From positions 1 to 51,491 of the forward strand of contig NZ_FNEK01000034.1 in the NCBI RefSeq assembly GCF_900099935.1: a DNA stretch of 51,491 nucleotides, in the 5' to 3' direction. Position 1 is the first letter of the stretch; each line of letters opens with the position of its first letter. Positions 1 through 51,491 of this stretch are shown here, piece by piece. A model generated the notes under the pieces. The model was not told where the DNA came from and did not search any database. It saw nothing but the letters and a program-made list of their open reading frames with translations. Both the position numbers and the translations under genes were made by a program. The DNA is from Aliiruegeria lutimaris (GTDB lineage: Bacteria; Pseudomonadota; Alphaproteobacteria; Rhodobacterales; Rhodobacteraceae).

Positions 1-320
1 ACCCTTCGTGTTGCTGGCCGAGTTGCCATCGGAGCGCCATTGGTCCGAGCGAAAATGGCGACGGCTACGATGCTGACAGCATTCGCGAAGAGATGCGGGA
101 ACGGGCCATTCAACCAGTGATCCCCATGCGGAAGTCGCGAAAGAAGCGTGTTGGCGTTGATCGCCCACTGTATCGCCTGCGGAACTTGGTGGAGAGATGC
201 TTCAACAAGCTCAAGAATGCACGCCGCGTCGCGACCCGCTACGACAAAACGGCCGAAAGCTTCCTCGGCTTCATCGATATCACATCAATCCGCCTCTGGC
301 TCCGCCATTTGTCAACATGA
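1..320 (+). mobile_element. IS5-family transposase, C-terminal fragment
   Basis: The window opens inside a transposase frame that ends at 320. The readable part holds the DDE-domain tail of IS5-type elements: a GYDAD motif followed by an RKSRKKR basic stretch, the NLVERCFNKLKNARRVATRYDK block carrying the catalytic Glu, and a short hydrophobic end. In the first 60 bases a PFVLLAE-like stretch that should precede GYDAD lies in another frame, so the gene may already be frameshifted. Only about 95 codons are visible. The fragment sits just past the mdh terminator. The rest of the element is outside the window, so whether it is intact is unknown. Confidence 0.85.
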
Positions 321-367
321 CCTAGACTCGGCCCTGAAACCGCTCTGTGATTTTCCGTCACAATAGA

Positions 368-399
368 ATGGGCCGCAGCCGTTTCCGGCTGCGGCCCAT
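368..399 (-). terminator. Strong hairpin downstream of mdh
   Basis: Two perfectly complementary 14-base arms (368-381 and 386-399) close a 4-base loop. The hairpin lies 27 bases beyond the mdh stop codon on the minus strand, where a factor-independent terminator is expected. The base run after the stem on the minus strand is only moderately T-rich. Confidence 0.8.
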
Positions 400-425
400 C
401 GTTATAGTCGGGATCTCAAGCCGGA

Positions 426-1520
<1,095 letters not shown>

Positions 1521-1528
1521 CTAAAAGC

Positions 1529-2281
1529 ATGTTCCCGGATCTTGCGATCATGGTTTTTGCCATTCCCGCCGTCCTCTTCGCCGGCATTTCCAAGGGGGGA
1601 TTCGGCTCGGGTGCGGCCTTTGCGGCGGCTCCTCTTCTGGCACTCGTGATCGAGCCCGCCATGGCGATCGGCCTGTTGTTGCCGCTGCTGATGCTGGTGG
1701 ATGCCGTCAGCCTTCGCTTCTTCTGGGGCGGCTGGCATGGGCCCTCCGCGGTGGCGCTGATGCTCGGCGCGCTTCCCGGCGTGGCGCTCGGCGTCTGGTT
1801 CTTCCAGCAGGCCGATGCCGACATGCTGCGGCTTCTGATCGGGGTGATCGCGCTGCTGTTCGTCGCCTACCAGTTGGGCCGGAACCTCGGCTGGCTGAAG
1901 ATCCCGCATATGGACTTCCGCTGGTCGACGGGCCTGCTCACTGGCGCCGTCATCGGCTTCACCAGTTTCGTCAGCCACGCCGGTGGACCGCCCGCTGCGA
2001 TCTTTCTGCTCGCCCAGGGGTTGCGCAAGGGCGTCTACCAGGCAACCTCGGTGATCGTTTTCTGGTTCGTGAACATCGCCAAGGCGATCCCCTATGCCAT
2101 GATCGGACTATTCACCAGGGAAACGCTCGTGCTGGATCTCTGGCTGGCCCCTGTCGCCGTGATCGGCGCGTTGCTCGGCGTGAAAGCGCATCACGTCGTG
2201 CCCGAATGCAGCTTCTTTGCCATAACCTATGTTCTGCTGGTCGGTGCGGGCTGCAAACTGATCTGGGACGCGCTGACCTGA
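1529..2281 (+). CDS. TSUP (TauE/SafE) family membrane permease
   Basis: This is a 250-residue, very hydrophobic protein with about eight membrane segments. The N-terminal GISKGGFGSG motif and the mid-protein GFTSFVSHAGGPPAAIFLLAQG motif are the two conserved repeats of the TauE/SafE family. Members export or import sulfite, sulfoacetate or other small anions across the inner membrane. The substrate cannot be read here. The start has an AAGGGA site six bases before the next A-rich spacer. It is divergent from mdh with 140 bases between them and has no obvious partner gene. Confidence 0.9.
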   Translation: MFPDLAIMVFAIPAVLFAGISKGGFGSGAAFAAAPLLALVIEPAMAIGLLLPLLMLVDAVSLRFFWGGWHGPSAVALMLGALPGVALGVWFFQQADADMLRLLIGVIALLFVAYQLGRNLGWLKIPHMDFRWSTGLLTGAVIGFTSFVSHAGGPPAAIFLLAQGLRKGVYQATSVIVFWFVNIAKAIPYAMIGLFTRETLVLDLWLAPVAVIGALLGVKAHHVVPECSFFAITYVLLVGAGCKLIWDALT

Positions 2282-2285
2282 GCGA

Positions 2286-2636
2286 TCAGATTTCGAACGA
2301 CGTCTCGCGCAGGTCTGCGCCTTGACTGTTCCAGTCTCCATGTCCGGTCGCCACCACGCAGGCACGCCCGTCCGGAAGGCTCCGCAGGAGAGTCCATGTT
2401 CCGTTTTCGCGCGAGCTGAAGAATTCCATCACGCTATGATCGCCGGAAACGGCCCGGGCACGCTGGACCTCCCCAAAGAGCCGGTCCAGCCCGGAGACAA
2501 CCCGCGCGCGCGGCGAACAGACCGTCTCGCCCGGGGCGGGGATAAAGCGATAGGCAGCGGTTGCCGAGAGCAGGAAGCAGGCGGCAGAGAGGACAAACCA
2601 GCGCAGTTGCGGTCGGTCGCGTCTCGGTTTCAACAT
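2286..2636 (-). CDS. Small membrane-anchored hypothetical protein
   Basis: This 116-residue protein starts with MLKPRRDRPQLR, followed by a single hydrophobic stretch (about residues 12-28) that reads as a signal anchor. The remaining roughly 85 residues would be periplasmic. Two Cys residues (in ETVCSPR and GRACVV) could form a disulfide there. I do not recognise a named family. It converges on the TSUP gene with a 4-base gap. The frame extends 14 codons further upstream, but the internal ATG fits better with the basic N-terminus followed by the membrane segment. Confidence 0.65.
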   Translation of the reverse strand: MLKPRRDRPQLRWFVLSAACFLLSATAAYRFIPAPGETVCSPRARVVSGLDRLFGEVQRARAVSGDHSVMEFFSSRENGTWTLLRSLPDGRACVVATGHGDWNSQGADLRETSFEI

Positions 2637-2852
2637 GGCATTCTCCAGACCTGCGCCCCACCGCGGCCCGCCTCGCATCCCGGTAACTCTCTATTAATAG
2701 AGTGGTTAAGAATGTCTTTACGTCGGTCGCTTCCCGGCCAGGATCGGTCGCTGCGCAAATTTCTTGCGCCATCTGGCATTGCGGCATTTCATATCTTGCG
2801 TAGCCGGTTCGGGTATGTTTTCTGCTCTGCAGCAAAATAGCAGGAGAGAGTC

Positions 2853-3722
2853 ATGGACACCGCCGCCCGCCCCTATCGTTCTGTTCTCTATATTCCCGGC
2901 TCGAAGGAACGCGCGCTGGAGAAGGCCAAGGGCCTGGCAGTGGATGCCATCATCTTCGATCTCGAAGACGCCGTGGCCGTGGACGAGAAAGTCAATGCCC
3001 GCAAGCTTCTGGCCGAGACACTCTCCGCCGGTGGCTATGGCCAGCGCGCCCAGATCGTCCGCCTGAACGGGATGGACACCGAATGGGGCGCCGAGGATCT
3101 CGCCACGATCATGGAGATCGGTCCGCAGGCCGTGCTGCTGCCCAAGGTTGAAAGCGCGGAACAGGTCGCGGCCGTGGCCGCGAAGCTCGACGCGCACCCG
3201 GCCTGTGCCGGCACCCATATCTGGGCGATGATGGAAACGTCGCGCGGCATCCTGAACGCGCTGGCCATCGCCGGGGCACCGCGCATGGCAGGTTTCGTGA
3301 TTGGCACCAACGACCTCGCCAAGGAACTGAACTGCCGCTTCCGCGCCGACCGCCTGCCGATGCAGAGCGCGTTGCAGACCTGCCTGATGGCCGCCCGCGC
3401 CGCCGGGATCGTCTGCATCGATGGCGTCTATAATTCGTTCAAGGACGAAGAGGGCCTCAAGGCCGAATGCGAACAGGGCCGGGACCTCGGCATGGACGGC
3501 AAAACGCTGATCCACCCGGCGCAGGTCGCCGTCACGAACGCCGCCTTCGCGCCGTCGGAAGCCGAGATCGAACTGGCCCGCCGCCAGATCGCCGCCTTCG
3601 AGGCCGCCGAGGCCGAAGGCCAGGGCGTGGCTGTTGTTGATGGAAAGATCGTCGAGAATCTCCATATAGTCACAGCGAAGGCCACGCTGGCAAAGGCGGA
3701 GGCCATTGAAGCCCTCGGCTAG
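2853..3722 (+). CDS. mcl2: (3S)-malyl-CoA thioesterase / CoA ester lyase-like (HpcH/HpaI family)
   Basis: This 289-residue protein belongs to the citrate lyase beta / malyl-CoA lyase family. Visible motifs are RSVLYIPGSK at the N-terminus, IFDLEDAV (acidic metal ligand), LLPKVESAEQV, METSRGILNA and FVIGTNDLAKEL. In Rhodobacter sphaeroides the paralog next to mch is Mcl2, which hydrolyses (3S)-malyl-CoA to malate and CoA, while Mcl1, encoded elsewhere, does the condensation and cleavage. The gene order here (mcl2, NnrU, DUF1737, mch) matches that layout, which is why Mcl2 is preferred over Mcl1. An AGGAGAG site lies before the ATG. Confidence 0.85.
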   Translation: MDTAARPYRSVLYIPGSKERALEKAKGLAVDAIIFDLEDAVAVDEKVNARKLLAETLSAGGYGQRAQIVRLNGMDTEWGAEDLATIMEIGPQAVLLPKVESAEQVAAVAAKLDAHPACAGTHIWAMMETSRGILNALAIAGAPRMAGFVIGTNDLAKELNCRFRADRLPMQSALQTCLMAARAAGIVCIDGVYNSFKDEEGLKAECEQGRDLGMDGKTLIHPAQVAVTNAAFAPSEAEIELARRQIAAFEAAEAEGQGVAVVDGKIVENLHIVTAKATLAKAEAIEALG

Positions 3723-3731
3723 GAGTATTTC

Positions 3732-4289
3732 ATGAGCTGGATCATTCTCATCCTCGGCGTCGCACTTTGGTGGGGCGCCCATCTGTTCAAACGTGTCGCG
3801 CCGGAGAAGCGCGCCATGATGGAAGACAGCAAGGCCAGGGGCATGGTCACCGCCGGGCTTGTCGCCGGCATCGTATTGATGGTCGTGGGCTACCGCGCCG
3901 CGCCCTTTGTCGAGATCTGGTCCCCGCCCAGCTTCCTGCGCCATCTCAACAACCTGATCGTGCTGGTCGCGATCTACATGATGTCGCCCGCTCCCAAGAA
4001 AGGCAAACTGCTCAGCGGCATGCGCCACCCGATGCTGATGGGATTCAGCCTCTGGGCCATCGCGCATTTGCTGGTCAATGGCGACCTGGCCGCGATGATC
4101 CTGTTCGGCGGTCTGCTCGCGTGGTCGCTGGTCACCCCGGGCATCATCAATCGCGCCGAGCCTGAGTGGACCGCACCGGAACCGGGCAGCATCGCCAAGG
4201 ACGCAATATTCCTCGCAGCCTCGGTCGTGTTGCTGCTGGTAATCGGTTTCATTCACGGGTGGCTCGGCTACCCGGTCTTTGGAGGGTAA
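3732..4289 (+). CDS. NnrU family membrane protein
   Basis: This is a 185-residue integral membrane protein with five to six hydrophobic segments. The HLFKRVAPEKRA loop near the N-terminus and the GMRHPMLMGFSLWAIAHLLVNGD block are typical of NnrU-like proteins. NnrU was named from denitrification loci but is widespread, and its biochemical role is unknown. It starts 9 bases after mcl2 and is followed within 5 bases by the DUF1737 gene, so the three are probably co-transcribed with mch. No nitrogen-oxide genes are nearby, which argues against a denitrification-specific role here. Confidence 0.88.
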   Translation: MSWIILILGVALWWGAHLFKRVAPEKRAMMEDSKARGMVTAGLVAGIVLMVVGYRAAPFVEIWSPPSFLRHLNNLIVLVAIYMMSPAPKKGKLLSGMRHPMLMGFSLWAIAHLLVNGDLAAMILFGGLLAWSLVTPGIINRAEPEWTAPEPGSIAKDAIFLAASVVLLLVIGFIHGWLGYPVFGG

Positions 4290-4293
4290 ACCT

Positions 4294-4497
4294 ATGAAAC
4301 TCTATCGTTTCCTGTCCGAAGACGACACATCTGCCTTCTGTCACAAGGTGACGGCGGCGCTCAACAAGGGCTGGCACCTGCACGGGGAGCCCACCTATGC
4401 CTTCGATGCGAGCCGCGGCGTGATGCGCTGCGGCCAGGCGGTGGTGAAAGAGGTGACAGGGACCTACAGCCCGGAGATCAAACTGGGGGAGCACTGA
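4294..4497 (+). CDS. DUF1737 domain small protein
   Basis: This 67-residue protein starts MKLYRFLSEDD and contains the KVTAALNKGWHLHGEPTYAFD segment typical of DUF1737 proteins. These are small soluble proteins of unknown role. It lies between nnrU-like and mch genes with gaps of 4 and 3 bases, so it is surely translated from the same message. The ATG at 4294 has a GGAGGG site just upstream; an alternative start 15 bases earlier would lie on top of that site. Confidence 0.85.
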   Translation: MKLYRFLSEDDTSAFCHKVTAALNKGWHLHGEPTYAFDASRGVMRCGQAVVKEVTGTYSPEIKLGEH

Positions 4498-4500
4498 CGC

Positions 4501-5532
4501 ATGGCCAAGACCAATCCGGGCCGTTTCTTTGAGGATTACAGGCTGGGCGAGGTGATCGCCCACGCCGTGCCGCGCACCGTTTCGGGTGGCGAGCGGGCGC
4601 TCTATCACGCGCTCTACCCGTCCCGTTTCGCGCTGGCCTCCTCGGATGAATTCGCGCGCGCAAGCGGTCTGCCCGCCGCGCCGATGGACGACCTGATCAC
4701 CTTTCACACGGTGTTCGGCAAGACCGTCCCGGATATCTCGCTCAATGCGGTGGCCAATCTCGGCTATGCCGAGGGGTATTTCCGTAAGCCGGTCTATCCG
4801 GGTGACACGCTGCGCTCGGAAAGCGAGGTGATTGGCCTCAAGCAGAACTCCAACGGCAAGTCCGGCGTGGTCTATGTGCGCACCACCGGGCGCAACCAGC
4901 GCGATGAAGTCGTCATGGAATACGTCCGCTGGGTGATGGTCCGGAAGGGCGATCTCGACGCGCCCGCGCCGGAAACCGTCCTGCCCGATCTGGCCAAGGC
5001 GGTCGATCCGGCCGACCTGATCATTCCCGAAGGGCTGGATTTCTCGAATTACGATTTCACGCTCGCCGGCGAGCCGCATCGCTGGGGCGATTACGAGATC
5101 GGCGAACAGATCGACCACGTGGATGGCGTGACCATCGAGGAAGCCGAGCACATGATGGCGACGCGGCTCTGGCAGAACACCGCCAAGGTCCATTTCGACG
5201 CCACCTTCCGCCCGGACGGTCAGCGGCTGATCTATGGCGGGCACGTCATCTCCATGGCGCGCGCACTGAGTTTCAACGGGCTGGCCAATGCGCAGATGAT
5301 CGTCGGCCTGAATGGCGGCGCACATGCCAACCCCTGCTTCTCGGGCGACACGGTCAAGGCCTGGTCGGAAGTGCTCGACAAGGCCGAAACCTCGGCGCCC
5401 GGCGTCGGCGCGGTTCGCCTCCGACTGGTGGCGACCAAGGGGGGCGATCCGTTCCGTTTGAAAGGCCAGGACGGGAAATACCTCCCCGAGGTTCTGCTCG
5501 ATCTCGATTTCTGGGCGCTGATGCCGCTCTGA
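4501..5532 (+). CDS. mch: Mesaconyl-CoA hydratase (MaoC family)
   Basis: The 343-residue length and sequence fit mesaconyl-C1-CoA hydratase, which interconverts (2R,3S)-beta-methylmalyl-CoA and mesaconyl-CoA in the ethylmalonyl-CoA pathway. Two MaoC-like hot-dog halves can be seen: RFFEDYRLGEVIAHAVPRTV at the N-terminus and HRWGDYEIGEQIDHVDGVTI at about residues 195-215. The gene ends the mcl2 cluster, converging on the mntH pseudogene with 4 bases between stop codons. Together with ccr and ecm later in the window it supplies four of the pathway-specific enzymes. Confidence 0.95.
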   Translation: MAKTNPGRFFEDYRLGEVIAHAVPRTVSGGERALYHALYPSRFALASSDEFARASGLPAAPMDDLITFHTVFGKTVPDISLNAVANLGYAEGYFRKPVYPGDTLRSESEVIGLKQNSNGKSGVVYVRTTGRNQRDEVVMEYVRWVMVRKGDLDAPAPETVLPDLAKAVDPADLIIPEGLDFSNYDFTLAGEPHRWGDYEIGEQIDHVDGVTIEEAEHMMATRLWQNTAKVHFDATFRPDGQRLIYGGHVISMARALSFNGLANAQMIVGLNGGAHANPCFSGDTVKAWSEVLDKAETSAPGVGAVRLRLVATKGGDPFRLKGQDGKYLPEVLLDLDFWALMPL

Positions 5533-5536
5533 GACC

Positions 5537-6818
5537 TCACCCGGCCGCAAGGCCGGGGATCGGCACGCCGAAGACCTGCGCCAGCAGAACGAAATTCAGT
5601 GTCAGAACCACCGCCGCACCGAGGATGCCGCCCACGCGGGTCAGCGGGCCGATGCGGAAGTCGCCCATGATATCCTTGCGGCCGACAAAGATGATGAGCG
5701 CCAACATCGGCACTGGCAGGGCGATACTCAGGATCACCTGGCTCATGACCAGCGCCTCGGTCGCGTTGACGCCGAGCGCGACCACGGCGAAGGCCGGGGC
5801 CATGGTGACGAGCCGGCGCAGCCAGATCGGGATGCGTATGTGCAGGAAGCCCTGCATGATCATCTGGCCGGCCATCGTGCCCACGACCGAGCTCGAAATG
5901 CCCGACGCGATCAGCGAGACGAGGAACACCGCCGAGGAGCGGCGTCAGCATGTGATAGGCGGTCTCGATCTCGGCCACCTCGCTATAGCCGAGGTGAAAG
6001 GCGCTCGAGGCCATCATCACCATCGCCATGTTGATCATCCCCGCCAGCGCGAGCGCAATGATCACCTCCCGGTTGGAGAAACGCAGGATCGTGCGGCGGT
6101 CCGCGTCGCTACGAATCGGTTTGCGCCCCTGCGTCAGTCCGGAATGGAGATAGATCGCGTGCGGCATGACCGTTGCGCCGATGATGCCGACCGAGATCAG
6201 CAGGGCGGTCGAATCGGGCATCTGCGGCGTGACGATCCCGGTCACGGCATCGCCCCAGGCAATTGGCGCAATGACCAGCTCGATCAGGTAACACAGCCCT
6301 ATGACGGCGACGAAGGCACCGATGATCAGCTCCATCGGCCGAAAACCGCGGCCTTCGAAGAGCAGGATGCCGTAGGTGACGATCGCCGTGACCGCCATGC
6401 CCGCCATCAGCGGCATCTGAAAGAGCAGCGCAAGGCCGATCGCTCCGCCTAGAAACTCGGCGAGGTCCGTTGCCATGGCCGCGATTTCGCTCACCGCCCA
6501 CATGACCCAGACCGTGCGGCGGGGAAAATTGTCGCGACAGAGTTCGGCGAGGTTCTTGCCGGTGACGATGCCAAGCCGCGCCGAGAGCGCCTGGAACAGC
6601 ATTGCGATCAGGTTGGCGCAGAGCACGACCCAAAGCAGCGTGTAGCCATAGCCCGCGCCAGCCTGGATATTCGTCGCGTAGTTGCCCGGGTCCATATAGG
6701 CGACAGAGGCGATCACCGCCGGACCGAAGAACAGCAGCGTCGCCCGCGGCCCGCGCCGTTTTCCGGCCAGCACCTGCGCCATTGCGGCCTGCGTTCGCAC
6801 GGTTACCCGCCCGGTCAT
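5537..6818 (-). pseudogene. mntH: Manganese transporter MntH (NRAMP), frameshifted
   Basis: Two frames together give one NRAMP protein of about 425 residues. The first part (6818 down to about 5935) has the DPGN motif in YMDPGNYATNIQAG and the MPHAIYLHSG motif in membrane segment 6. The second part (5929 to 5537) resumes with VFLVSLIASGISSSVVGTMAGQ. They are joined at HMLTPLLGG, where a few small residues expected in the family are missing and the frame shifts. Either a short out-of-frame deletion or a sequencing error explains this. Unless corrected, the protein would lose membrane segments 8-11. mntR is divergent and intact. Confidence 0.85.
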
Positions 6819-6850
6819 CTTGCAATTGCCTCGCACTCGTGAACGCCAAT

Positions 6851-6897
6851 TGCAAATGAAGCCTTGGCAACACTTCTGTCAACAGGCTTCAAATGCA
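6851..6897. promoter_or_regulatory. Imperfect inverted repeat between mntH and mntR
   Basis: The 13-base arms TGCAAATGAAGCC (6851-6863) and GGCTTCAAATGCA (6885-6897) are complementary at 11 of 13 positions. A further CAATTGC copy lies at 6822-6828 and again at 6847-6853. These AT-centred TGCAA-type repeats sit in the 163-base divergent region of a manganese transporter and its DtxR-type regulator, the expected place for a manganese-responsive operator. Which protein binds (MntR or a Mur-type Fur homolog) cannot be told from sequence. Confidence 0.5.
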
Positions 6898-6981
6898 TGA
6901 CTGGTCTGCCGAATCGCTCCACGGGTTTCGCTCGCAGGTCCGGATGCGCTAGGGTCGGCCGGAGCGCCGGGGAGAAGAGAT

Positions 6982-7458
6982 ATGCAACAGGACCGTCCGG
7001 AGGAGAGCGAGGCAGTTGTCGAGCCTGAGCGCTTCAACCAGGCGCGCGCGGCGCAATCCATGGCGGTTCTGGAAGATTACGTCGAGATGATCGGGGATCT
7101 TATCGGCGAATTCGGAGAAGCGCGGATTACCGACATCGCCCAGCGCATGGGCGTCACCCACCCGACCGCGACCAAGGCGGTGAGTCGGCTCAAGCGTGAA
7201 GGGCTGGCAATCTCCCGTCCCTATCGCGGCGTCTTCCTGACCGACCAGGGCGCGGCCATGGCCGAACGGGTACGCGCCCGGCACCGCACCGTGGTCGATC
7301 TTCTCGTTGCGATTGGCGTTCCGGCGGAGACGGCGGAACTCGATGCCGAGGGCATGGAGCACCACGTCTCGGACGTTACCCTGAAGGCCTTCGAGGCCTT
7401 TCTGCAGCGGGCCTTGCCCCCACGCGACAGGCGTGACGAGGCCACCGGAAAAGGGTAA
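6982..7458 (+). CDS. mntR: Manganese-binding transcriptional regulator MntR (DtxR family)
   Basis: This 158-residue regulator has a winged helix (EARITDIAQRMGVTHPTATKAVSRLKREGLAIS; about residues 45-78) followed by the metal-binding dimer domain, with HRTVVDLLVAIGVPAETAELDAEGMEHHVSD carrying the conserved Glu and His ligands. The family represses manganese uptake genes when Mn(II) is plentiful. It is divergent from mntH, its expected target. A GGGGAGAAG site precedes the ATG. It lacks the C-terminal SH3-like domain of DtxR proper, as is usual for MntR. Confidence 0.92.
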   Translation: MQQDRPEESEAVVEPERFNQARAAQSMAVLEDYVEMIGDLIGEFGEARITDIAQRMGVTHPTATKAVSRLKREGLAISRPYRGVFLTDQGAAMAERVRARHRTVVDLLVAIGVPAETAELDAEGMEHHVSDVTLKAFEAFLQRALPPRDRRDEATGKG

Positions 7459-7664
7459 CCTGAAACCGATTACAGGTCCGCGCCGGACGGCGGAAAACAC
7501 CATCAAACATTCGAATATGTGCTCTAAAAAGCCGAATTTCGTCTCTCGTTGCGCCAATTAACCGCGCCGCCACTGCAGCGCATTCGCGTGACACCCCGAG
7601 AAGATGTATTAGGAAAGGGGTCAAATGCGGGCCCCTACCCGCGCCAAGCAAAGGAGCTAGGTAG

Positions 7665-8063
7665 ATGACAGCAGATGTGAACCGGGGAAATCGGCCCCGG
7701 TCGCCCCACCTCTCGATTTATCGTCCGCATATCTTGATGGTCAGCTCGATCCTGATACGGATCACCGGTAATGGTTCGACCGTAGGTATGCTTCTTGTTC
7801 TGTGGTGGATGCTCGCCGCAGCGGCAGGTCCCGAAACCTATGCAGCCCACAGCGAATGGCTGTTCGGCTGGTGGCTCGCCTATATCGTCTGGTTCGGCGT
7901 TATCTGGGCGCTGTGGTACCACATGTTGGGCGGCATCCGTCACCTTATCTGGGACGAGGCCATCGGCCTTGAACTTGAAACGGCCGAAAAACTCGGCTGG
8001 ACCATCGTCGCTGGCTCCGTTCTGGGCGCCGTGCTGACCTCGGTCCTCCTTCTCATCTTCTGA
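7665..8063 (+). CDS. sdhC: Succinate dehydrogenase cytochrome b556 subunit
   Basis: This 132-residue membrane anchor starts with the RPRSPHLSIYRPHILMVSSILIRITG signature of SdhC. Three hydrophobic segments follow. The HMLGGIRHLIWD motif holds the haem-ligand His. With SdhD it binds haem b and forms the quinone site of complex II. An AAGGAG site precedes the ATG, and it begins the sdhC-sdhD-sdhA-hypothetical-sdhB operon. The 206 bases upstream hold the operon promoter, but I see no clear consensus boxes. Confidence 0.97.
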   Translation: MTADVNRGNRPRSPHLSIYRPHILMVSSILIRITGNGSTVGMLLVLWWMLAAAAGPETYAAHSEWLFGWWLAYIVWFGVIWALWYHMLGGIRHLIWDEAIGLELETAEKLGWTIVAGSVLGAVLTSVLLLIF

Positions 8064-8077
8064 TCCGGAGGCAGCAC

Positions 8078-8485
8078 ATGTCCACGTCCGACCGTCCCTC
8101 CTTCCAGACCGACCGCAAGCGCGCGACCGGCAAAGGTTCGCTGGCCAAAGGCGCCGAGCACCAGCTGGAAGTCACCTACAGCTCTTACGCGATGGCCACC
8201 GTGGTCGTCCTGTTCCTCTTCTGCGTTGCCCCGTTGGTTGGCGCGCCCTACGAAACCGTCGTCGAAGGCCTGACCCGGCCGTTCAACTTCGTCATCATGG
8301 GCCTGTTCGTGGTTTCCACGACCTATCACTGGCGCTCCAATATCAGGAAGGTGTTCGAAGACTACGTCCCGCACGGCTTCGACTTCGCCGGAATGATCAT
8401 CACCTACCTACTTGGCTGGTTCTTCTGTGGCCTGGGCCTCTTTGCCCTCGTCAAGATCCTGATCGCCTCCATGATCGCCGGTTGA
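8078..8485 (+). CDS. sdhD: Succinate dehydrogenase hydrophobic anchor subunit
   Basis: This 135-residue protein has a soluble N-terminal part ending in [11 protein letters not shown], typical of the Rhodobacteraceae SdhD, and then three membrane segments. The [17 protein letters not shown] loop carries the His and Arg expected near haem and quinone. It lies 14 bases after sdhC and 16 bases before sdhA, so the three are one transcription unit. Confidence 0.95.
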
Positions 8486-8501
8486 GACTTCGGAGAAACA
8501 A

Positions 8502-10307
8502 ATGACCGCTTACGATATCACACACCATAACTACGACGTCGTCGTTGTGGGTGCCGGCGGCGCGGGCCTTCGGGCCACGCTCGGCATGGCCGAGCAGGGC
8601 CTCAAGACCGCCTGCGTCACCAAGGTATTCCCGACCCGCTCGCACACCGTCGCCGCTCAGGGCGGCATCGCCGCCTCGCTCGCCAACATGGGCCCGGACA
8701 ACTGGCAGTGGCACATGTACGACACCGTGAAGGGTTCCGACTGGCTCGGCGACACCGACGCGATGGAATACATGGTCCGCGAGGCGCCGAAGGCCGTTTA
8801 CGAGCTTGAGCACTATGGCGTGCCATTCTCGCGTACCGAGGAAGGCAAGATCTACCAGCGTCCCTTCGGTGGCCACACCACCGAATTCGGCGAGGGCCCC
8901 TCGGTCCAGCGGACCTGTGCCGCCGCCGACCGGACCGGCCACGCCATCCTGCACACGCTCTATGGCCAGTCGATCAAGAACGACGCGCAGTTCTTCATCG
9001 AGTATTTCGCCACCGACCTGATCATGTCCGAAGACGGCGTGTGCCAGGGCGTTCTGGCATGGAAACTCGACGACGGCACCCTGCACGCCTTCAATGCCAA
9101 GATGGTCGTTCTGGCCACTGGCGGCTATGGCCGTGCCTACTTCTCCGCCACCTCGGCGCATACCTGCACCGGCGACGGAAATGCCATGATCGCCCGTCAG
9201 GGCCTGCCCCTGCAGGACATGGAGTTCGTTCAGTTCCACCCGACCGGCATCTACGGTTCGGGCTGCCTGATCACCGAGGGTGCCCGCGGCGAAGGCGGCT
9301 ACCTGACCAACTCCGAAGGTGAGCGCTTCATGGAGCGCTATGCCCCGACCTACAAGGACCTGGCCTCGCGCGACGTGGTTTCGCGTTGCATGACCATGGA
9401 AATCCGTGACGGTCGCGGCGTTGGCCCGAACAAGGACCACATCTACCTGCACCTCAACCACATCCCGAAAGAGACGCTCGCCGAGCGCCTGCCGGGCATC
9501 ACCGAGAGCGCAGAGATCTTCGCCGGCGTCGACCTGACCCGCGAGCCGATCCCGGTCCTGCCGACGGTCCACTACAATATGGGCGGCATCCCGACGAACT
9601 ATTGGGGCGAAGTGCTGAACCCGACCGCCGACAACCCGGACGCGATCGCACCCGGCCTGATGGCCGTTGGCGAAGCGGGCTGTGCCTCCGTGCATGGCGC
9701 CAACCGTCTCGGCTCCAACTCGCTGATCGACCTCGTGGTCTTCGGCCGCGCCGCCGCCATCAAGGCCGGCCAGGTGGTCGACCCGGAAACGCCGAACCCG
9801 GAGTTCAACAAGGCCTCGCTGGACGCGGCCCTGGCGCGCTTCGACAAGGTTCGCTACGCCGATGGCGGCACCCCCACTGCCGAGCTGCGTCTCGAAATGC
9901 AGAAGACCATGCAGGACAACGCTGCCGTCTTCCGCACCGACAAGGTGCTCGCCGAGGGTTGCGAGAAGATGAAGGTGGTTGCCGGTAAGCTGGACGACCT
10001 GAAGCTCACCGACCGTTCGATGGTCTGGAACTCCGATCTGATGGAGAGCCTTGAGCTTACCAATCTCATGCCGAACGCGATGGCCACCATCGTCGGTGCC
10101 GAGGCCCGCAAGGAGAGCCGCGGGGCGCATGCCCACGAGGATTACCCGGATCGCGACGACGTCAACTGGCGCAAGCACACGCTTGCGGTCGTCGATGGCC
10201 CGAATGTGACCCTTTCCTACCGGCCCGTCCATCTTGACCCGCTCACCACTACAGAAGAAGGTGGTATTGACGTGGCCAAGATTGCACCGAAAGCGAGGGT
10301 TTACTGA
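8502..10307 (+). CDS. sdhA: Succinate dehydrogenase flavoprotein subunit
   Basis: This 601-residue catalytic subunit oxidises succinate to fumarate on the cytoplasmic face of the inner membrane. Residues 12-22 contain the FAD-binding GAGGAG loop. His48 in [11 protein letters not shown] is the residue that carries covalent FAD in the family. [21 protein letters not shown] contains the dicarboxylate-binding and catalytic residues, and [19 protein letters not shown] lies in the capping region. The C-terminus shows [18 protein letters not shown]. Its stop codon overlaps the start of the next gene (ATGA). Confidence 0.98.
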
Positions 10308-10732
10308 TGACAGACCGGGTCAGACTGCTGATTTCCGCAACGGCGATTTCGATTGCCGCTTCCCTTCCCGGGATGGCTTCCGCCAATATCGCGGTGGAGG
10401 ACCAGCGGTCGGCTATTCTGACCTGCAAACGCCAGAACGGGATCTCCGGCGCAGCCTATATCGAGCAACGATCCTCTTCCGCACGCGCGGTGGGGCAGAT
10501 GGATGTGATGATCGTTCCCTACGATCAGGTGACCATCCTTGACGCCGACCGGATCAATGCCTGCGCCGCGAGCCGGCTGGGGCTGAGCGAGGCGGAAATC
10601 GCCTCCTTCAACTCCCGCAAGCGGACGGTCGTTCGGTCGATCCGCCAACCCTACGGAGATCGGAAGGGCTGCGGACGCAACGCCTCCGTTCTCTATCGGG
10701 GAGATCTCTACTGCCAATGGGCAAGGCGCTGA
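10307..10732 (+). CDS. Secreted hypothetical protein inside the sdh operon
   Basis: This 141-residue protein starts by an ATGA overlap with the sdhA stop. The N-terminus has a signal peptide ([26 protein letters not shown], cleavage likely after ASA at residue 26), so it should be periplasmic. Four Cys residues remain in the mature part (LTCKR, NACAAS, KGCGR, LYCQW), which suggests two disulfides. I do not recognise a domain. Its tight position between sdhA and sdhB shows it is co-expressed with complex II, but a role in assembly is only a guess. Confidence 0.85.
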   Translation: MTDRVRLLISATAISIAASLPGMASANIAVEDQRSAILTCKRQNGISGAAYIEQRSSSARAVGQMDVMIVPYDQVTILDADRINACAASRLGLSEAEIASFNSRKRTVVRSIRQPYGDRKGCGRNASVLYRGDLYCQWARR

Positions 10733-10819
10733 CCCGGATGCATCTGTTAGCCACATATCACTTGAACCCAAGCCACGCGGCGGCTCTTGCGCCGCGCGCG
10801 AGATAGCTGAGGTGACCAC

Positions 10820-11599
10820 ATGGTTCAATTCACTCTACCCAAGAACTCCACGATCAAGACGGGCAAGACCTGGCCGAAGCCGGCCGGGGCGAAGAATGTC
10901 CGGAAGTTCGTGATCTATCGCTGGAACCCGGATGACGGGAAAAACCCGCAGCTCGACACATATTTCATCGATATGGACAGCTGCGGCCCGATGATCCTGG
11001 ACGCGCTGATCAAGATCAAGGACGAGATCGACCCGACGCTCACGTTCCGCCGCTCCTGCCGCGAAGGCATCTGCGGGTCCTGCGCGATGAACATCAACGG
11101 CATCAACAAGCTGGCCTGCATTTGGGGCATCGACGAGCAGAAGGGCGATATCAAGATCTACCCGCTGCCGCATATGCCGGTGGTCAAGGACCTCGTTCCC
11201 GACCTGACGCATTTCTATGCCCAACATGCTTCGGTCATGCCGTGGCTGGAAACCAAGACGCCGGCCCCGGAAAAGGAATGGCTGCAGACACCTGAGGATC
11301 GTGCCTTGCTCGATGGCCTCTATGAATGCGTGCTCTGTGCCTCCTGCTCGACCTCCTGCCCCGCCTATTGGTGGAATGGCGATCGGTATCTCGGCCCGGC
11401 AGCACTCCTGCACGCCTATCGCTGGATGATCGACAGCCGCGACGAAGCCACCGGCGAGCGTCTGGACGACGTGGAAGACCCGTACAAGCTGTACCGCTGC
11501 CACGTCATCATGAACTGCACCCAGACCTGCCCGAAGGGCCTGAACCCGGGCAAGGCGATTGCCGAGATCCGGCTGATGGCACAGGCCCGTCTGCACTGA
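10820..11599 (+). CDS. sdhB: Succinate dehydrogenase iron-sulfur subunit
   Basis: The 259-residue electron-transfer subunit has all three cluster motifs: [21 protein letters not shown] for the [2Fe-2S] centre, [12 protein letters not shown] for the [4Fe-4S] centre, and [14 protein letters not shown] for the [3Fe-4S] centre. It passes electrons from FAD to ubiquinone at the SdhCD membrane part. It is separated from sdhA by the secreted hypothetical gene and an 87-base gap, and is followed by a clear terminator hairpin. Confidence 0.98.
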
Positions 11600-11623
11600 C
11601 GGCGACGCAGCTTTGACAAATCG

Positions 11624-11657
11624 AAGGCCCGGCTTTTCGCCGGGCCTTTTGCTTTTG
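11624..11657 (+). terminator. Factor-independent terminator after sdhB
   Basis: Arms of 10 bases (11624-11633 and 11639-11648) close a TTTTC loop and are followed by a T-rich tail (TTTGCTTTTG). It lies 25 bases after the sdhB stop and ends the sdh operon. Confidence 0.9.
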
Positions 11658-11677
11658 CAATTTGCGAATCGTACAAC

Positions 11678-11743
11678 CCGGGGGGCGCTGCCCCCCGCGC
11701 GCTCGTTCCGAGCGCTCCCCCCGAGATATTTGGGGAAAGATGA
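11678..11743. repeat. GC-rich intergenic repeat of Rhodobacteraceae type
   Basis: The segment pairs a GGGGGGCGCTGCCCCCC palindrome with a second CGCTCG/CGAGCG dyad and ends in CCCCCCGAGATATTTGGGG. I recall elements of this pattern (GC palindrome, then CGAGATATTT) as scattered intergenic repeats in many Rhodobacteraceae genomes. Only one copy is in the window, so its repeated nature cannot be shown here. Confidence 0.6.
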
Positions 11744-11881
11744 AGATCGTAGCTGCGGTGCGATTAATCGACGATGGCGTGTGGTCGAGCGGGGAATAGC
11801 TCACCCGCGGCAGCTGACGTCCCTTGTCCAATGGCGGATTCAACGTCAGTTTTGCATGGCAACGACCAAGCACGGATTACC

Positions 11882-12724
11882 ATGCCAGCACCCAAAGACG
11901 CCGACGCGCGGCGCGCCATCGCCCCCGTCATCTGCTACCCTGTCGACACCCTGCCTGGACCTGACATGCCGGCCTTCGCGCGCCATCGGGCGACGCTCGC
12001 AAAGACCGGCGAGACATTAGTGCTGCCACGCGATGCATCCTGTTTCCGGGTTCCGGCGGGGGGAGCTTTCCGGATCACCTCGGTCGAAGGACCGCAGGTC
12101 GGGGATCTGAATATCTGGAATGCGCGCGATCTGTCCGAACGCTTTTACTCCGGCAAGACGCGCGCCTTGCACGGCACGCATCTGAGCACGGGCGAACAGA
12201 TGTGGTCGTCCTTTCCCGCGCTGCGCCCGATGGCAACGATCATCGCCGACACGCTGGACTGGTACGGGATCGATCCCTTCGGCGGCTCCGTGCATGACGT
12301 GATTGGCACGCGTTGCGATCCGTATACCAACACCCTGCTTTCGGGCGGCCAATATCATGCCTGCTGTCACTCGAACCTCACCCGAGCACTGGGGCGAGAG
12401 ACCGGGATGACGCTCGCCGAAGCCGAGACGCATGTCCACGACGTCCTGAACGTCTTCATGTGCACCGGTTTCACCCGCGACACCGGTCGGTATTTCATGA
12501 AGGCCAGTCCGGTGCGGCCCGGGGACTACATCGAATTCATCGCCGAGATCGACCTGCTGGGCGCCTTGTCGGCCTGCCCGGGCGGCGACTGCTCAGCCGC
12601 GCATTCCTCGGATGAGGCGGCGTGCTACCCGCTTCTGGTCGAGGTGTTCGCGCCGCCCACTGGAACCGATTGGGTCTGCCCGCCGATGAATGGTTACGAT
12701 CGCAGCCATGGCGTGGCGGGCTGA
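11882..12724 (+). CDS. DUF1989 (urea carboxylase-associated) family protein
   Basis: This 280-residue protein contains the family's LPRDASCFRVPAGGAFRIT region, GPQVGDLNIWNA, and a Cys/His-rich core (GGQYHACCHSNLTRAL, FMCTGFTRDTGRYF) that probably binds metal. Relatives are found with urea carboxylase and with glycine-cleavage-like amidase systems, but the reaction is not established for this subgroup. There are no urea or allophanate genes nearby. The open frame begins at 11774, but the ATG at 11882 begins the conserved part. It ends 23 bases from the convergent csaA. Confidence 0.75.
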   Translation: MPAPKDADARRAIAPVICYPVDTLPGPDMPAFARHRATLAKTGETLVLPRDASCFRVPAGGAFRITSVEGPQVGDLNIWNARDLSERFYSGKTRALHGTHLSTGEQMWSSFPALRPMATIIADTLDWYGIDPFGGSVHDVIGTRCDPYTNTLLSGGQYHACCHSNLTRALGRETGMTLAEAETHVHDVLNVFMCTGFTRDTGRYFMKASPVRPGDYIEFIAEIDLLGALSACPGGDCSAAHSSDEAACYPLLVEVFAPPTGTDWVCPPMNGYDRSHGVAG

Positions 12725-12746
12725 CGAGCCGCCACGCATCATCCGA

Positions 12747-13085
12747 TCAGTGCATACGTCCACCGACCGGAACATCGCTGTCCGGGCTCAGCAGCACGAC
12801 CTCGCCCTCCTCGTCCGGGAGGCCCAGGACGAGGACCTCGGACATGAACTTGCCAATCTGTCGGGGCGGGAAGTTGACCACCGCCATCACCTGTTTGCCG
12901 GCCAGGCTATCGACATCATAGTGCCGCGTGATCTGGGCCGAGCTGCGCTTCTCGCCGATCTCGGGGCCGAAATCGATCCAGAGCTTGATCGCCGGCTTGC
13001 GGGCTTCCGGGTAAGCTTCGGCCCGCAGGATGCGCCCGACACGAATATCCACCTTCAGGAAATCGTCGAAGGTGATCTCGCTCAT
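12747..13085 (-). CDS. csaA: CsaA-like tRNA-binding domain protein
   Basis: This 112-residue protein consists of a single EMAP/Trbp111-type OB fold. It has [14 protein letters not shown] at the start and the central [23 protein letters not shown] block that forms the tRNA-binding face. CsaA was described as a secretion-related chaperone in Bacillus, but tRNA binding is the better-supported property. Its ATG overlaps the proC stop (ATGA), so it is the last gene of a ybjN-proC-csaA unit. Confidence 0.88.
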
Positions 13086-13894
13086 TTCGCCAACTCCCTG
13101 CTTCGGTCCGCCGCCGCCTTGACCGCCCTTACCATCAGGTCCGGCAACCCATCCGTTTCTGCCATCAAGACGTCCAGAGCTGCCGCTGTCGTTCCGTTGG
13201 GTGAGGTCACGTTGATCCGCAATTGCGTGGCGCTTTCGCCGGACTGGTAGAGCAATTCCCCTGCCCCGGTCACGGTTGCGCGGGCCAGGCGCATCGCCAA
13301 TGCCTCGGGCAAGCCCTCGGCCATGCCCGCCCGCGCCATCGCTTCGACCATATGGAACACATAGGCCGGGCCGGAGCCGGAGAGCCCGGTAACGGCATCC
13401 ATCTCGCTCTCGTCGCCAAGCCGGACCACCTCACCGACAGCAGAGAGGAAGTGATCGGCCAGATCGAGCTGATCTGCCGTGGCATAGGTATTGCCGATGA
13501 TCGCCGTGATCCCGCGCCCGACCGCTGCCGGTGTGTTGGGCATGGCCCGGATGATCGGTGTCTCGGCGCCCAGCACGTCTTCATAAAAGGATATCGGCGT
13601 TCCAGCCGCGACCGAGAGGAACAGGGTCTCTCCACCGCCAAACGGTTTCAACACCGGAAGCGCATCGGCCATCATTTGCGGCTTGACCGCGACGAGCACG
13701 ATCGCCGGCGCCGCGGGCAGCGGCGCGTTCAACCGAACGCCCTGCGCCTTCAGCCAATCGGACGGGAATGGGTCGAGAACCGTCACCGCATCGGGAGGGA
13801 AGCCGTCCGCCAGCCAGCCCTGAAGCATTGCCGAGCCCATCTTGCCACAGCCCAGGAGCACCAGCCCCCGCGCATGCACCTGTGCCATATCCAT
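13082..13894 (-). CDS. proC: Pyrroline-5-carboxylate reductase
   Basis: This 270-residue enzyme makes the last step of proline synthesis, reducing pyrroline-5-carboxylate with NAD(P)H. The N-terminal [14 protein letters not shown] loop binds the nucleotide. [22 protein letters not shown] and [20 protein letters not shown] are the conserved substrate and dimer regions. GGAG lies six bases before the ATG at 13894, which supports that start over the ATG two codons later. It overlaps csaA by four bases. Confidence 0.96.
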
Positions 13895-14031
13895 GAAAAT
13901 CTCCAGATCCGTTTCGGCAGGAAGCTACGTTGCAGGACACTGGCCTGCAACGGTCCGCGCCGCCAACCACGGCAGATTTGTCTGGAAAATGCGGCCGGAC
14001 GCGCGGCGTGAACGCCCGCGCCCTTTCAGAA

Positions 14032-14532
14032 TCAAGCCCTGCCGAAAGCCTCGGCAATTGCGACCTGCATGGCCTCTTCCGGCTCCTGATCGCCCCAGAC
14101 GACCAGTTGGAAGGCCGGGTAGTAGCGCTCTGCCGCCATGACGGCGGTACCGATCAAACGGTCGATCTGCTCAGGGTGCGGCGTCTGCCCGCCGCCGAGC
14201 ACCAGACCATAGCGATAGGTCATCAGTTGTTGCTCGCGCCAATAGGTGAACGCGCCCGCCCAGCAGGCATCGTTGATCTTGTTCAGCGCCTCGTAAAGCT
14301 TGGGAAGACGTTCCTCGGGGGGCTCCATCTCGAAGGTGCAGATGAGCCGCAATGTCTCGTCATAGGCCGACCAGGCAAGGGTGATCGAATAGGTCCGCCA
14401 CTGTCCTTCGACCGCCATGGCGATCTGGTCCTCGGCAATCCGGTCGAAGTCCCAAGCGTTGTTTTCCGCCAGTGTCTCAACGATGTCGATCGGATGTAGG
14501 TCTTCTGTCAGAAACTCTTCGGAGAGTGACAT
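14032..14532 (-). CDS. YbjN domain protein
   Basis: This 166-residue soluble protein reads as the alphaproteobacterial YbjN type: HPIDIVETLAENNAWDFDR at the start, WRTYSITLAW in the middle, and KLYEALNKINDACWAGAFTYW. The fold resembles type III secretion chaperones. In E. coli YbjN affects motility and stress responses, but its mechanism is unclear. It precedes proC by 137 bases and is probably read with it. The ATG at 14532 is preferred over one four codons earlier because the conserved part begins there. Confidence 0.85.
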   Translation of the reverse strand: MSLSEEFLTEDLHPIDIVETLAENNAWDFDRIAEDQIAMAVEGQWRTYSITLAWSAYDETLRLICTFEMEPPEERLPKLYEALNKINDACWAGAFTYWREQQLMTYRYGLVLGGGQTPHPEQIDRLIGTAVMAAERYYPAFQLVVWGDQEPEEAMQVAIAEAFGRA

Positions 14533-14876
14533 GCCGGGCCTCATACGTTGTTCGCCCCAGTCTTTTTGGCGACAACTAGGGCTTGGTGCCTGCTCTAGGT
14601 CCGGCGATACGTGCCGCCGTCCTTACTACATATGGTGCGCCGCAAAGCAGCACACTGTAAAGCATAATTTTTGTGACACAGTACAACCGACCCGCAAGAT
14701 GTTGCGGCCATACAGACCCGTAGTGGTGAAAGCAGGGCCAATTCGGCCTGCAATTCAAGGCCGGGATGCGAAAAGCCGCGCCAGTTTGCATGGCGCGGCC
14801 CTTAAGGCATCAGGTGCGGTCCGCGATATTATGACTCAGATCGGAGCCTGCGCCGGAACCGAATGTTAACCCGCTG
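14533..14876. other. Gene-free stretch before ybjN and ubiK
   Basis: I see no convincing gene in these 344 bases. It is less GC-rich than its surroundings around 14640-14700 (TAAAGCATAATTTTTGTGAC), which could hold the ybjN promoter. A hairpin with 8-base arms GCCGCGCC and GGCGCGGC (14774-14781 and 14791-14798) has no T tract and may be the end of ubiK transcription, since it lies about 80 bases beyond that stop. Confidence 0.5.
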
Positions 14877-15128
14877 TTAAGACTGGTTAATCTTTGATTC
14901 GAGCGCTTCGATTCGTGCCTTGAGCGCTTCGTTTTCCTCGCGCGCTTTCTGGGCCATCGCCCGTGCCGCGTCGAACTCTTCGCGCGTGACGAAATCGCGG
15001 TCGGCCATCCAGCGGTCGATCATGGATTTGAAAGCAGTCTCGGCCTCGTCCTTCGCGCCCTGGGCCACACCCATCGCGTTGGTCATCAGCTGGGACATGT
15101 CATCGAAAAACCTGTTGCGGCTTTGCAT
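14877..15128 (-). CDS. ubiK: UbiK-like accessory factor (BMFP domain)
   Basis: This 83-residue protein has an N-terminal helix with NRFFDDMSQLMTNAMGVAQGAKDE and a C-terminal coiled coil (VTREEFDAARAMAQKAREENEALKARIEALE). That is the BMFP (formerly YqiC) arrangement. In E. coli UbiK is an accessory factor for ubiquinone synthesis and interacts with UbiJ and membranes, forming trimers. Here it is divergent from lgt, an arrangement I recall as common in this group. The stop is the TAA just inside 14877. Confidence 0.85.
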   Translation of the reverse strand: MQSRNRFFDDMSQLMTNAMGVAQGAKDEAETAFKSMIDRWMADRDFVTREEFDAARAMAQKAREENEALKARIEALESKINQS

Positions 15129-15224
15129 GGGGCACCCGTTCGTTACATCTGGCTCCTATATGGCGTTCAAGGCGGTCAGCCTCAAGGTTGACTTTGCCAC
15201 AGTGAGGAGATCAACAGCGAAACC

Positions 15225-16151
15225 ATGCAGGCAGTCATTCCATTTCCCGAGCTGAGCCCCGAGATCTTTTCCATCTCCCTGTTCGGGATGGAGTTCGCCC
15301 TGCGCTGGTATGCGCTGGCCTATATCGCCGGGCTCCTGCTCGGCTGGCGGCTGGTGGTGGCGTTGATGAAGCGCCCGACCTTGTGGCCGGAAAACCGCCC
15401 GCCGATGCAGCCGCAGCAGGTGGAAGACCTGCTGACCTGGGTTATTCTCGGCGTCGTTATCGGCGGCAGGCTCGGCTTCGTGCTGTTCTACAAACCCGCC
15501 CATTACCTCGCCAACCCGGTCGAGATCCTTGCCGTCTGGGAGGGAGGCATGTCCTTTCATGGCGGCTTGCTCGGGGTTGTGATCGCCACCTGGCTCTGGA
15601 CCGGCAAACACGCCATCGCCCGCATGAGCGCCGCCGACGCGCTGGCCATGGCAGCACCGCCGGGGCTGTTCTTTGGCAGGCTGGCCAATTTCATCAATGG
15701 CGAGCTTTGGGGCCGCCCGAGCGACGTTCCCTGGGCGATGAAATTCCCCACCATGTGCGTTGATCCCGGCTGGCAAGGTTGCCCGATACCCGGCGAATGG
15801 TTCTATTACGGCGGCGAGTTGGCACGCCATCCGAGCCAGCTCTATGAGGCGGCGTTGGAAGGGCTGGTGCTCGGGGCTGTTCTTCTATGGCTGGCCCTGC
15901 GCCGCGGCGCGCTCAAACGGCCCGGTATCGTCACCGGAAGCTTCTTTGCCGGCTACGGAATTTCACGGTTCATCGTCGAATATTTCCGGCAGGCGGATGC
16001 GCAATTCATCACCCCGGACAACCCGATCGGCTTCGTGATCGGACAAGGGACCATAGGTGTGACGATGGGGCAGTTGCTCTCGCTTCCCATGATCCTGCTT
16101 GGGCTGGCGCTCATCGCCTATGCGCGGCGGCGCGTTCCGGCGCCGGCATGA
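15225..16151 (+). CDS. lgt: Prolipoprotein diacylglyceryl transferase
   Basis: This 308-residue inner-membrane enzyme moves diacylglycerol from phosphatidylglycerol to the lipobox Cys of prolipoproteins. It has about seven membrane segments. Seen motifs are [42 protein letters not shown] with the essential His, and the Lgt signature [21 protein letters not shown], plus RHPSQLYEA. It overlaps the next gene by four bases (ATGA), beginning an lgt-methyltransferase-pgeF run. Confidence 0.97.
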
Positions 16152-17221
16152 ATGCGCTCGCCGACATTCTGCGCCGCCGAATCGCGCATACTGGCCCGAT
16201 GACTCTGGCCGAGTACATGGCGGAATGCCTGCTGCATCCGGAGCATGGCTACTACACGACCGAAACCGTCTTTGGCGCCAAGGGGGATTTCGTGACGGCC
16301 CCCGAGATCAGCCAGATGTTCGGCGAATTGCTCGGCCTTGCGCTTGCGCAGGCGTGGATGGACCAGGGTGCACCCTCGCAAGCGGTTCTGGCTGAGGCCG
16401 GTCCGGGGCGTGGAACGCTGATGTCGGACATGCTGCGGGCAATGCGACCGGTTCCGGGCCTGCTGGACGCATTCGAGATCCAGCTGATCGAGGCCAGCCC
16501 CAAGCTTAGGGCGCGACAGCGGGAAGCCTTGTCCGGCTATCGACCGAACTGGCTCAATACGGTGCGCGATCTGCCCGAGGCGCCGCTTTTCTTCGTCGCC
16601 AACGAGTTCCTCGACGCGCTTCCCATCCGGCAGTTCGTGCGGCAAGGGCAAGACTGGAGCGAGCGGCTCGTCCGGGAGGACGGCGGCGGTCTTGCCGTTG
16701 CCCTCACGGAACCGGCGCCGTTTGCCGAACTGGACCACCGCCTCGCCGATACGCGCGACGGCGATGTCGTCGAATACTGTCCCTCCCTGCCTTCCGTCGT
16801 CGGTGAAATCTCCGGCCGGATTGCCCGCCATGGCGGACTGGCGCTCTTCGTCGATTACGGCGACTGGAAATCGCGCGGCGATACGTTTCAGGCGGTCCAA
16901 AATCACCAACCCGTAGACCCCTTCACCGCACCGGGGACGGCCGATCTGACCGCGCATGTCGATTTCGAGGCAATCGCGCGGGTCGCAACCGCCGAGGGCG
17001 CTCACGCCACGCCGATGATCGCGCAGGGTCTGTTTCTTGAGCAACTCGGAATAACACAACGTGCCCAAGCTCTTGCGAGGGCAATGCCCAATCCGAAGGC
17101 CATGGAAGAACATATCGCCGCGCATAGGCGCTTGACCCACCCGCAGGAAATGGGTTCGCTCTTCAAGGCAATTGCCATTCACCCGACAGGGGCGCCCACG
17201 CCTCCCGGATTCGAGACATGA
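16148..17221 (+). CDS. SAM-dependent methyltransferase, NDUFAF7 (DUF185) family
   Basis: This 357-residue protein shows the DUF185 pattern: [37 protein letters not shown], then the SAM-binding [34 protein letters not shown] and LFVDYGDW. The mitochondrial relative NDUFAF7 methylates an Arg of a complex I subunit; the bacterial target is not established. The frame opens further upstream, but the ATG at 16148 overlaps the lgt stop and begins the conserved domain. It overlaps pgeF by four bases, so the three genes are translationally coupled. Confidence 0.92.
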
Positions 17222-17973
17222 CGCTGGAAATTCTGACTTCGGACATTCTCTCGCCCTTGCGGCACGGTTTTTTCACGCGACGCGGCGGGGCCTCTTCCGG
17301 CGTGTTCGAAGGGTTGAATTGTGGAAGGGGTTCCTCCGACCAATCGGAAATCGTTTCAATCAACCGCGAACGAGTTGCCGCCTCCATGGGCGTGAAGACC
17401 ACGGAGTTGATTTCCATGAACCAGGTCCATTCACCGGAAGTGGCCGTCGTGGAAGGCCCTCTCGAGACGGCCCCGAACGTGGATGCGCTGGTAACCGACC
17501 GCCCGGGACTGGCTTTGTCGGTTCTGACGGCCGACTGCCAGCCCGTGCTTTTTGCCGACCACGAGGCCGGCGTCATCGGCGCCGCCCATGCGGGATGGCG
17601 CGGGGCGCTGGCCGGCGTGCTGGAAGCCACGCTGAGGCGCATGGAGACGCTCGGCGCGCATCGCGAGAACACGGTGGCCGTGATCGGTCCGACCATCAGC
17701 CAGCGCGCTTACGAGGTCGACTGGGATTTCTATGACCAGTTCGTTGCCGACGATCCGGAAAGCCAGCGTTTCTTTGCCGGGAATGGCGGTGAAAAGGCCC
17801 AGTTTGACCTGCCCGCCTACGGCCTTCACCGCATGCGGCGCGCCGGGATCGGCCAGGCCCTCTGGACCCGCCACTGCACCTATAGCGACCCGCAACGTTT
17901 CTTTTCCTACCGTCGGACCGTTCATAGGAAGGAAGCCGATTATGGCCGGCTGATATCGGTCATCCGGCTCTAG
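17218..17973 (+). CDS. pgeF: Peptidoglycan editing factor / multicopper polyphenol oxidase-like (YfiH)
   Basis: This 251-residue protein has the family's HGFFTRRGGASSGVFEGLNCG start, NQVHSPEV, LTADCQPVLFAD and GAAHAGWRGALAGVLE motifs with the Cys and His metal ligands, and ends CTYSDPQRFFSYRR. In E. coli PgeF removes wrongly placed L-Ser from peptidoglycan precursors; relatives were earlier called laccases. It is the last gene of the lgt operon and starts within the methyltransferase stop (ATGA). Confidence 0.92.
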   Translation: MTLEILTSDILSPLRHGFFTRRGGASSGVFEGLNCGRGSSDQSEIVSINRERVAASMGVKTTELISMNQVHSPEVAVVEGPLETAPNVDALVTDRPGLALSVLTADCQPVLFADHEAGVIGAAHAGWRGALAGVLEATLRRMETLGAHRENTVAVIGPTISQRAYEVDWDFYDQFVADDPESQRFFAGNGGEKAQFDLPAYGLHRMRRAGIGQALWTRHCTYSDPQRFFSYRRTVHRKEADYGRLISVIRL

Positions 17974-18018
17974 AAACAGGCCGCCTTTAGGCTTCCAGAT
18001 TGTCCCCGTTCTGCCTCA

Positions 18019-18072
18019 GTGGCGCCCAATTGGACCTGCAGTTTATCGACATGCAGGAAACGAAGGCGCCAC
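18019..18072 (+). promoter_or_regulatory. Nested palindrome ahead of a 48-residue ORF
   Basis: Outer arms GTGGCGCC (18019-18026) and GGCGCCAC (18065-18072) enclose inner arms CCTGCA (18035-18040) and TGCAGG (18052-18057). All pairs are exact. The structure ends 28 bases before the small ORF at 18101. It could be an mRNA leader, an operator or the terminator of pgeF. No T tract follows, which weakens the last option. Confidence 0.6.
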
Positions 18073-18100
18073 GGAAGGCCATCGAAGAAGGAACGAGAGC

Positions 18101-18247
18101 ATGAACAACGAGAGACGCTGGCTGGAATCGGTTCTGAAAGCTGCCGAGGAATCCACCGTTGTCATGCCGTGGGCGCGCGGGACCCGACGCAAGGAAATGA
18201 TCTCCCGCCGCATCGAGATGGAAGAGCCGGACGTCCTGAGCGCCTGA
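18101..18247 (+). CDS. Small basic Rhodobacteraceae protein (48 aa)
   Basis: The frame encodes 48 residues: MNNERRWLESVLKAAEE, then VVMPWARGTRRKEMISRR and an acidic tail. The central PWARGTRR motif recurs, as far as I recall, in short hypothetical proteins of roseobacters. It is followed 28 bases later by a 9-base-arm hairpin, so it has its own terminator. A GAAGGAACGAGAGC stretch precedes the ATG. No function is known to me. Confidence 0.7.
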   Translation: MNNERRWLESVLKAAEESTVVMPWARGTRRKEMISRRIEMEEPDVLSA

Positions 18248-18275
18248 CCCGCACCTCTCCCCGAATTTTCTCCCA

Positions 18276-18309
18276 CGCCCACCGATCGCCCCTGACGGTG
18301 GGCGTTTCG
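18276..18309 (+). terminator. Terminator hairpin after the 48-residue ORF
   Basis: Arms CGCCCACCG (18276-18284) and CGGTGGGCG (18296-18304) are exact complements and are followed by TTTCG. The short T run makes it a probable rather than certain factor-independent terminator. Confidence 0.7.
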
Positions 18310-18426
18310 ATTCGGACTCTGCCACCTCATCGAGCCGCATCTATCCCAGTCAGGGAAACAACCCCTGCCGATCGCCCTGTATTGGATCGAAGACTCTCTG
18401 CAATCGCCCGGAAATTTTGACATTTG

Positions 18427-19323
18427 ATGGTCAACTCCGGCATCAAAGGGGCCAAGACACGTCCTTCTGCGACCTGGTGGGGGCCACGGCAGATGCGACC
18501 GACCGGAAGGATCGATTGCATGGTGACCCCACGCGTAACCGTCGGCGCGCTTGCGACGGAGAGATCTGGCTTCGAAGCCAGTATGTCCGAAAGGACCGTT
18601 CGTTCGGATCGGCAACCTCGGTGCGCATCGCCTCTCTCACGCCATTACGAGGTTGCCTACCTGACTCTTCGCGGCGAGATCGAGCAATTCACCACGCACG
18701 CCCCGGCGACCCCGGCTTTCGAGGATGCCTTCATGGCCTTCGCCCGCGGCACCCTGATCGCGACTGAAAACGGCCAGACGGCTGTCGAGGACCTTGAACC
18801 CGGCATGCTCGTTTACACCGCCTCGGAACAGTTACGACCGCTTCTTTGGGTCGGCTCGACCACCTTCGCTCCCACTGCCTTCAACGAGCATGCAGGCGAT
18901 TTGCCCCGCCTGACGCGGATTGCCAGCGACACGTTCGGGCTGGACAGACCCGCCCCGGACCTGGTGTTGGGCCCGCGCGCCCGCACGCTGTTTCGTAGCA
19001 ACCGGTGCCGCGAGATGCTTGGCGCCGACAAGGCCTTTGCCCCCGCCCATGCGCTTATGGACGGGATTAACGTCATTGGCCTCAACCCGATGGCGCCGAT
19101 TCAGCTCTATCATCTCTTTCTGCACGGTCAGCAGGTGATCCGTGCAAATGGGATCGAGGTCGAAAGCTTCCATCCCGGCCAGCACATCGAGTCCATGATG
19201 GATCCCGAGGACCGCGAGGAGTTCCTCGGCCTGTTTCCCTGGATCACGCGCTTCGACCGCTTCGGCCCGATGCGCATCCCGCGTCTGACGGCCTTCGAGT
19301 TCGAATCTCTGCGAAGCGGTTAG
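18427..19323 (+). CDS. Hint-domain protein with Cys-to-Ala at the splice position
   Basis: The last 200 or so residues form a Hint-type (hedgehog/intein) domain: FARGTLIATENGQTAVEDLEPGM, RPLLWVGSTTF, PDLVLGPRARTLF, and HLFLHGQQVIRANGIEVESFHPG. In Rhodobacteraceae such proteins are abundant and often large or secreted; this one is at most 298 residues. The residue before FARGT, where active Hint domains have Cys, is Ala, so self-cleavage by the usual route is unlikely. The start is uncertain: 18427, 18520 and 18583 are all possible, and none has a strong ribosome site. Confidence 0.75.
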   Translation: MVNSGIKGAKTRPSATWWGPRQMRPTGRIDCMVTPRVTVGALATERSGFEASMSERTVRSDRQPRCASPLSRHYEVAYLTLRGEIEQFTTHAPATPAFEDAFMAFARGTLIATENGQTAVEDLEPGMLVYTASEQLRPLLWVGSTTFAPTAFNEHAGDLPRLTRIASDTFGLDRPAPDLVLGPRARTLFRSNRCREMLGADKAFAPAHALMDGINVIGLNPMAPIQLYHLFLHGQQVIRANGIEVESFHPGQHIESMMDPEDREEFLGLFPWITRFDRFGPMRIPRLTAFEFESLRSG

Positions 19324-19369
19324 CAGTGGCCAATAGCGCGCGCCGCTCCGGCGACGGGGAACAGCGCGC

Positions 19370-20893
19370 TCATTCCTCTTCTGCCAGCTTCAACACCGGC
19401 GCCGGCGCCAGAAGGTCGCTCGTGTCGAGCGGCACCTTCGGTTTTCCAAGTCGATAGCGTGTCACCCAGATGAGCTGCTCCTCTGCGCGCGTGATCGCGA
19501 CATAGGCTAGGCGCTTCCAGAGCGGCTGGCCAGCTTCCACCCGCCCAGCCCGAGCCGCACCGTAGAGGTCTGGCGCGAAAACCTGCACCACGGGCCATTG
19601 CGACCCCTGCGCCTTGTGGATCGTTACGGCCGCACCATGCAGGAAAGTCGCCCCCATTCGGGCGGCAAAGGGGATAAAGGGCTCTTCCTCGTCCGGCTTC
19701 TCGATCTTCACGATCGAGGCCGCCGAGAGGCGCGGATCCTCTGCCCCAATCACGTGAAGCTGAGAGAATCCGGGCTTTCGCCCCGGCCCCAGATAGACAA
19801 CCTGCGCCCCCTTGATCAGCCCGCGTGCCTCGAGATCGAGTCGCTTCTTGCGGTGCTTGACCGGCAATTCGATTCCATCGCAAACGAGCGGCTCGCCGGG
19901 AAGCAGGCTGTCCTCGGGCGCGCCATAGGCGCTCCGGAAGGCGTGGATCAGGCGGATCCGCGTCGCGTTGCGCCAAACCAGCACCGGGGAGCGCGCCATG
20001 AGCTCCGATTCAACCCGCTGGCCGATCCGGACCCGTTCATCCTGACGCGCGGCATCTTCCACCATGGCCTCGAATTGCTCGAAGCTTAGCTCCGGATCTG
20101 CCAGGGCATGGGCAAGGTCGAGAATCGGATTGTCGCCGGATTGCCGGTGGACACGATGCAGGACCGCCTTCCGCTTCTCCGGCAGGGTCTCAAAGACCAT
20201 CTCGCCGGAATTGTTTACCGGGGCGAGCTGGGCCGGGTCGCCGAACAGGATCAGCGTGGGGAAAATCTCCTGCAGATCCTCGAATTGACGTCGGTCCAGC
20301 ATCGAGCTTTCGTCCACAAAGCCGATATCAAGAGGATCTTCGCGTCGCTTCCAGCCGGTGATGAAATCTGATCCGCGCAGCCCGGCCGAGGCAAGCGCAC
20401 CGGGAATGGATTTGTGGGACTGGTAGAAGGCGAAGGCGCGATCCAGCGCTGCATCCGTCAGCCCCTCGATCTCGGGCCGCTCGCCCTGCCCGGCCAGCCA
20501 TTCAGCGATTCGTTCGTATTCGGGGTCATAGACCGGCGTGTAGAGGATCCGGTGGATCGTCGTCGCCGGCACGCCCCGGTTGCGCAGCACACTCGCGGCC
20601 TTGTTGGTGGGTGCGAGAATCGCAAGCGTTCGTCGGTCGCGCCGTCGCTTGCCCTCCCAGTCGCCCGAAACGATATCGACTCCGATTTGTTCGAGTTCCT
20701 GCGCGAGGCGGGCCAGCAGCAATGTCTTGCCCGAGCCCGCCTTGCCTATCACGGCGAGCGCCCCCGTGACCGTATCGGACCGGGGCAGCAACACCTCACT
20801 TACAAGGTCGACTCCGGCGGAGGCCAGAACCTCGGCCGCGCGATCCCAGGCTTCTGCCTGGTCTTCGGAAAATGTCAGGGCCGTTGGTGGCAT
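19370..20893 (-). CDS. ATP-dependent RecD-like DNA helicase
   Basis: This 507-residue superfamily 1 helicase has Walker A in VIGKAGSGKTLLLARLA, a TNKAASVLRNRG motif Ia, Walker B-like IGFVDESSMLD, FGDPAQLAPV (motif III), and a C-terminal UvrD_C_2 part with GAAVTIHKAQGSQWPVVQV and YVAITRAEEQLIWV. It resembles the free-standing RecD2/Pif1-like helicases, not the RecBCD subunit, and no recB or recC is nearby. It probably acts in DNA repair or replication restart. It is convergent with the Hint gene and lies upstream in the same direction as the luxI end. Confidence 0.9.
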   Translation of the reverse strand: MPPTALTFSEDQAEAWDRAAEVLASAGVDLVSEVLLPRSDTVTGALAVIGKAGSGKTLLLARLAQELEQIGVDIVSGDWEGKRRRDRRTLAILAPTNKAASVLRNRGVPATTIHRILYTPVYDPEYERIAEWLAGQGERPEIEGLTDAALDRAFAFYQSHKSIPGALASAGLRGSDFITGWKRREDPLDIGFVDESSMLDRRQFEDLQEIFPTLILFGDPAQLAPVNNSGEMVFETLPEKRKAVLHRVHRQSGDNPILDLAHALADPELSFEQFEAMVEDAARQDERVRIGQRVESELMARSPVLVWRNATRIRLIHAFRSAYGAPEDSLLPGEPLVCDGIELPVKHRKKRLDLEARGLIKGAQVVYLGPGRKPGFSQLHVIGAEDPRLSAASIVKIEKPDEEEPFIPFAARMGATFLHGAAVTIHKAQGSQWPVVQVFAPDLYGAARAGRVEAGQPLWKRLAYVAITRAEEQLIWVTRYRLGKPKVPLDTSDLLAPAPVLKLAEEE

Positions 20894-20973
20894 TCCCGGA
20901 CCCTACTGCCTGCAGAATCCGGGCGCCAGATACCCGCGTCGCTTTCGCCGCGGTCAACGGTGATTTCCTGAGA

Positions 20974-21612
20974 TCAGGCCGTCGCAGCAATGGGATGCCG
21001 CGGCGCCCGGTTGAAAGAGAGATCGAACCACGACAGCGAGGTTTCGCGGTCAATTCCGAGACGCTTGAGCGTGGGCGCCCAAGCCTCCGGCTTCATCTCC
21101 CAAAGGCCGGCGCCGATGCGGTTCTTGCCTTCACCGGTGATGCCGACGATGTCGGGGTCCACATGATAAAGACGATAGATCCGTTCCATCCGAGGATCGA
21201 AGACACCGCAGAAATGGGAGAGCATGAAATTGTCCATCAGCTCTCCGCCCCCCAGAACGAGGGCCGCAGCGGCGCGGCGGTCAGCCCGCGGGGAGATGCA
21301 GAATCGCGTGCACTCCCAGATGAAGGGCGATTCGATTTTCACACCGTCCAGAAGATGTGAAAAATGTTCGTTGATCATCGTCCGTCCGGTTGTCGGCAGG
21401 AAGCGCATGGAGCCGCCATGGCTCCCATCTTCCAGTTCCCAGATCACGTAGAGCGGGTTCAATACATCATATTGATCGCGCTCTTCTCCCCGTGAGTTCA
21501 CGGAGACTTCCCAACCGAGGCGGTGGGAGAATTGCTCGGCCCTATCCTGGAACATTGTGTCCCGGAGTTTGGCAAAGCGGTCGAGGTCAGTTCCATACAC
21601 ATAACGCAGCAT
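20974..21612 (-). CDS. luxI: Acyl-homoserine-lactone synthase (LuxI family)
   Basis: This 212-residue enzyme makes acyl-homoserine-lactone signals from S-adenosylmethionine and acyl-ACP. The invariant family residues can be placed: Arg24, Phe28, Trp34, Asp46 and Asp49, Arg70, Glu100 and Arg103 (SPFIWECTRFCIS). The SMRFLPTTGRTMINEHF block contains the conserved substrate region. It lies 114 bases after luxR on the same strand, with a perfect palindrome in the gap. Acyl chain length cannot be read from the sequence. AAGGAG lies 10 bases before the ATG. Confidence 0.96.
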   Translation of the reverse strand: MLRYVYGTDLDRFAKLRDTMFQDRAEQFSHRLGWEVSVNSRGEERDQYDVLNPLYVIWELEDGSHGGSMRFLPTTGRTMINEHFSHLLDGVKIESPFIWECTRFCISPRADRRAAAALVLGGGELMDNFMLSHFCGVFDPRMERIYRLYHVDPDIVGITGEGKNRIGAGLWEMKPEAWAPTLKRLGIDRETSLSWFDLSFNRAPRHPIAATA

Positions 21613-21643
21613 GACGAGAGGCTCCTTTCCGTCAGGTGAGGAA

Positions 21644-21659
21644 AAGATTGTCCAATCTT
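21644..21659 (-). promoter_or_regulatory. Candidate lux-box palindrome before luxI
   Basis: The 16-base sequence AAGATTGTCCAATCTT is a perfect inverted repeat (7-base arms, 2-base centre), centred about 39 bases before the luxI ATG. A second weaker dyad, TTTCC and GGAAA nine bases apart (21626-21644), lies between it and the start. Known lux boxes are 18-20 bp dyads at such positions, but this one differs in sequence from the Vibrio type. Confidence 0.55.
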
Positions 21660-21726
21660 AGTTAACAGAAGCCTACTTTTGATTGCAATTGAGGGGCCGA
21701 CTTTGCCAAAAAATATCAAAATGCCG

Positions 21727-22440
21727 TCAGACGACGATCAAACCGCGACTTAGCGCCCGTGCGACCGCGTGGGTTGTATTCAAAGCGCCAAGTTTGTGCC
21801 GCGCCGCTTCGATGTAAACGCGCAAGGTATGTTCCGAGATCTCCATCTCCTGGGCCGCCTGCGCGCGACTCATTCCTTTGGCCAGGTAGGTCATGGCAGC
21901 AAGCTCACGCGGCGAAAGCGTGGGCGTAGGCGCCGAGTCGCCTTCCTGTTCGAACTCCAAGGCCCGCTTGTTGAATTCATGCGCGATAATCATGAGATCC
22001 CGCATGTTCTCGTCCACGAATGTGGCCCAGCTGTAGTCGTCGCAATTATGCGAGGCGGTGAAGAGTGCAAATTGACCGGCTGGACCGCGAATCGGTATGG
22101 AGAGCCCCTGGTTGCCGACGCCATACTCGACAGCCTCGCGGAAAAAGGCGCGTGACGCGCGGCTGGACCAGTCCAACTCCTTCCAGTCGACCGGGTTGAA
22201 CCGTTGCAGACAGCCGAGAATGACCGGGTCCATGCGCAGATAGTCTTTCTCGACATAGCGATCGACCCAATCCTGGCTGTAGGTCCCCGCCCCGAAACGC
22301 TCACCGACGGAATTCACCCAGTGGTAGACGATGTGCGCGATCCCGAGAATCTCCCGCAACTGCTCAGTCGCGGTTTGCAGATCCCCTACATCGTCGGCCT
22401 TCTGGACCAATTCACAGAGCGCTTCGAGCTTCTCCTTCAT
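21727..22440 (-). CDS. luxR: LuxR-family autoinducer-binding regulator
   Basis: This 237-residue regulator has an N-terminal autoinducer-binding domain (about residues 20-160) with the ligand-pocket pattern W..Y..KDYLRMDPV....W, and a C-terminal helix-turn-helix of the LuxR/FixJ type (LSPRELAAMTYLAKGMSRAQAAQEMEISEHTLRVYIEAARHKL). It would bind the LuxI product and control luxI and other genes. The ATG at 22440 begins the conserved part; the frame is open 48 codons further but that part is the shadow of the overlapping small ORF. Confidence 0.95.
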   Translation of the reverse strand: MKEKLEALCELVQKADDVGDLQTATEQLREILGIAHIVYHWVNSVGERFGAGTYSQDWVDRYVEKDYLRMDPVILGCLQRFNPVDWKELDWSSRASRAFFREAVEYGVGNQGLSIPIRGPAGQFALFTASHNCDDYSWATFVDENMRDLMIIAHEFNKRALEFEQEGDSAPTPTLSPRELAAMTYLAKGMSRAQAAQEMEISEHTLRVYIEAARHKLGALNTTHAVARALSRGLIVV

Positions 22441-22624
22441 AACTTGCCGGCTTCGGCTGTCTCCTTTCGATTCCGTTCGGAACCGACGCAACGGTCCGAG
22501 TGGCGATCTCAGCACTAGCAACGAACCTGGCATCGTCCAGCTGCTCCGAGAGGGCGCGCAGGTTATGTTTATGTGCATATGCACCCAGATCGGTCAGGAC
22601 GTCCAGTATCCACTCGTGATTCAT
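22412..22624 (-). CDS. Small ORF overlapping the luxR start
   Basis: A 70-residue frame begins MNHEWILDVLTDLGAYAHKHNLRAL and continues LSEQLDDARFVASAEIA, ending inside the first codons of luxR (29-base overlap in another frame). I recall similar short proteins placed directly before luxR in roseobacter quorum-sensing loci, which supports a real gene. The N-terminal half looks like a compact helical unit and the C-terminal part is low in complexity and basic. The overlap suggests translational coupling with luxR. Function unknown. Confidence 0.75.
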   Translation of the reverse strand: MNHEWILDVLTDLGAYAHKHNLRALSEQLDDARFVASAEIATRTVASVPNGIERRQPKPASYEGEARSAL

Positions 22625-23046
22625 TTCAGAGTCTCTTTCCACCGCTGCAGTAAATCCTTGCCACAACCTTAACACGAGAGCGGATGCGACAGAATTCGCG
22701 TCTTTATCCTCCCCATAAATAGCGAGAACGCGAAAAATAAACCCCTAAAAATTTGTATTTTCCGGCCCAAATCCAGATTAAATATGCTTGATTCTCTGAG
22801 CTAATGATAAGGGAGGAAAGCTCACACCTTCTCCGGCCTATTCACGCTAACCGATCAACTTGTGAATTGGATTTAATAGCGCTTGAGAACAATGCGAGTC
22901 TCGCAACGGCGTTCCGCATAGCGCAGAGAATCTTGCCAATCGATGACAGCCTCCTTTGGCAGAAACGGCGAACAAACGAACCAAAACGAAAATCGCCGCC
23001 TGAGGCCAGGCGGCGATCCGTTTGCTGTCCGTGCCCGTGGCCGCGA
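22625..23046. other. Gene-free AT-rich stretch upstream of the luxR locus
   Basis: No credible gene is seen. The part 22690-22800 is clearly AT-rich (for example AAACCCCTAAAAATTTGTAT) and probably holds the promoter for the small ORF-luxR unit. The end near 22992 contains the ccr terminator hairpin. A plus-strand open frame across the area runs on through ccr as a shadow and is not a gene. Confidence 0.5.
22979..23017 (-). terminator. Terminator of ccr
   Basis: Exact 10-base arms ATCGCCGCCT and AGGCGGCGAT (22992-23001 and 23008-23017) with a 6-base loop lie 30 bases past the ccr stop. On the minus strand the stem is followed by TTTTCGTTTTGG, the expected T-rich tail. Confidence 0.9.
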
Positions 23047-24333
23047 TCAGGCGCCGCGAGCCTCCAGAGCATCTTCAAGCGTGCGCAGGCCGGTCGTCGG
23101 GACCTGCACCAGCACGGACATGTTGCCCGGCTTGTGCTCGTTGCGCAGCATCTTCATGTGGGCAGCCGGGATCTCGTCCCAGGAGAAGACCTCCGACATG
23201 CAGGGGTCGAGGCGCCGCTCCACCATCAGCCGGTTGGCCGCGGCGGCCTGTTTCAAGTGGGCGAAGTGGGAACCTTGCAGGCGCTTCTGGTGCATCCAGA
23301 TGTAGCGCACGTCGAAGGTACAGTTGAAACCGGTGGTACCGGCGCAGATCACGACCATGCCGCCCTTCTTGCAGACGAAGGAGGAGACCGGGAAAGTGGA
23401 CTCGCCGGGGTGCTCGAACACCATGTCCACATTGTTGCCCTTGCCGGTAATGTCCCAGATCGCCTTGCCGAACTTGCGGGCTTCCTTGAACCACGCGGCA
23501 TATTCCGGCGTGTTGACCGTCGGCAACTGCCCCCAGCAGTCGAAGTCCTTGCGGTTGATCACGCCTTTTGCGCCAAGATTCATCACGAAGTCGCGCTTGT
23601 CCTCGTCGGAGATCACGCCAATCGCGTTGCCGCCAGCGGCATTGATGAGCTGGATGGCATAGGAGCCCAGACCGCCCGAGGCGCCCCAGACCAGCACATT
23701 CTGGCCGGGCTTCAGCTCATGCGGGTGGTGACCAAAAAGCATCCGGTAAGCGGTGGCCAGCGTCAGCGTGTAGCAGGCGCTTTCCTCCCAAGTCAGGTGC
23801 CGCGGACGCGGCAGAAGCTGCTGCGCCTGAACATTGGTAAACTGGGCAAAGGAGCCGTTCGGGGTCTCGTAACCCCAGATCCGCTGGCTCGGAGAATACA
23901 TCGGGTCGCCACCATTGCATTCCTCGTCGTCGCCATCATCCTGGTTGCAGTGGATCACGACTTCGTCGCCGACCTTCCAACTGCGCACCTTGTCACCGAC
24001 GGCCCAGACGATCCCCGAGGCATCGGAGCCGGCAATGTGATAGTCGGCTCCATGGCCGTCAAAGGGAGAAATCGGCACACCGAGACCGGCCCACACACCG
24101 TTATAGTTGACGCCCGCGGCCATCACGAGAACCAGCACTTCATGGCTGTCGAGCTTTGGCGTGTCGACCACTTCCACCTGGAACGATTTGTCCGGCTCGC
24201 CGTGGCGCTCGCGACGGATTGCCCAAGCGTACATCTTGGGCGGCACGAAGCCCATCGGGGGGATTTCGCCGATCTCGTAGAGGTCCTTTTCCGGGGCCTC
24301 GTAACTTGCGTGGGTCATGTCATCCAGAGCCAT
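23047..24333 (-). CDS. ccr: Crotonyl-CoA carboxylase/reductase
   Basis: This 428-residue enzyme carries out NADPH-dependent reductive carboxylation of crotonyl-CoA to ethylmalonyl-CoA, the defining step of the ethylmalonyl-CoA pathway. It is a medium-chain dehydrogenase/reductase: GVNYNGVWAGLG, HIAGSDASGIVWAVG, NQDDGDDEECNGGDPMYSPSQRIWGYETPNGSFAQF (characteristic of Ccr), and the nucleotide loop VWGASGGLGSYAIQL. It is divergent from ecm with 296 bases between the starts, as in other Rhodobacteraceae. Confidence 0.98.
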   Translation of the reverse strand: MALDDMTHASYEAPEKDLYEIGEIPPMGFVPPKMYAWAIRRERHGEPDKSFQVEVVDTPKLDSHEVLVLVMAAGVNYNGVWAGLGVPISPFDGHGADYHIAGSDASGIVWAVGDKVRSWKVGDEVVIHCNQDDGDDEECNGGDPMYSPSQRIWGYETPNGSFAQFTNVQAQQLLPRPRHLTWEESACYTLTLATAYRMLFGHHPHELKPGQNVLVWGASGGLGSYAIQLINAAGGNAIGVISDEDKRDFVMNLGAKGVINRKDFDCWGQLPTVNTPEYAAWFKEARKFGKAIWDITGKGNNVDMVFEHPGESTFPVSSFVCKKGGMVVICAGTTGFNCTFDVRYIWMHQKRLQGSHFAHLKQAAAANRLMVERRLDPCMSEVFSWDEIPAAHMKMLRNEHKPGNMSVLVQVPTTGLRTLEDALEARGA

Positions 24334-24629
24334 GTAAGCCTCCCTGTCATCACTTGCCGCGTCGCAGAATCAACGCGGGTTTCGAGATTTGATACGGTGC
24401 GTCGCGCAACATTGCAATCGGACTTTGGTGTATTTTTGTAACTTTATGTCTCTCGGAATTGCAGCTCTCCACAGAAACCTCAGAAAACACCCAATTTCTC
24501 TGCGCGCTGCAGACGCAAAGATCCGCATCCAGATCCTGCCGCAACGCAGCGAATTGACAGAGCTATAATATTTCGCATAACTCACCCAGAACGAAATCAT
24601 ATTGCCCATCCTGACTCGGGAGGACTCCG

Positions 24630-26597
24630 ATGAGCGACGCGAAGAAAGACCGCCCCTGGCTGTTCCGTACCTATGCCGGCCACTCGACCGCGAAAAAGTC
24701 GAACGAGCTCTACAGGACCAACCTCGCCAAGGGACAGACCGGCCTCTCGGTCGCTTTCGACCTGCCAACCCAGACCGGCTATGACAGCGACCACCAACTG
24801 GCGCGCGGCGAGGTTGGCAAGGTCGGTGTGCCGGTGGCTCATCTGGGTGACATGCGGGCGCTCTTCGACCAGATCCCGCTGGAACAGATGAACACCTCGA
24901 TGACCATCAACGCTACGGCGCCGTGGTTGCTGGCGCTCTATATTGCGGTGGCCGAGGAGCAGGGCGCGGATATCTCCAAGCTGCAGGGTACGGTGCAAAA
25001 CGACATCATCAAGGAGTACCTGTCGCGCGGCACTTATATATGTCCGCCGAAACCGTCGCTGAAACTCATCACGGACGTGGCCGAGTATTGCTATTCGGCG
25101 GTTCCAAAGTGGAACCCGATGAATGTCTGCTCCTACCATCTGCAGGAGGCGGGTGCGACGCCCGAGCAGGAACTGGCTTTCGCGCTGGCCACGGCGCAAG
25201 CGGTGCTGGACGGGCTAAAGGACAAGGTGCCGGCAGAAGATTTTCCCAAGCTTGTCGGCCGCATCTCGTTTTTCGTGAACGCCGGCATCCGGTTTGTCAC
25301 CGAGATGTGCAAGATGCGCGCCTTCGTCGATCTCTGGGACGAGATCTGCCGCGAGCGCTATGGCGTCGAGGATGCGAAATACCGCCGCTTCCGCTACGGC
25401 GTTCAGGTGAACTCGCTCGGCCTGACCGAGCAGCAGCCGGAAAACAACGTCTACCGTATCCTGATCGAGATGCTGGCCGTAACGCTGTCGAAAAAGGCCC
25501 GTGCCCGCGCCGTGCAGCTTCCTGCCTGGAACGAGGCGCTCGGTCTTCCCCGCCCCTGGGACCAGCAATGGTCGCTCCGCATGCAGCAGATCATGGCCTA
25601 TGAAACCGACCTGCTGGAATACGAGGACCTGTTCGACAACAACCCCGCCGTCGAGGCCAAGGTGGAGGCGCTAAAGACCGGCGCCCGCCACGAGCTTGCC
25701 AACCTCGAGGGCATGGGCGGCGCTATCGGCGCGATCGAGTATATGAAATCGCAACTCGTGAACTCGAACGCGGACCGTCTGAACGACATCGAAGCGGGCG
25801 AGACCACGGTTGTCGGCGTCAACCGCTGGACCGAAGGCGAGCCGTCCCCGCTGATGGACGAAGAAGGCGGTATCATGGTGGTCGATCCGGCGATGGAGCA
25901 GGATCAGATCGACCGGCTGAACGCCTGGCGGGCCGAGCGCGATGACTCGGCCGTGAAGGCTGCCCTGGACGCGCTGCGCGATGCCGCCCGCAACGGCGAC
26001 AATGTCATGATCCCATCCATCACCGCCGCAAAGGCCGGAGTGACGACGGGCGAATGGGCCGGCGTCATGCGCGAGGTCTTCGGCCAGTTCCGTGGACCGA
26101 CCGGCGTCTCCCGCGCTGTTTCCAACAAGACCGAAGGTTTGGACGAGATCCGCTCCGCCATCGACGCCGTTTCCGACCGTCTAGGCCGGAGGTTGAAATT
26201 CCTGATGGGCAAACCGGGTCTGGACGGCCATTCCAACGGCGCAGAGCAAATCGCTTTCCGTGCCCGTGATTGTGGAATGGATATCGACTACGAGGGTATT
26301 CGTCTTACGCCCGAGGAAATTGTCGAGGCCTCGCTCAAAGGCGCGCCGCACGTTGTCGGCCTGTCTATTCTCTCGGGCAGCCATATACCACTGGTGTCCG
26401 ACCTGATGGAGAAAATGCGCGCGGCCGGCTTGGGAAACACCCCCGTCGTGGTCGGGGGAATTATCCCGGATGACGACGCTGAAAGGCTGCTCGCAATGGG
26501 CGTGCGCAAGGTCTACACGCCCAAGGATTTCGAACTGAATCGGATCATGATGGATATTGTGACCCTGGCGGATCCAACGGAAATGGCGGCCGAGTAG
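24630..26597 (+). CDS. ecm: Ethylmalonyl-CoA mutase (B12-dependent)
   Basis: This 655-residue adenosylcobalamin enzyme rearranges (2R)-ethylmalonyl-CoA to methylsuccinyl-CoA. The N-terminal barrel begins FRTYAGHSTAKKSNELYRTNLAKGQTGLSVAFDLPTQ, and the C-terminal cobalamin domain has the GLDGHSNGAEQIA (DxHxxG) motif and VGLSILSGSH. Length and sequence favour Ecm over the larger methylmalonyl-CoA mutase, and the divergent ccr gene supports this. The intergenic region has a TATAAT-like box at 24564-24569 without a good -35 partner. Confidence 0.96.
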   Translation: MSDAKKDRPWLFRTYAGHSTAKKSNELYRTNLAKGQTGLSVAFDLPTQTGYDSDHQLARGEVGKVGVPVAHLGDMRALFDQIPLEQMNTSMTINATAPWLLALYIAVAEEQGADISKLQGTVQNDIIKEYLSRGTYICPPKPSLKLITDVAEYCYSAVPKWNPMNVCSYHLQEAGATPEQELAFALATAQAVLDGLKDKVPAEDFPKLVGRISFFVNAGIRFVTEMCKMRAFVDLWDEICRERYGVEDAKYRRFRYGVQVNSLGLTEQQPENNVYRILIEMLAVTLSKKARARAVQLPAWNEALGLPRPWDQQWSLRMQQIMAYETDLLEYEDLFDNNPAVEAKVEALKTGARHELANLEGMGGAIGAIEYMKSQLVNSNADRLNDIEAGETTVVGVNRWTEGEPSPLMDEEGGIMVVDPAMEQDQIDRLNAWRAERDDSAVKAALDALRDAARNGDNVMIPSITAAKAGVTTGEWAGVMREVFGQFRGPTGVSRAVSNKTEGLDEIRSAIDAVSDRLGRRLKFLMGKPGLDGHSNGAEQIAFRARDCGMDIDYEGIRLTPEEIVEASLKGAPHVVGLSILSGSHIPLVSDLMEKMRAAGLGNTPVVVGGIIPDDDAERLLAMGVRKVYTPKDFELNRIMMDIVTLADPTEMAAE

Positions 26598-26714
26598 CCC
26601 TTTTAGACAGGTCGCCACCACCAATTCCGGCCAATTCGTGAATATTGGCAAGATTCCAATTGATTTTCCCGATGACTGTGCTCATGAAACGAGTCCAAAC
26701 ATCGGGAGATAAAA

Positions 26715-27035
26715 ATGGAAATCGACCTGAACAGCCTGTCCCGTTCCGAATTGGAAGCGCTCATCACGAATGCCAAAAAAGCGCTTTCGACGCTGGCCGA
26801 ACGCGAACGGCAGGCCGCTTTGGACGCAGCTGAAGAAGCTGCACGCGCGCATGGTTTCAGCCTCAAGGAATTGACCGGTATCGCGCCCGCCAAGGCAAAG
26901 ACGCGCGGCAAGGTCCCGCCCAAATACCGCAACCCCCAAGACCCTTCGGCAACCTGGAGCGGCCGTGGCCGCAAGCCGCAATGGATCAACGATGCGGAGG
27001 CCGCCGGCACCGACATAGCAGAATTCGAAATCTGA
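26715..27035 (+). CDS. H-NS family nucleoid-associated protein (HvrA-like)
   Basis: This 106-residue protein has an N-terminal coiled coil (ELEALITNAKKALSTLAERERQAALDAAEEAARAHGFSL) for oligomerisation and a C-terminal H-NS DNA-binding motif, KYRNPQDPSATWSGRGRKPQWI. In Rhodobacter the relative HvrA/Spb regulates photosynthesis and nitrogen genes; in roseobacters several copies occur. The gene stands alone with its own terminator. Spacing to ecm (118 bases) is long enough for its own promoter. Confidence 0.93.
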   Translation: MEIDLNSLSRSELEALITNAKKALSTLAERERQAALDAAEEAARAHGFSLKELTGIAPAKAKTRGKVPPKYRNPQDPSATWSGRGRKPQWINDAEAAGTDIAEFEI

Positions 27036-27069
27036 GGGGCGCAAGCGCGCCTGTCTCGGGCTATTGTAG

Positions 27070-27096
27070 ACGGACCGCCTGCGCGGTCCGTTTTCA
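27070..27096 (+). terminator. Terminator after the H-NS-like gene
   Basis: Arms ACGGACCGC (27070-27078) and GCGGTCCGT (27083-27091) with a 4-base loop are followed by a TTTC run. It lies between the H-NS-like gene and deoD. Confidence 0.88.
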
Positions 27097-27108
27097 TTGG
27101 AGGAACAC

Positions 27109-27813
27109 ATGACAGTTCATATCGGAGCGAAGCCCGGCGATATCGCCGAAACCGTCCTGATGCCCGGAGACCCGTATCGGGCAAAGTGGGCTGCAGAGAC
27201 TTTCCTGGAAAATGCGGTCTGCGTTAACGAGGTCCGGGGAATGCTCGGGTTTACCGGCTCATGGAAAGGCAATCGCGTGACTATTCACGGGTCCGGAATG
27301 GGAATGCCGTCCCTGTCGATTTATACCAACGAACTCATTCGGGATTACGGCGCGCAGACGCTTATTCGCATAGGTTCGGCCGGAGGAATGCAGGACGATG
27401 TGAAAGTGCGCGACATTGTCCTCGCCATGACCGCCTCAACCCTGTCCACACCCTCGAGCGGCATCTTCCGCGAATTGAACTACGCGCCTTGCGCGAATTA
27501 CGAATTGCTTTCGGCGGCGGCAAAGGCGGCCGCAACGCGGGATGTCGACACCCATGTCGGCGGCATCTATTCCTCTGATGTCTTTTACGATGAACGGCCC
27601 GACCTCGTGGAGCAATTGGCCCGCCACGGAACCCTTGCCGTCGAAATGGAGGCCGCCGAGCTTTACACGGTCGCTGCGCGTTTTGGCCGCCGGGCTCTGG
27701 CGATCCTGACAATTTCGGATCACCTCAAGACCGGCGAGGCGCTGCCGAGCGACCAGCGCGAAAAGAGCTTCGGCGACATGGTCGAGATCGCCCTCGAAGC
27801 GGCCTTCGCCTGA
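27109..27813 (+). CDS. deoD: Purine-nucleoside phosphorylase, DeoD type
   Basis: This 234-residue enzyme cleaves purine (deoxy)ribonucleosides with phosphate in the salvage pathway. It reads as the hexameric DeoD form: [12 protein letters not shown] with the phosphate-binding Arg, [25 protein letters not shown], and [17 protein letters not shown] with the nucleoside-binding Glu, then [11 protein letters not shown] with the catalytic Asp. GGAGGA precedes the ATG. A GC hairpin (GGGGCGG/CCGCCCC at 27829-27846) follows. Thymidine kinase is next, so both neighbours serve nucleoside salvage. Confidence 0.95.
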
Positions 27814-27896
27814 TCACGATCCCGGGCAGGGGCGGATCGCCGCCCCGCTCGCGTCTCTGCTTGCCCTGCCCTGCCCGCTCGCGCTAATCGCGGAAC

Positions 27897-28511
27897 ATGG
27901 CCAAGCTCTACTTTCATTACTCCACCATGAATGCCGGCAAGTCGACGATCCTGCTGCAGGCATCGCATAACTACCGTGAACGCGGCATGCAGACCTACTT
28001 GCTGACGGCCGGCGTCGATACCCGCGCGGGCATCGGCAAGATCGGGTCCCGGATCGGCATTTCCGCGGAAGCGGACGTGTTCTCCGAACAGGACGACCTC
28101 TACGAGAAGATCCGCCAACGTCGGCAGGAAGGCCCCTGCGCCTGCGTCTTTGTCGACGAGGCGCAGTTTCTGAGCGAAACGCAGGTCTGGCAATTGGCGC
28201 GCGCCGTGGACGATATCAAGATACCAGTCATGTGCTACGGCCTGCGCGTGGACTTCATGGGACACCTGTTCCCCGGATCGGCCACGTTGCTCGCGCTTGC
28301 CGACGAGATGCGCGAGATCCGGACGATCTGCCATTGTGGACGCAAAGCGACGATGGTCGCGCGCATGGGGCCGGACGGGCGTGCGCTGGTTGAAGGCGAA
28401 CAGGTACAGATCGGCGGCAACGAGACCTATGTCTCGCTATGCCGCAAGCACTGGCGCGAAGCGGTGGGAGACGTGGAACCTACTGCGCCAGAAGCCGAAG
28501 CCCCTGCGTGA
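27897..28511 (+). CDS. tdk: Thymidine kinase
   Basis: This 204-residue type II thymidine kinase phosphorylates thymidine with ATP. Visible parts are the P-loop MNAGKSTILLQ near residue 12, FVDEAQFLSE (catalytic and Mg-binding DEAQ), a zinc site made of CHCGRKA and the later C..KH pair, and the thymidine-binding lasso with GGNETYVSLCRKHW. Its 3' end overlaps the convergent GntR regulator gene by 32 bases. Confidence 0.95.
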   Translation: MAKLYFHYSTMNAGKSTILLQASHNYRERGMQTYLLTAGVDTRAGIGKIGSRIGISAEADVFSEQDDLYEKIRQRRQEGPCACVFVDEAQFLSETQVWQLARAVDDIKIPVMCYGLRVDFMGHLFPGSATLLALADEMREIRTICHCGRKATMVARMGPDGRALVEGEQVQIGGNETYVSLCRKHWREAVGDVEPTAPEAEAPA

Positions 28512-29148
28512 CATCGCTGCGCACAGCGAGCCGCAGCGAGGGTTCATCCCCGGCCTTGAGTGCGGCAATGATCAGCTTGTGGTGATAGGGTGCGTCCTGC
28601 CGCTGCAGCCGATCATAAAGCAGCCCCATCGTCGGCCCCAGTTGCAACCACACCGTCTCGGCCATGGCCAGCATCGCCGGCGCCTGCGCGCGCAGGTAGA
28701 GCGTACGATGGAACTCCAGGTTCGTCTTGATATAGACCGATGCGTCGGGTCGGGCGTTTACCGTGGCAATATTGGCGTTGATGCTCTGCAACCGCTCGAT
28801 CAGCGCCATATGGGCCCTTGGGAGGGCACGTGAGGCCAGCTCGGGCTCCAGCAGCGCTCGCAGCGCAGCAAGCTCCTCGATGCGCTCAGCGGTCAACTCC
28901 GGCGTCGAGACCCGCCCGGACGCTGAGAGCATCAACGCCCCTTCGGCCACCAGCCGCCGCAGCGCTTCACGCACCGGCGTCATCGAAACGCCGAAGTCCT
29001 TGGCGATACCGCGCAGCGTCAGCGCCTGCCCCGGCAAAAGTTCGCCATGCATGATCCGGGTCCGCATCGTGCGATAGATCCGGTCATGCGCGGCCGCTGT
29101 CGGTCCGCCATGGGTTGAGTTCTCGGAAGGGCGCGAGTTGAGAAACAT
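28480..29148 (-). CDS. GntR-family regulator (FCD type)
   Basis: This 222-residue protein has an N-terminal winged helix (DRIYRTMRTRIMHGELLPGQALTLRGIAKDFGVSMTPVREALRRLVAEGAL) and a C-terminal FCD ligand domain with LEPELASRALPR, FHRTLYLRAQAP and YHHKLIIAALKAGD, where His residues usually bind a metal. FadR-type members sense organic acids. No target is obvious, since the flanking genes are tdk (convergent) and the YgjP-like protease. The ATG at 29148 follows directly on the end of the preceding gene's frame. The open frame extends further but overlaps that gene. Confidence 0.9.
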   Translation of the reverse strand: MFLNSRPSENSTHGGPTAAAHDRIYRTMRTRIMHGELLPGQALTLRGIAKDFGVSMTPVREALRRLVAEGALMLSASGRVSTPELTAERIEELAALRALLEPELASRALPRAHMALIERLQSINANIATVNARPDASVYIKTNLEFHRTLYLRAQAPAMLAMAETVWLQLGPTMGLLYDRLQRQDAPYHHKLIIAALKAGDEPSLRLAVRSDVTQGLRLLAQ

Positions 29149-29179
29149 AGCGAATACTGCCCACGCATTCCGGGCCGGG

Positions 29180-29881
29180 TCAATCCGCCCGCTCGGCGAA
29201 ACGATAGCGGTGCAACGTCTCGCCATGGCTGCGCAGCCAGACGCGATGCGCCTGGTAGCCCGGATAGAGCCGTTCAACCTGCGCCCAGAAGCGCGGCCCG
29301 TGGTTCATTTCGGCCAGATGAGCCACCTCATGCGCCGCCACATAGCGCAACACCTCGGGCGGTGCCAGGATCAGGCGCCACGAGTACATCAGCGCGCCTG
29401 CCGACGAACACGACCCCCAACGCGAACACGTGTCCCGCAGGGTTATCCGGCTGTAGTCACGCCCCAAACCCTCGGCAAAATGGTCGGAAGCCGCGACCAA
29501 CCGGTCCCGGGCAAGCGCGCGCAGAAGGGCCAACACGGCCGCGGGGGCGGATTTGCTCCGCTGAGACACCACGATTCGCCCCCCCTCCATGTCGAGAAGG
29601 TTTCGACTTCCGGCTTCGATCCGCATCTGCCGGCCGTCGACCGGAAGGGAGGCGCCGAAATCCGCCAGAACCTCGGAAGGTCGGTCCGCGAGCCGCGTGC
29701 GGATCCAAGCAGCCTTTTCCCGTGCGAATTCCAGCGCCCGCGCCGGCGAGGCGCTTTTCGGCATTGTGAGGGTCACCCGGCCGTCAAGCCGCGACACCCG
29801 CAATGAGTATCGGCGCGCTCGTGCGGAGCGCCGCAGGACAAGTCGAACAGGCGGGTCGCCCTCCAGCACATGTTCACTCAT
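29180..29881 (-). CDS. YgjP-like (SprT-type) metallopeptidase
   Basis: This 233-residue protein belongs to the M48-related DUF45 family. The catalytic zinc motif is clear: VAAHEVAHLAEMNHGPRFW (HExxH with a downstream His). The preceding TCSRWGSCSSAGALMYSWRL region is also conserved. These soluble proteins are presumed proteases, with unknown substrates. It is divergent from the TIGR02300 gene with 100 bases between starts, and the GntR gene follows it on the same strand after 31 bases. Confidence 0.9.
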   Translation of the reverse strand: MSEHVLEGDPPVRLVLRRSARARRYSLRVSRLDGRVTLTMPKSASPARALEFAREKAAWIRTRLADRPSEVLADFGASLPVDGRQMRIEAGSRNLLDMEGGRIVVSQRSKSAPAAVLALLRALARDRLVAASDHFAEGLGRDYSRITLRDTCSRWGSCSSAGALMYSWRLILAPPEVLRYVAAHEVAHLAEMNHGPRFWAQVERLYPGYQAHRVWLRSHGETLHRYRFAERAD

Positions 29882-29981
29882 AGCGTCCCTTTCCCGGCCG
29901 AGTCGCTTTAGGTTTGACAGGCCCGCATTCCTGTGGCATCGGGCAGCGTTCATAATCCGCCCTCAGTTGAAGGACCATCCG

Positions 29982-30305
29982 ATGCCCAAGGAAGAATGGG
30001 GAGTCAAGCGCGTCTGCCCGACCACCGGAAAGCGGTTCTACGATCTCGGTCGGGATCCGATCGTAAGCCCGTATACCGGAGAGATCGTGCAGCTCGACAC
30101 CGGGAACAAGTCCCGCGTCCTGATCAAGGACGAGAAGGACAAGCAGTCCGCACCCGAAGAAGAAGTCCTGATCGATGACGATGACGATCTGGATGCAGAC
30201 ACCGATGTCGATCTCGGTGATGACGTGCTCGACGACGATGCCGACGATGACAACGTCTCGCTCGACGAAATTGCCGATGTTGGTTCGGATGACGACGACT
30301 CGTAA
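29982..30305 (+). CDS. TIGR02300 family protein with acidic tail
   Basis: This 107-residue protein begins MPKEEWGVKRVCPTTGKRFYDLG, the FYDLN/TIGR02300 signature that resembles a small zinc-ribbon start (one Cys is visible), followed by VSPYTGEIVQL. The last 45 residues are almost entirely Asp and Glu. Such proteins occur widely in alphaproteobacteria and lie next to tRNA genes or aroA in many. The role is unknown. The acidic tail suggests binding to a basic partner. Confidence 0.9.
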   Translation: MPKEEWGVKRVCPTTGKRFYDLGRDPIVSPYTGEIVQLDTGNKSRVLIKDEKDKQSAPEEEVLIDDDDDLDADTDVDLGDDVLDDDADDDNVSLDEIADVGSDDDDS

Positions 30306-30318
30306 ATATCTTTTTTCG

Positions 30319-30345
30319 GGGAGTTCATTTTCTACTTGAACTCCC
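30319..30345. terminator. Hairpin between the TIGR02300 gene and tRNA-Ala
   Basis: Arms GGGAGTTCA and TGAACTCCC (9 bases, exact) flank a 9-base loop. A T run lies before, not after, the plus-strand stem, so it is not a standard terminator in either direction, although its place suits one. Confidence 0.45.
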
Positions 30346-30374
30346 TCCAGCCGGTGAATACACACCGCGCTACC

Positions 30375-30450
<76 letters not shown>

Positions 30451-30532
30451 TCCACCCCTAAGTCATTGGTTTCACTGCAAGCCCTTGGTTTCATTGGGAG
30501 GATTTCACGGCCTGTTACAGTGAGGTATTACA

Positions 30533-31012
30533 GTGGCGGCTCTTGAAAAGATGCCCGGACACCCACGCCTCTACCGCCGAAAAAGCACCTTATACCACCG
30601 CGCCGCGATCCCCAGAGACATCTCCGAGACGTATCCCAAGAGCGAAGAGACCTTCTCGCTCCGGACTAACGAACACGGCGAGGCGGTTAGGCGTGTGCGG
30701 ATTGCGGCTGTAGGAGTTGATCAGCGCTTCGGGAAGCACAGACAGTGGCTCGCGACCGCGCGCAGTGCGCCCTTGGACGAACTGCCGGAGGATCAGATCA
30801 ATCTGATGAAGAAAGCCTACGTCCACTACCTTCTGGATGAGGACGACGAAGTGCGCCTTGAAGGGTTCATGGAGCAGGAAGACCGTTCGACGACGTTCGG
30901 AGGGCTATCGATCTTCGAGGCTGTCGACGAGGCGCTGAAAGACACGAGAGGTATGTTCGAAGAACGCTCCGAAACCGTGGATGCCATGCGCGAAGGAACC
31001 GCTGCAGGATGA
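30533..31012 (+). pseudogene. Tyrosine integrase N-terminal remnant
   Basis: The 159-residue frame starts (GTG at 30533 or ATG at 30551) with MPGHPRLYRRKSTLYHRAAIPRDISETYPKSEETFSLRT, the DUF6538/arm-binding start seen in alphaproteobacterial phage-type integrases. The core-binding and catalytic domains (R, HxxR, Y) are missing and the frame ends after GTAAG. It follows a tRNA by 82 bases in the same direction, the usual arrangement of an element inserted at a tRNA 3' end. Probably a decayed integrative element. Confidence 0.7.
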
Positions 31013-31462
31013 TGTGACGAATGACGGCAAGGACGCTAGAAGTCGCCGTTCATCCCGAATGCAGCATCAGTCAAAAAGGGCGGTTTTCGGACCTCCGCCA
31101 CGATACGTTCGAATGGCCGGAGAGCGGGACAAAGTGAGCTTTCGCCGCAGGCACCCCGAAGTCGGTTACTACGTTTCGCGACATCCCGTTCCGGAAGGAA
31201 TGGAGGAAGATGTGAACCCGCCGTGCTCGTGAGTTACCTTCCTGGCCAAGCCCAATACGGGCGTGTCACAAACGGCCAGGCGGCCCATCAAATCTGGGTC
31301 GCGGCGGTCGGGAGATCCGCGAAACCTGGACGGACGTTATCCCAAAATCTGTTGACCTAACGGAATTGAGCAGGTTCTGTGAACTATTCCATCTTGGCAA
31401 AAACGTCGTCGAGATGAATCCGAACCGAATAAAAATAAACAAATTCGCTAGGGAGGGACAGA
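31013..31462. other. Gene-free stretch after the integrase remnant
   Basis: These 450 bases hold short open frames only, none with a recognisable protein. They are probably decayed accessory DNA. The last 80 bases are AT-rich (CCGAATAAAAATAAACAAATT) and end in the GGGAGGG site of the next gene, so the promoter for the stress protein and symporter genes lies there. Confidence 0.5.
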
Positions 31463-31900
31463 ATGTCAGAAAAGATAGTCGTCGGACTTGACGGCAGCGG
31501 GTCGGGCGCGCGCGCCGTCGACTACGCCAAGAAGCTGGGCGCCCTGATTGGGTCCTGCGAACTGATCCTGGTTTACGTCGTGGAATGGTCGCCGTTTTCC
31601 TTTCAGACTCCGGAAGAAAATGCAGAGCGCCACAAGCGCCGGCAAGAAGAAATTAAGCAGGCAATGGACCGTGTGGTCACCCCAGCCGTCGATGGCCTTA
31701 AGAAAGAAGGCTTCGAAACGCGCGGCGTGGTCCGGCACGGCGATGTCGCCGACACTCTCGAGCGCGTCGCGGTAGAGGAAAAGGCCGTCCAGATCGTGGT
31801 CGCCCGCGCTTCCGACACCGGCTTTGCTTCCCGAATATTCGGCTCGTCCACCGCAAATTTGGTCATGAATGCCAGCGTGCCCGTCACGGTCGTGAGCTAA
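31463..31900 (+). CDS. Universal stress protein family protein
   Basis: This 145-residue single UspA domain has the KIVVGLDGSGSGARAVDYA start and a C-terminal segment TGFASRIFGSSTANLVMNASVPVTVV that matches the ATP-binding G-2x-G-9x-G(S/T) pattern in modified form. It sits 11 bases before the symporter gene and is probably co-transcribed. Some Usp proteins regulate a neighbouring transporter, as TeaD does for TeaABC, so a regulatory tie is plausible. Confidence 0.88.
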   Translation: MSEKIVVGLDGSGSGARAVDYAKKLGALIGSCELILVYVVEWSPFSFQTPEENAERHKRRQEEIKQAMDRVVTPAVDGLKKEGFETRGVVRHGDVADTLERVAVEEKAVQIVVARASDTGFASRIFGSSTANLVMNASVPVTVVS

Positions 31901-31911
31901 GGAGAAAGTAT

Positions 31912-33456
31912 ATGAAACGCCTATTTCCCCTAGCCCTTTCCGGGCTGGCGCTCAGCGCGACCCCGCTGGCCGCACAAGAGGCAAAAACGATCGACGCGAC
32001 CGTCAATGAGGCTTTCGCAGCTGTGACCGGCCCCTTCGTCAGCCTGATCTTCGCACCCATCCCTGGCACATCGTTTCCGTGGATCGTCATGTGGCTGGTG
32101 ATCGCCGCGTCGATCTTCACGATCTATTTTGGCTTTGTCCAGTTCAAGGCCTTCGGCCATTCGATCGCGCTGGTCAAGGGCGACTACTCCGACCCCGATG
32201 ACGCAGGCGAGGTCAGCCATTTTCAGGCGCTGGCCACAGCGCTGTCAGGCACCGTGGGACTGGGCAACATCGCGGGAGTTGCGGTGGCCGTCGGCATCGG
32301 GGGTCCCGGGGCCACCTTCTGGATGATCCTCGCGGGCCTGTTGGGCATGGCTTCGAAGTTCACCGAGTGCACGTTGGGCGTGAAATACCGCAACGAGTAT
32401 CCCGATGGCACCGTCTCCGGCGGCCCTATGTACTACATGTCGAAAGGGTTTGCCGAAAAGGGCACGCCGGGAGGCAAGATCCTTGCCGTTGTCTTTTCGA
32501 TCTTCTGCATTCTCGGCGCGCTTGGTGGTGGCAATATGTTCCAGGCCAACCAGGCGCATCAGCAGATCGCGGGTATCGTCGGCGATTACCCTGGTTGGAT
32601 CACCGGCCTGTTGTTCGCGGGGGTGGTCTTTGCGGTCATCGTTGGCGGCATCAAGTCGATCGCCCGGGTGACGGAGAAAGTCGTGCCGTTCATGGGGGTA
32701 CTGTACGTTGGCACAGCGCTGATCATCCTGCTGGTGAACTTTGACAAGATAGGCTGGGCCTTCGGCCAGATCATCGATGGTGCGTTCACCGGCGCGGGCG
32801 TCGCTGGCGGCATGGTCGGCGCGCTGATCCAGGGCTTCAAGCGGGCGGCATTCTCGAACGAGGCCGGCGTTGGTTCGGCGGCCATCGCGCACTCGGCGGT
32901 CCGTACCAAGGAGCCGATAACCGAAGGCTTCGTGTCGCTTCTCGAGCCTTTCATCGACACCGTCGTGATCTGCACGATGACCGCGTTGGTCATTACCATT
33001 TCGGGCATGTTGATGATCGACCCGGCCTCGGGTGACTACATCCTCAACGGCAGTTCGATCCAGACCGTGGGTGATGTCTCGGGCGTCAGCCTGACCTCGG
33101 CGGCCTTCGCCACCGGTTTCAGCTGGTTCCCCTATGTCCTGGTCATCGCGGTGATCCTGTTCGCCTTCTCGACCATGATCTCGTGGTCTTATTATGGGTT
33201 GAAGGCATGGACCTACCTTTTCGGTGAAGGCAAGACGACCGAACTGATCTTCAAGATCATTTTCTGCGTCTTTGTCGTGATCGGCGCGGCCGCGAGCCTT
33301 GGGCCGGTGATCGACTTCTCCGACGCGGCGATCTTCGCTATGGCGGTGGTCAATATCTCGGCGCTTTACGTGCTTATGCCCATCGTGAAGGCAGAGCTTC
33401 AAAGCTATACGTCGCGGTTAAAGTCGGGTGAGATCAAGAAGTTCACCGGGCACTAG
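31912..33456 (+). CDS. Alanine/glycine:cation symporter (AGCS family)
   Basis: This 514-residue protein starts with a signal-like segment (MKRLFPLALSGLALSATPLAAQ) and then has about ten or eleven membrane segments. Family motifs include GTVGLGNIAGVAVAVGIGGPGATFWMILAG near residues 110-140, GVKYRNEYPDGTVSGGPMYYM, and FSNEAGVGSAAIAHSA. Members import alanine, glycine or related amino acids with sodium. It forms a unit with the upstream stress protein. A 10-base-arm GC hairpin follows. Confidence 0.94.
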   Translation: MKRLFPLALSGLALSATPLAAQEAKTIDATVNEAFAAVTGPFVSLIFAPIPGTSFPWIVMWLVIAASIFTIYFGFVQFKAFGHSIALVKGDYSDPDDAGEVSHFQALATALSGTVGLGNIAGVAVAVGIGGPGATFWMILAGLLGMASKFTECTLGVKYRNEYPDGTVSGGPMYYMSKGFAEKGTPGGKILAVVFSIFCILGALGGGNMFQANQAHQQIAGIVGDYPGWITGLLFAGVVFAVIVGGIKSIARVTEKVVPFMGVLYVGTALIILLVNFDKIGWAFGQIIDGAFTGAGVAGGMVGALIQGFKRAAFSNEAGVGSAAIAHSAVRTKEPITEGFVSLLEPFIDTVVICTMTALVITISGMLMIDPASGDYILNGSSIQTVGDVSGVSLTSAAFATGFSWFPYVLVIAVILFAFSTMISWSYYGLKAWTYLFGEGKTTELIFKIIFCVFVVIGAAASLGPVIDFSDAAIFAMAVVNISALYVLMPIVKAELQSYTSRLKSGEIKKFTGH

Positions 33457-33469
33457 CCACGTGCCCCCC

Positions 33470-33496
33470 GGCGGGCCGGATCATACCCGGCCCGCC
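33470..33496 (+). terminator. GC hairpin after the symporter gene
   Basis: Exact 10-base arms GGCGGGCCGG and CCGGCCCGCC enclose a 7-base loop, 14 bases past the symporter stop. No T run follows, so it may work only as a weak or processing stem. Confidence 0.65.
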
Positions 33497-33908
33497 ACCT
33501 CCATTTCCTGCGCGTATCGGCTCGTACGATTCGGACAGGCCGCGTTCAGGAACAGTTCCCTGCAATCGTCGTCTCCAGCCTCCACGCCGCCTACCCCGGT
33601 GTGAAGCATTGCCGGATATCTGAGTAAGCGGACGATTGCGCTTCTCAAGACCAGGAACTGGAGCGTTCTCGTCGCAGCGCATGTTTGGACGAGGCCGCGA
33701 GATGATGAAAGACGAGAGTTTGTGGATGGCCCCAATGGCCCGGCCGCTGGTTGGAGGGGCGAAAAGGGGCCGGGAAATTGCTTGCGCGTTGTGTGCTCAC
33801 CCACCATGTCGAACGCATATTTCTTTTTCCGAAGACTCGAGTATTGCGTCCACCCGTTCGGCCCCCTCTCCGATAGCGGACGTTGGTCGCAACAAGGGTG
33901 ATGGCCGG
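33497..33908. other. Degenerate stretch with no intact gene
   Basis: About 410 bases between the symporter and the dead idonate dehydrogenase hold only short frames. A minus-strand fragment reading SAIGEGAERVDAILESSEKEICVRHGG near 33800-33890 looks like a piece of a real protein, but I cannot assign it. The area looks like the scar of a deletion. Confidence 0.45.
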
Positions 33909-34295
33909 GTCGGCCACCAGTATTTCGCGGAACGCGCCTTGGATGTTGGGGAAGGGCAATGCCGAACCGTAGAACCGTATGTTGGGGCACTGGTTGTGCC
34001 GGCCTTATTGGCAATATTTGCAATTTCCACGGGGACATGATGGCGAGACGGCGACCAACTGCCCAACATCGAGCCCTTCGACGCCTTCGCCCACAGCGGT
34101 GATGAGCCCGGCCACTTCGTGGCCAAGGATCATCAACTCCTTCAAACGGATTGCACCGAAACCGCCGTGGTTGTCGTAATGCAGGTCGGAGCCACAGACG
34201 CCGCCAGCAGCAAGCCGCACCGCCACCTCGCATGGGCCAGGTTGCCCGGCCTCCTGCTCTTCGACCCGGAGATCCTTGGCCGCGTGAATTACGAT
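33909..34295 (-). pseudogene. L-idonate 5-dehydrogenase (zinc MDR), dead 5' remnant
   Basis: Reading from 34295, the frame gives IVIHAAKDLRVEEQEAG, then VRLAAGGVCGSDLHYDNHGGFGAIRL, LMILGHEVAGLITAVGEGVEGLDVGQLVAVSPS and NCKYCQ: the zinc-dependent N-terminal domain of L-idonate or sorbitol dehydrogenases with its catalytic Cys and GHE motif. A TAA stop (34005-34007) takes the place of the usual Glu codon, after which the same frame resumes with GRHNQCPNIRFYGSALPFPNIQGAFREILVAD and then loses similarity. No usable start codon remains. The nucleotide-binding half is gone. Confidence 0.85.
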
Positions 34296-34310
34296 GTTTT
34301 CGTTAAAGCC

Positions 34311-35258
34311 TCACAGAACGGGAGTGGGCAGGTCCTCGCCCGCGAAATGGGCCGAGAGGTTGTCACGTACCAGTTTGCCCATCGCCTTGCGGGTCTCGAA
34401 CGTGCCCGAAGCGTGGTGGGGCTGGAGAAGGACGTTGTCGAGCTTGAGGAAGCGTTTATTCAGCGCTGGTTCGCCTTCAAAAACGTCCAGTGCCGCAGAA
34501 CCGAGCGTGCCGTCTTCCAGCGCATCAAGAAGCGCCTCTTCGTCGACATTTGAAGCGCGGGAAACGTTGATGATCATCCCTTCCGGGCCGACCGCTTCGA
34601 TCACCTCGCGGCTGACGATGTGGCGGGTTTCGGCTGAGGCTGCGAGGGTCACGAAAAGGAAATCGGACCGTTCGGCCAGGGCAACGGGATCGGCGATGAA
34701 CTCCCAATCGGAAGCGTATTCCTTCGGGGCCACGTCGCTATAGGCGATATCCATGTCGAAACCGGACAACCGCTTGGCGACTTCGAAACCGATCCGGCCA
34801 AGGCCGAGAACACCAGCCCGCTTGCCGTGCACCCGGTTGCGGAGCGGATACAGCCCTTTGGCTGCCCAGCTTCCGTCTTTCACCCAGGTTTCGGCACCGA
34901 TCATGCCGCGGGACTGGACCAGCATCATCGCCACGCCCAGATCGGCAACATCGCAGGTCAGCACGTCAGGCGTATTGGTCACTCGAATGCCGCGCTCGCG
35001 GCAGGCTTCCAGATCGACAGCGTCATAGCCCACCCCGTAGACCGAGATCACTTCCAGGTTGGGACAGGCGGAAATCATCGCGCGATCCGCCCCGAGCTCG
35101 CCGCGGGTGGCAATCCCGCGAATCGTCGGTCCAACCTCGGCAAGGAACGCCGCCTTGTCCGGCGCATCGAAATATCTATGCACGGAAAAGGCTTCGTTCA
35201 GAGGGATTTCATCCCATTCGGGATAGGGGCCGACCTGCAGGATTTCGGGGGTTTCCAT
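34311..35258 (-). CDS. D-2-hydroxyacid dehydrogenase (2-ketogluconate reductase-like)
   Basis: This 315-residue NAD(P)-dependent enzyme has VYGVGYDAVDLEACRERGIRVTNTPDVLTCDVADLGVAMML, the nucleotide loop GVLGLGRIGFEVAKRL, NVSRASNVDEEALLDAL with the catalytic region, and VLLQPHHASGTFETR with the active-site His. It probably reduces glyoxylate, hydroxypyruvate or 2-ketogluconate. Next to an idonate dehydrogenase remnant and a gluconate dehydrogenase-like SDR, a 2-keto-sugar acid is the best guess. The ATG at 35258 lies 27 bases from the shared operator. The idonate dehydrogenase remnant follows its stop directly. Confidence 0.9.
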   Translation of the reverse strand: METPEILQVGPYPEWDEIPLNEAFSVHRYFDAPDKAAFLAEVGPTIRGIATRGELGADRAMISACPNLEVISVYGVGYDAVDLEACRERGIRVTNTPDVLTCDVADLGVAMMLVQSRGMIGAETWVKDGSWAAKGLYPLRNRVHGKRAGVLGLGRIGFEVAKRLSGFDMDIAYSDVAPKEYASDWEFIADPVALAERSDFLFVTLAASAETRHIVSREVIEAVGPEGMIINVSRASNVDEEALLDALEDGTLGSAALDVFEGEPALNKRFLKLDNVLLQPHHASGTFETRKAMGKLVRDNLSAHFAGEDLPTPVL

Positions 35259-35275
35259 ATCTGCTTCTCCTCGCC

Positions 35276-35304
35276 TTGACATTCTATGGTATCGATACCA
35301 TAAG
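35276..35304 (+). promoter_or_regulatory. Divergent promoter with perfect 18-bp operator
   Basis: TATGGTATCGATACCATA (35285-35302) is an exact palindrome in the 89-base gap between the divergent dehydrogenase and SDR genes. A TTGACA box at 35276-35281 is followed 17 bases later by CATAAG, so the operator lies between and over the core promoter elements of the SDR operon, a place where binding would block transcription. The LacI-type protein encoded at 37468 is the obvious candidate to bind it. Confidence 0.8.
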
Positions 35305-35347
35305 CGGGATTGCACAGATTTGTCGAGGCCAAAATCGGAGACACACC

Positions 35348-36121
35348 ATGGCGACTGGAATGGAACTTTTCGATCTGAGCGGAAAGACGGCCCTCGTAAC
35401 CGGCTCGTCCCAAGGGATCGGCTTCGCTCTTGCCAAGGGCCTGATGGAGGCCGGTGCCGCTCTCATCTTGAACGGACGCGATGTGGACAAACTGGCGGGC
35501 GCGGCCAAAGAACTGCGCGCTGCAGGTGGAACTGTCTACGAACTCGCCTTCGACGCGACTGACCATGCTGCCGTCAAGGCCGCCATTGACACGTTCGAGA
35601 CGGACATCGGACCGATCGACATTCTGGTGAACAATGCCGGGATGCAGCACCGCACCGAGCTTCAGGACTTCCCGCCTGAAGCCTTTCAACAATTGCTTCA
35701 GACCAATATCACGACCGTCTTCAACGTCGGCCAGGCTGTCGCCCGCCACATGATTGGACGTGGTGAAGGCAAGATCATCAACATCGCTTCGGTACAGACC
35801 TCCCTCGCCCGCCCGGGCATCGCCCCCTACACGGCGACCAAAGGCGCCGTCGGCAACCTGACCAAGGGCATGGCGACCGACTGGGCGAAGTACGGGCTGC
35901 AATGCAACGGGATCGCTCCGGGCTATTTCGACACGCCACTCAACGCCGCGCTTGTTGCGGACCCTGATTTTACCGCATGGCTGGAAAAGCGGACCCCGGC
36001 TGGCCGGTGGGGCAATGTCGATGAACTAGTGGGCGCCTGCGTGTTTCTGTCGTCGCCCGCGTCGAGCTTCGTCAACGGCCACACACTGTACGTGGATGGC
36101 GGCATCACCGCGTCGCTCTGA
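35348..36121 (+). CDS. SDR oxidoreductase, gluconate 5-dehydrogenase-like
   Basis: This 257-residue short-chain dehydrogenase has ALVTGSSQGIGFALAKGLMEAGA (nucleotide loop), NNAGMQHRTELQDFP, the catalytic Ser in IASVQTSLARPGIAPYTATKGAVG with Tyr and Lys, and ends with the usual YVDGGITASL. The sequence resembles gluconate 5-dehydrogenases (IdnO/Gno), which reduce 5-ketogluconate. It opens an operon-like run with the 6PGDH-like, EthD-like and LacI genes. The operator overlaps its promoter. Confidence 0.9.
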   Translation: MATGMELFDLSGKTALVTGSSQGIGFALAKGLMEAGAALILNGRDVDKLAGAAKELRAAGGTVYELAFDATDHAAVKAAIDTFETDIGPIDILVNNAGMQHRTELQDFPPEAFQQLLQTNITTVFNVGQAVARHMIGRGEGKIINIASVQTSLARPGIAPYTATKGAVGNLTKGMATDWAKYGLQCNGIAPGYFDTPLNAALVADPDFTAWLEKRTPAGRWGNVDELVGACVFLSSPASSFVNGHTLYVDGGITASL

Positions 36122-36157
36122 GCCAGAGCCTTCCAGGCAAGCAACAGACAGGAGAGC

Positions 36158-37048
36158 ATGATGACATTGAACGTTGCCCTGATCGGAGCCGGCGCCATGG
36201 GCGGTGCCATCGGCACCCGGCTTGTGGAAACCGGATGCAACCTGACAGTCTTTGACCTGGATCTGGAAAAGGTCGCGGTCCTGACGGAAAAGGGCGCCTC
36301 GGCGGCGAGTTCAGCCGCGGAGGCCGCCGCCGCAAGCGACTTTGTCATCACCAGCCTGAATGCGGCAAAGATCGTGGAGATCGCCGTTTTCGGACCTCAA
36401 GGCGTGGCCGAAGGCGCGAAGCCGGGAACGCTGATCATCGACATGTCGTCGATCGATCCGGAAGCGACCAAGGCGCTGGCCGTGAAGGCGGCCGAAGCGG
36501 GCCTTCGATGGGTCGACAGCCCGCTTTCCGGCGGTGCGCCGAAGGCGCTGATCGGCGAGTTGACCCTGATGGCCGGCGGCACCGAAAAGGACGTTGCCGA
36601 CGCCCATGAAGTTCTCAAGCACGTCGCAAGCAACTACACCCATATGGGGCCGTCCGGCGCCGGGCAGACGACCAAGCTGATCAACCAGGTCCTTTGCGGT
36701 CTCGGGTTTCTTGCTGTCGCCGAAGCGACGCAACTTGCCGAGGATGCGGGCGTGGACGCGGCCAAGATACCGCAGGCATTGAAGGGCGGGCGGGCCGACA
36801 GCGCGCTGCTTCAGGAGTACATGCCCCGCTTTGCCACGCGCGATTACCGCCGCACAGGGCGGATCGACAACATGGTCAAGGATCTGAACGGCGCCCAGGA
36901 CCTGGCACGGCTGACCAACACGTCCATGCCCCTGACGGCGGTCTGCGCCGAGGTGCACCGCATGCTCACCGCCGCCGGTCTTGGCGGCGAAGACCAGGCC
37001 GCGCTGATGGAATACTTCAAAGGCCCCAACAGGGACAAACTGTCATGA
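36158..37048 (+). CDS. 6PGDH/3-hydroxyisobutyrate dehydrogenase-like oxidoreductase
   Basis: This 296-residue NAD(P)-dependent beta-hydroxyacid dehydrogenase has VALIGAGAMGGAIGTRL at the start, IIDMSSIDPEATKALA, DSPLSGGAPKALIGELTLMAGG and GAGQTTKLINQVLCG with the catalytic Lys. Relatives include tartronate semialdehyde reductase, L-threonate dehydrogenase and 3-hydroxyisobutyrate dehydrogenase; the sequence does not decide. The context of sugar acid genes favours a C3-C4 or C6 hydroxyacid. It overlaps the next gene by four bases (ATGA). Confidence 0.9.
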   Translation: MMTLNVALIGAGAMGGAIGTRLVETGCNLTVFDLDLEKVAVLTEKGASAASSAAEAAAASDFVITSLNAAKIVEIAVFGPQGVAEGAKPGTLIIDMSSIDPEATKALAVKAAEAGLRWVDSPLSGGAPKALIGELTLMAGGTEKDVADAHEVLKHVASNYTHMGPSGAGQTTKLINQVLCGLGFLAVAEATQLAEDAGVDAAKIPQALKGGRADSALLQEYMPRFATRDYRRTGRIDNMVKDLNGAQDLARLTNTSMPLTAVCAEVHRMLTAAGLGGEDQAALMEYFKGPNRDKLS

Positions 37049-37377
37049 TTACCCGATATGCCATGTTCGAAGGTCGCCTCAAGGACGGCAAGACACAGGC
37101 CTTCCGGGACGGCATCCGCGATCGCCTCGTGCCGATCCTGAAAACCTTCGACGGTGTCCTCGAGGTAAGCATCGCCTTTACGAACGAGCGCGACGAAGGG
37201 GCGCCGGACCTGCCGCTGATCCTCGCGGTGTCCTATCCGGATGTCGATACGATGCGGGCCGCACTTGCCAGCCCTGCCCGCGAACATGCGATCGAAGTGA
37301 CCGGCGAGATCTTTGCCGAATGCTTTGACGGCCACATTCACCACCATGTCACGGAGCGCACGGCCTATCCGGTGTAA
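37045..37377 (+). CDS. Small dimeric alpha/beta-barrel (EthD-like) protein
   Basis: This 110-residue protein starts MITRYAMFEGRLKDGK and ends with HIHHHVTERTAYPV. The length and the strand-helix layout suggest a ferredoxin-like dimeric barrel, as in EthD or antibiotic monooxygenase-like proteins. The family match is loose. It is translationally coupled to the preceding dehydrogenase gene, so a helper role in the same pathway is plausible. Confidence 0.65.
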   Translation: MITRYAMFEGRLKDGKTQAFRDGIRDRLVPILKTFDGVLEVSIAFTNERDEGAPDLPLILAVSYPDVDTMRAALASPAREHAIEVTGEIFAECFDGHIHHHVTERTAYPV

Positions 37378-37467
37378 TCGCACCCGGCCTCCCGGCACTA
37401 AAAAGCGGGAACCCGGAAATGCTTGCGCTCCCTTGCGGATGGCACCGACAGGATCGAAAAGGCGAAC

Positions 37468-38481
37468 ATGAGCCGCAAGATCACAATGAAGGACGTTGCC
37501 AAGGCCGCCGGCGTCGCGCCGATGACGGTTTCGCGCGCCTTCAAGTCGGACGCCGTGGTCAACGCCGATACCCGCGCCAGGGTGATGAAAGCGGCCGAGG
37601 AGTTGGGCTATGTCTTCGACAGCGCGGCATCCAACCTGCGTTCCCGGAAGTCCGGCTTTGTCGCAGCGATCATCCCGTCGCTGAACAACGCCAACTTCGC
37701 CGACACGATTGGTGCCATGTCCAGGGTCCTGGAACAGCATGGGCTCCAGATCCTGCTAGGCTACACCGGCTACAGCGTCGACGAGGAACAGCGCCTGATC
37801 GAACAATTGTTGCGCCGCAGCCCCGAAGCGATCGTGCTGACAGGGGGCCACCACACCGAGCGGGCGCGAGAACTGCTCGCGAACGCCACTGTTCCGATTA
37901 TCGAAACCTGGGACCTTCCGGACAAGCCGGTCCAGCATGTCGTTGGCTTTTCCAACACGACCGCCATGAAGGGATTGGTGGATCACCTCATTTCGAGAGG
38001 CTTCACGAAGATCGCCTTTCTCGGTGGGGATGCGGCGGGTGACCACCGGGGCCAGGCGCGGCTGGCCGGCTTCCTGGAGGCGCTCGGTCGCCACGGCCTG
38101 GACGCTTCACGCCTCATTTCCGCCGGCCCGGCCCCCGTCGCCATGCGGGAAGGCGCCCTGGCCATGCAAAGCCTGCTGGCCAGGTTCCCGGATACGGAAG
38201 CAGCGGTCTGCGTGTCTGACCTGTCCGCCTTCGGCGCCCTGACCGAATGTCAGCGCCGCGGGCTGCGGGTTCCGGAGGACATCGCCATCGCCGGGTTCGG
38301 TGCCTATGACATCTCGGCCTTCGCTCACCCGACAATCACGACGATAGACGCATTTCCGACCGAGATCGGGCGCAAGACTGGGCAGTTGATCGTCAAGCTG
38401 TTGCGGAGCGACGAGGTGCCTGTCGATCCGCAAATAGAAGAGATCTTTCCGCAACTGGTTGTACGGCAATCGGCTCCGTAG
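37468..38481 (+). CDS. LacI-family regulator
   Basis: This 337-residue regulator has the LacI head MKDVAKAAGVAPMTVSRAFKSDAVVNADTRARVMKAAEELGY, a hinge helix (SAASNLRSRKSGFV) and a periplasmic-binding-protein-like sensor domain. It resembles GntR-type regulators of gluconate genes. It probably binds the palindrome at 35285 in the same cluster and responds to a sugar acid. Start choice: the ATG at 37468 begins the head; the open frame extends 15 codons further up. Confidence 0.93.
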   Translation: MSRKITMKDVAKAAGVAPMTVSRAFKSDAVVNADTRARVMKAAEELGYVFDSAASNLRSRKSGFVAAIIPSLNNANFADTIGAMSRVLEQHGLQILLGYTGYSVDEEQRLIEQLLRRSPEAIVLTGGHHTERARELLANATVPIIETWDLPDKPVQHVVGFSNTTAMKGLVDHLISRGFTKIAFLGGDAAGDHRGQARLAGFLEALGRHGLDASRLISAGPAPVAMREGALAMQSLLARFPDTEAAVCVSDLSAFGALTECQRRGLRVPEDIAIAGFGAYDISAFAHPTITTIDAFPTEIGRKTGQLIVKLLRSDEVPVDPQIEEIFPQLVVRQSAP

Positions 38482-38515
38482 CGGGTTGGCGCCGGAAGCC
38501 GGGTTGCGGGATTGA

Positions 38516-39052
<537 letters not shown>

Positions 39053-39447
39053 CCAGTCGCAATCTCCCAACGACAGGTTTTCCTTGTCCCCAATTGGTGC
39101 GCAGGGGACAGGGATCCATCGGGCGAATGGAGGGGAAACTCGGGGAACGATAGCGGGGCGTACCGTTCAGTTCTGGGGACGTACTGCTTGAGCCAGCAAT
39201 TGATGACGACCTGAGCCTGTCTGGTTGATGTGAACCATTCGGCGTTCAGGATTTCCCTGCGCACTGTGCCGTTGAACCGTTCGTTCAAGGCAAGTCGAGG
39301 ACACCTCCTGTCCACCAGCGTCAAAGTCGCTCGGCGACGTGAGCCTACCCCAGCTGTGAACGTGCGGACTGCCGGCCAGCCGTCGCGCAACGCGCTATCG
39401 GTTGGCCAGCCCGAGAGCAGACCAACCACTGGCATTCCCGATCAGCT
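39053..39447 (-). mobile_element. IS3-type transposase remnant
   Basis: On the minus strand, 39290 to 39181 encodes ALNERFNGTVRREILNAEWF followed by TSTRQAQVVINCWLKQY, the catalytic-Glu end of IS3-family integrase core domains. The expected start and the PHSSLGYRPP end are missing. Around it, no complete frame or terminal repeats can be seen, so it is a decayed copy. It separates the sugar acid cluster from the monooxygenase gene. Confidence 0.75.
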
Positions 39448-41364
39448 TTACCCTGCCGGAACAAGAAAAACCGCGAAAAACTCTGAAAGCTCCGTAAAGG
39501 CGTCCAGTGGCAGGACGTTTGCGACATACTGATCCGGGCGCACCACGATCATGCAGCCGTGCTCGCGATCGATGCCGCGCATGTCGTAGATATCGCCAAG
39601 CCCCTTGTGATCGACGCAGAAGACCTTCTCGTGATCCTGCAGTCCCAGCCGGCCCTTGCTGGGCTTGAGGAGCGACGGCATGTCCTCATAGGCCAGCTCG
39701 TCGAAGTGCTGCTGGAACACCGCACGCAGGTCGATGACCGCGTCGATATCCTCGCCCTGACGAGTGTATTTCACGACAGGCGAGGAGGGATCGGTCTCCA
39801 GCCAATCGGCCAGCCGGTGAATTGCCGACCCCGGAGCAGACCCGTCCTTTGCGCCGGTAAAGGCGTAGATCCGCCAGCGGCTATCCGCCTCGGCAACATG
39901 GCCGAGCTGCATCCGCATCGCGTCCGCCACCCGCACCACCGGGGCCGAGTGGAAACGCCGTCCGATTTCCTCGCCAGTGGCCAGCGCCTGGTGCGAGGAA
40001 GCAGCGGTGAGCGCCGAAGGTCCATATTTCACGGCAAGCCCACCGGTGAATTCGAGGTTCTCGATGAATTGCTTCTGAAAGCGCGGCATGTGCCCGCCGT
40101 CGAGTTCGGATTTTCCCGGAGGGGCCGACATGATACGCGACCATTCGTGGTCCTTGTCGATCAGCCGCTTGGCCTCGGCCCAGCGTTCGGCCGAGTAGCT
40201 CCGCAGCAGGCTGGCATCGGAACGCCCCTGCAGCACATGCACCAGCTTCCAGCCGAGGTTGAACGTATCCTGCATCGAAACATTCATCCCCTGCCCGGCC
40301 TTCGGGCTGTGGGTGTGGCAGGCATCGCCCGCGGTGAACACGCGCGGGTTGCGATCCTCGCCGGCCGGAACGTCGTCGAAACGATCGGTCAGCCGATGCC
40401 CGATCTCGTAGATCGACCACCAGACGACCTGCTTCACGTCGATCGTGTAGGGTTTCATGATCCGGTTCGCGGCGGCGATCATGTCGGCTTCGGTGAAATT
40501 CCGGCTTGAGACCCGCTCGTCCGGGTTCAGCTTGTCCAGCTCCACATACATCCGGAACAGGTAGCCACCCTCGCGCGGCAGGATCAGGATGTTGCCTTCG
40601 GAAGAGGAGGCAACCAGGCATTTCTGCCGTACATCCGGAAAGTCGGTATTGGCGAGGATATCCATTACACCCCAGGCCTGGTGCGCCGCGTCGCCGTGCA
40701 ACTGCCCGCCAATGGCCGTGCGGACATTCGAGCGCGCGCCGTCGCAGCCCACGACGTAATTGGCCTGCACTGTCTTTGTCTCACCCGCATTGATGCCGGT
40801 ATTCTCCAGGGTCACCGTAACGGGATAGTCGTCGGTCGAGTTGTCGATGCTCACATCCCGCACCGACCAGGAATAGTCCGGCTCCAGCCGCGAAGGTGAA
40901 TTCCGCATCACGTCGAGGAACAACTCATGCACCCGCGCCTGGTTGATGAGAGTATGGGGCATTTCGGAGGAATCCTCGGGCACGTCCTGCACCCGTCCGA
41001 TCCGCTGGATCCGTTCCGGGTTCTTCGGGTCGGGCGACCAGAACGTGGTCTGGTTCACCCAGTAGCCTTCGCGCTTCACCTGCTCGCCGAAGCCGAACGC
41101 CTGGAACATCTCCATCGTCCGGGTGTTGATGCCATCGGCCTGCCCTTTCTCGATCGGGCCCGGCTTGCGCTCCACGATCATCGTTTCGATTTCGGGAAAC
41201 TGTGAAAGCTGCGCGGCAAGGCAAAGACCCGCCGGTCCGCAACCGGCGATCAGCACATCCACCTTTTCCGGCAGCGGCGCATGGTGCCCGCGATTGCGAC
41301 GACAGGGCGCTGCGTTCCTGATATCGGGATCGCCCCCGCGAAAACCGTCCACGTAAAATTGCAT
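39448..41364 (-). CDS. FAD-dependent aromatic monooxygenase (3-hydroxybenzoate 4-monooxygenase-like)
   Basis: This 638-residue flavoprotein has the dinucleotide loop VDVLIAGCGPAGLCLAAQLS (about residue 35), VVGCDGARSNVRTAIGG, and FTAGDACHTHSPKAGQGMNVSMQDTFNLGWKL (second FAD motif), then a thioredoxin-like C-terminal domain as in phenol hydroxylase. Length and motifs fit the phenol 2-monooxygenase/3-hydroxybenzoate 4-monooxygenase group, which adds a hydroxyl group to make a catechol such as protocatechuate. It is divergent from a MarR regulator gene, a common pairing. No ring-cleavage gene is beside it. Confidence 0.92.
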   Translation of the reverse strand: MQFYVDGFRGGDPDIRNAAPCRRNRGHHAPLPEKVDVLIAGCGPAGLCLAAQLSQFPEIETMIVERKPGPIEKGQADGINTRTMEMFQAFGFGEQVKREGYWVNQTTFWSPDPKNPERIQRIGRVQDVPEDSSEMPHTLINQARVHELFLDVMRNSPSRLEPDYSWSVRDVSIDNSTDDYPVTVTLENTGINAGETKTVQANYVVGCDGARSNVRTAIGGQLHGDAAHQAWGVMDILANTDFPDVRQKCLVASSSEGNILILPREGGYLFRMYVELDKLNPDERVSSRNFTEADMIAAANRIMKPYTIDVKQVVWWSIYEIGHRLTDRFDDVPAGEDRNPRVFTAGDACHTHSPKAGQGMNVSMQDTFNLGWKLVHVLQGRSDASLLRSYSAERWAEAKRLIDKDHEWSRIMSAPPGKSELDGGHMPRFQKQFIENLEFTGGLAVKYGPSALTAASSHQALATGEEIGRRFHSAPVVRVADAMRMQLGHVAEADSRWRIYAFTGAKDGSAPGSAIHRLADWLETDPSSPVVKYTRQGEDIDAVIDLRAVFQQHFDELAYEDMPSLLKPSKGRLGLQDHEKVFCVDHKGLGDIYDMRGIDREHGCMIVVRPDQYVANVLPLDAFTELSEFFAVFLVPAG

Positions 41365-41445
41365 CGCCCATCCTCCTCGCGCCACGTTTCCCGGATATAA
41401 TAACTATACTTACTATTCTCGATCAAGAAAAATACGTATACAAAC

Positions 41446-41461
41446 TAATTTCAACAAATTA
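41446..41461. promoter_or_regulatory. Inverted repeat in the monooxygenase-marR gap
   Basis: TAATTTCAACAAATTA is a 6-base-arm inverted repeat in a strongly AT-rich 135-base divergent gap. A second dyad, ATACGTAT, is at 41432-41439. MarR proteins usually bind 16-20 bp AT-rich dyads in exactly this position, so it is a likely operator. Confidence 0.5.
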
Positions 41462-41499
41462 ACTTTATTGCAGATAGTTACGGATTGGAGTCAGGAGAC

Positions 41500-41952
41500 A
41501 TGAAGGCGCGCGGGATGGCCGGGCACTTGATTCGCCGGTTGAACCAGATTTCGACGCAGGTGTTTTCGAAGCACATGCACAATGCCGGGCTCGACCTCAC
41601 GCCTGTCCAGTTTGCCGCCATGGACGCGATCATCACGCATCCCGGCATCGACCAGGCGAGCGTCGCCGCCTTGATCGCCTATGACCGGGCGACCATCGGG
41701 GGCGTGATCGACCGGCTGGAGCACAAGGGGTACGTGCGCCGGGAGGTCAGCAAGCGCGACCGACGGGCCCGGGAGGTCAGGGTGACCGGTAAGGGCGCCG
41801 AGGCTTTCGAGCAGATCCTGCCGATCGTGACGGCGCTTCAGGATGAGGTTCTGAATGGATTGGACGAGACAGAAAGAGAGACCTTTCTGAAGCTCGCCCA
41901 CAAAGCGGTCGGAAGCGAGGACGATATGGAGCCCTCCTCGCACGTCGAGTGA
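41500..41952 (+). CDS. MarR-family regulator
   Basis: This 150-residue regulator has a winged helix (LTPVQFAAMDAIITHPGIDQASVAALIAYDRATIGGVIDRLEHKGYVRREVSKRDRRAREVRVT; residues 35-100) with dimerisation helices at both ends. It probably represses the divergent monooxygenase gene and is relieved by an aromatic acid. AGGAG lies three bases before the ATG at 41500, which decides it over the TTG five codons up. Confidence 0.92.
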   Translation: MKARGMAGHLIRRLNQISTQVFSKHMHNAGLDLTPVQFAAMDAIITHPGIDQASVAALIAYDRATIGGVIDRLEHKGYVRREVSKRDRRAREVRVTGKGAEAFEQILPIVTALQDEVLNGLDETERETFLKLAHKAVGSEDDMEPSSHVE

Positions 41953-42128
41953 GACGCCGGTTCTTCTAACGACCGACGTTCTGACCCGGTATTCCCGCAT
42001 GCTGAAACGCCAGCGCGTGCTCCAGGGATTGCGGTCTGCGTGCGGGCGATTACGATGCCCCGGAAGGGCCGACGTCCGCCAAGGACCAGCCGCGCCGCCG
42101 CAAGAGGGCGGCACATCCGAGAGGTCGT

Positions 42129-43154
42129 ATGCTGAAAGACATTAACTTTAACGGCTTGCGGTACTTCGAAGCCGTCGTGCGGCTCGGGAAAGTGTCTCAG
42201 GCCGCCGAAGAGCTTCAGGTGACCACCTCGGCCGTCAGCCAACAGATACGCCTGCTCGAACAGCAATTCGGTGTTTTGCTGTTCCGCCGTCGCAACCGCC
42301 GGTTGATCCCGACCGAAGAAGGCGAGCGGCTCTACAACGCCACATCGAAGGCCTTCCGGCTGATGACGGATGTTCAATCCGCCATCGTCCGCCAACCGCA
42401 GGGCCGGCAGTTCATCATGCGGGTAAGCCCATCCTTCGGTGTGCGCTGGCTGGGGCCGCGGATAAAATCCTTCCTTGAACAGAACCCGAACTGGGCGGTC
42501 CGGGTGGATGCAACGCCGGATTTCTCCGATTTCGAAACCGAGATCGTGGATCTCGACCTGCGTTACGGCCAGGAAACGGCCACCGGATTTCACGAAGTGC
42601 TGGTGATGCAGGATTTCGTGATGCCGATGTGCGCGCCATCCCTGTTGGAGAAGCTCAGGGAAATCAGCGACGACCCGATGGAGCAAATTCGCAAGGCCCA
42701 GCTAATCGATTCCGCGAAGAGCGTGTTTCGTTGGGATCTGTGGCTGAACCGGTATGGCGGACAGTCGCTGTCGATACCGCCCTTGTATCAGCTACGCTTC
42801 GACCGTTCATCGATGGCGATACAACTTGCCGCCGACGGCGCCGGCGTGGCGCTGGAGAGCGTGGTGTTGGCCTGGCGAGAACTCTCTGAGGGACGGCTGG
42901 TACCGCTTTCTTCGCAGATCGACGTGATCGCCTATCCCGCATATCGCGTGGTCTGTCCGCCCCGGCATACCAACCGCCGGATCGTTCGGCTGTTCACCGA
43001 ATGGGTCGTAGAGCAAGGCCTGGAGCACATGACCGAGATCCGGGCCTTCCTGAAGGCGAACGGGTGTCGTGTGGTTCATGAGGACGGGCCGGCGTCGGAG
43101 GGAGGGAGTGACGGGGAGAAGCCGGCCCGTCCGGAAGCGCAGGACCCTCAGTAG
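42129..43154 (+). CDS. LysR-family regulator
   Basis: This 341-residue protein has the LysR head FNGLRYFEAVVRLGKVSQAAEELQVTTSAVSQQIRLLEQQFGVLLFRRRNRRL and a type 2 periplasmic-binding-like effector domain, plus a low-complexity tail of about 40 residues (ASEGGSDGEKPARPEAQDPQ). It resembles GcvA-type LysR proteins. It is not divergent from any operon: upstream is marR in the same direction, and its 3' end overlaps the dctM stop by 7 bases. Its target may be the TRAP-transketolase operon or the monooxygenase. Confidence 0.93.
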   Translation: MLKDINFNGLRYFEAVVRLGKVSQAAEELQVTTSAVSQQIRLLEQQFGVLLFRRRNRRLIPTEEGERLYNATSKAFRLMTDVQSAIVRQPQGRQFIMRVSPSFGVRWLGPRIKSFLEQNPNWAVRVDATPDFSDFETEIVDLDLRYGQETATGFHEVLVMQDFVMPMCAPSLLEKLREISDDPMEQIRKAQLIDSAKSVFRWDLWLNRYGGQSLSIPPLYQLRFDRSSMAIQLAADGAGVALESVVLAWRELSEGRLVPLSSQIDVIAYPAYRVVCPPRHTNRRIVRLFTEWVVEQGLEHMTEIRAFLKANGCRVVHEDGPASEGGSDGEKPARPEAQDPQ

Positions 43155-44404
43155 ATGGTCAGCGCCGGAACGTAGGAGATCAGCAGCAGCACGATGATCG
43201 CGACGCCGTAGAAAGGCAGAAGCGCGCGGACTGTTTCGCCGATTCTGCATCTCGCAATGGCGGTGGAGATGAAGAGCGTCGTGCCCACCGGCGGCGTGTA
43301 GAGGCCGATGGCGAGGTTGACGACCATGATCAGGCCCAGTTGCACCAGGTCCAGCCCGATCGAGTTGGCGATGGTGACGAAGAGCGGCCCGAGCAGGAGC
43401 ACGGCGGCCGGCAGGTCGAGGAAGGCGCCCACGACCAGCATCACGCAGTTGAGGGCGATAATCACCATCCAAGGCTCGGAGAAGGTCACGCCCACCCATT
43501 CGGCCAGCATCTGCGGCACGCGCTCGGCGGTCAGCACCCACTGGATCGTGGAGGAGGCCATGATGATGATCATCACCGCACCGGTCATCATCGCGGTTTC
43601 GACCGAGGCGTCCCAGATGCCTTTCCATGTCAGGTCGCGGTAAAGCAGGCCCGACACGATCAGCGCATAGGCCACGGCCATGACCGAAACCTCGGTCGGC
43701 GTGGCGATGCCGAAGCGCAGCGTGCCTATGACGAAGACGGGCATCAGCAGCGCCGGGATCGCGATGAACACCTGGCTCTTGAAGGCGGCGAAGCCTCCCG
43801 GCAGCGGCGAGCGCGGCAGCTTCATCGCCCGGGCAACGATGGCCACCATGGCGAACATGCCGACGCCGAGCATCAGGCCGGGCAGGATGCCGGCGACAAA
43901 GAGATCGACGATGGAGACGTTGGAGACCAGCCCGAACAGGATCAGCGGGATCGAGGGCGGGATCAGGACCGAGACGGTGGAGGCGCAGGAATTGACCGCC
44001 GCCGAGAAGCCGCCGGGATAGCCTTCCTTCTTCTGCACCGGGATCAGCGCATTGCCGAGCGCGGAAGCGTCGGCCACGGCCGAGCCGGAGACGCCGCCGA
44101 ACATCACCGAACCGATGATGGTCACCTGCCCCAGTCCGCCACGGAAATGGCCGACGAGCAGGCGTGCGATATTGACGAGATAGACGCCGAACTTGCCCGA
44201 CATCATCAACGAACCGGCCATGATGAAGAACGGGATGGCGAGCATCGGGAAGCTCTGCGTGGGCGTGTAGAGGCGCTGGACGATGACCGCGAGCGGCTTG
44301 CCATCGGCAATCAGCGCCGCGGCGACGCCGCCAAGCATTGCGTGGGCCACGGGCACCGAGAAGGCCAGTAGCCCGAAGAAGACCCAAATCAGGGGAGCGG
44401 TCAT
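43148..44404 (-). CDS. TRAP transporter large membrane subunit (DctM)
   Basis: This 418-residue protein has about twelve hydrophobic segments and the DctM pattern: PVAHAMLGGVAAALIADG, FFIMAGSLMMSGKFGVYLVN, GSVMFGGVSGSAVADASALG and NLAIGLYTPPVGTTLF. It is the sodium-driven part of a tripartite solute importer, encoded with the small subunit 12 bases upstream and the binding protein beyond. It is the last gene of the minus-strand operon that begins with the split transketolase. Confidence 0.95.
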   Translation of the reverse strand: MTAPLIWVFFGLLAFSVPVAHAMLGGVAAALIADGKPLAVIVQRLYTPTQSFPMLAIPFFIMAGSLMMSGKFGVYLVNIARLLVGHFRGGLGQVTIIGSVMFGGVSGSAVADASALGNALIPVQKKEGYPGGFSAAVNSCASTVSVLIPPSIPLILFGLVSNVSIVDLFVAGILPGLMLGVGMFAMVAIVARAMKLPRSPLPGGFAAFKSQVFIAIPALLMPVFVIGTLRFGIATPTEVSVMAVAYALIVSGLLYRDLTWKGIWDASVETAMMTGAVMIIIMASSTIQWVLTAERVPQMLAEWVGVTFSEPWMVIIALNCVMLVVGAFLDLPAAVLLLGPLFVTIANSIGLDLVQLGLIMVVNLAIGLYTPPVGTTLFISTAIARCRIGETVRALLPFYGVAIIVLLLISYVPALTIY

Positions 44405-44416
44405 GCTTTTTCTCCG

Positions 44417-44989
44417 TTAGCTCAGGCTGGAGGTTTCATAATCGCTGGCATGCAGGTCCTCACCCGCAATCGTGCGGATGATGTCCACTACAGCGATCAC
44501 CGACATGCCGGCGAAAGCATAGAACAGGCTGAGATAGCCCCAGTATTGCTTGATGCCGAGCGTCGATAGTGTCTGAAATTTTGCCGCCTTCAGGATCGGC
44601 CCGCTGGCGTCGAGCACGCTCACCGAGATCACGAGGATGGTGATGTTGATTGCCAGCGACAGGATGCGCCGCGGTCCTTGGGGCAGCATGTCGGGCATCA
44701 GGGTGATGGCGATGTTGCGTCCACGCGCAGCCGCGATAACGATGCCGCCGCCAACCATCCAGGGAAGCAGAATGGCGTGGATTTCATAAGCCCAGGCGAT
44801 GCCGGAGCCGAAAGCATACCGCAGGATCACGTTGACCAGCAGCGTCGCGAAGGTGACTCCGAGGCACACGGCGGCGACAATCCGACCGCTCCAATCCAGG
44901 AGCGTCGAGATCCCGGTCACCAAAGGGAGGAAGGGGCGTTGCCGCCCCTTCTCGTCTTGGGCCGGGGCATGTGCATCCCCGTTGGTCAT
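44417..44989 (-). CDS. TRAP transporter small membrane subunit (DctQ)
   Basis: This 190-residue protein has four membrane segments with the family's VILRYAFGSGIAWAYEIHAILLPWMVGGG segment and LKIA-like ends. Together with DctM it forms the membrane part of the TRAP importer. The start at 44989 overlaps the DctP stop by four bases (ATGA), which supports this ATG over the much longer open frame. Confidence 0.9.
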   Translation of the reverse strand: MTNGDAHAPAQDEKGRQRPFLPLVTGISTLLDWSGRIVAAVCLGVTFATLLVNVILRYAFGSGIAWAYEIHAILLPWMVGGGIVIAAARGRNIAITLMPDMLPQGPRRILSLAINITILVISVSVLDASGPILKAAKFQTLSTLGIKQYWGYLSLFYAFAGMSVIAVVDIIRTIAGEDLHASDYETSSLS

Positions 44990-45954
44990 TCGAGGCCCGC
45001 TGCCTTGCGGAGCGCGGCGACTAGCTCGGGATAAGTCTCGGCGTACTTGTCGTAAACCGACTGAGTCGCTGCCTGATAGGCCGCCTTGTCGGCCTCGGCG
45101 AAGGTTGCGCCTTCTTCCTCCATTTTCGGCTGCAGAGCGGCATCGGAGGCCGCAACCATCTCGCGCTGCATCTTGCCGGCCTCGGCCGTGGCGCTCACCA
45201 CGCAGGCCTGGGTGGCCTCGTCGAGACCCGACCACCATGCAAGGCCAACAACCACCGGGGTGGTCTCGTACTTATGGCCGGTCATGGTGACGAAGGGCGT
45301 GATCTCGTGCAGCTTGGCTGAATAGATGTTCACCAGCGGGTTTTCTTGCCCGTCGAACACGCCCGATTCCAGCGCGGTCGGCAGTTCGGACCATGCGAGC
45401 GGTGCCGGTGCGGCGCCGAGCGCTTCGAAGATGTCCACGGTCATCTGATCCGGGGGGGTGCGGATCTTCATGCCTTTGAGATCGCCCGGGTTCGGGACGT
45501 TCTTGGTCAGGTGCGTGATGTTCCGGATGCCGTTATCCCAGAAACCAACGATCTTCAGGCCGGCATTGTTGGCGCGTGCATCGAGCATTTCGCCGACTTC
45601 ACCGTCAAGAACCGCCCAGGCCGTAGGCAGGTCGCTAAACAGGAAAGGCAGGCCCAGCAGGCCGATTTCCGGCACGATCTGGGACATGGCGCCCTGGCTG
45701 TTCGCCGTCACCTGGATGATGCCCGCCGAAGCCGAGGTCAGCATCTCGGCGTCGTCACCGAGAGTTGCCGAAGGCGCGACGTTGACGCTGTGTGCGCCAC
45801 CGGTGCACTCGGCAAAGAGCTCGCCCCATTTCTCGGCCGCCTCGTAACGCGGATTGCCCGGGTTGGCGCCATGCGCGAAGATGACCTCATCGGCCTGCGC
45901 GGCCCCGGCCAGCATCGTCGCGCCCAACAGGGCCGTGATCAACGTTGTCTTCAT
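44986..45954 (-). CDS. TRAP substrate-binding protein (DctP)
   Basis: This 322-residue periplasmic protein starts with a signal peptide (MKTTLITALLGATMLAGAAQA, cleavage after AQA). The mature part has FAHGANPGNPRYEAAEKWGEL, LKGMKIRTPPDQMTVDIFEALGAAPAPLAWSELPTALESGVFDGQENP, the region that ends in the substrate-binding Arg and loop of this family. The ligand is not readable. Neighbouring transketolase and SDR genes point to a sugar, polyol or sugar acid. An in-frame upstream extension has no role. Confidence 0.94.
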   Translation of the reverse strand: MKTTLITALLGATMLAGAAQADEVIFAHGANPGNPRYEAAEKWGELFAECTGGAHSVNVAPSATLGDDAEMLTSASAGIIQVTANSQGAMSQIVPEIGLLGLPFLFSDLPTAWAVLDGEVGEMLDARANNAGLKIVGFWDNGIRNITHLTKNVPNPGDLKGMKIRTPPDQMTVDIFEALGAAPAPLAWSELPTALESGVFDGQENPLVNIYSAKLHEITPFVTMTGHKYETTPVVVGLAWWSGLDEATQACVVSATAEAGKMQREMVAASDAALQPKMEEEGATFAEADKAAYQAATQSVYDKYAETYPELVAALRKAAGLE

Positions 45955-46119
45955 GGTTTTCCTCCTCAAGAAAAGCAACTTCCGTCGCCGCGCGAGAAGT
46001 CGCGGGCGTCCCGCGCGGCCCCTTCGGTCGAAGAGGCTGCGGTTCGTGATTTCGTTTTCTGGATCAGTCAATTTCCGGCTCGGCGCCCTCAGCCGCCAAG
46101 CCGTTCAATGGCCGGCGTC

Positions 46120-46884
46120 TCAGTGAATGAGCGAACCGCCGTTCACATCGACCTCGGTGCCGGTGCAATAGGCCGACAGGTCCGAGGCAAGGAACAGAGC
46201 GCAACCCGCGACATCGCTGGCCTCACCGGCGCGGCCCATCGGGATACCGGCCAGAACCATTTCCTTCATCTCCGGCGTCAGCTTGCCCTGCGTGATGTCC
46301 GTGGCGATGAAGCCCGGGCAGATCGCGTTGACGCGGACATTGTCGGGGGCCAGTTCGCGGGCGGAAGCCTTGGTCAGGCCGAGCACGCCGGCCTTGGCCG
46401 CGGAATAATGCGGGCCACCAAAGATGCCGCCACCGCGCTGTGCGGAGACCGACGACATGTTGACGATGGAGCCCGACTTGCGTCCGCGCATGTGCGGAAC
46501 AACGGCCTGGGTGCAGTAGAGCGTGCCGCGCAGGCTGACATCTGTCACCGCGTCATAATTCTCGGGTTCGATCTCCATGAATTTCAGCGGCTGGGTGATG
46601 CCGGCATTGTTCACGAGGATGTCGATCTGGCCCCATTTGGCGATAAGCGCGTCCATGACCTGCTGGGCCTGCGCCTTGTCGATCACGTTGCAGGCCATGC
46701 CGACATGCTGCGGGCCGAGATCGGCCGCGGCGGCTTCCGCCTGCGCCTGGTCGAGATCGAGGATCGCCACCGTCGCGCCATGCTCGGCAAAGAGTTTCGC
46801 GGTGGCCTTGCCCAGACCGCGCGGGGAGGCTGCGCCGGTGATGACGGCGAATTTGCCTTCAAGTAGTCCCATTTTATTCTCCAT
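46120..46884 (-). CDS. SDR oxidoreductase in the TRAP-transketolase operon
   Basis: This 254-residue short-chain dehydrogenase has VITGAASPRGLGKATAKLFAEHGA at the start (TGxxxxxG loop with an inserted Pro-Arg), NNAGITQPLKFMEIE, the catalytic SSVSAQRGGGIFGGPHYSAAKAG with Ser, Tyr and Lys, and a C-terminal DVNGGSLIH. It lies 165 bases before dctP and 12 bases after the transketolase B gene. Two start codons (46884, 46872) are possible; the first has ATTCTCC/GGAGAA just ahead. It probably oxidises a polyol or hydroxy compound taken up by the transporter. Confidence 0.92.
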   Translation of the reverse strand: MENKMGLLEGKFAVITGAASPRGLGKATAKLFAEHGATVAILDLDQAQAEAAAADLGPQHVGMACNVIDKAQAQQVMDALIAKWGQIDILVNNAGITQPLKFMEIEPENYDAVTDVSLRGTLYCTQAVVPHMRGRKSGSIVNMSSVSAQRGGGIFGGPHYSAAKAGVLGLTKASARELAPDNVRVNAICPGFIATDITQGKLTPEMKEMVLAGIPMGRAGEASDVAGCALFLASDLSAYCTGTEVDVNGGSLIH

Positions 46885-46896
46885 TCGTGAGGGCTG

Positions 46897-47925
46897 TCAG
46901 AGCCAGCTTTTGATTTGCTCGCCTACGGCACGGCGGGAGATCCCGTACATGTCGTGCAGCGTCGGCAGGGCGCCGGCTTCGAGGAATTGATCCGGCAGGC
47001 CGATCTGGCGGAAGACCGGCACGACACCCGCCGTCAGCAGGGTCGTGGCCACGGCTTCACCCAGCCCGCCAAGCTTGGTGTGGTTCTCGGCCACCACGCA
47101 GAGCCGGCCCTTGCCGGCCCCGGCGAGGATGGTCTCGGTATCGAGCGGCTTGATCGTCGGGCAGTGCAGCACGGCGACATCGATGCCGTCCTTCGCCAGA
47201 TCTTCGGCCGCGTCGAGCGCCCGCATCGTCATGATGCCGGTCGAGATCACGAGGACGTCCTTGCCCTCGCGGATCATCTGCGCCTTGCCCAGCTTGAACT
47301 GGTAGTCCGGCTTGTGCTTCTGCAGCACATTGGCGACCTGGCCGCGCAGGAGCCGCGCATAGACCGGGCCGTTGTAGGCCACGAGTTCGGGCACCATCTG
47401 CGCCACGTCCGTCGCGTCGCAGGGATCGACGATGGCGATATCCGGGAGCCCGCGGAAGATGGCGATGTCTTCGGTCGCCTGGTGGCTCGGTCCGTAACCG
47501 GAGGTGAGGCCCGGCAGGGCGCAGCAGATCTTCACCGGCAGACCTTCTTCGGCGATCGTCTGGGAGACGAAATCATAGGCCCGGCGCGATGCGAACACGG
47601 CATAAGTCGTGGCAAAGGGGATGAACCCTTCATGGGCGAGGCCGGCGGCCGTTCCCATCAGCGACTGCTCGGCCATGCCCATCTGGTAGAACCGGTCGGG
47701 ATAGGCATTCGCAAAGACATGCAGGTCGGTATATTTTGACAGATCGGCCGAGAGGCCGACAATGCGCTCGTCCTTTTCGGCCAACGCGTTCAGCGCGTTA
47801 CCAAAGGGGGCGGCGACGGTATCATAGCCCTCCGCCTCGAGCGAGGCGATCATCGCGGAAGTGGCCTGTTTCCCCTCGGGGACCTTGCGAGGCTCATATT
47901 TGCGGGCGCGTGTCGCGGCGGTCAT
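46897..47925 (-). CDS. Transketolase, C-terminal subunit (split type)
   Basis: This 342-residue protein has the pyrimidine-binding and C-terminal transketolase domains: ERIVGLSADLSKYTDLHVFANAYPDRFYQMGMAEQSLMGTAAGLA, with the Glu that activates thiamine diphosphate, and CALPGLTSGYGPSHQATEDIAIFRG, then a LCVVAENHTKLGGLGEAV C-terminal domain. It is the partner of the N-terminal subunit gene just upstream, which its start overlaps by four bases. Split transketolases occur in special sugar pathways such as apulose or sulfosugar breakdown. Confidence 0.95.
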   Translation of the reverse strand: MTAATRARKYEPRKVPEGKQATSAMIASLEAEGYDTVAAPFGNALNALAEKDERIVGLSADLSKYTDLHVFANAYPDRFYQMGMAEQSLMGTAAGLAHEGFIPFATTYAVFASRRAYDFVSQTIAEEGLPVKICCALPGLTSGYGPSHQATEDIAIFRGLPDIAIVDPCDATDVAQMVPELVAYNGPVYARLLRGQVANVLQKHKPDYQFKLGKAQMIREGKDVLVISTGIMTMRALDAAEDLAKDGIDVAVLHCPTIKPLDTETILAGAGKGRLCVVAENHTKLGGLGEAVATTLLTAGVVPVFRQIGLPDQFLEAGALPTLHDMYGISRRAVGEQIKSWL

Positions 47926-48770
47926 TCCGGGGTCTCCTCGTCAAGAACGGCCAGGGCCTTCTGCCATTCGTCGGGCTCGACCCGCACGAAATGAGTGATC
48001 TCACGCTCTTCCAGGAAGGGCACGCCCTTGCACATCTTCGTGTCGCAGATAATCACGCGCGGCCGGGCACCCTCGTGCTCGCGCGCGGCATCGAAGGCGG
48101 CGACCAGCGTATCAATGTCGTTGCCGTCGATCCGCTGGGTGAACCAGCCAAAAGCCTCGAACTTGGCGTCGATCGGCTCGGAGGAACACATGCCGGTCGA
48201 CGCACCATCGGCCTGCTGGTTGTTGAAATCGACGATGCAGATCAGGTTGCCGAGCTTGTGATGGGCCGCGGCCATCGCCGCCTCCCAGGTCGAGCCTTCA
48301 CCCAACTCGCCATCGGACATCAGGTTGAAAACGAAGGCCGGGCTGTCCTTGCGCTTGAGACCGAGCGCGCGCCCAACGGCCACCGAGAGGCCAAGACCGA
48401 GCGAGCCGCCGCTCATCTCCATGCCGGGTGTGTAACTGGCCATGCCGGACATTGGCATGCGGCTATCGTCCATCCCGTAGGTTCCAAGCTCTTCCTCGGG
48501 CAGGATGCCCGCTTCCATCAACGCCGCGTAGAAAGCGATGGCATAGTGGCCGATGGAGAGTTGGTAGCGATCGCGCCCTTCCCATTCGGGATCCTCGGCA
48601 CGGTACTCAACTGCGTGAAAGAACGAGACGGCGAGAACGTCGGCGACGCCGAGCGCCTGTCCGACATAACCCTGCCCCTGAACTTCTCCCATCTGGATGG
48701 CTTTGCGACGGATATTCCATGCTCGCCTTGCAAGCGAGACATTCGATCGTCTCTCGATCGAAGCTTCCAT
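47922..48770 (-). CDS. Transketolase, N-terminal subunit (split type)
   Basis: This 282-residue protein is the thiamine diphosphate-binding half: RDRYQLSIGHYAIAFYAALMEAG, GLGLSVAVGRALGLKR, and MSDGELGEGSTWEAAMAAAHHKLGNLICIVDFNNQQADG, the GDG...NN motif that holds Mg and the cofactor, in which the usual first Gly of GDG is Ser. The ATG at 48770 has AGGA ahead. The first 20 codons also carry two hairpin-forming palindromes. It begins the operon tkt(N)-tkt(C)-SDR-dctP-dctQ-dctM, and the promoter lies upstream of 48770. Confidence 0.95.
   Translation of the reverse strand: MEASIERRSNVSLARRAWNIRRKAIQMGEVQGQGYVGQALGVADVLAVSFFHAVEYRAEDPEWEGRDRYQLSIGHYAIAFYAALMEAGILPEEELGTYGMDDSRMPMSGMASYTPGMEMSGGSLGLGLSVAVGRALGLKRKDSPAFVFNLMSDGELGEGSTWEAAMAAAHHKLGNLICIVDFNNQQADGASTGMCSSEPIDAKFEAFGWFTQRIDGNDIDTLVAAFDAAREHEGARPRVIICDTKMCKGVPFLEEREITHFVRVEPDEWQKALAVLDEETPE
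48722..48762 (-). repeat. Two short palindromes at the 5' end of the transketolase gene
   Basis: TTCGATCG and CGATCGAA (48742-48749, 48755-48762) and CTCGC with GCGAG (48722-48738) are exact inverted repeats inside codons 3-17 of the N-terminal transketolase subunit. They can form stems in the mRNA close to the start codon. Confidence 0.5.
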
Positions 48771-49119
48771 ATTTCTTGATCCTCCTGAGAGACGCGTCGA
48801 TCTGCGTCCCGTGGAGGGCATCTTGCGGCAAACAATCGGGAAACGAAACAAACTAGAATTATCACTTTGCGTAGAAGAAATTAACAAAGCGCTCGGAAGC
48901 TGAATGCCGCTAGTGTTTTCAAAGGGCTAAATGACCCACCCAGGTAACCAAGAACACGGATTCCGTCTCCCGAATCCTGCCTTTCTTGGTGACCCGCCGT
49001 ACAGGTCACGCGTTGCTTGGAGACATCCAGGTGAATCGCGCGGAACCTTTGCGGCAACGGCGTCAAGTCCCGCCCGGGACTCAGTTGGAAACAGGCACCC
49101 CACATTTCGAGCAGGCCAC
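48771..49119. other. Promoter region of the TRAP-transketolase operon, no gene seen
   Basis: These 349 bases hold no credible gene. The 48835-48895 part is AT-rich (ACTAGAATTATCACTTTGCG) and is the likely promoter of the minus-strand operon. I see no clear palindromic operator. Frames over the rest are short and unrecognised. Confidence 0.5.
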
Positions 49120-49359
49120 CTATACGGACGGATACTTCAACCTGCCGACCACCTTCTCCGCCAGGAAGAAGCTCTCCGGTCCGACGAGCAGGGACAGCAG
49201 GAAAGCGACCGGCCATGCCACGGCAAAGTGGGCGAGCCAGGTCTGAATCCAACCGGGCGCGAAGCCGGTCGGCACGGCGGAAAAGATCCCGGTCATTATC
49301 AGCGCCATCAGGAAGGAGATGAAGATTTGCGCCGTGAAGAGGGTTGTTGTGTCTTTCAT
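49120..49359 (-). CDS. DUF2798 small membrane protein
   Basis: This 79-residue protein has two membrane segments: FISFLMALIMTGIFSAV and WLAHFAVAWPVAFLLSLLV, ending with a FFLAEKVVGRLKYP tail. This matches DUF2798, small two-helix membrane proteins of unknown role. A competing frame on the same strand is a shadow. The gene stands alone on the minus strand between the transketolase operon promoter and the hpa region. Confidence 0.85.
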   Translation of the reverse strand: MKDTTTLFTAQIFISFLMALIMTGIFSAVPTGFAPGWIQTWLAHFAVAWPVAFLLSLLVGPESFFLAEKVVGRLKYPSV

Positions 49360-49687
49360 TGTCGAACTCCGTATTCAAACCTGAAAACCCCGCAACGGCA
49401 GGACCGGCGCGGGCTCGCGATCATGAATGTCGTGGGTTCGAAACTCGACTAGCTCCCGCCTTTCAAGGCGGTGACCGGGATAACCGAACCGGCCGGACGT
49501 TTTTCGACATCACCCGCCTGCTAGCGTAACCGGGAACGGCCGGTCAAGCGCGTGAACGCAGAGTGATTGTGCGGCTGACCGATAGCGCCCCAGCGGTTGG
49601 CTCCCCTGCCCGCACACACTCTGGCCAGTTTACCCGGAACGTGTTTCAGCACAGCCCCCCCGACAACTTCGTGACGCCGCCTGTTCG
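49360..49687. other. Gene-free stretch between the DUF2798 gene and hpaR
   Basis: No gene was found in these 328 bases. A CCGCC/GGCGG hairpin (49456-49471) and a GTTCGAAAC stretch (49437-49445) look faintly tRNA-like, but no cloverleaf can be built. The DUF2798 promoter should lie in the first part. Confidence 0.45.
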
Positions 49688-50155
49688 TCAAAGCTCGTCG
49701 TCCAACGCCGTTCGGAGCGCCACCAGGTCATCGGTCAAGCGTTGCAACAGTTCGGTTCCAACACGCGCTTCGATATCGGCGTAGATACGTGCGCTGGACG
49801 GTGCGACCGTTGCGATGAAGGTCCGCCCCTTTTCCGTGAGCGAGATCAGGCTGCGCCGTCCGTCGGTCTCGTCCCGCCGGCTTGCTACCAGCTTCCGCGC
49901 CTCCAGCGCCTTGATCATTCGCGTCAGGGACGGCGCCAGAATGCAGGCCAGATCGGCGAGCCGCGACGCATCCATCTCGCCACGTTCCTGCAGCACCCGG
50001 ATCACCCTCCACTGCTGCTCGGTAATGTCGTGAGCGTGCAGCAATGGACGGAAATGCTCCATCACCGCCTCGCGGGCACTCAACAGCAATATCGGCAGGG
50101 TTCGGCGCGTGTTGGCCAGTTCGAACCCGTCATGAATCGATTCTGGCGCCACCAT
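49688..50155 (-). CDS. hpaR: Homoprotocatechuate pathway regulator HpaR (MarR family)
   Basis: This 155-residue MarR-type regulator has FELANTRRTLPILLLSAREAVMEHFRPLLHAHDITEQQWRVIRVLQERGEMDASRLADLACILAPSLTRMIKALEARKLV, typical of HpaR/HpcR, which represses the homoprotocatechuate (3,4-dihydroxyphenylacetate) genes and is released by the aromatic acid. It is divergent from hpaF and hpaE with 250 bases between, which hold two repeated candidate operators. The ATG at 50155 fits the family start better than the earlier frame opening. Confidence 0.9.
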   Translation of the reverse strand: MVAPESIHDGFELANTRRTLPILLLSAREAVMEHFRPLLHAHDITEQQWRVIRVLQERGEMDASRLADLACILAPSLTRMIKALEARKLVASRRDETDGRRSLISLTEKGRTFIATVAPSSARIYADIEARVGTELLQRLTDDLVALRTALDDEL

Positions 50156-50297
50156 TCCGCTCCCCCGTAACTTTCCGCCCACTTCGCCCAGCCGTCCTCA
50201 CAAGGCACGCACAAGCCAAGTACTTAACATCGGAAATTACTGCTCTTTCCGAATATCGTCAAATTTATTGAATAAACGATAATATTCCGGATTGTTA

Positions 50298-50385
50298 CTT
50301 ACCATGTTAATGATGTATTCATGTCAAGAATCGCTTCGTAACGACAAAAAACAGCCATACGCTATAACTTAACACGTTAATGATG
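50298..50385. promoter_or_regulatory. Two direct copies of a dyad operator upstream of hpaF
   Basis: CTTACCATGTTAATGATG (50298-50315) and CTTAACACGTTAATGATG (50368-50385) agree at 16 of 18 bases. Each contains an internal dyad of the TTAAC-GTTAA type; the second is exact. They are 70 bases apart start to start, close to seven helix turns. A further half-site (ACTTAACAT) is at 50221-50229. The place between hpaR and hpaF and the pattern make them likely HpaR sites, perhaps with DNA looping. Confidence 0.65.
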
Positions 50386-50405
50386 CTGCCGAGGGAGGAG
50401 ATCTC

Positions 50406-50795
50406 GTGCCAAATCTGACAATAGAATATTCCCCCGGGCTCGAGTCCCGGGCCGATCTTTCGATGCTCTGCCAACAGCTGCATGACGCAATGGTTGGCGC
50501 CGGGATCTTCCCTCTCGCCGGGATCCGCATCCGCGCCCATCGCGCCGATCATTGCATCGTCGCCGATGGTCTGCCGGAGAACGACTTTGCCGCGCTCACC
50601 CTCGCCGTCGGCGCCGGCAGGTCGAGGGAAGCACTGCAGAAAGCCGGCGAGGCAATTTTCGTCGCCGCACAGAGCGCGCTCGTCGAGCCCCTCTCCACAC
50701 CGCATTTCGCCCTTTCGCTCGAAATCCGCGTCATCGACCCGGTGCTGAGCTGGAAAGACACACCCATTCACGCCCGCCTCGCGGGCCAGAACTGA
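50406..50795 (+). CDS. hpaF: 5-carboxymethyl-2-hydroxymuconate delta-isomerase
   Basis: This 129-residue protein is a tautomerase-fold isomerase of the homoprotocatechuate meta-cleavage pathway (HpaF/HpcD). Met is followed directly by Pro2, the catalytic base after Met removal, in MPNLTIEYSPGLE. The C-terminal LEIRVIDPVLSWKDTPIHARL is also conserved. It precedes hpaE by 10 bases, so they would be one transcript. The rest of the pathway lies outside the window, if present. Confidence 0.92.
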   Translation: MPNLTIEYSPGLESRADLSMLCQQLHDAMVGAGIFPLAGIRIRAHRADHCIVADGLPENDFAALTLAVGAGRSREALQKAGEAIFVAAQSALVEPLSTPHFALSLEIRVIDPVLSWKDTPIHARLAGQN

Positions 50796-50805
50796 AGGAT
50801 CGGAC

Positions 50806-51165
50806 ATGGATGTTCTGAACGAAAATATCGCCCGCGCGTCCGCCTACATGGCGAAATTCCGCGAGGCCGGCGTACTGAACCATATCAACGGCGCTTCCGT
50901 GCCGGCCGCCTCCGGTGAAACCTTCGAGACGATTTCACCGGTGGACCTCAAGTCACTCGCTCCCGTCGCCAAGGGGGGCGCGGAGGATATCGACCGTGCC
51001 GTCGCCGCGGCCACGGAGGCCTTCAAGACCTGGTCGAAAACGCCCGGCAAGGAGCGCCGCGCGATCCTCATCAAGGTCGCCGAAGCCATCGAGGCGCGCG
51101 CCGAGGAGATCGCCTTCACCGAATGCATGGATACTGGTCAGGCGCTGCGTTTCATGTCGAAAGCG
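50806..51165 (+). pseudogene. hpaE: 5-carboxymethyl-2-hydroxymuconate semialdehyde dehydrogenase, cut by an IS
   Basis: The first 120 codons match HpaE-type aldehyde dehydrogenases: FREAGVLNHINGASVPAASGETFETISPVDLKSLAPVAKGGAEDIDRAVAAATEAF and ECMDTGQALRFMSKA. After about 51165 the family sequence ends and the left end of an IS110-type element begins. The cofactor and catalytic Cys domains are absent from the visible part, and would lie beyond the element outside the window. So the gene is broken here. Confidence 0.9.
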
Positions 51166-51172
51166 GATGAGG

Positions 51173-51248
51173 TGGATGGCTCCTGCTCCACCGGCATCGA
51201 ACGTGCCAAAGTGCAGTTGTCATCGACTGCGAGGAAAGGAGCCATCCA
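51173..51248 (+). mobile_element. Left end of the IS110 element
   Basis: TGGATGGCTCC (51173-51183) and GGAGCCATCCA (51238-51248) are an exact 11-base inverted repeat flanking a 54-base spacer, immediately before the transposase ATG. This short structured leader is typical of IS110-type elements, whose ends lack classic terminal repeats and in some cases encode a guide-like non-coding RNA. The exact junction with hpaE lies between 51165 and 51173. Confidence 0.65.
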
Positions 51249-51491
51249 ATGACAGTAAAGACGGTGGGCCTGGATTTGGCCAAGGACGTTTTTCAGGTGC
51301 ACTGCGTTTCGGCTACCGGGCGTAAGATCATCAACAAGAAAATCAAACGCGCGAAGCTGCTCGCCTTCTTCGAGACATTGCCACGCTGTGTGGTTGGAAT
51401 GGAGGCTTGCGGTTCAGCCCATCACTGGGGTCGCGAACTGCGCAAGCTTGGCCATGATGTTCGGCTCATGCCGGCGGCCTATGTCAAACCT
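51249..51491 (+). CDS. IS110-family transposase, 5' part
   Basis: The frame starts MTVKTVGLDLAKDVFQVHCVSATGRKI and continues through CVVGMEACGSAHHWGRELRKLGHDVRLMPAAYVKP, the DEDD-type N-terminal (RuvC-like) domain of IS110/IS116/IS902 recombinases with the first acidic residues of the catalytic site (the Asp of GLDLAK and the Glu of MEACG). It is cut by the window end after 81 codons. The protein belongs to the element that breaks hpaE. Confidence 0.93.
   Translation, partial: MTVKTVGLDLAKDVFQVHCVSATGRKIINKKIKRAKLLAFFETLPRCVVGMEACGSAHHWGRELRKLGHDVRLMPAAYVKP

Follow-up and report, generated by a model that had tools for sequence, protein, structure and literature searches.

A conserved split transketolase and SDR dehydrogenase module with exchanged transporters, a candidate pathway for the uptake and cleavage of organic anions

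Within the window, by which the whole analysed stretch of 51,491 nucleotides of Aliiruegeria lutimaris DNA is meant, six genes in the order tktN-tktC-SDR-dctP-dctQ-dctM were located as neighbours on the minus strand (48770-43148), based on coordinates, open reading frames and HMM matches. The leading gene tktN (47922..48770; 282 aa), preceded by AGGAGG, matches PF00456 (Transketolase_N; 1.2e-34), and tktC (46897..47925; 342 aa), which overlaps it by 4 bp, matches PF02779 (Transket_pyr; 4.4e-32) and PF02780 (Transketolase_C; 6.5e-30). A gene for an SDR dehydrogenase (46120..46884; 254 aa; PF13561 adh_short_C2, 4.1e-70) follows after 12 bp. The TRAP transporter is encoded by dctP for the periplasmic binding protein (44986..45954, with its ATG at 45954; PF03480, 7.4e-73), dctQ for the small permease (44417..44989; 190 aa; 4-bp overlap with dctP) and dctM for the large permease (43148..44404; 418 aa; 12-bp gap after dctQ; PF06808, 4.7e-110); the PF04290 match of dctQ (1.2e-20) was scored on a longer reading that starts at 45019, the start being later set at 44989. 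Because 165 bp separate the SDR gene from dctP, the TRAP genes could form a second transcript. No kinase or isomerase was found by HMM among the six operon genes. The first-pass annotation had described six genes in one direction, with overlaps and without either enzyme, and both coordinates and HMM matches agree with it; the unit is catabolic-looking and has its own transporter.

A GcvA-like LysR regulator gene on the plus strand (42129..43154) converges on dctM, with a 7-bp overlap of the stop ends; its score against PRK11139 (222 bits) is under the curated cut-off of 288. This gene had been missing from the operon as first annotated. Its family is found within 8 kb in 45 of the 98 sampled loci, and the convergent gene is likely the regulator of the operon.

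Besides TktNC, the host genome encodes four full-length transketolases (three of them, all but L003, covered by the residue tables) and two other split ones. With four full-length enzymes in the same genome, TktNC is not a replacement of the housekeeping transketolase; such a replacement had been named beforehand as an outcome that would overturn the proposal. The two other split enzymes belong to the group c11 described below, of which one (C164) adjoins the kinase family and the other (C178, on a short contig) the isomerase family of that group.

At least 562 relatives were confirmed; the 80 best of these make up the set of named loci, so that the sample leans to close relatives. From 115 loci, seven were merged as duplicates at identities of at least 97%, and L094 (a remote relative) and loci shorter than 13 kb were dropped. 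Gene-neighbour counts refer to 98 loci (the window included; 15 of them stem from the family sample) and residue counts to 107 loci irrespective of length (including the window but excluding L094), while tblastn counts, which repeat the main neighbour counts, refer to 100 loci (window not counted). The gene caller was home-made and trained on the window genes, and it misses some genes (for example, the window dctQ), hence the counts out of 98 are probably low; the gene-chain comparison was run without L090, L092, L139, L148, L165 and L178, in which TktN was missed by this caller.

By tblastn, 94 of the 100 distinct loci have an SDR of at least 50% identity no farther than 3.5 kb from TktN, and six have none in that range. 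Median identity to the window proteins was 75% for the SDR (95 loci), 73% for TktN (100 loci) and 69% for TktC (100 loci), and 50% for DctP (49 loci) and 45% for LysR (75 loci). TktN, TktC and SDR are the conserved core of a module that is present in alpha-, beta- and gammaproteobacteria. Since orthologues in numerous other genomes are flanked by the same genes, the arrangement is beyond chance; the locus picked out by the first-pass annotation is thus real, yet it is one copy of a widespread module rather than a local curiosity. A reduced operon, SDR-MFS-tktN-tktC plus a LysR gene, was found in Acinetobacter (MFS read by eye) and Pseudomonas.

Transketolase performs textbook carbon chemistry on sugar phosphates. 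In the clade, the thiamine-site and catalytic residues of a classical transketolase (EC 2.2.1.1) are present, yet its His26/His100 and RSFHR contacts are missing. Specifically, of the thiamine diphosphate/metal and catalytic residues of E. coli TktA, D155, H66 and H261 are kept in 107 of 107 TktN, and E411 and H473 in 105 and 106 of 106 TktC, respectively; the single exception at E411 is probably L089, where tktC is spread over two reading frames. His26 is replaced by Tyr (window Tyr35) and His100 by Ser (window Ser108) in all 107 TktN, window included. On the TktC side, Ser385 is Tyr in 105 of 106 (one has no letter there, and Ser is kept in none), His461 is Leu in every one of the 106 (His kept in none) and Arg358 is kept in 2, while F437 and Arg520 are kept in 106. 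The head-group positions of the window TktC accordingly read A38-Y65-F111-L137-R194 versus RSFHR, the clade pattern being xYFLR, and the clade as a whole has lost most of the phosphate clamp. This loss supports the prediction that TktNC acts on a non-phosphorylated ketone; of the two states of the ketose that had been suggested, non-phosphorylated and already activated, the former is favoured and the latter is not. Some phosphate contact is possible as Arg520 is kept. The direct transfer of a C2 (glycolaldehyde) unit, also suggested at first, is unproven: with Ser at His100 and Tyr at His26 in 107 of 107, ordinary glycolaldehyde transfer may not occur, and the unit that TktNC transfers need not be glycolaldehyde. 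The predicted structure of TktC is of low confidence at residues 137-146, the active-site loop.

The group c11 consists of eight split transketolases which we take to be of the apulose-4-phosphate type. An FGGY-kinase family lies beside seven of the eight and a fucose-isomerase-type family beside six (both families named from L072 alone), and no SDR was found within 2.5 kb of any of them. Like TktNC, they are split enzymes in sugar operons; unlike TktNC, they keep R358, S385, R520, H26 and H100 (8 of 8) and have no SDR nearby, whereas the TktNC operon has no kinase or isomerase. A kinase-first pentulose route for TktNC was rejected, as the operon is without a kinase and most of the clamp is lost. 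The clamp contrast is not clean, because His461 is Ser in all eight c11 enzymes and because R358 and S385 are both Ala in L071 and L074, two His-class split enzymes outside c11.

The transporter is exchanged around the core: TRAP genes are found in 65 of the 98 sampled loci (window counted) and one anion-type MFS family in 11, with 22 harbouring neither, among which at least two (L089 and L095) carry another annotated MFS gene. The window transporter is of the DctP-type TRAP class, with DctP, DctQ, DctM and the conserved arginine all present by HMM and alignment. Arg146 and Arg167 of DctP (numbered on the 324-aa reading, which starts two codons before the ATG) are invariant in 33 aligned sequences, and one of them is presumably the carboxylate binder, as in SiaP. 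The structure of DctP was predicted with a pLDDT of 91.4, and Foldseek placed 7BBR (titled sugar acid binding protein) at rank 8 with 26% identity, which indicates nearness only, and sialate, isethionate and C4-dicarboxylate binders at lower ranks. All four MFS proteins scanned best match TIGR00893, the D-galactonate transporter, each under its cut-off. Judged from these protein families, an organic anion is likelier than a neutral polyol as the imported substrate. That a neutral polyol or sugar is taken up, as first proposed, is disfavoured because the transporters are of anion types, either TRAP or MFS nearest to the D-galactonate-transporter model.

It nevertheless leads to an alternative, improbable in our judgement, in which such a substrate would be taken up and oxidised to a ketose, from which C2 transfer to a phosphorylated aldose would provide entry into the pentose-phosphate pathway. 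The gene order fits, and dihydroxyacetone kinase (12 of 98 loci), full-length transketolase (16 of 98) and, close by in L087, genes for ribose-5-phosphate and triose-phosphate isomerase speak for it, yet it is opposed by the anion-type transporters and by a clamp for the phosphorylated acceptor that is mostly gone. In rhizobial loci, the first substrate could be a neutral sugar or lactone, since a sugar ABC transporter lies nearby there (in 5 of 98 loci), as does a lactonase-like gene (6 of 98).

Several neighbours depend on lineage, among them the above dihydroxyacetone kinase (of another family than the kinase of the kinase-linked split transketolases), the full-length transketolase and the TIM-barrel protein k10 (17 of 98), for which two members gave no NCBIfam match at 1e-6 and one weak PDB match, Art22, was found. 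Since neighbours differ between lineages, products or even substrates may differ too. The L-threonate-dehydrogenase-like k6 is found in 27 of 98 loci; three scanned members scored 404.8, 284.2 and 326 bits against a cut-off of 350, so that one of the three passes. As, in addition, a putative OtnK-like cluster occurs in only 2 of 98 loci, L-threonate as the sole substrate was rejected. A D-apionate link via a PGDH_C neighbour (L047) was likewise dropped, for no NCBIfam match was found. The FAH hydrolase (14 of 98) has 2,4-didehydro-3-deoxy-L-rhamnonate hydrolase as its nearest model, at 386 bits against a cut-off of 500, the lactonase-like gene is weakly fuconolactonase-like (111 bits; cut-off 400), and the DXR-like DRL (15 of 98) passes a Pfam cut-off that names the domain, not the substrate.

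The last three neighbours point to an unlikely but not negligible alternative in which an acetyl-like unit is cut: starting from a sugar acid that is deoxy or methyl-branched, the SDR would produce a methyl alpha-hydroxyketone, and TktNC would resemble a phosphate-free 1-deoxyxylulose synthase in reverse. However, none of the three is present in the window operon, and the hydrolase and lactonase labels are under their cut-offs while that of DRL is a domain name. The clade-wide loss of His100 is consistent with it too, as this position is His in transketolases and Phe in DXPS according to the excerpted text of PMC7661550; yet the residue is Ser, which is still able to bind a hydroxyl, and the clade, by its Ser (107 of 107) and its two-chain build, differs from 1-deoxyxylulose-5-phosphate synthase, with its Phe and single chain. 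DRL also suits a synthetic direction, which we consider very improbable, where TktNC would extend an aldehyde by a C2 unit and the product would then be reduced by the SDR, for example as an isoprenoid-precursor bypass with DRL. TktC scores 190.9 bits against the dxs model (cut-off 465.95), but such a score is general to split C-halves, two further ones reaching 174.9 and 194.5 bits. In PMC5118466, RL2718/RL2719 of R. leguminosarum, a possibly orthologous pair, are annotated 'terpenoid biosynth?'. That most loci have an importer of their own, which changes from lineage to lineage, speaks for catabolism instead.

The active-site stretch of the SDR, SSVSAQRGGGI-GGPHY-AAK, is at least 97% conserved over 92 sequences (duplicates included), and the window SDR carries an acidic residue after beta-2, a feature of NAD-type SDRs. 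Its best solved relative is 7KRK. The Acinetobacter baumannii SDR of 7KRK/7KRM matches that of the A. baumannii operon copy with two mismatches (515 bits over 249 residues), yet it was deposited as 3-oxoacyl-ACP reductase, a fatty-acid enzyme name; a structure for a relative of the module's SDR thus exists already, though under a different name.

Taken together, we hold with about even confidence that the module serves the uptake and cleavage of an organic anion, for which a C4-C6 sugar acid (polyhydroxy carboxylate) is the likeliest candidate. The sugar acid would be imported by DctPQM, and the SDR would convert a vicinal diol in it, by oxidation at one of the two hydroxyls, into an alpha-hydroxyketo acid, whose ketone TktNC with thiamine diphosphate would attack, breaking the neighbouring C-C bond. 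A short aldehyde acid would be released, its identity depending on chain length (glyoxylate, tartronate semialdehyde and tartaric semialdehyde are examples), and a two-carbon unit passed to a small unphosphorylated aldehyde, with the products reaching central metabolism via reductases or kinases whose genes lie either in the vicinity or at other sites. This sugar-acid reading draws on the conserved core, the swapped organic-anion transporters, the reduced MFS operon, the nearness of DctP to 7BBR, the active-site remodelling, the c11 contrast, the k6 and FAH hydrolase neighbours and the precedent of an engineered TktA (PMC12016104, in excerpt). Against it stand the retention of Arg520, which that engineered enzyme had lost, the loss of His26/His100, the unclean clamp contrast, the 22 of 98 loci with neither TRAP nor the MFS family, the 6 of 100 without an SDR and the variable neighbours.

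A wider proposal is tentative and rather doubtful. TktNC would belong to a large class of two-chain thiamine enzymes (Tyr26/no-His100) that, with neither phosphate nor C1-hydroxyl contact, cleave acyloins made by SDRs from vicinal diols of sugar acids or other diols, the module being its most widespread branch and transferring a unit other than glycolaldehyde. If true, this class would provide a modular conversion from diol via acyloin to C-C cleavage, a carbon route that bypasses sugar phosphates.

Searches of the open-access PMC literature, which covers few subscription papers, brought up no published description of the module, and the excerpted part of PMC11103875 contains nothing on the TktNC clade; the module stands as the candidate for an undescribed catabolic pathway that the first-pass annotation saw in it. 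Many bacteria from soil, from plants and from the sea carry members of the clade, and His26, His100 and His461 are altered in every copy examined. Such same-position changes, along with the SDR coupling, would imply a carbon-source pathway hidden under the names transketolase and FabG.

Among known systems, the split transketolase of 6YAK/6YAJ shares the two-chain layout and provides the best solved relatives of both halves (6YAK N-chain for TktN, 6YAJ for TktC). As far as the excerpted sources go, it keeps His100 (PMC7661550) and RSFHR (PMC11659671), which TktNC does not, and its ketol donor is hydroxypyruvate (PMC7661550, PMC11659671). The sulfofructose transketolase SqwGH, according to PMC11659671, is likewise split and uses an unphosphorylated anionic ketose donor with no prior kinase, as proposed for TktNC. 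This likeness would suit a sulfosugar (sulfo-TK-like) pathway, which we consider highly implausible: SqwGH keeps both head-group arginines in the motif RAFDR (PMC11659671, section 3.4), whereas the clade, compared by this published motif alone, shows xYFLR, and no sulfosugar gene was found among the annotated neighbour representatives, a set that takes in a minority of the single-copy neighbours. Furthermore, SqwGH has a G3P acceptor and an isomerase upstream (PMC11659671), while an SDR takes the place of the isomerase in the window. Closest to the chemistry proposed for TktNC is the engineered TktA R358I/H461S/R520Q, which, as excerpted from PMC12016104, has raised activity on 5-ketogluconate, a keto-aldonate cut to tartaric semialdehyde. 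Of its engineered positions, R358 and H461 are naturally lost in the TktNC clade and R520 is kept; the engineered enzyme is full-length (PMC12016104), whereas TktNC is split and changed at His26/His100 as well. As a possible keto-acid transketolase of natural origin, TktNC is an immediate candidate for a reaction sought via mutation by those engineering the production of tartaric semialdehyde.

The genes tktN, tktC, SDR, dctP, dctQ and dctM (minus strand, 48770-43148) were all found on the same strand, overlapping and in the order described in the first-pass annotation; the overlaps measure 4 bp at tktN/tktC and another 4 bp at dctP/dctQ, and the spacing from SDR to dctP was 165 bp. A GcvA-like LysR gene is convergent with dctM, overlapping it by 7 bp, and is probably the operon's regulator, because 45 of 98 loci of relatives have a member of this LysR family within 8 kb. 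The possibility raised in that annotation, that the two halves replace the housekeeping transketolase, did not hold, as four full-length transketolases are encoded in the own genome (5.8 Mb, 193 contigs), which also carries two further split transketolases with 34-35% identity to the window TktN. TktN was present at 64-100% identity in 24 of 198 family genomes (own genome counted), the next matches listed in the family sample being at 43% identity or lower, and in a tree of 58 sequences the 33 orthologous pairs formed a single group with full support (100/100). Near the split enzyme, a full-length transketolase was encoded in 16 of 98 loci, often divergently (for example, L062:291-2312).

Relatives were drawn from plasmid records (191 of 72,556 matching at 1e-50 or better), the family sample and a species-level genome collection (at least 562 confirmed relatives, of which the best 80 were kept). 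With duplicates merged and the window not counted, an SDR of at least 50% identity was located within 3.5 kb of TktN in 94 of 100 loci and was not found there in the other six. Where a counterpart was found, its median identity to the window protein was 75% for SDR, 73% for TktN and 69% for TktC, and 56, 50 and 45% for DctM, DctP and LysR, respectively. The transporter is exchanged among loci: of 98, 65 have TRAP genes of some kind within 8 kb and 11 have one MFS family, neither being found within that distance in 22, at least two of which (L089 and L095) carry another annotated MFS gene. Acinetobacter and Pseudomonas harbour a reduced operon, SDR-MFS-tktN-tktC, adjoined by a LysR gene in the Acinetobacter copy and several Pseudomonas copies. 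Therefore, the core of the module is SDR plus TktNC (the two-chain transketolase-like enzyme), and its substrate is probably an organic anion. A structure of the pathway's dehydrogenase seems to exist already under another name, since the SDR adjoining TktNC in A. baumannii is almost identical to PDB 7KRK, which is labelled a 3-oxoacyl-ACP reductase. At L089:7849-8807 (a Klebsiella pneumoniae record), unannotated tktC matches fall in two separate reading frames, and this tktC looks broken or mis-sequenced.

Aligned to E. coli TktA as reference, the active site of TktNC is, by its predicted residues, rebuilt. TktN carries Tyr at the His26 position and Ser at the His100 position (107/107), the latter position being reported to hold His in transketolases but Phe in DXPS (PMC7661550), while His66, His261 and Asp155 are retained (107/107). 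In TktC, the Ser385 position is Tyr in 105 of 106, the His461 and Asp469 positions are Leu and Tyr (106/106 each), and Arg358 is retained in just 2 of 106; Arg520, Phe437 and His473 are kept in all 106 and Glu411 in 105. E. coli TktA and the three own full-length transketolases examined retained all these residues.

Other split enzymes served as further controls. In the kinase/isomerase-associated c11 group (eight split transketolases, two from the own genome), Arg358, Ser385, Arg520, His26 and His100 are retained in 8/8, and Ser occupies the His461 position. An FGGY-kinase family gene adjoins seven and a fucose-isomerase-type family gene six of these eight loci (both families named from L072 members), and no SDR was found within 2.5 kb of the transketolase genes in any of them (L075 being a short contig). 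Three further loci that keep His26 fit the contrast less cleanly: Ala replaces both Arg358 and Ser385 in L071 and L074, and Leu replaces Arg358 in L084. Moreover, L074 and L084 each have an SDR within 2.5 kb, encoded on the other strand from the transketolase genes. Among seven other loci with Tyr at position 26, six have an SDR within 2.5 kb, and 5 of 11 such transketolase pairs have a same-strand SDR directly adjoining. From these counts, SDR partnership is near-universal in the window clade; other members of the Tyr class often, though not always, have such a partner, and c11 members have none. A broad class of Tyr26, His100-less two-chain thiamine enzymes cleaving acyloins with a partner SDR is unlikely, its odds being slightly lowered by the count by pairs and the L071 and L074 residues. 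Further branches of Tyr-class enzymes are represented by L069, L070, L073, L077, L078, L083 and L094; in some of them the neighbouring genes encode an enolase-type dehydratase, a sulfatase-like protein, an E1-dehydrogenase or a Baeyer-Villiger-type monooxygenase.

As to substrate class, the D-galactonate-transporter model scored highest, below cut-off, for all four MFS proteins scanned (Klebsiella, Pantoea, Caballeronia and Pseudomonas). The DctP model (pLDDT 91.4) matches TRAP binding proteins, among them, at rank 8, 7BBR, whose title reads sugar acid binding protein. Across 33 DctP sequences down to 36% identity, neither R146 nor R167 varies; TRAP ligands listed in a review include 6-carbon aldonic acids and pantoate/D-erythronate (PMC5812351). 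Sugar-acid-type neighbours are k6, a family nearest to L-threonate dehydrogenase (27 of 98 loci), an FAH-type hydrolase (14) and a lactonase-like gene (6), while a TIM-barrel protein (17) and dihydroxyacetone kinase (12) might reflect the handling of a triose or tetrulose. A DXR-like DRL protein (PF21135; 193.6 bits in L054) neighbours the module in 15 of 98 loci, which, together with the loss of His100 from TktN, leaves room for a methyl-ketone variant. The DRL gene, found in L047, L049, L052, L054, L060, L062-L064, L143, L150, L160 and others, is mostly divergent from tktN.

Most likely, judging from residues and gene context, a hydroxy acid would be imported by the transporter and oxidized at one hydroxyl by the SDR in an NAD-dependent step; TktNC would then cut the bond beside the new ketone in a thiamine-dependent reaction, with a small aldehyde accepting the two-carbon unit. 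The central idea of the first-pass annotation survives in part: an unphosphorylated ketone as substrate accords with the loss of most phosphate-clamp residues, but the anion-type transporters make uptake of a neutral polyol or sugar less likely.

Elsewhere in the window, a second sugar-acid-like locus (34311-39052) encodes a 2-hydroxyacid dehydrogenase, an SDR (best model PRK07523 at 473.6 bits, above cut-off; gluconate 5-dehydrogenase at 313.6, below its cut-off of 408), a protein resembling 2-hydroxy-3-oxopropionate reductase (236 bits; cut-off 397), a GntR-like LacI regulator and a YhcH/YiaL protein; close relatives of this SDR also occur near TktNC in L052, L060 and L064. An apparent integrase-core transposase fragment (39013-39435, minus strand; by eye) is flanked by YhcH and a phenol 2-monooxygenase-like gene. 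At 49688-51252, an HpaR regulator (156.8 bits, above cut-off) is followed by an apparent HpaF and an aldehyde dehydrogenase start (both named by eye), whose frame stays open for just 148 aa ahead of the contig end at 51491; it may be broken or rearranged.

The widespread module appears to combine a split transketolase-like enzyme that does not depend on phosphate with an SDR and an anion transporter. A search of open papers turned up no description of it, and no tested function was found for any enzyme of the clade. The c11 group keeps Arg358, Ser385, His26 and His100, whereas the window clade has mostly or wholly lost them. The head-group motif of the clade, xYFLR, differs from the RSFHR reported for the S. 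stipitis and C. hydrogenoformans transketolases and from the RAFDR of sulfofructose transketolase (PMC11659671). A chemical precedent is the engineered E. coli transketolase R358I/H461S/R520Q, for which raised 5-ketogluconate activity was reported, with tartaric semialdehyde given as product (PMC12016104; PMC11066805); the natural clade is without two of the three residues changed in it.
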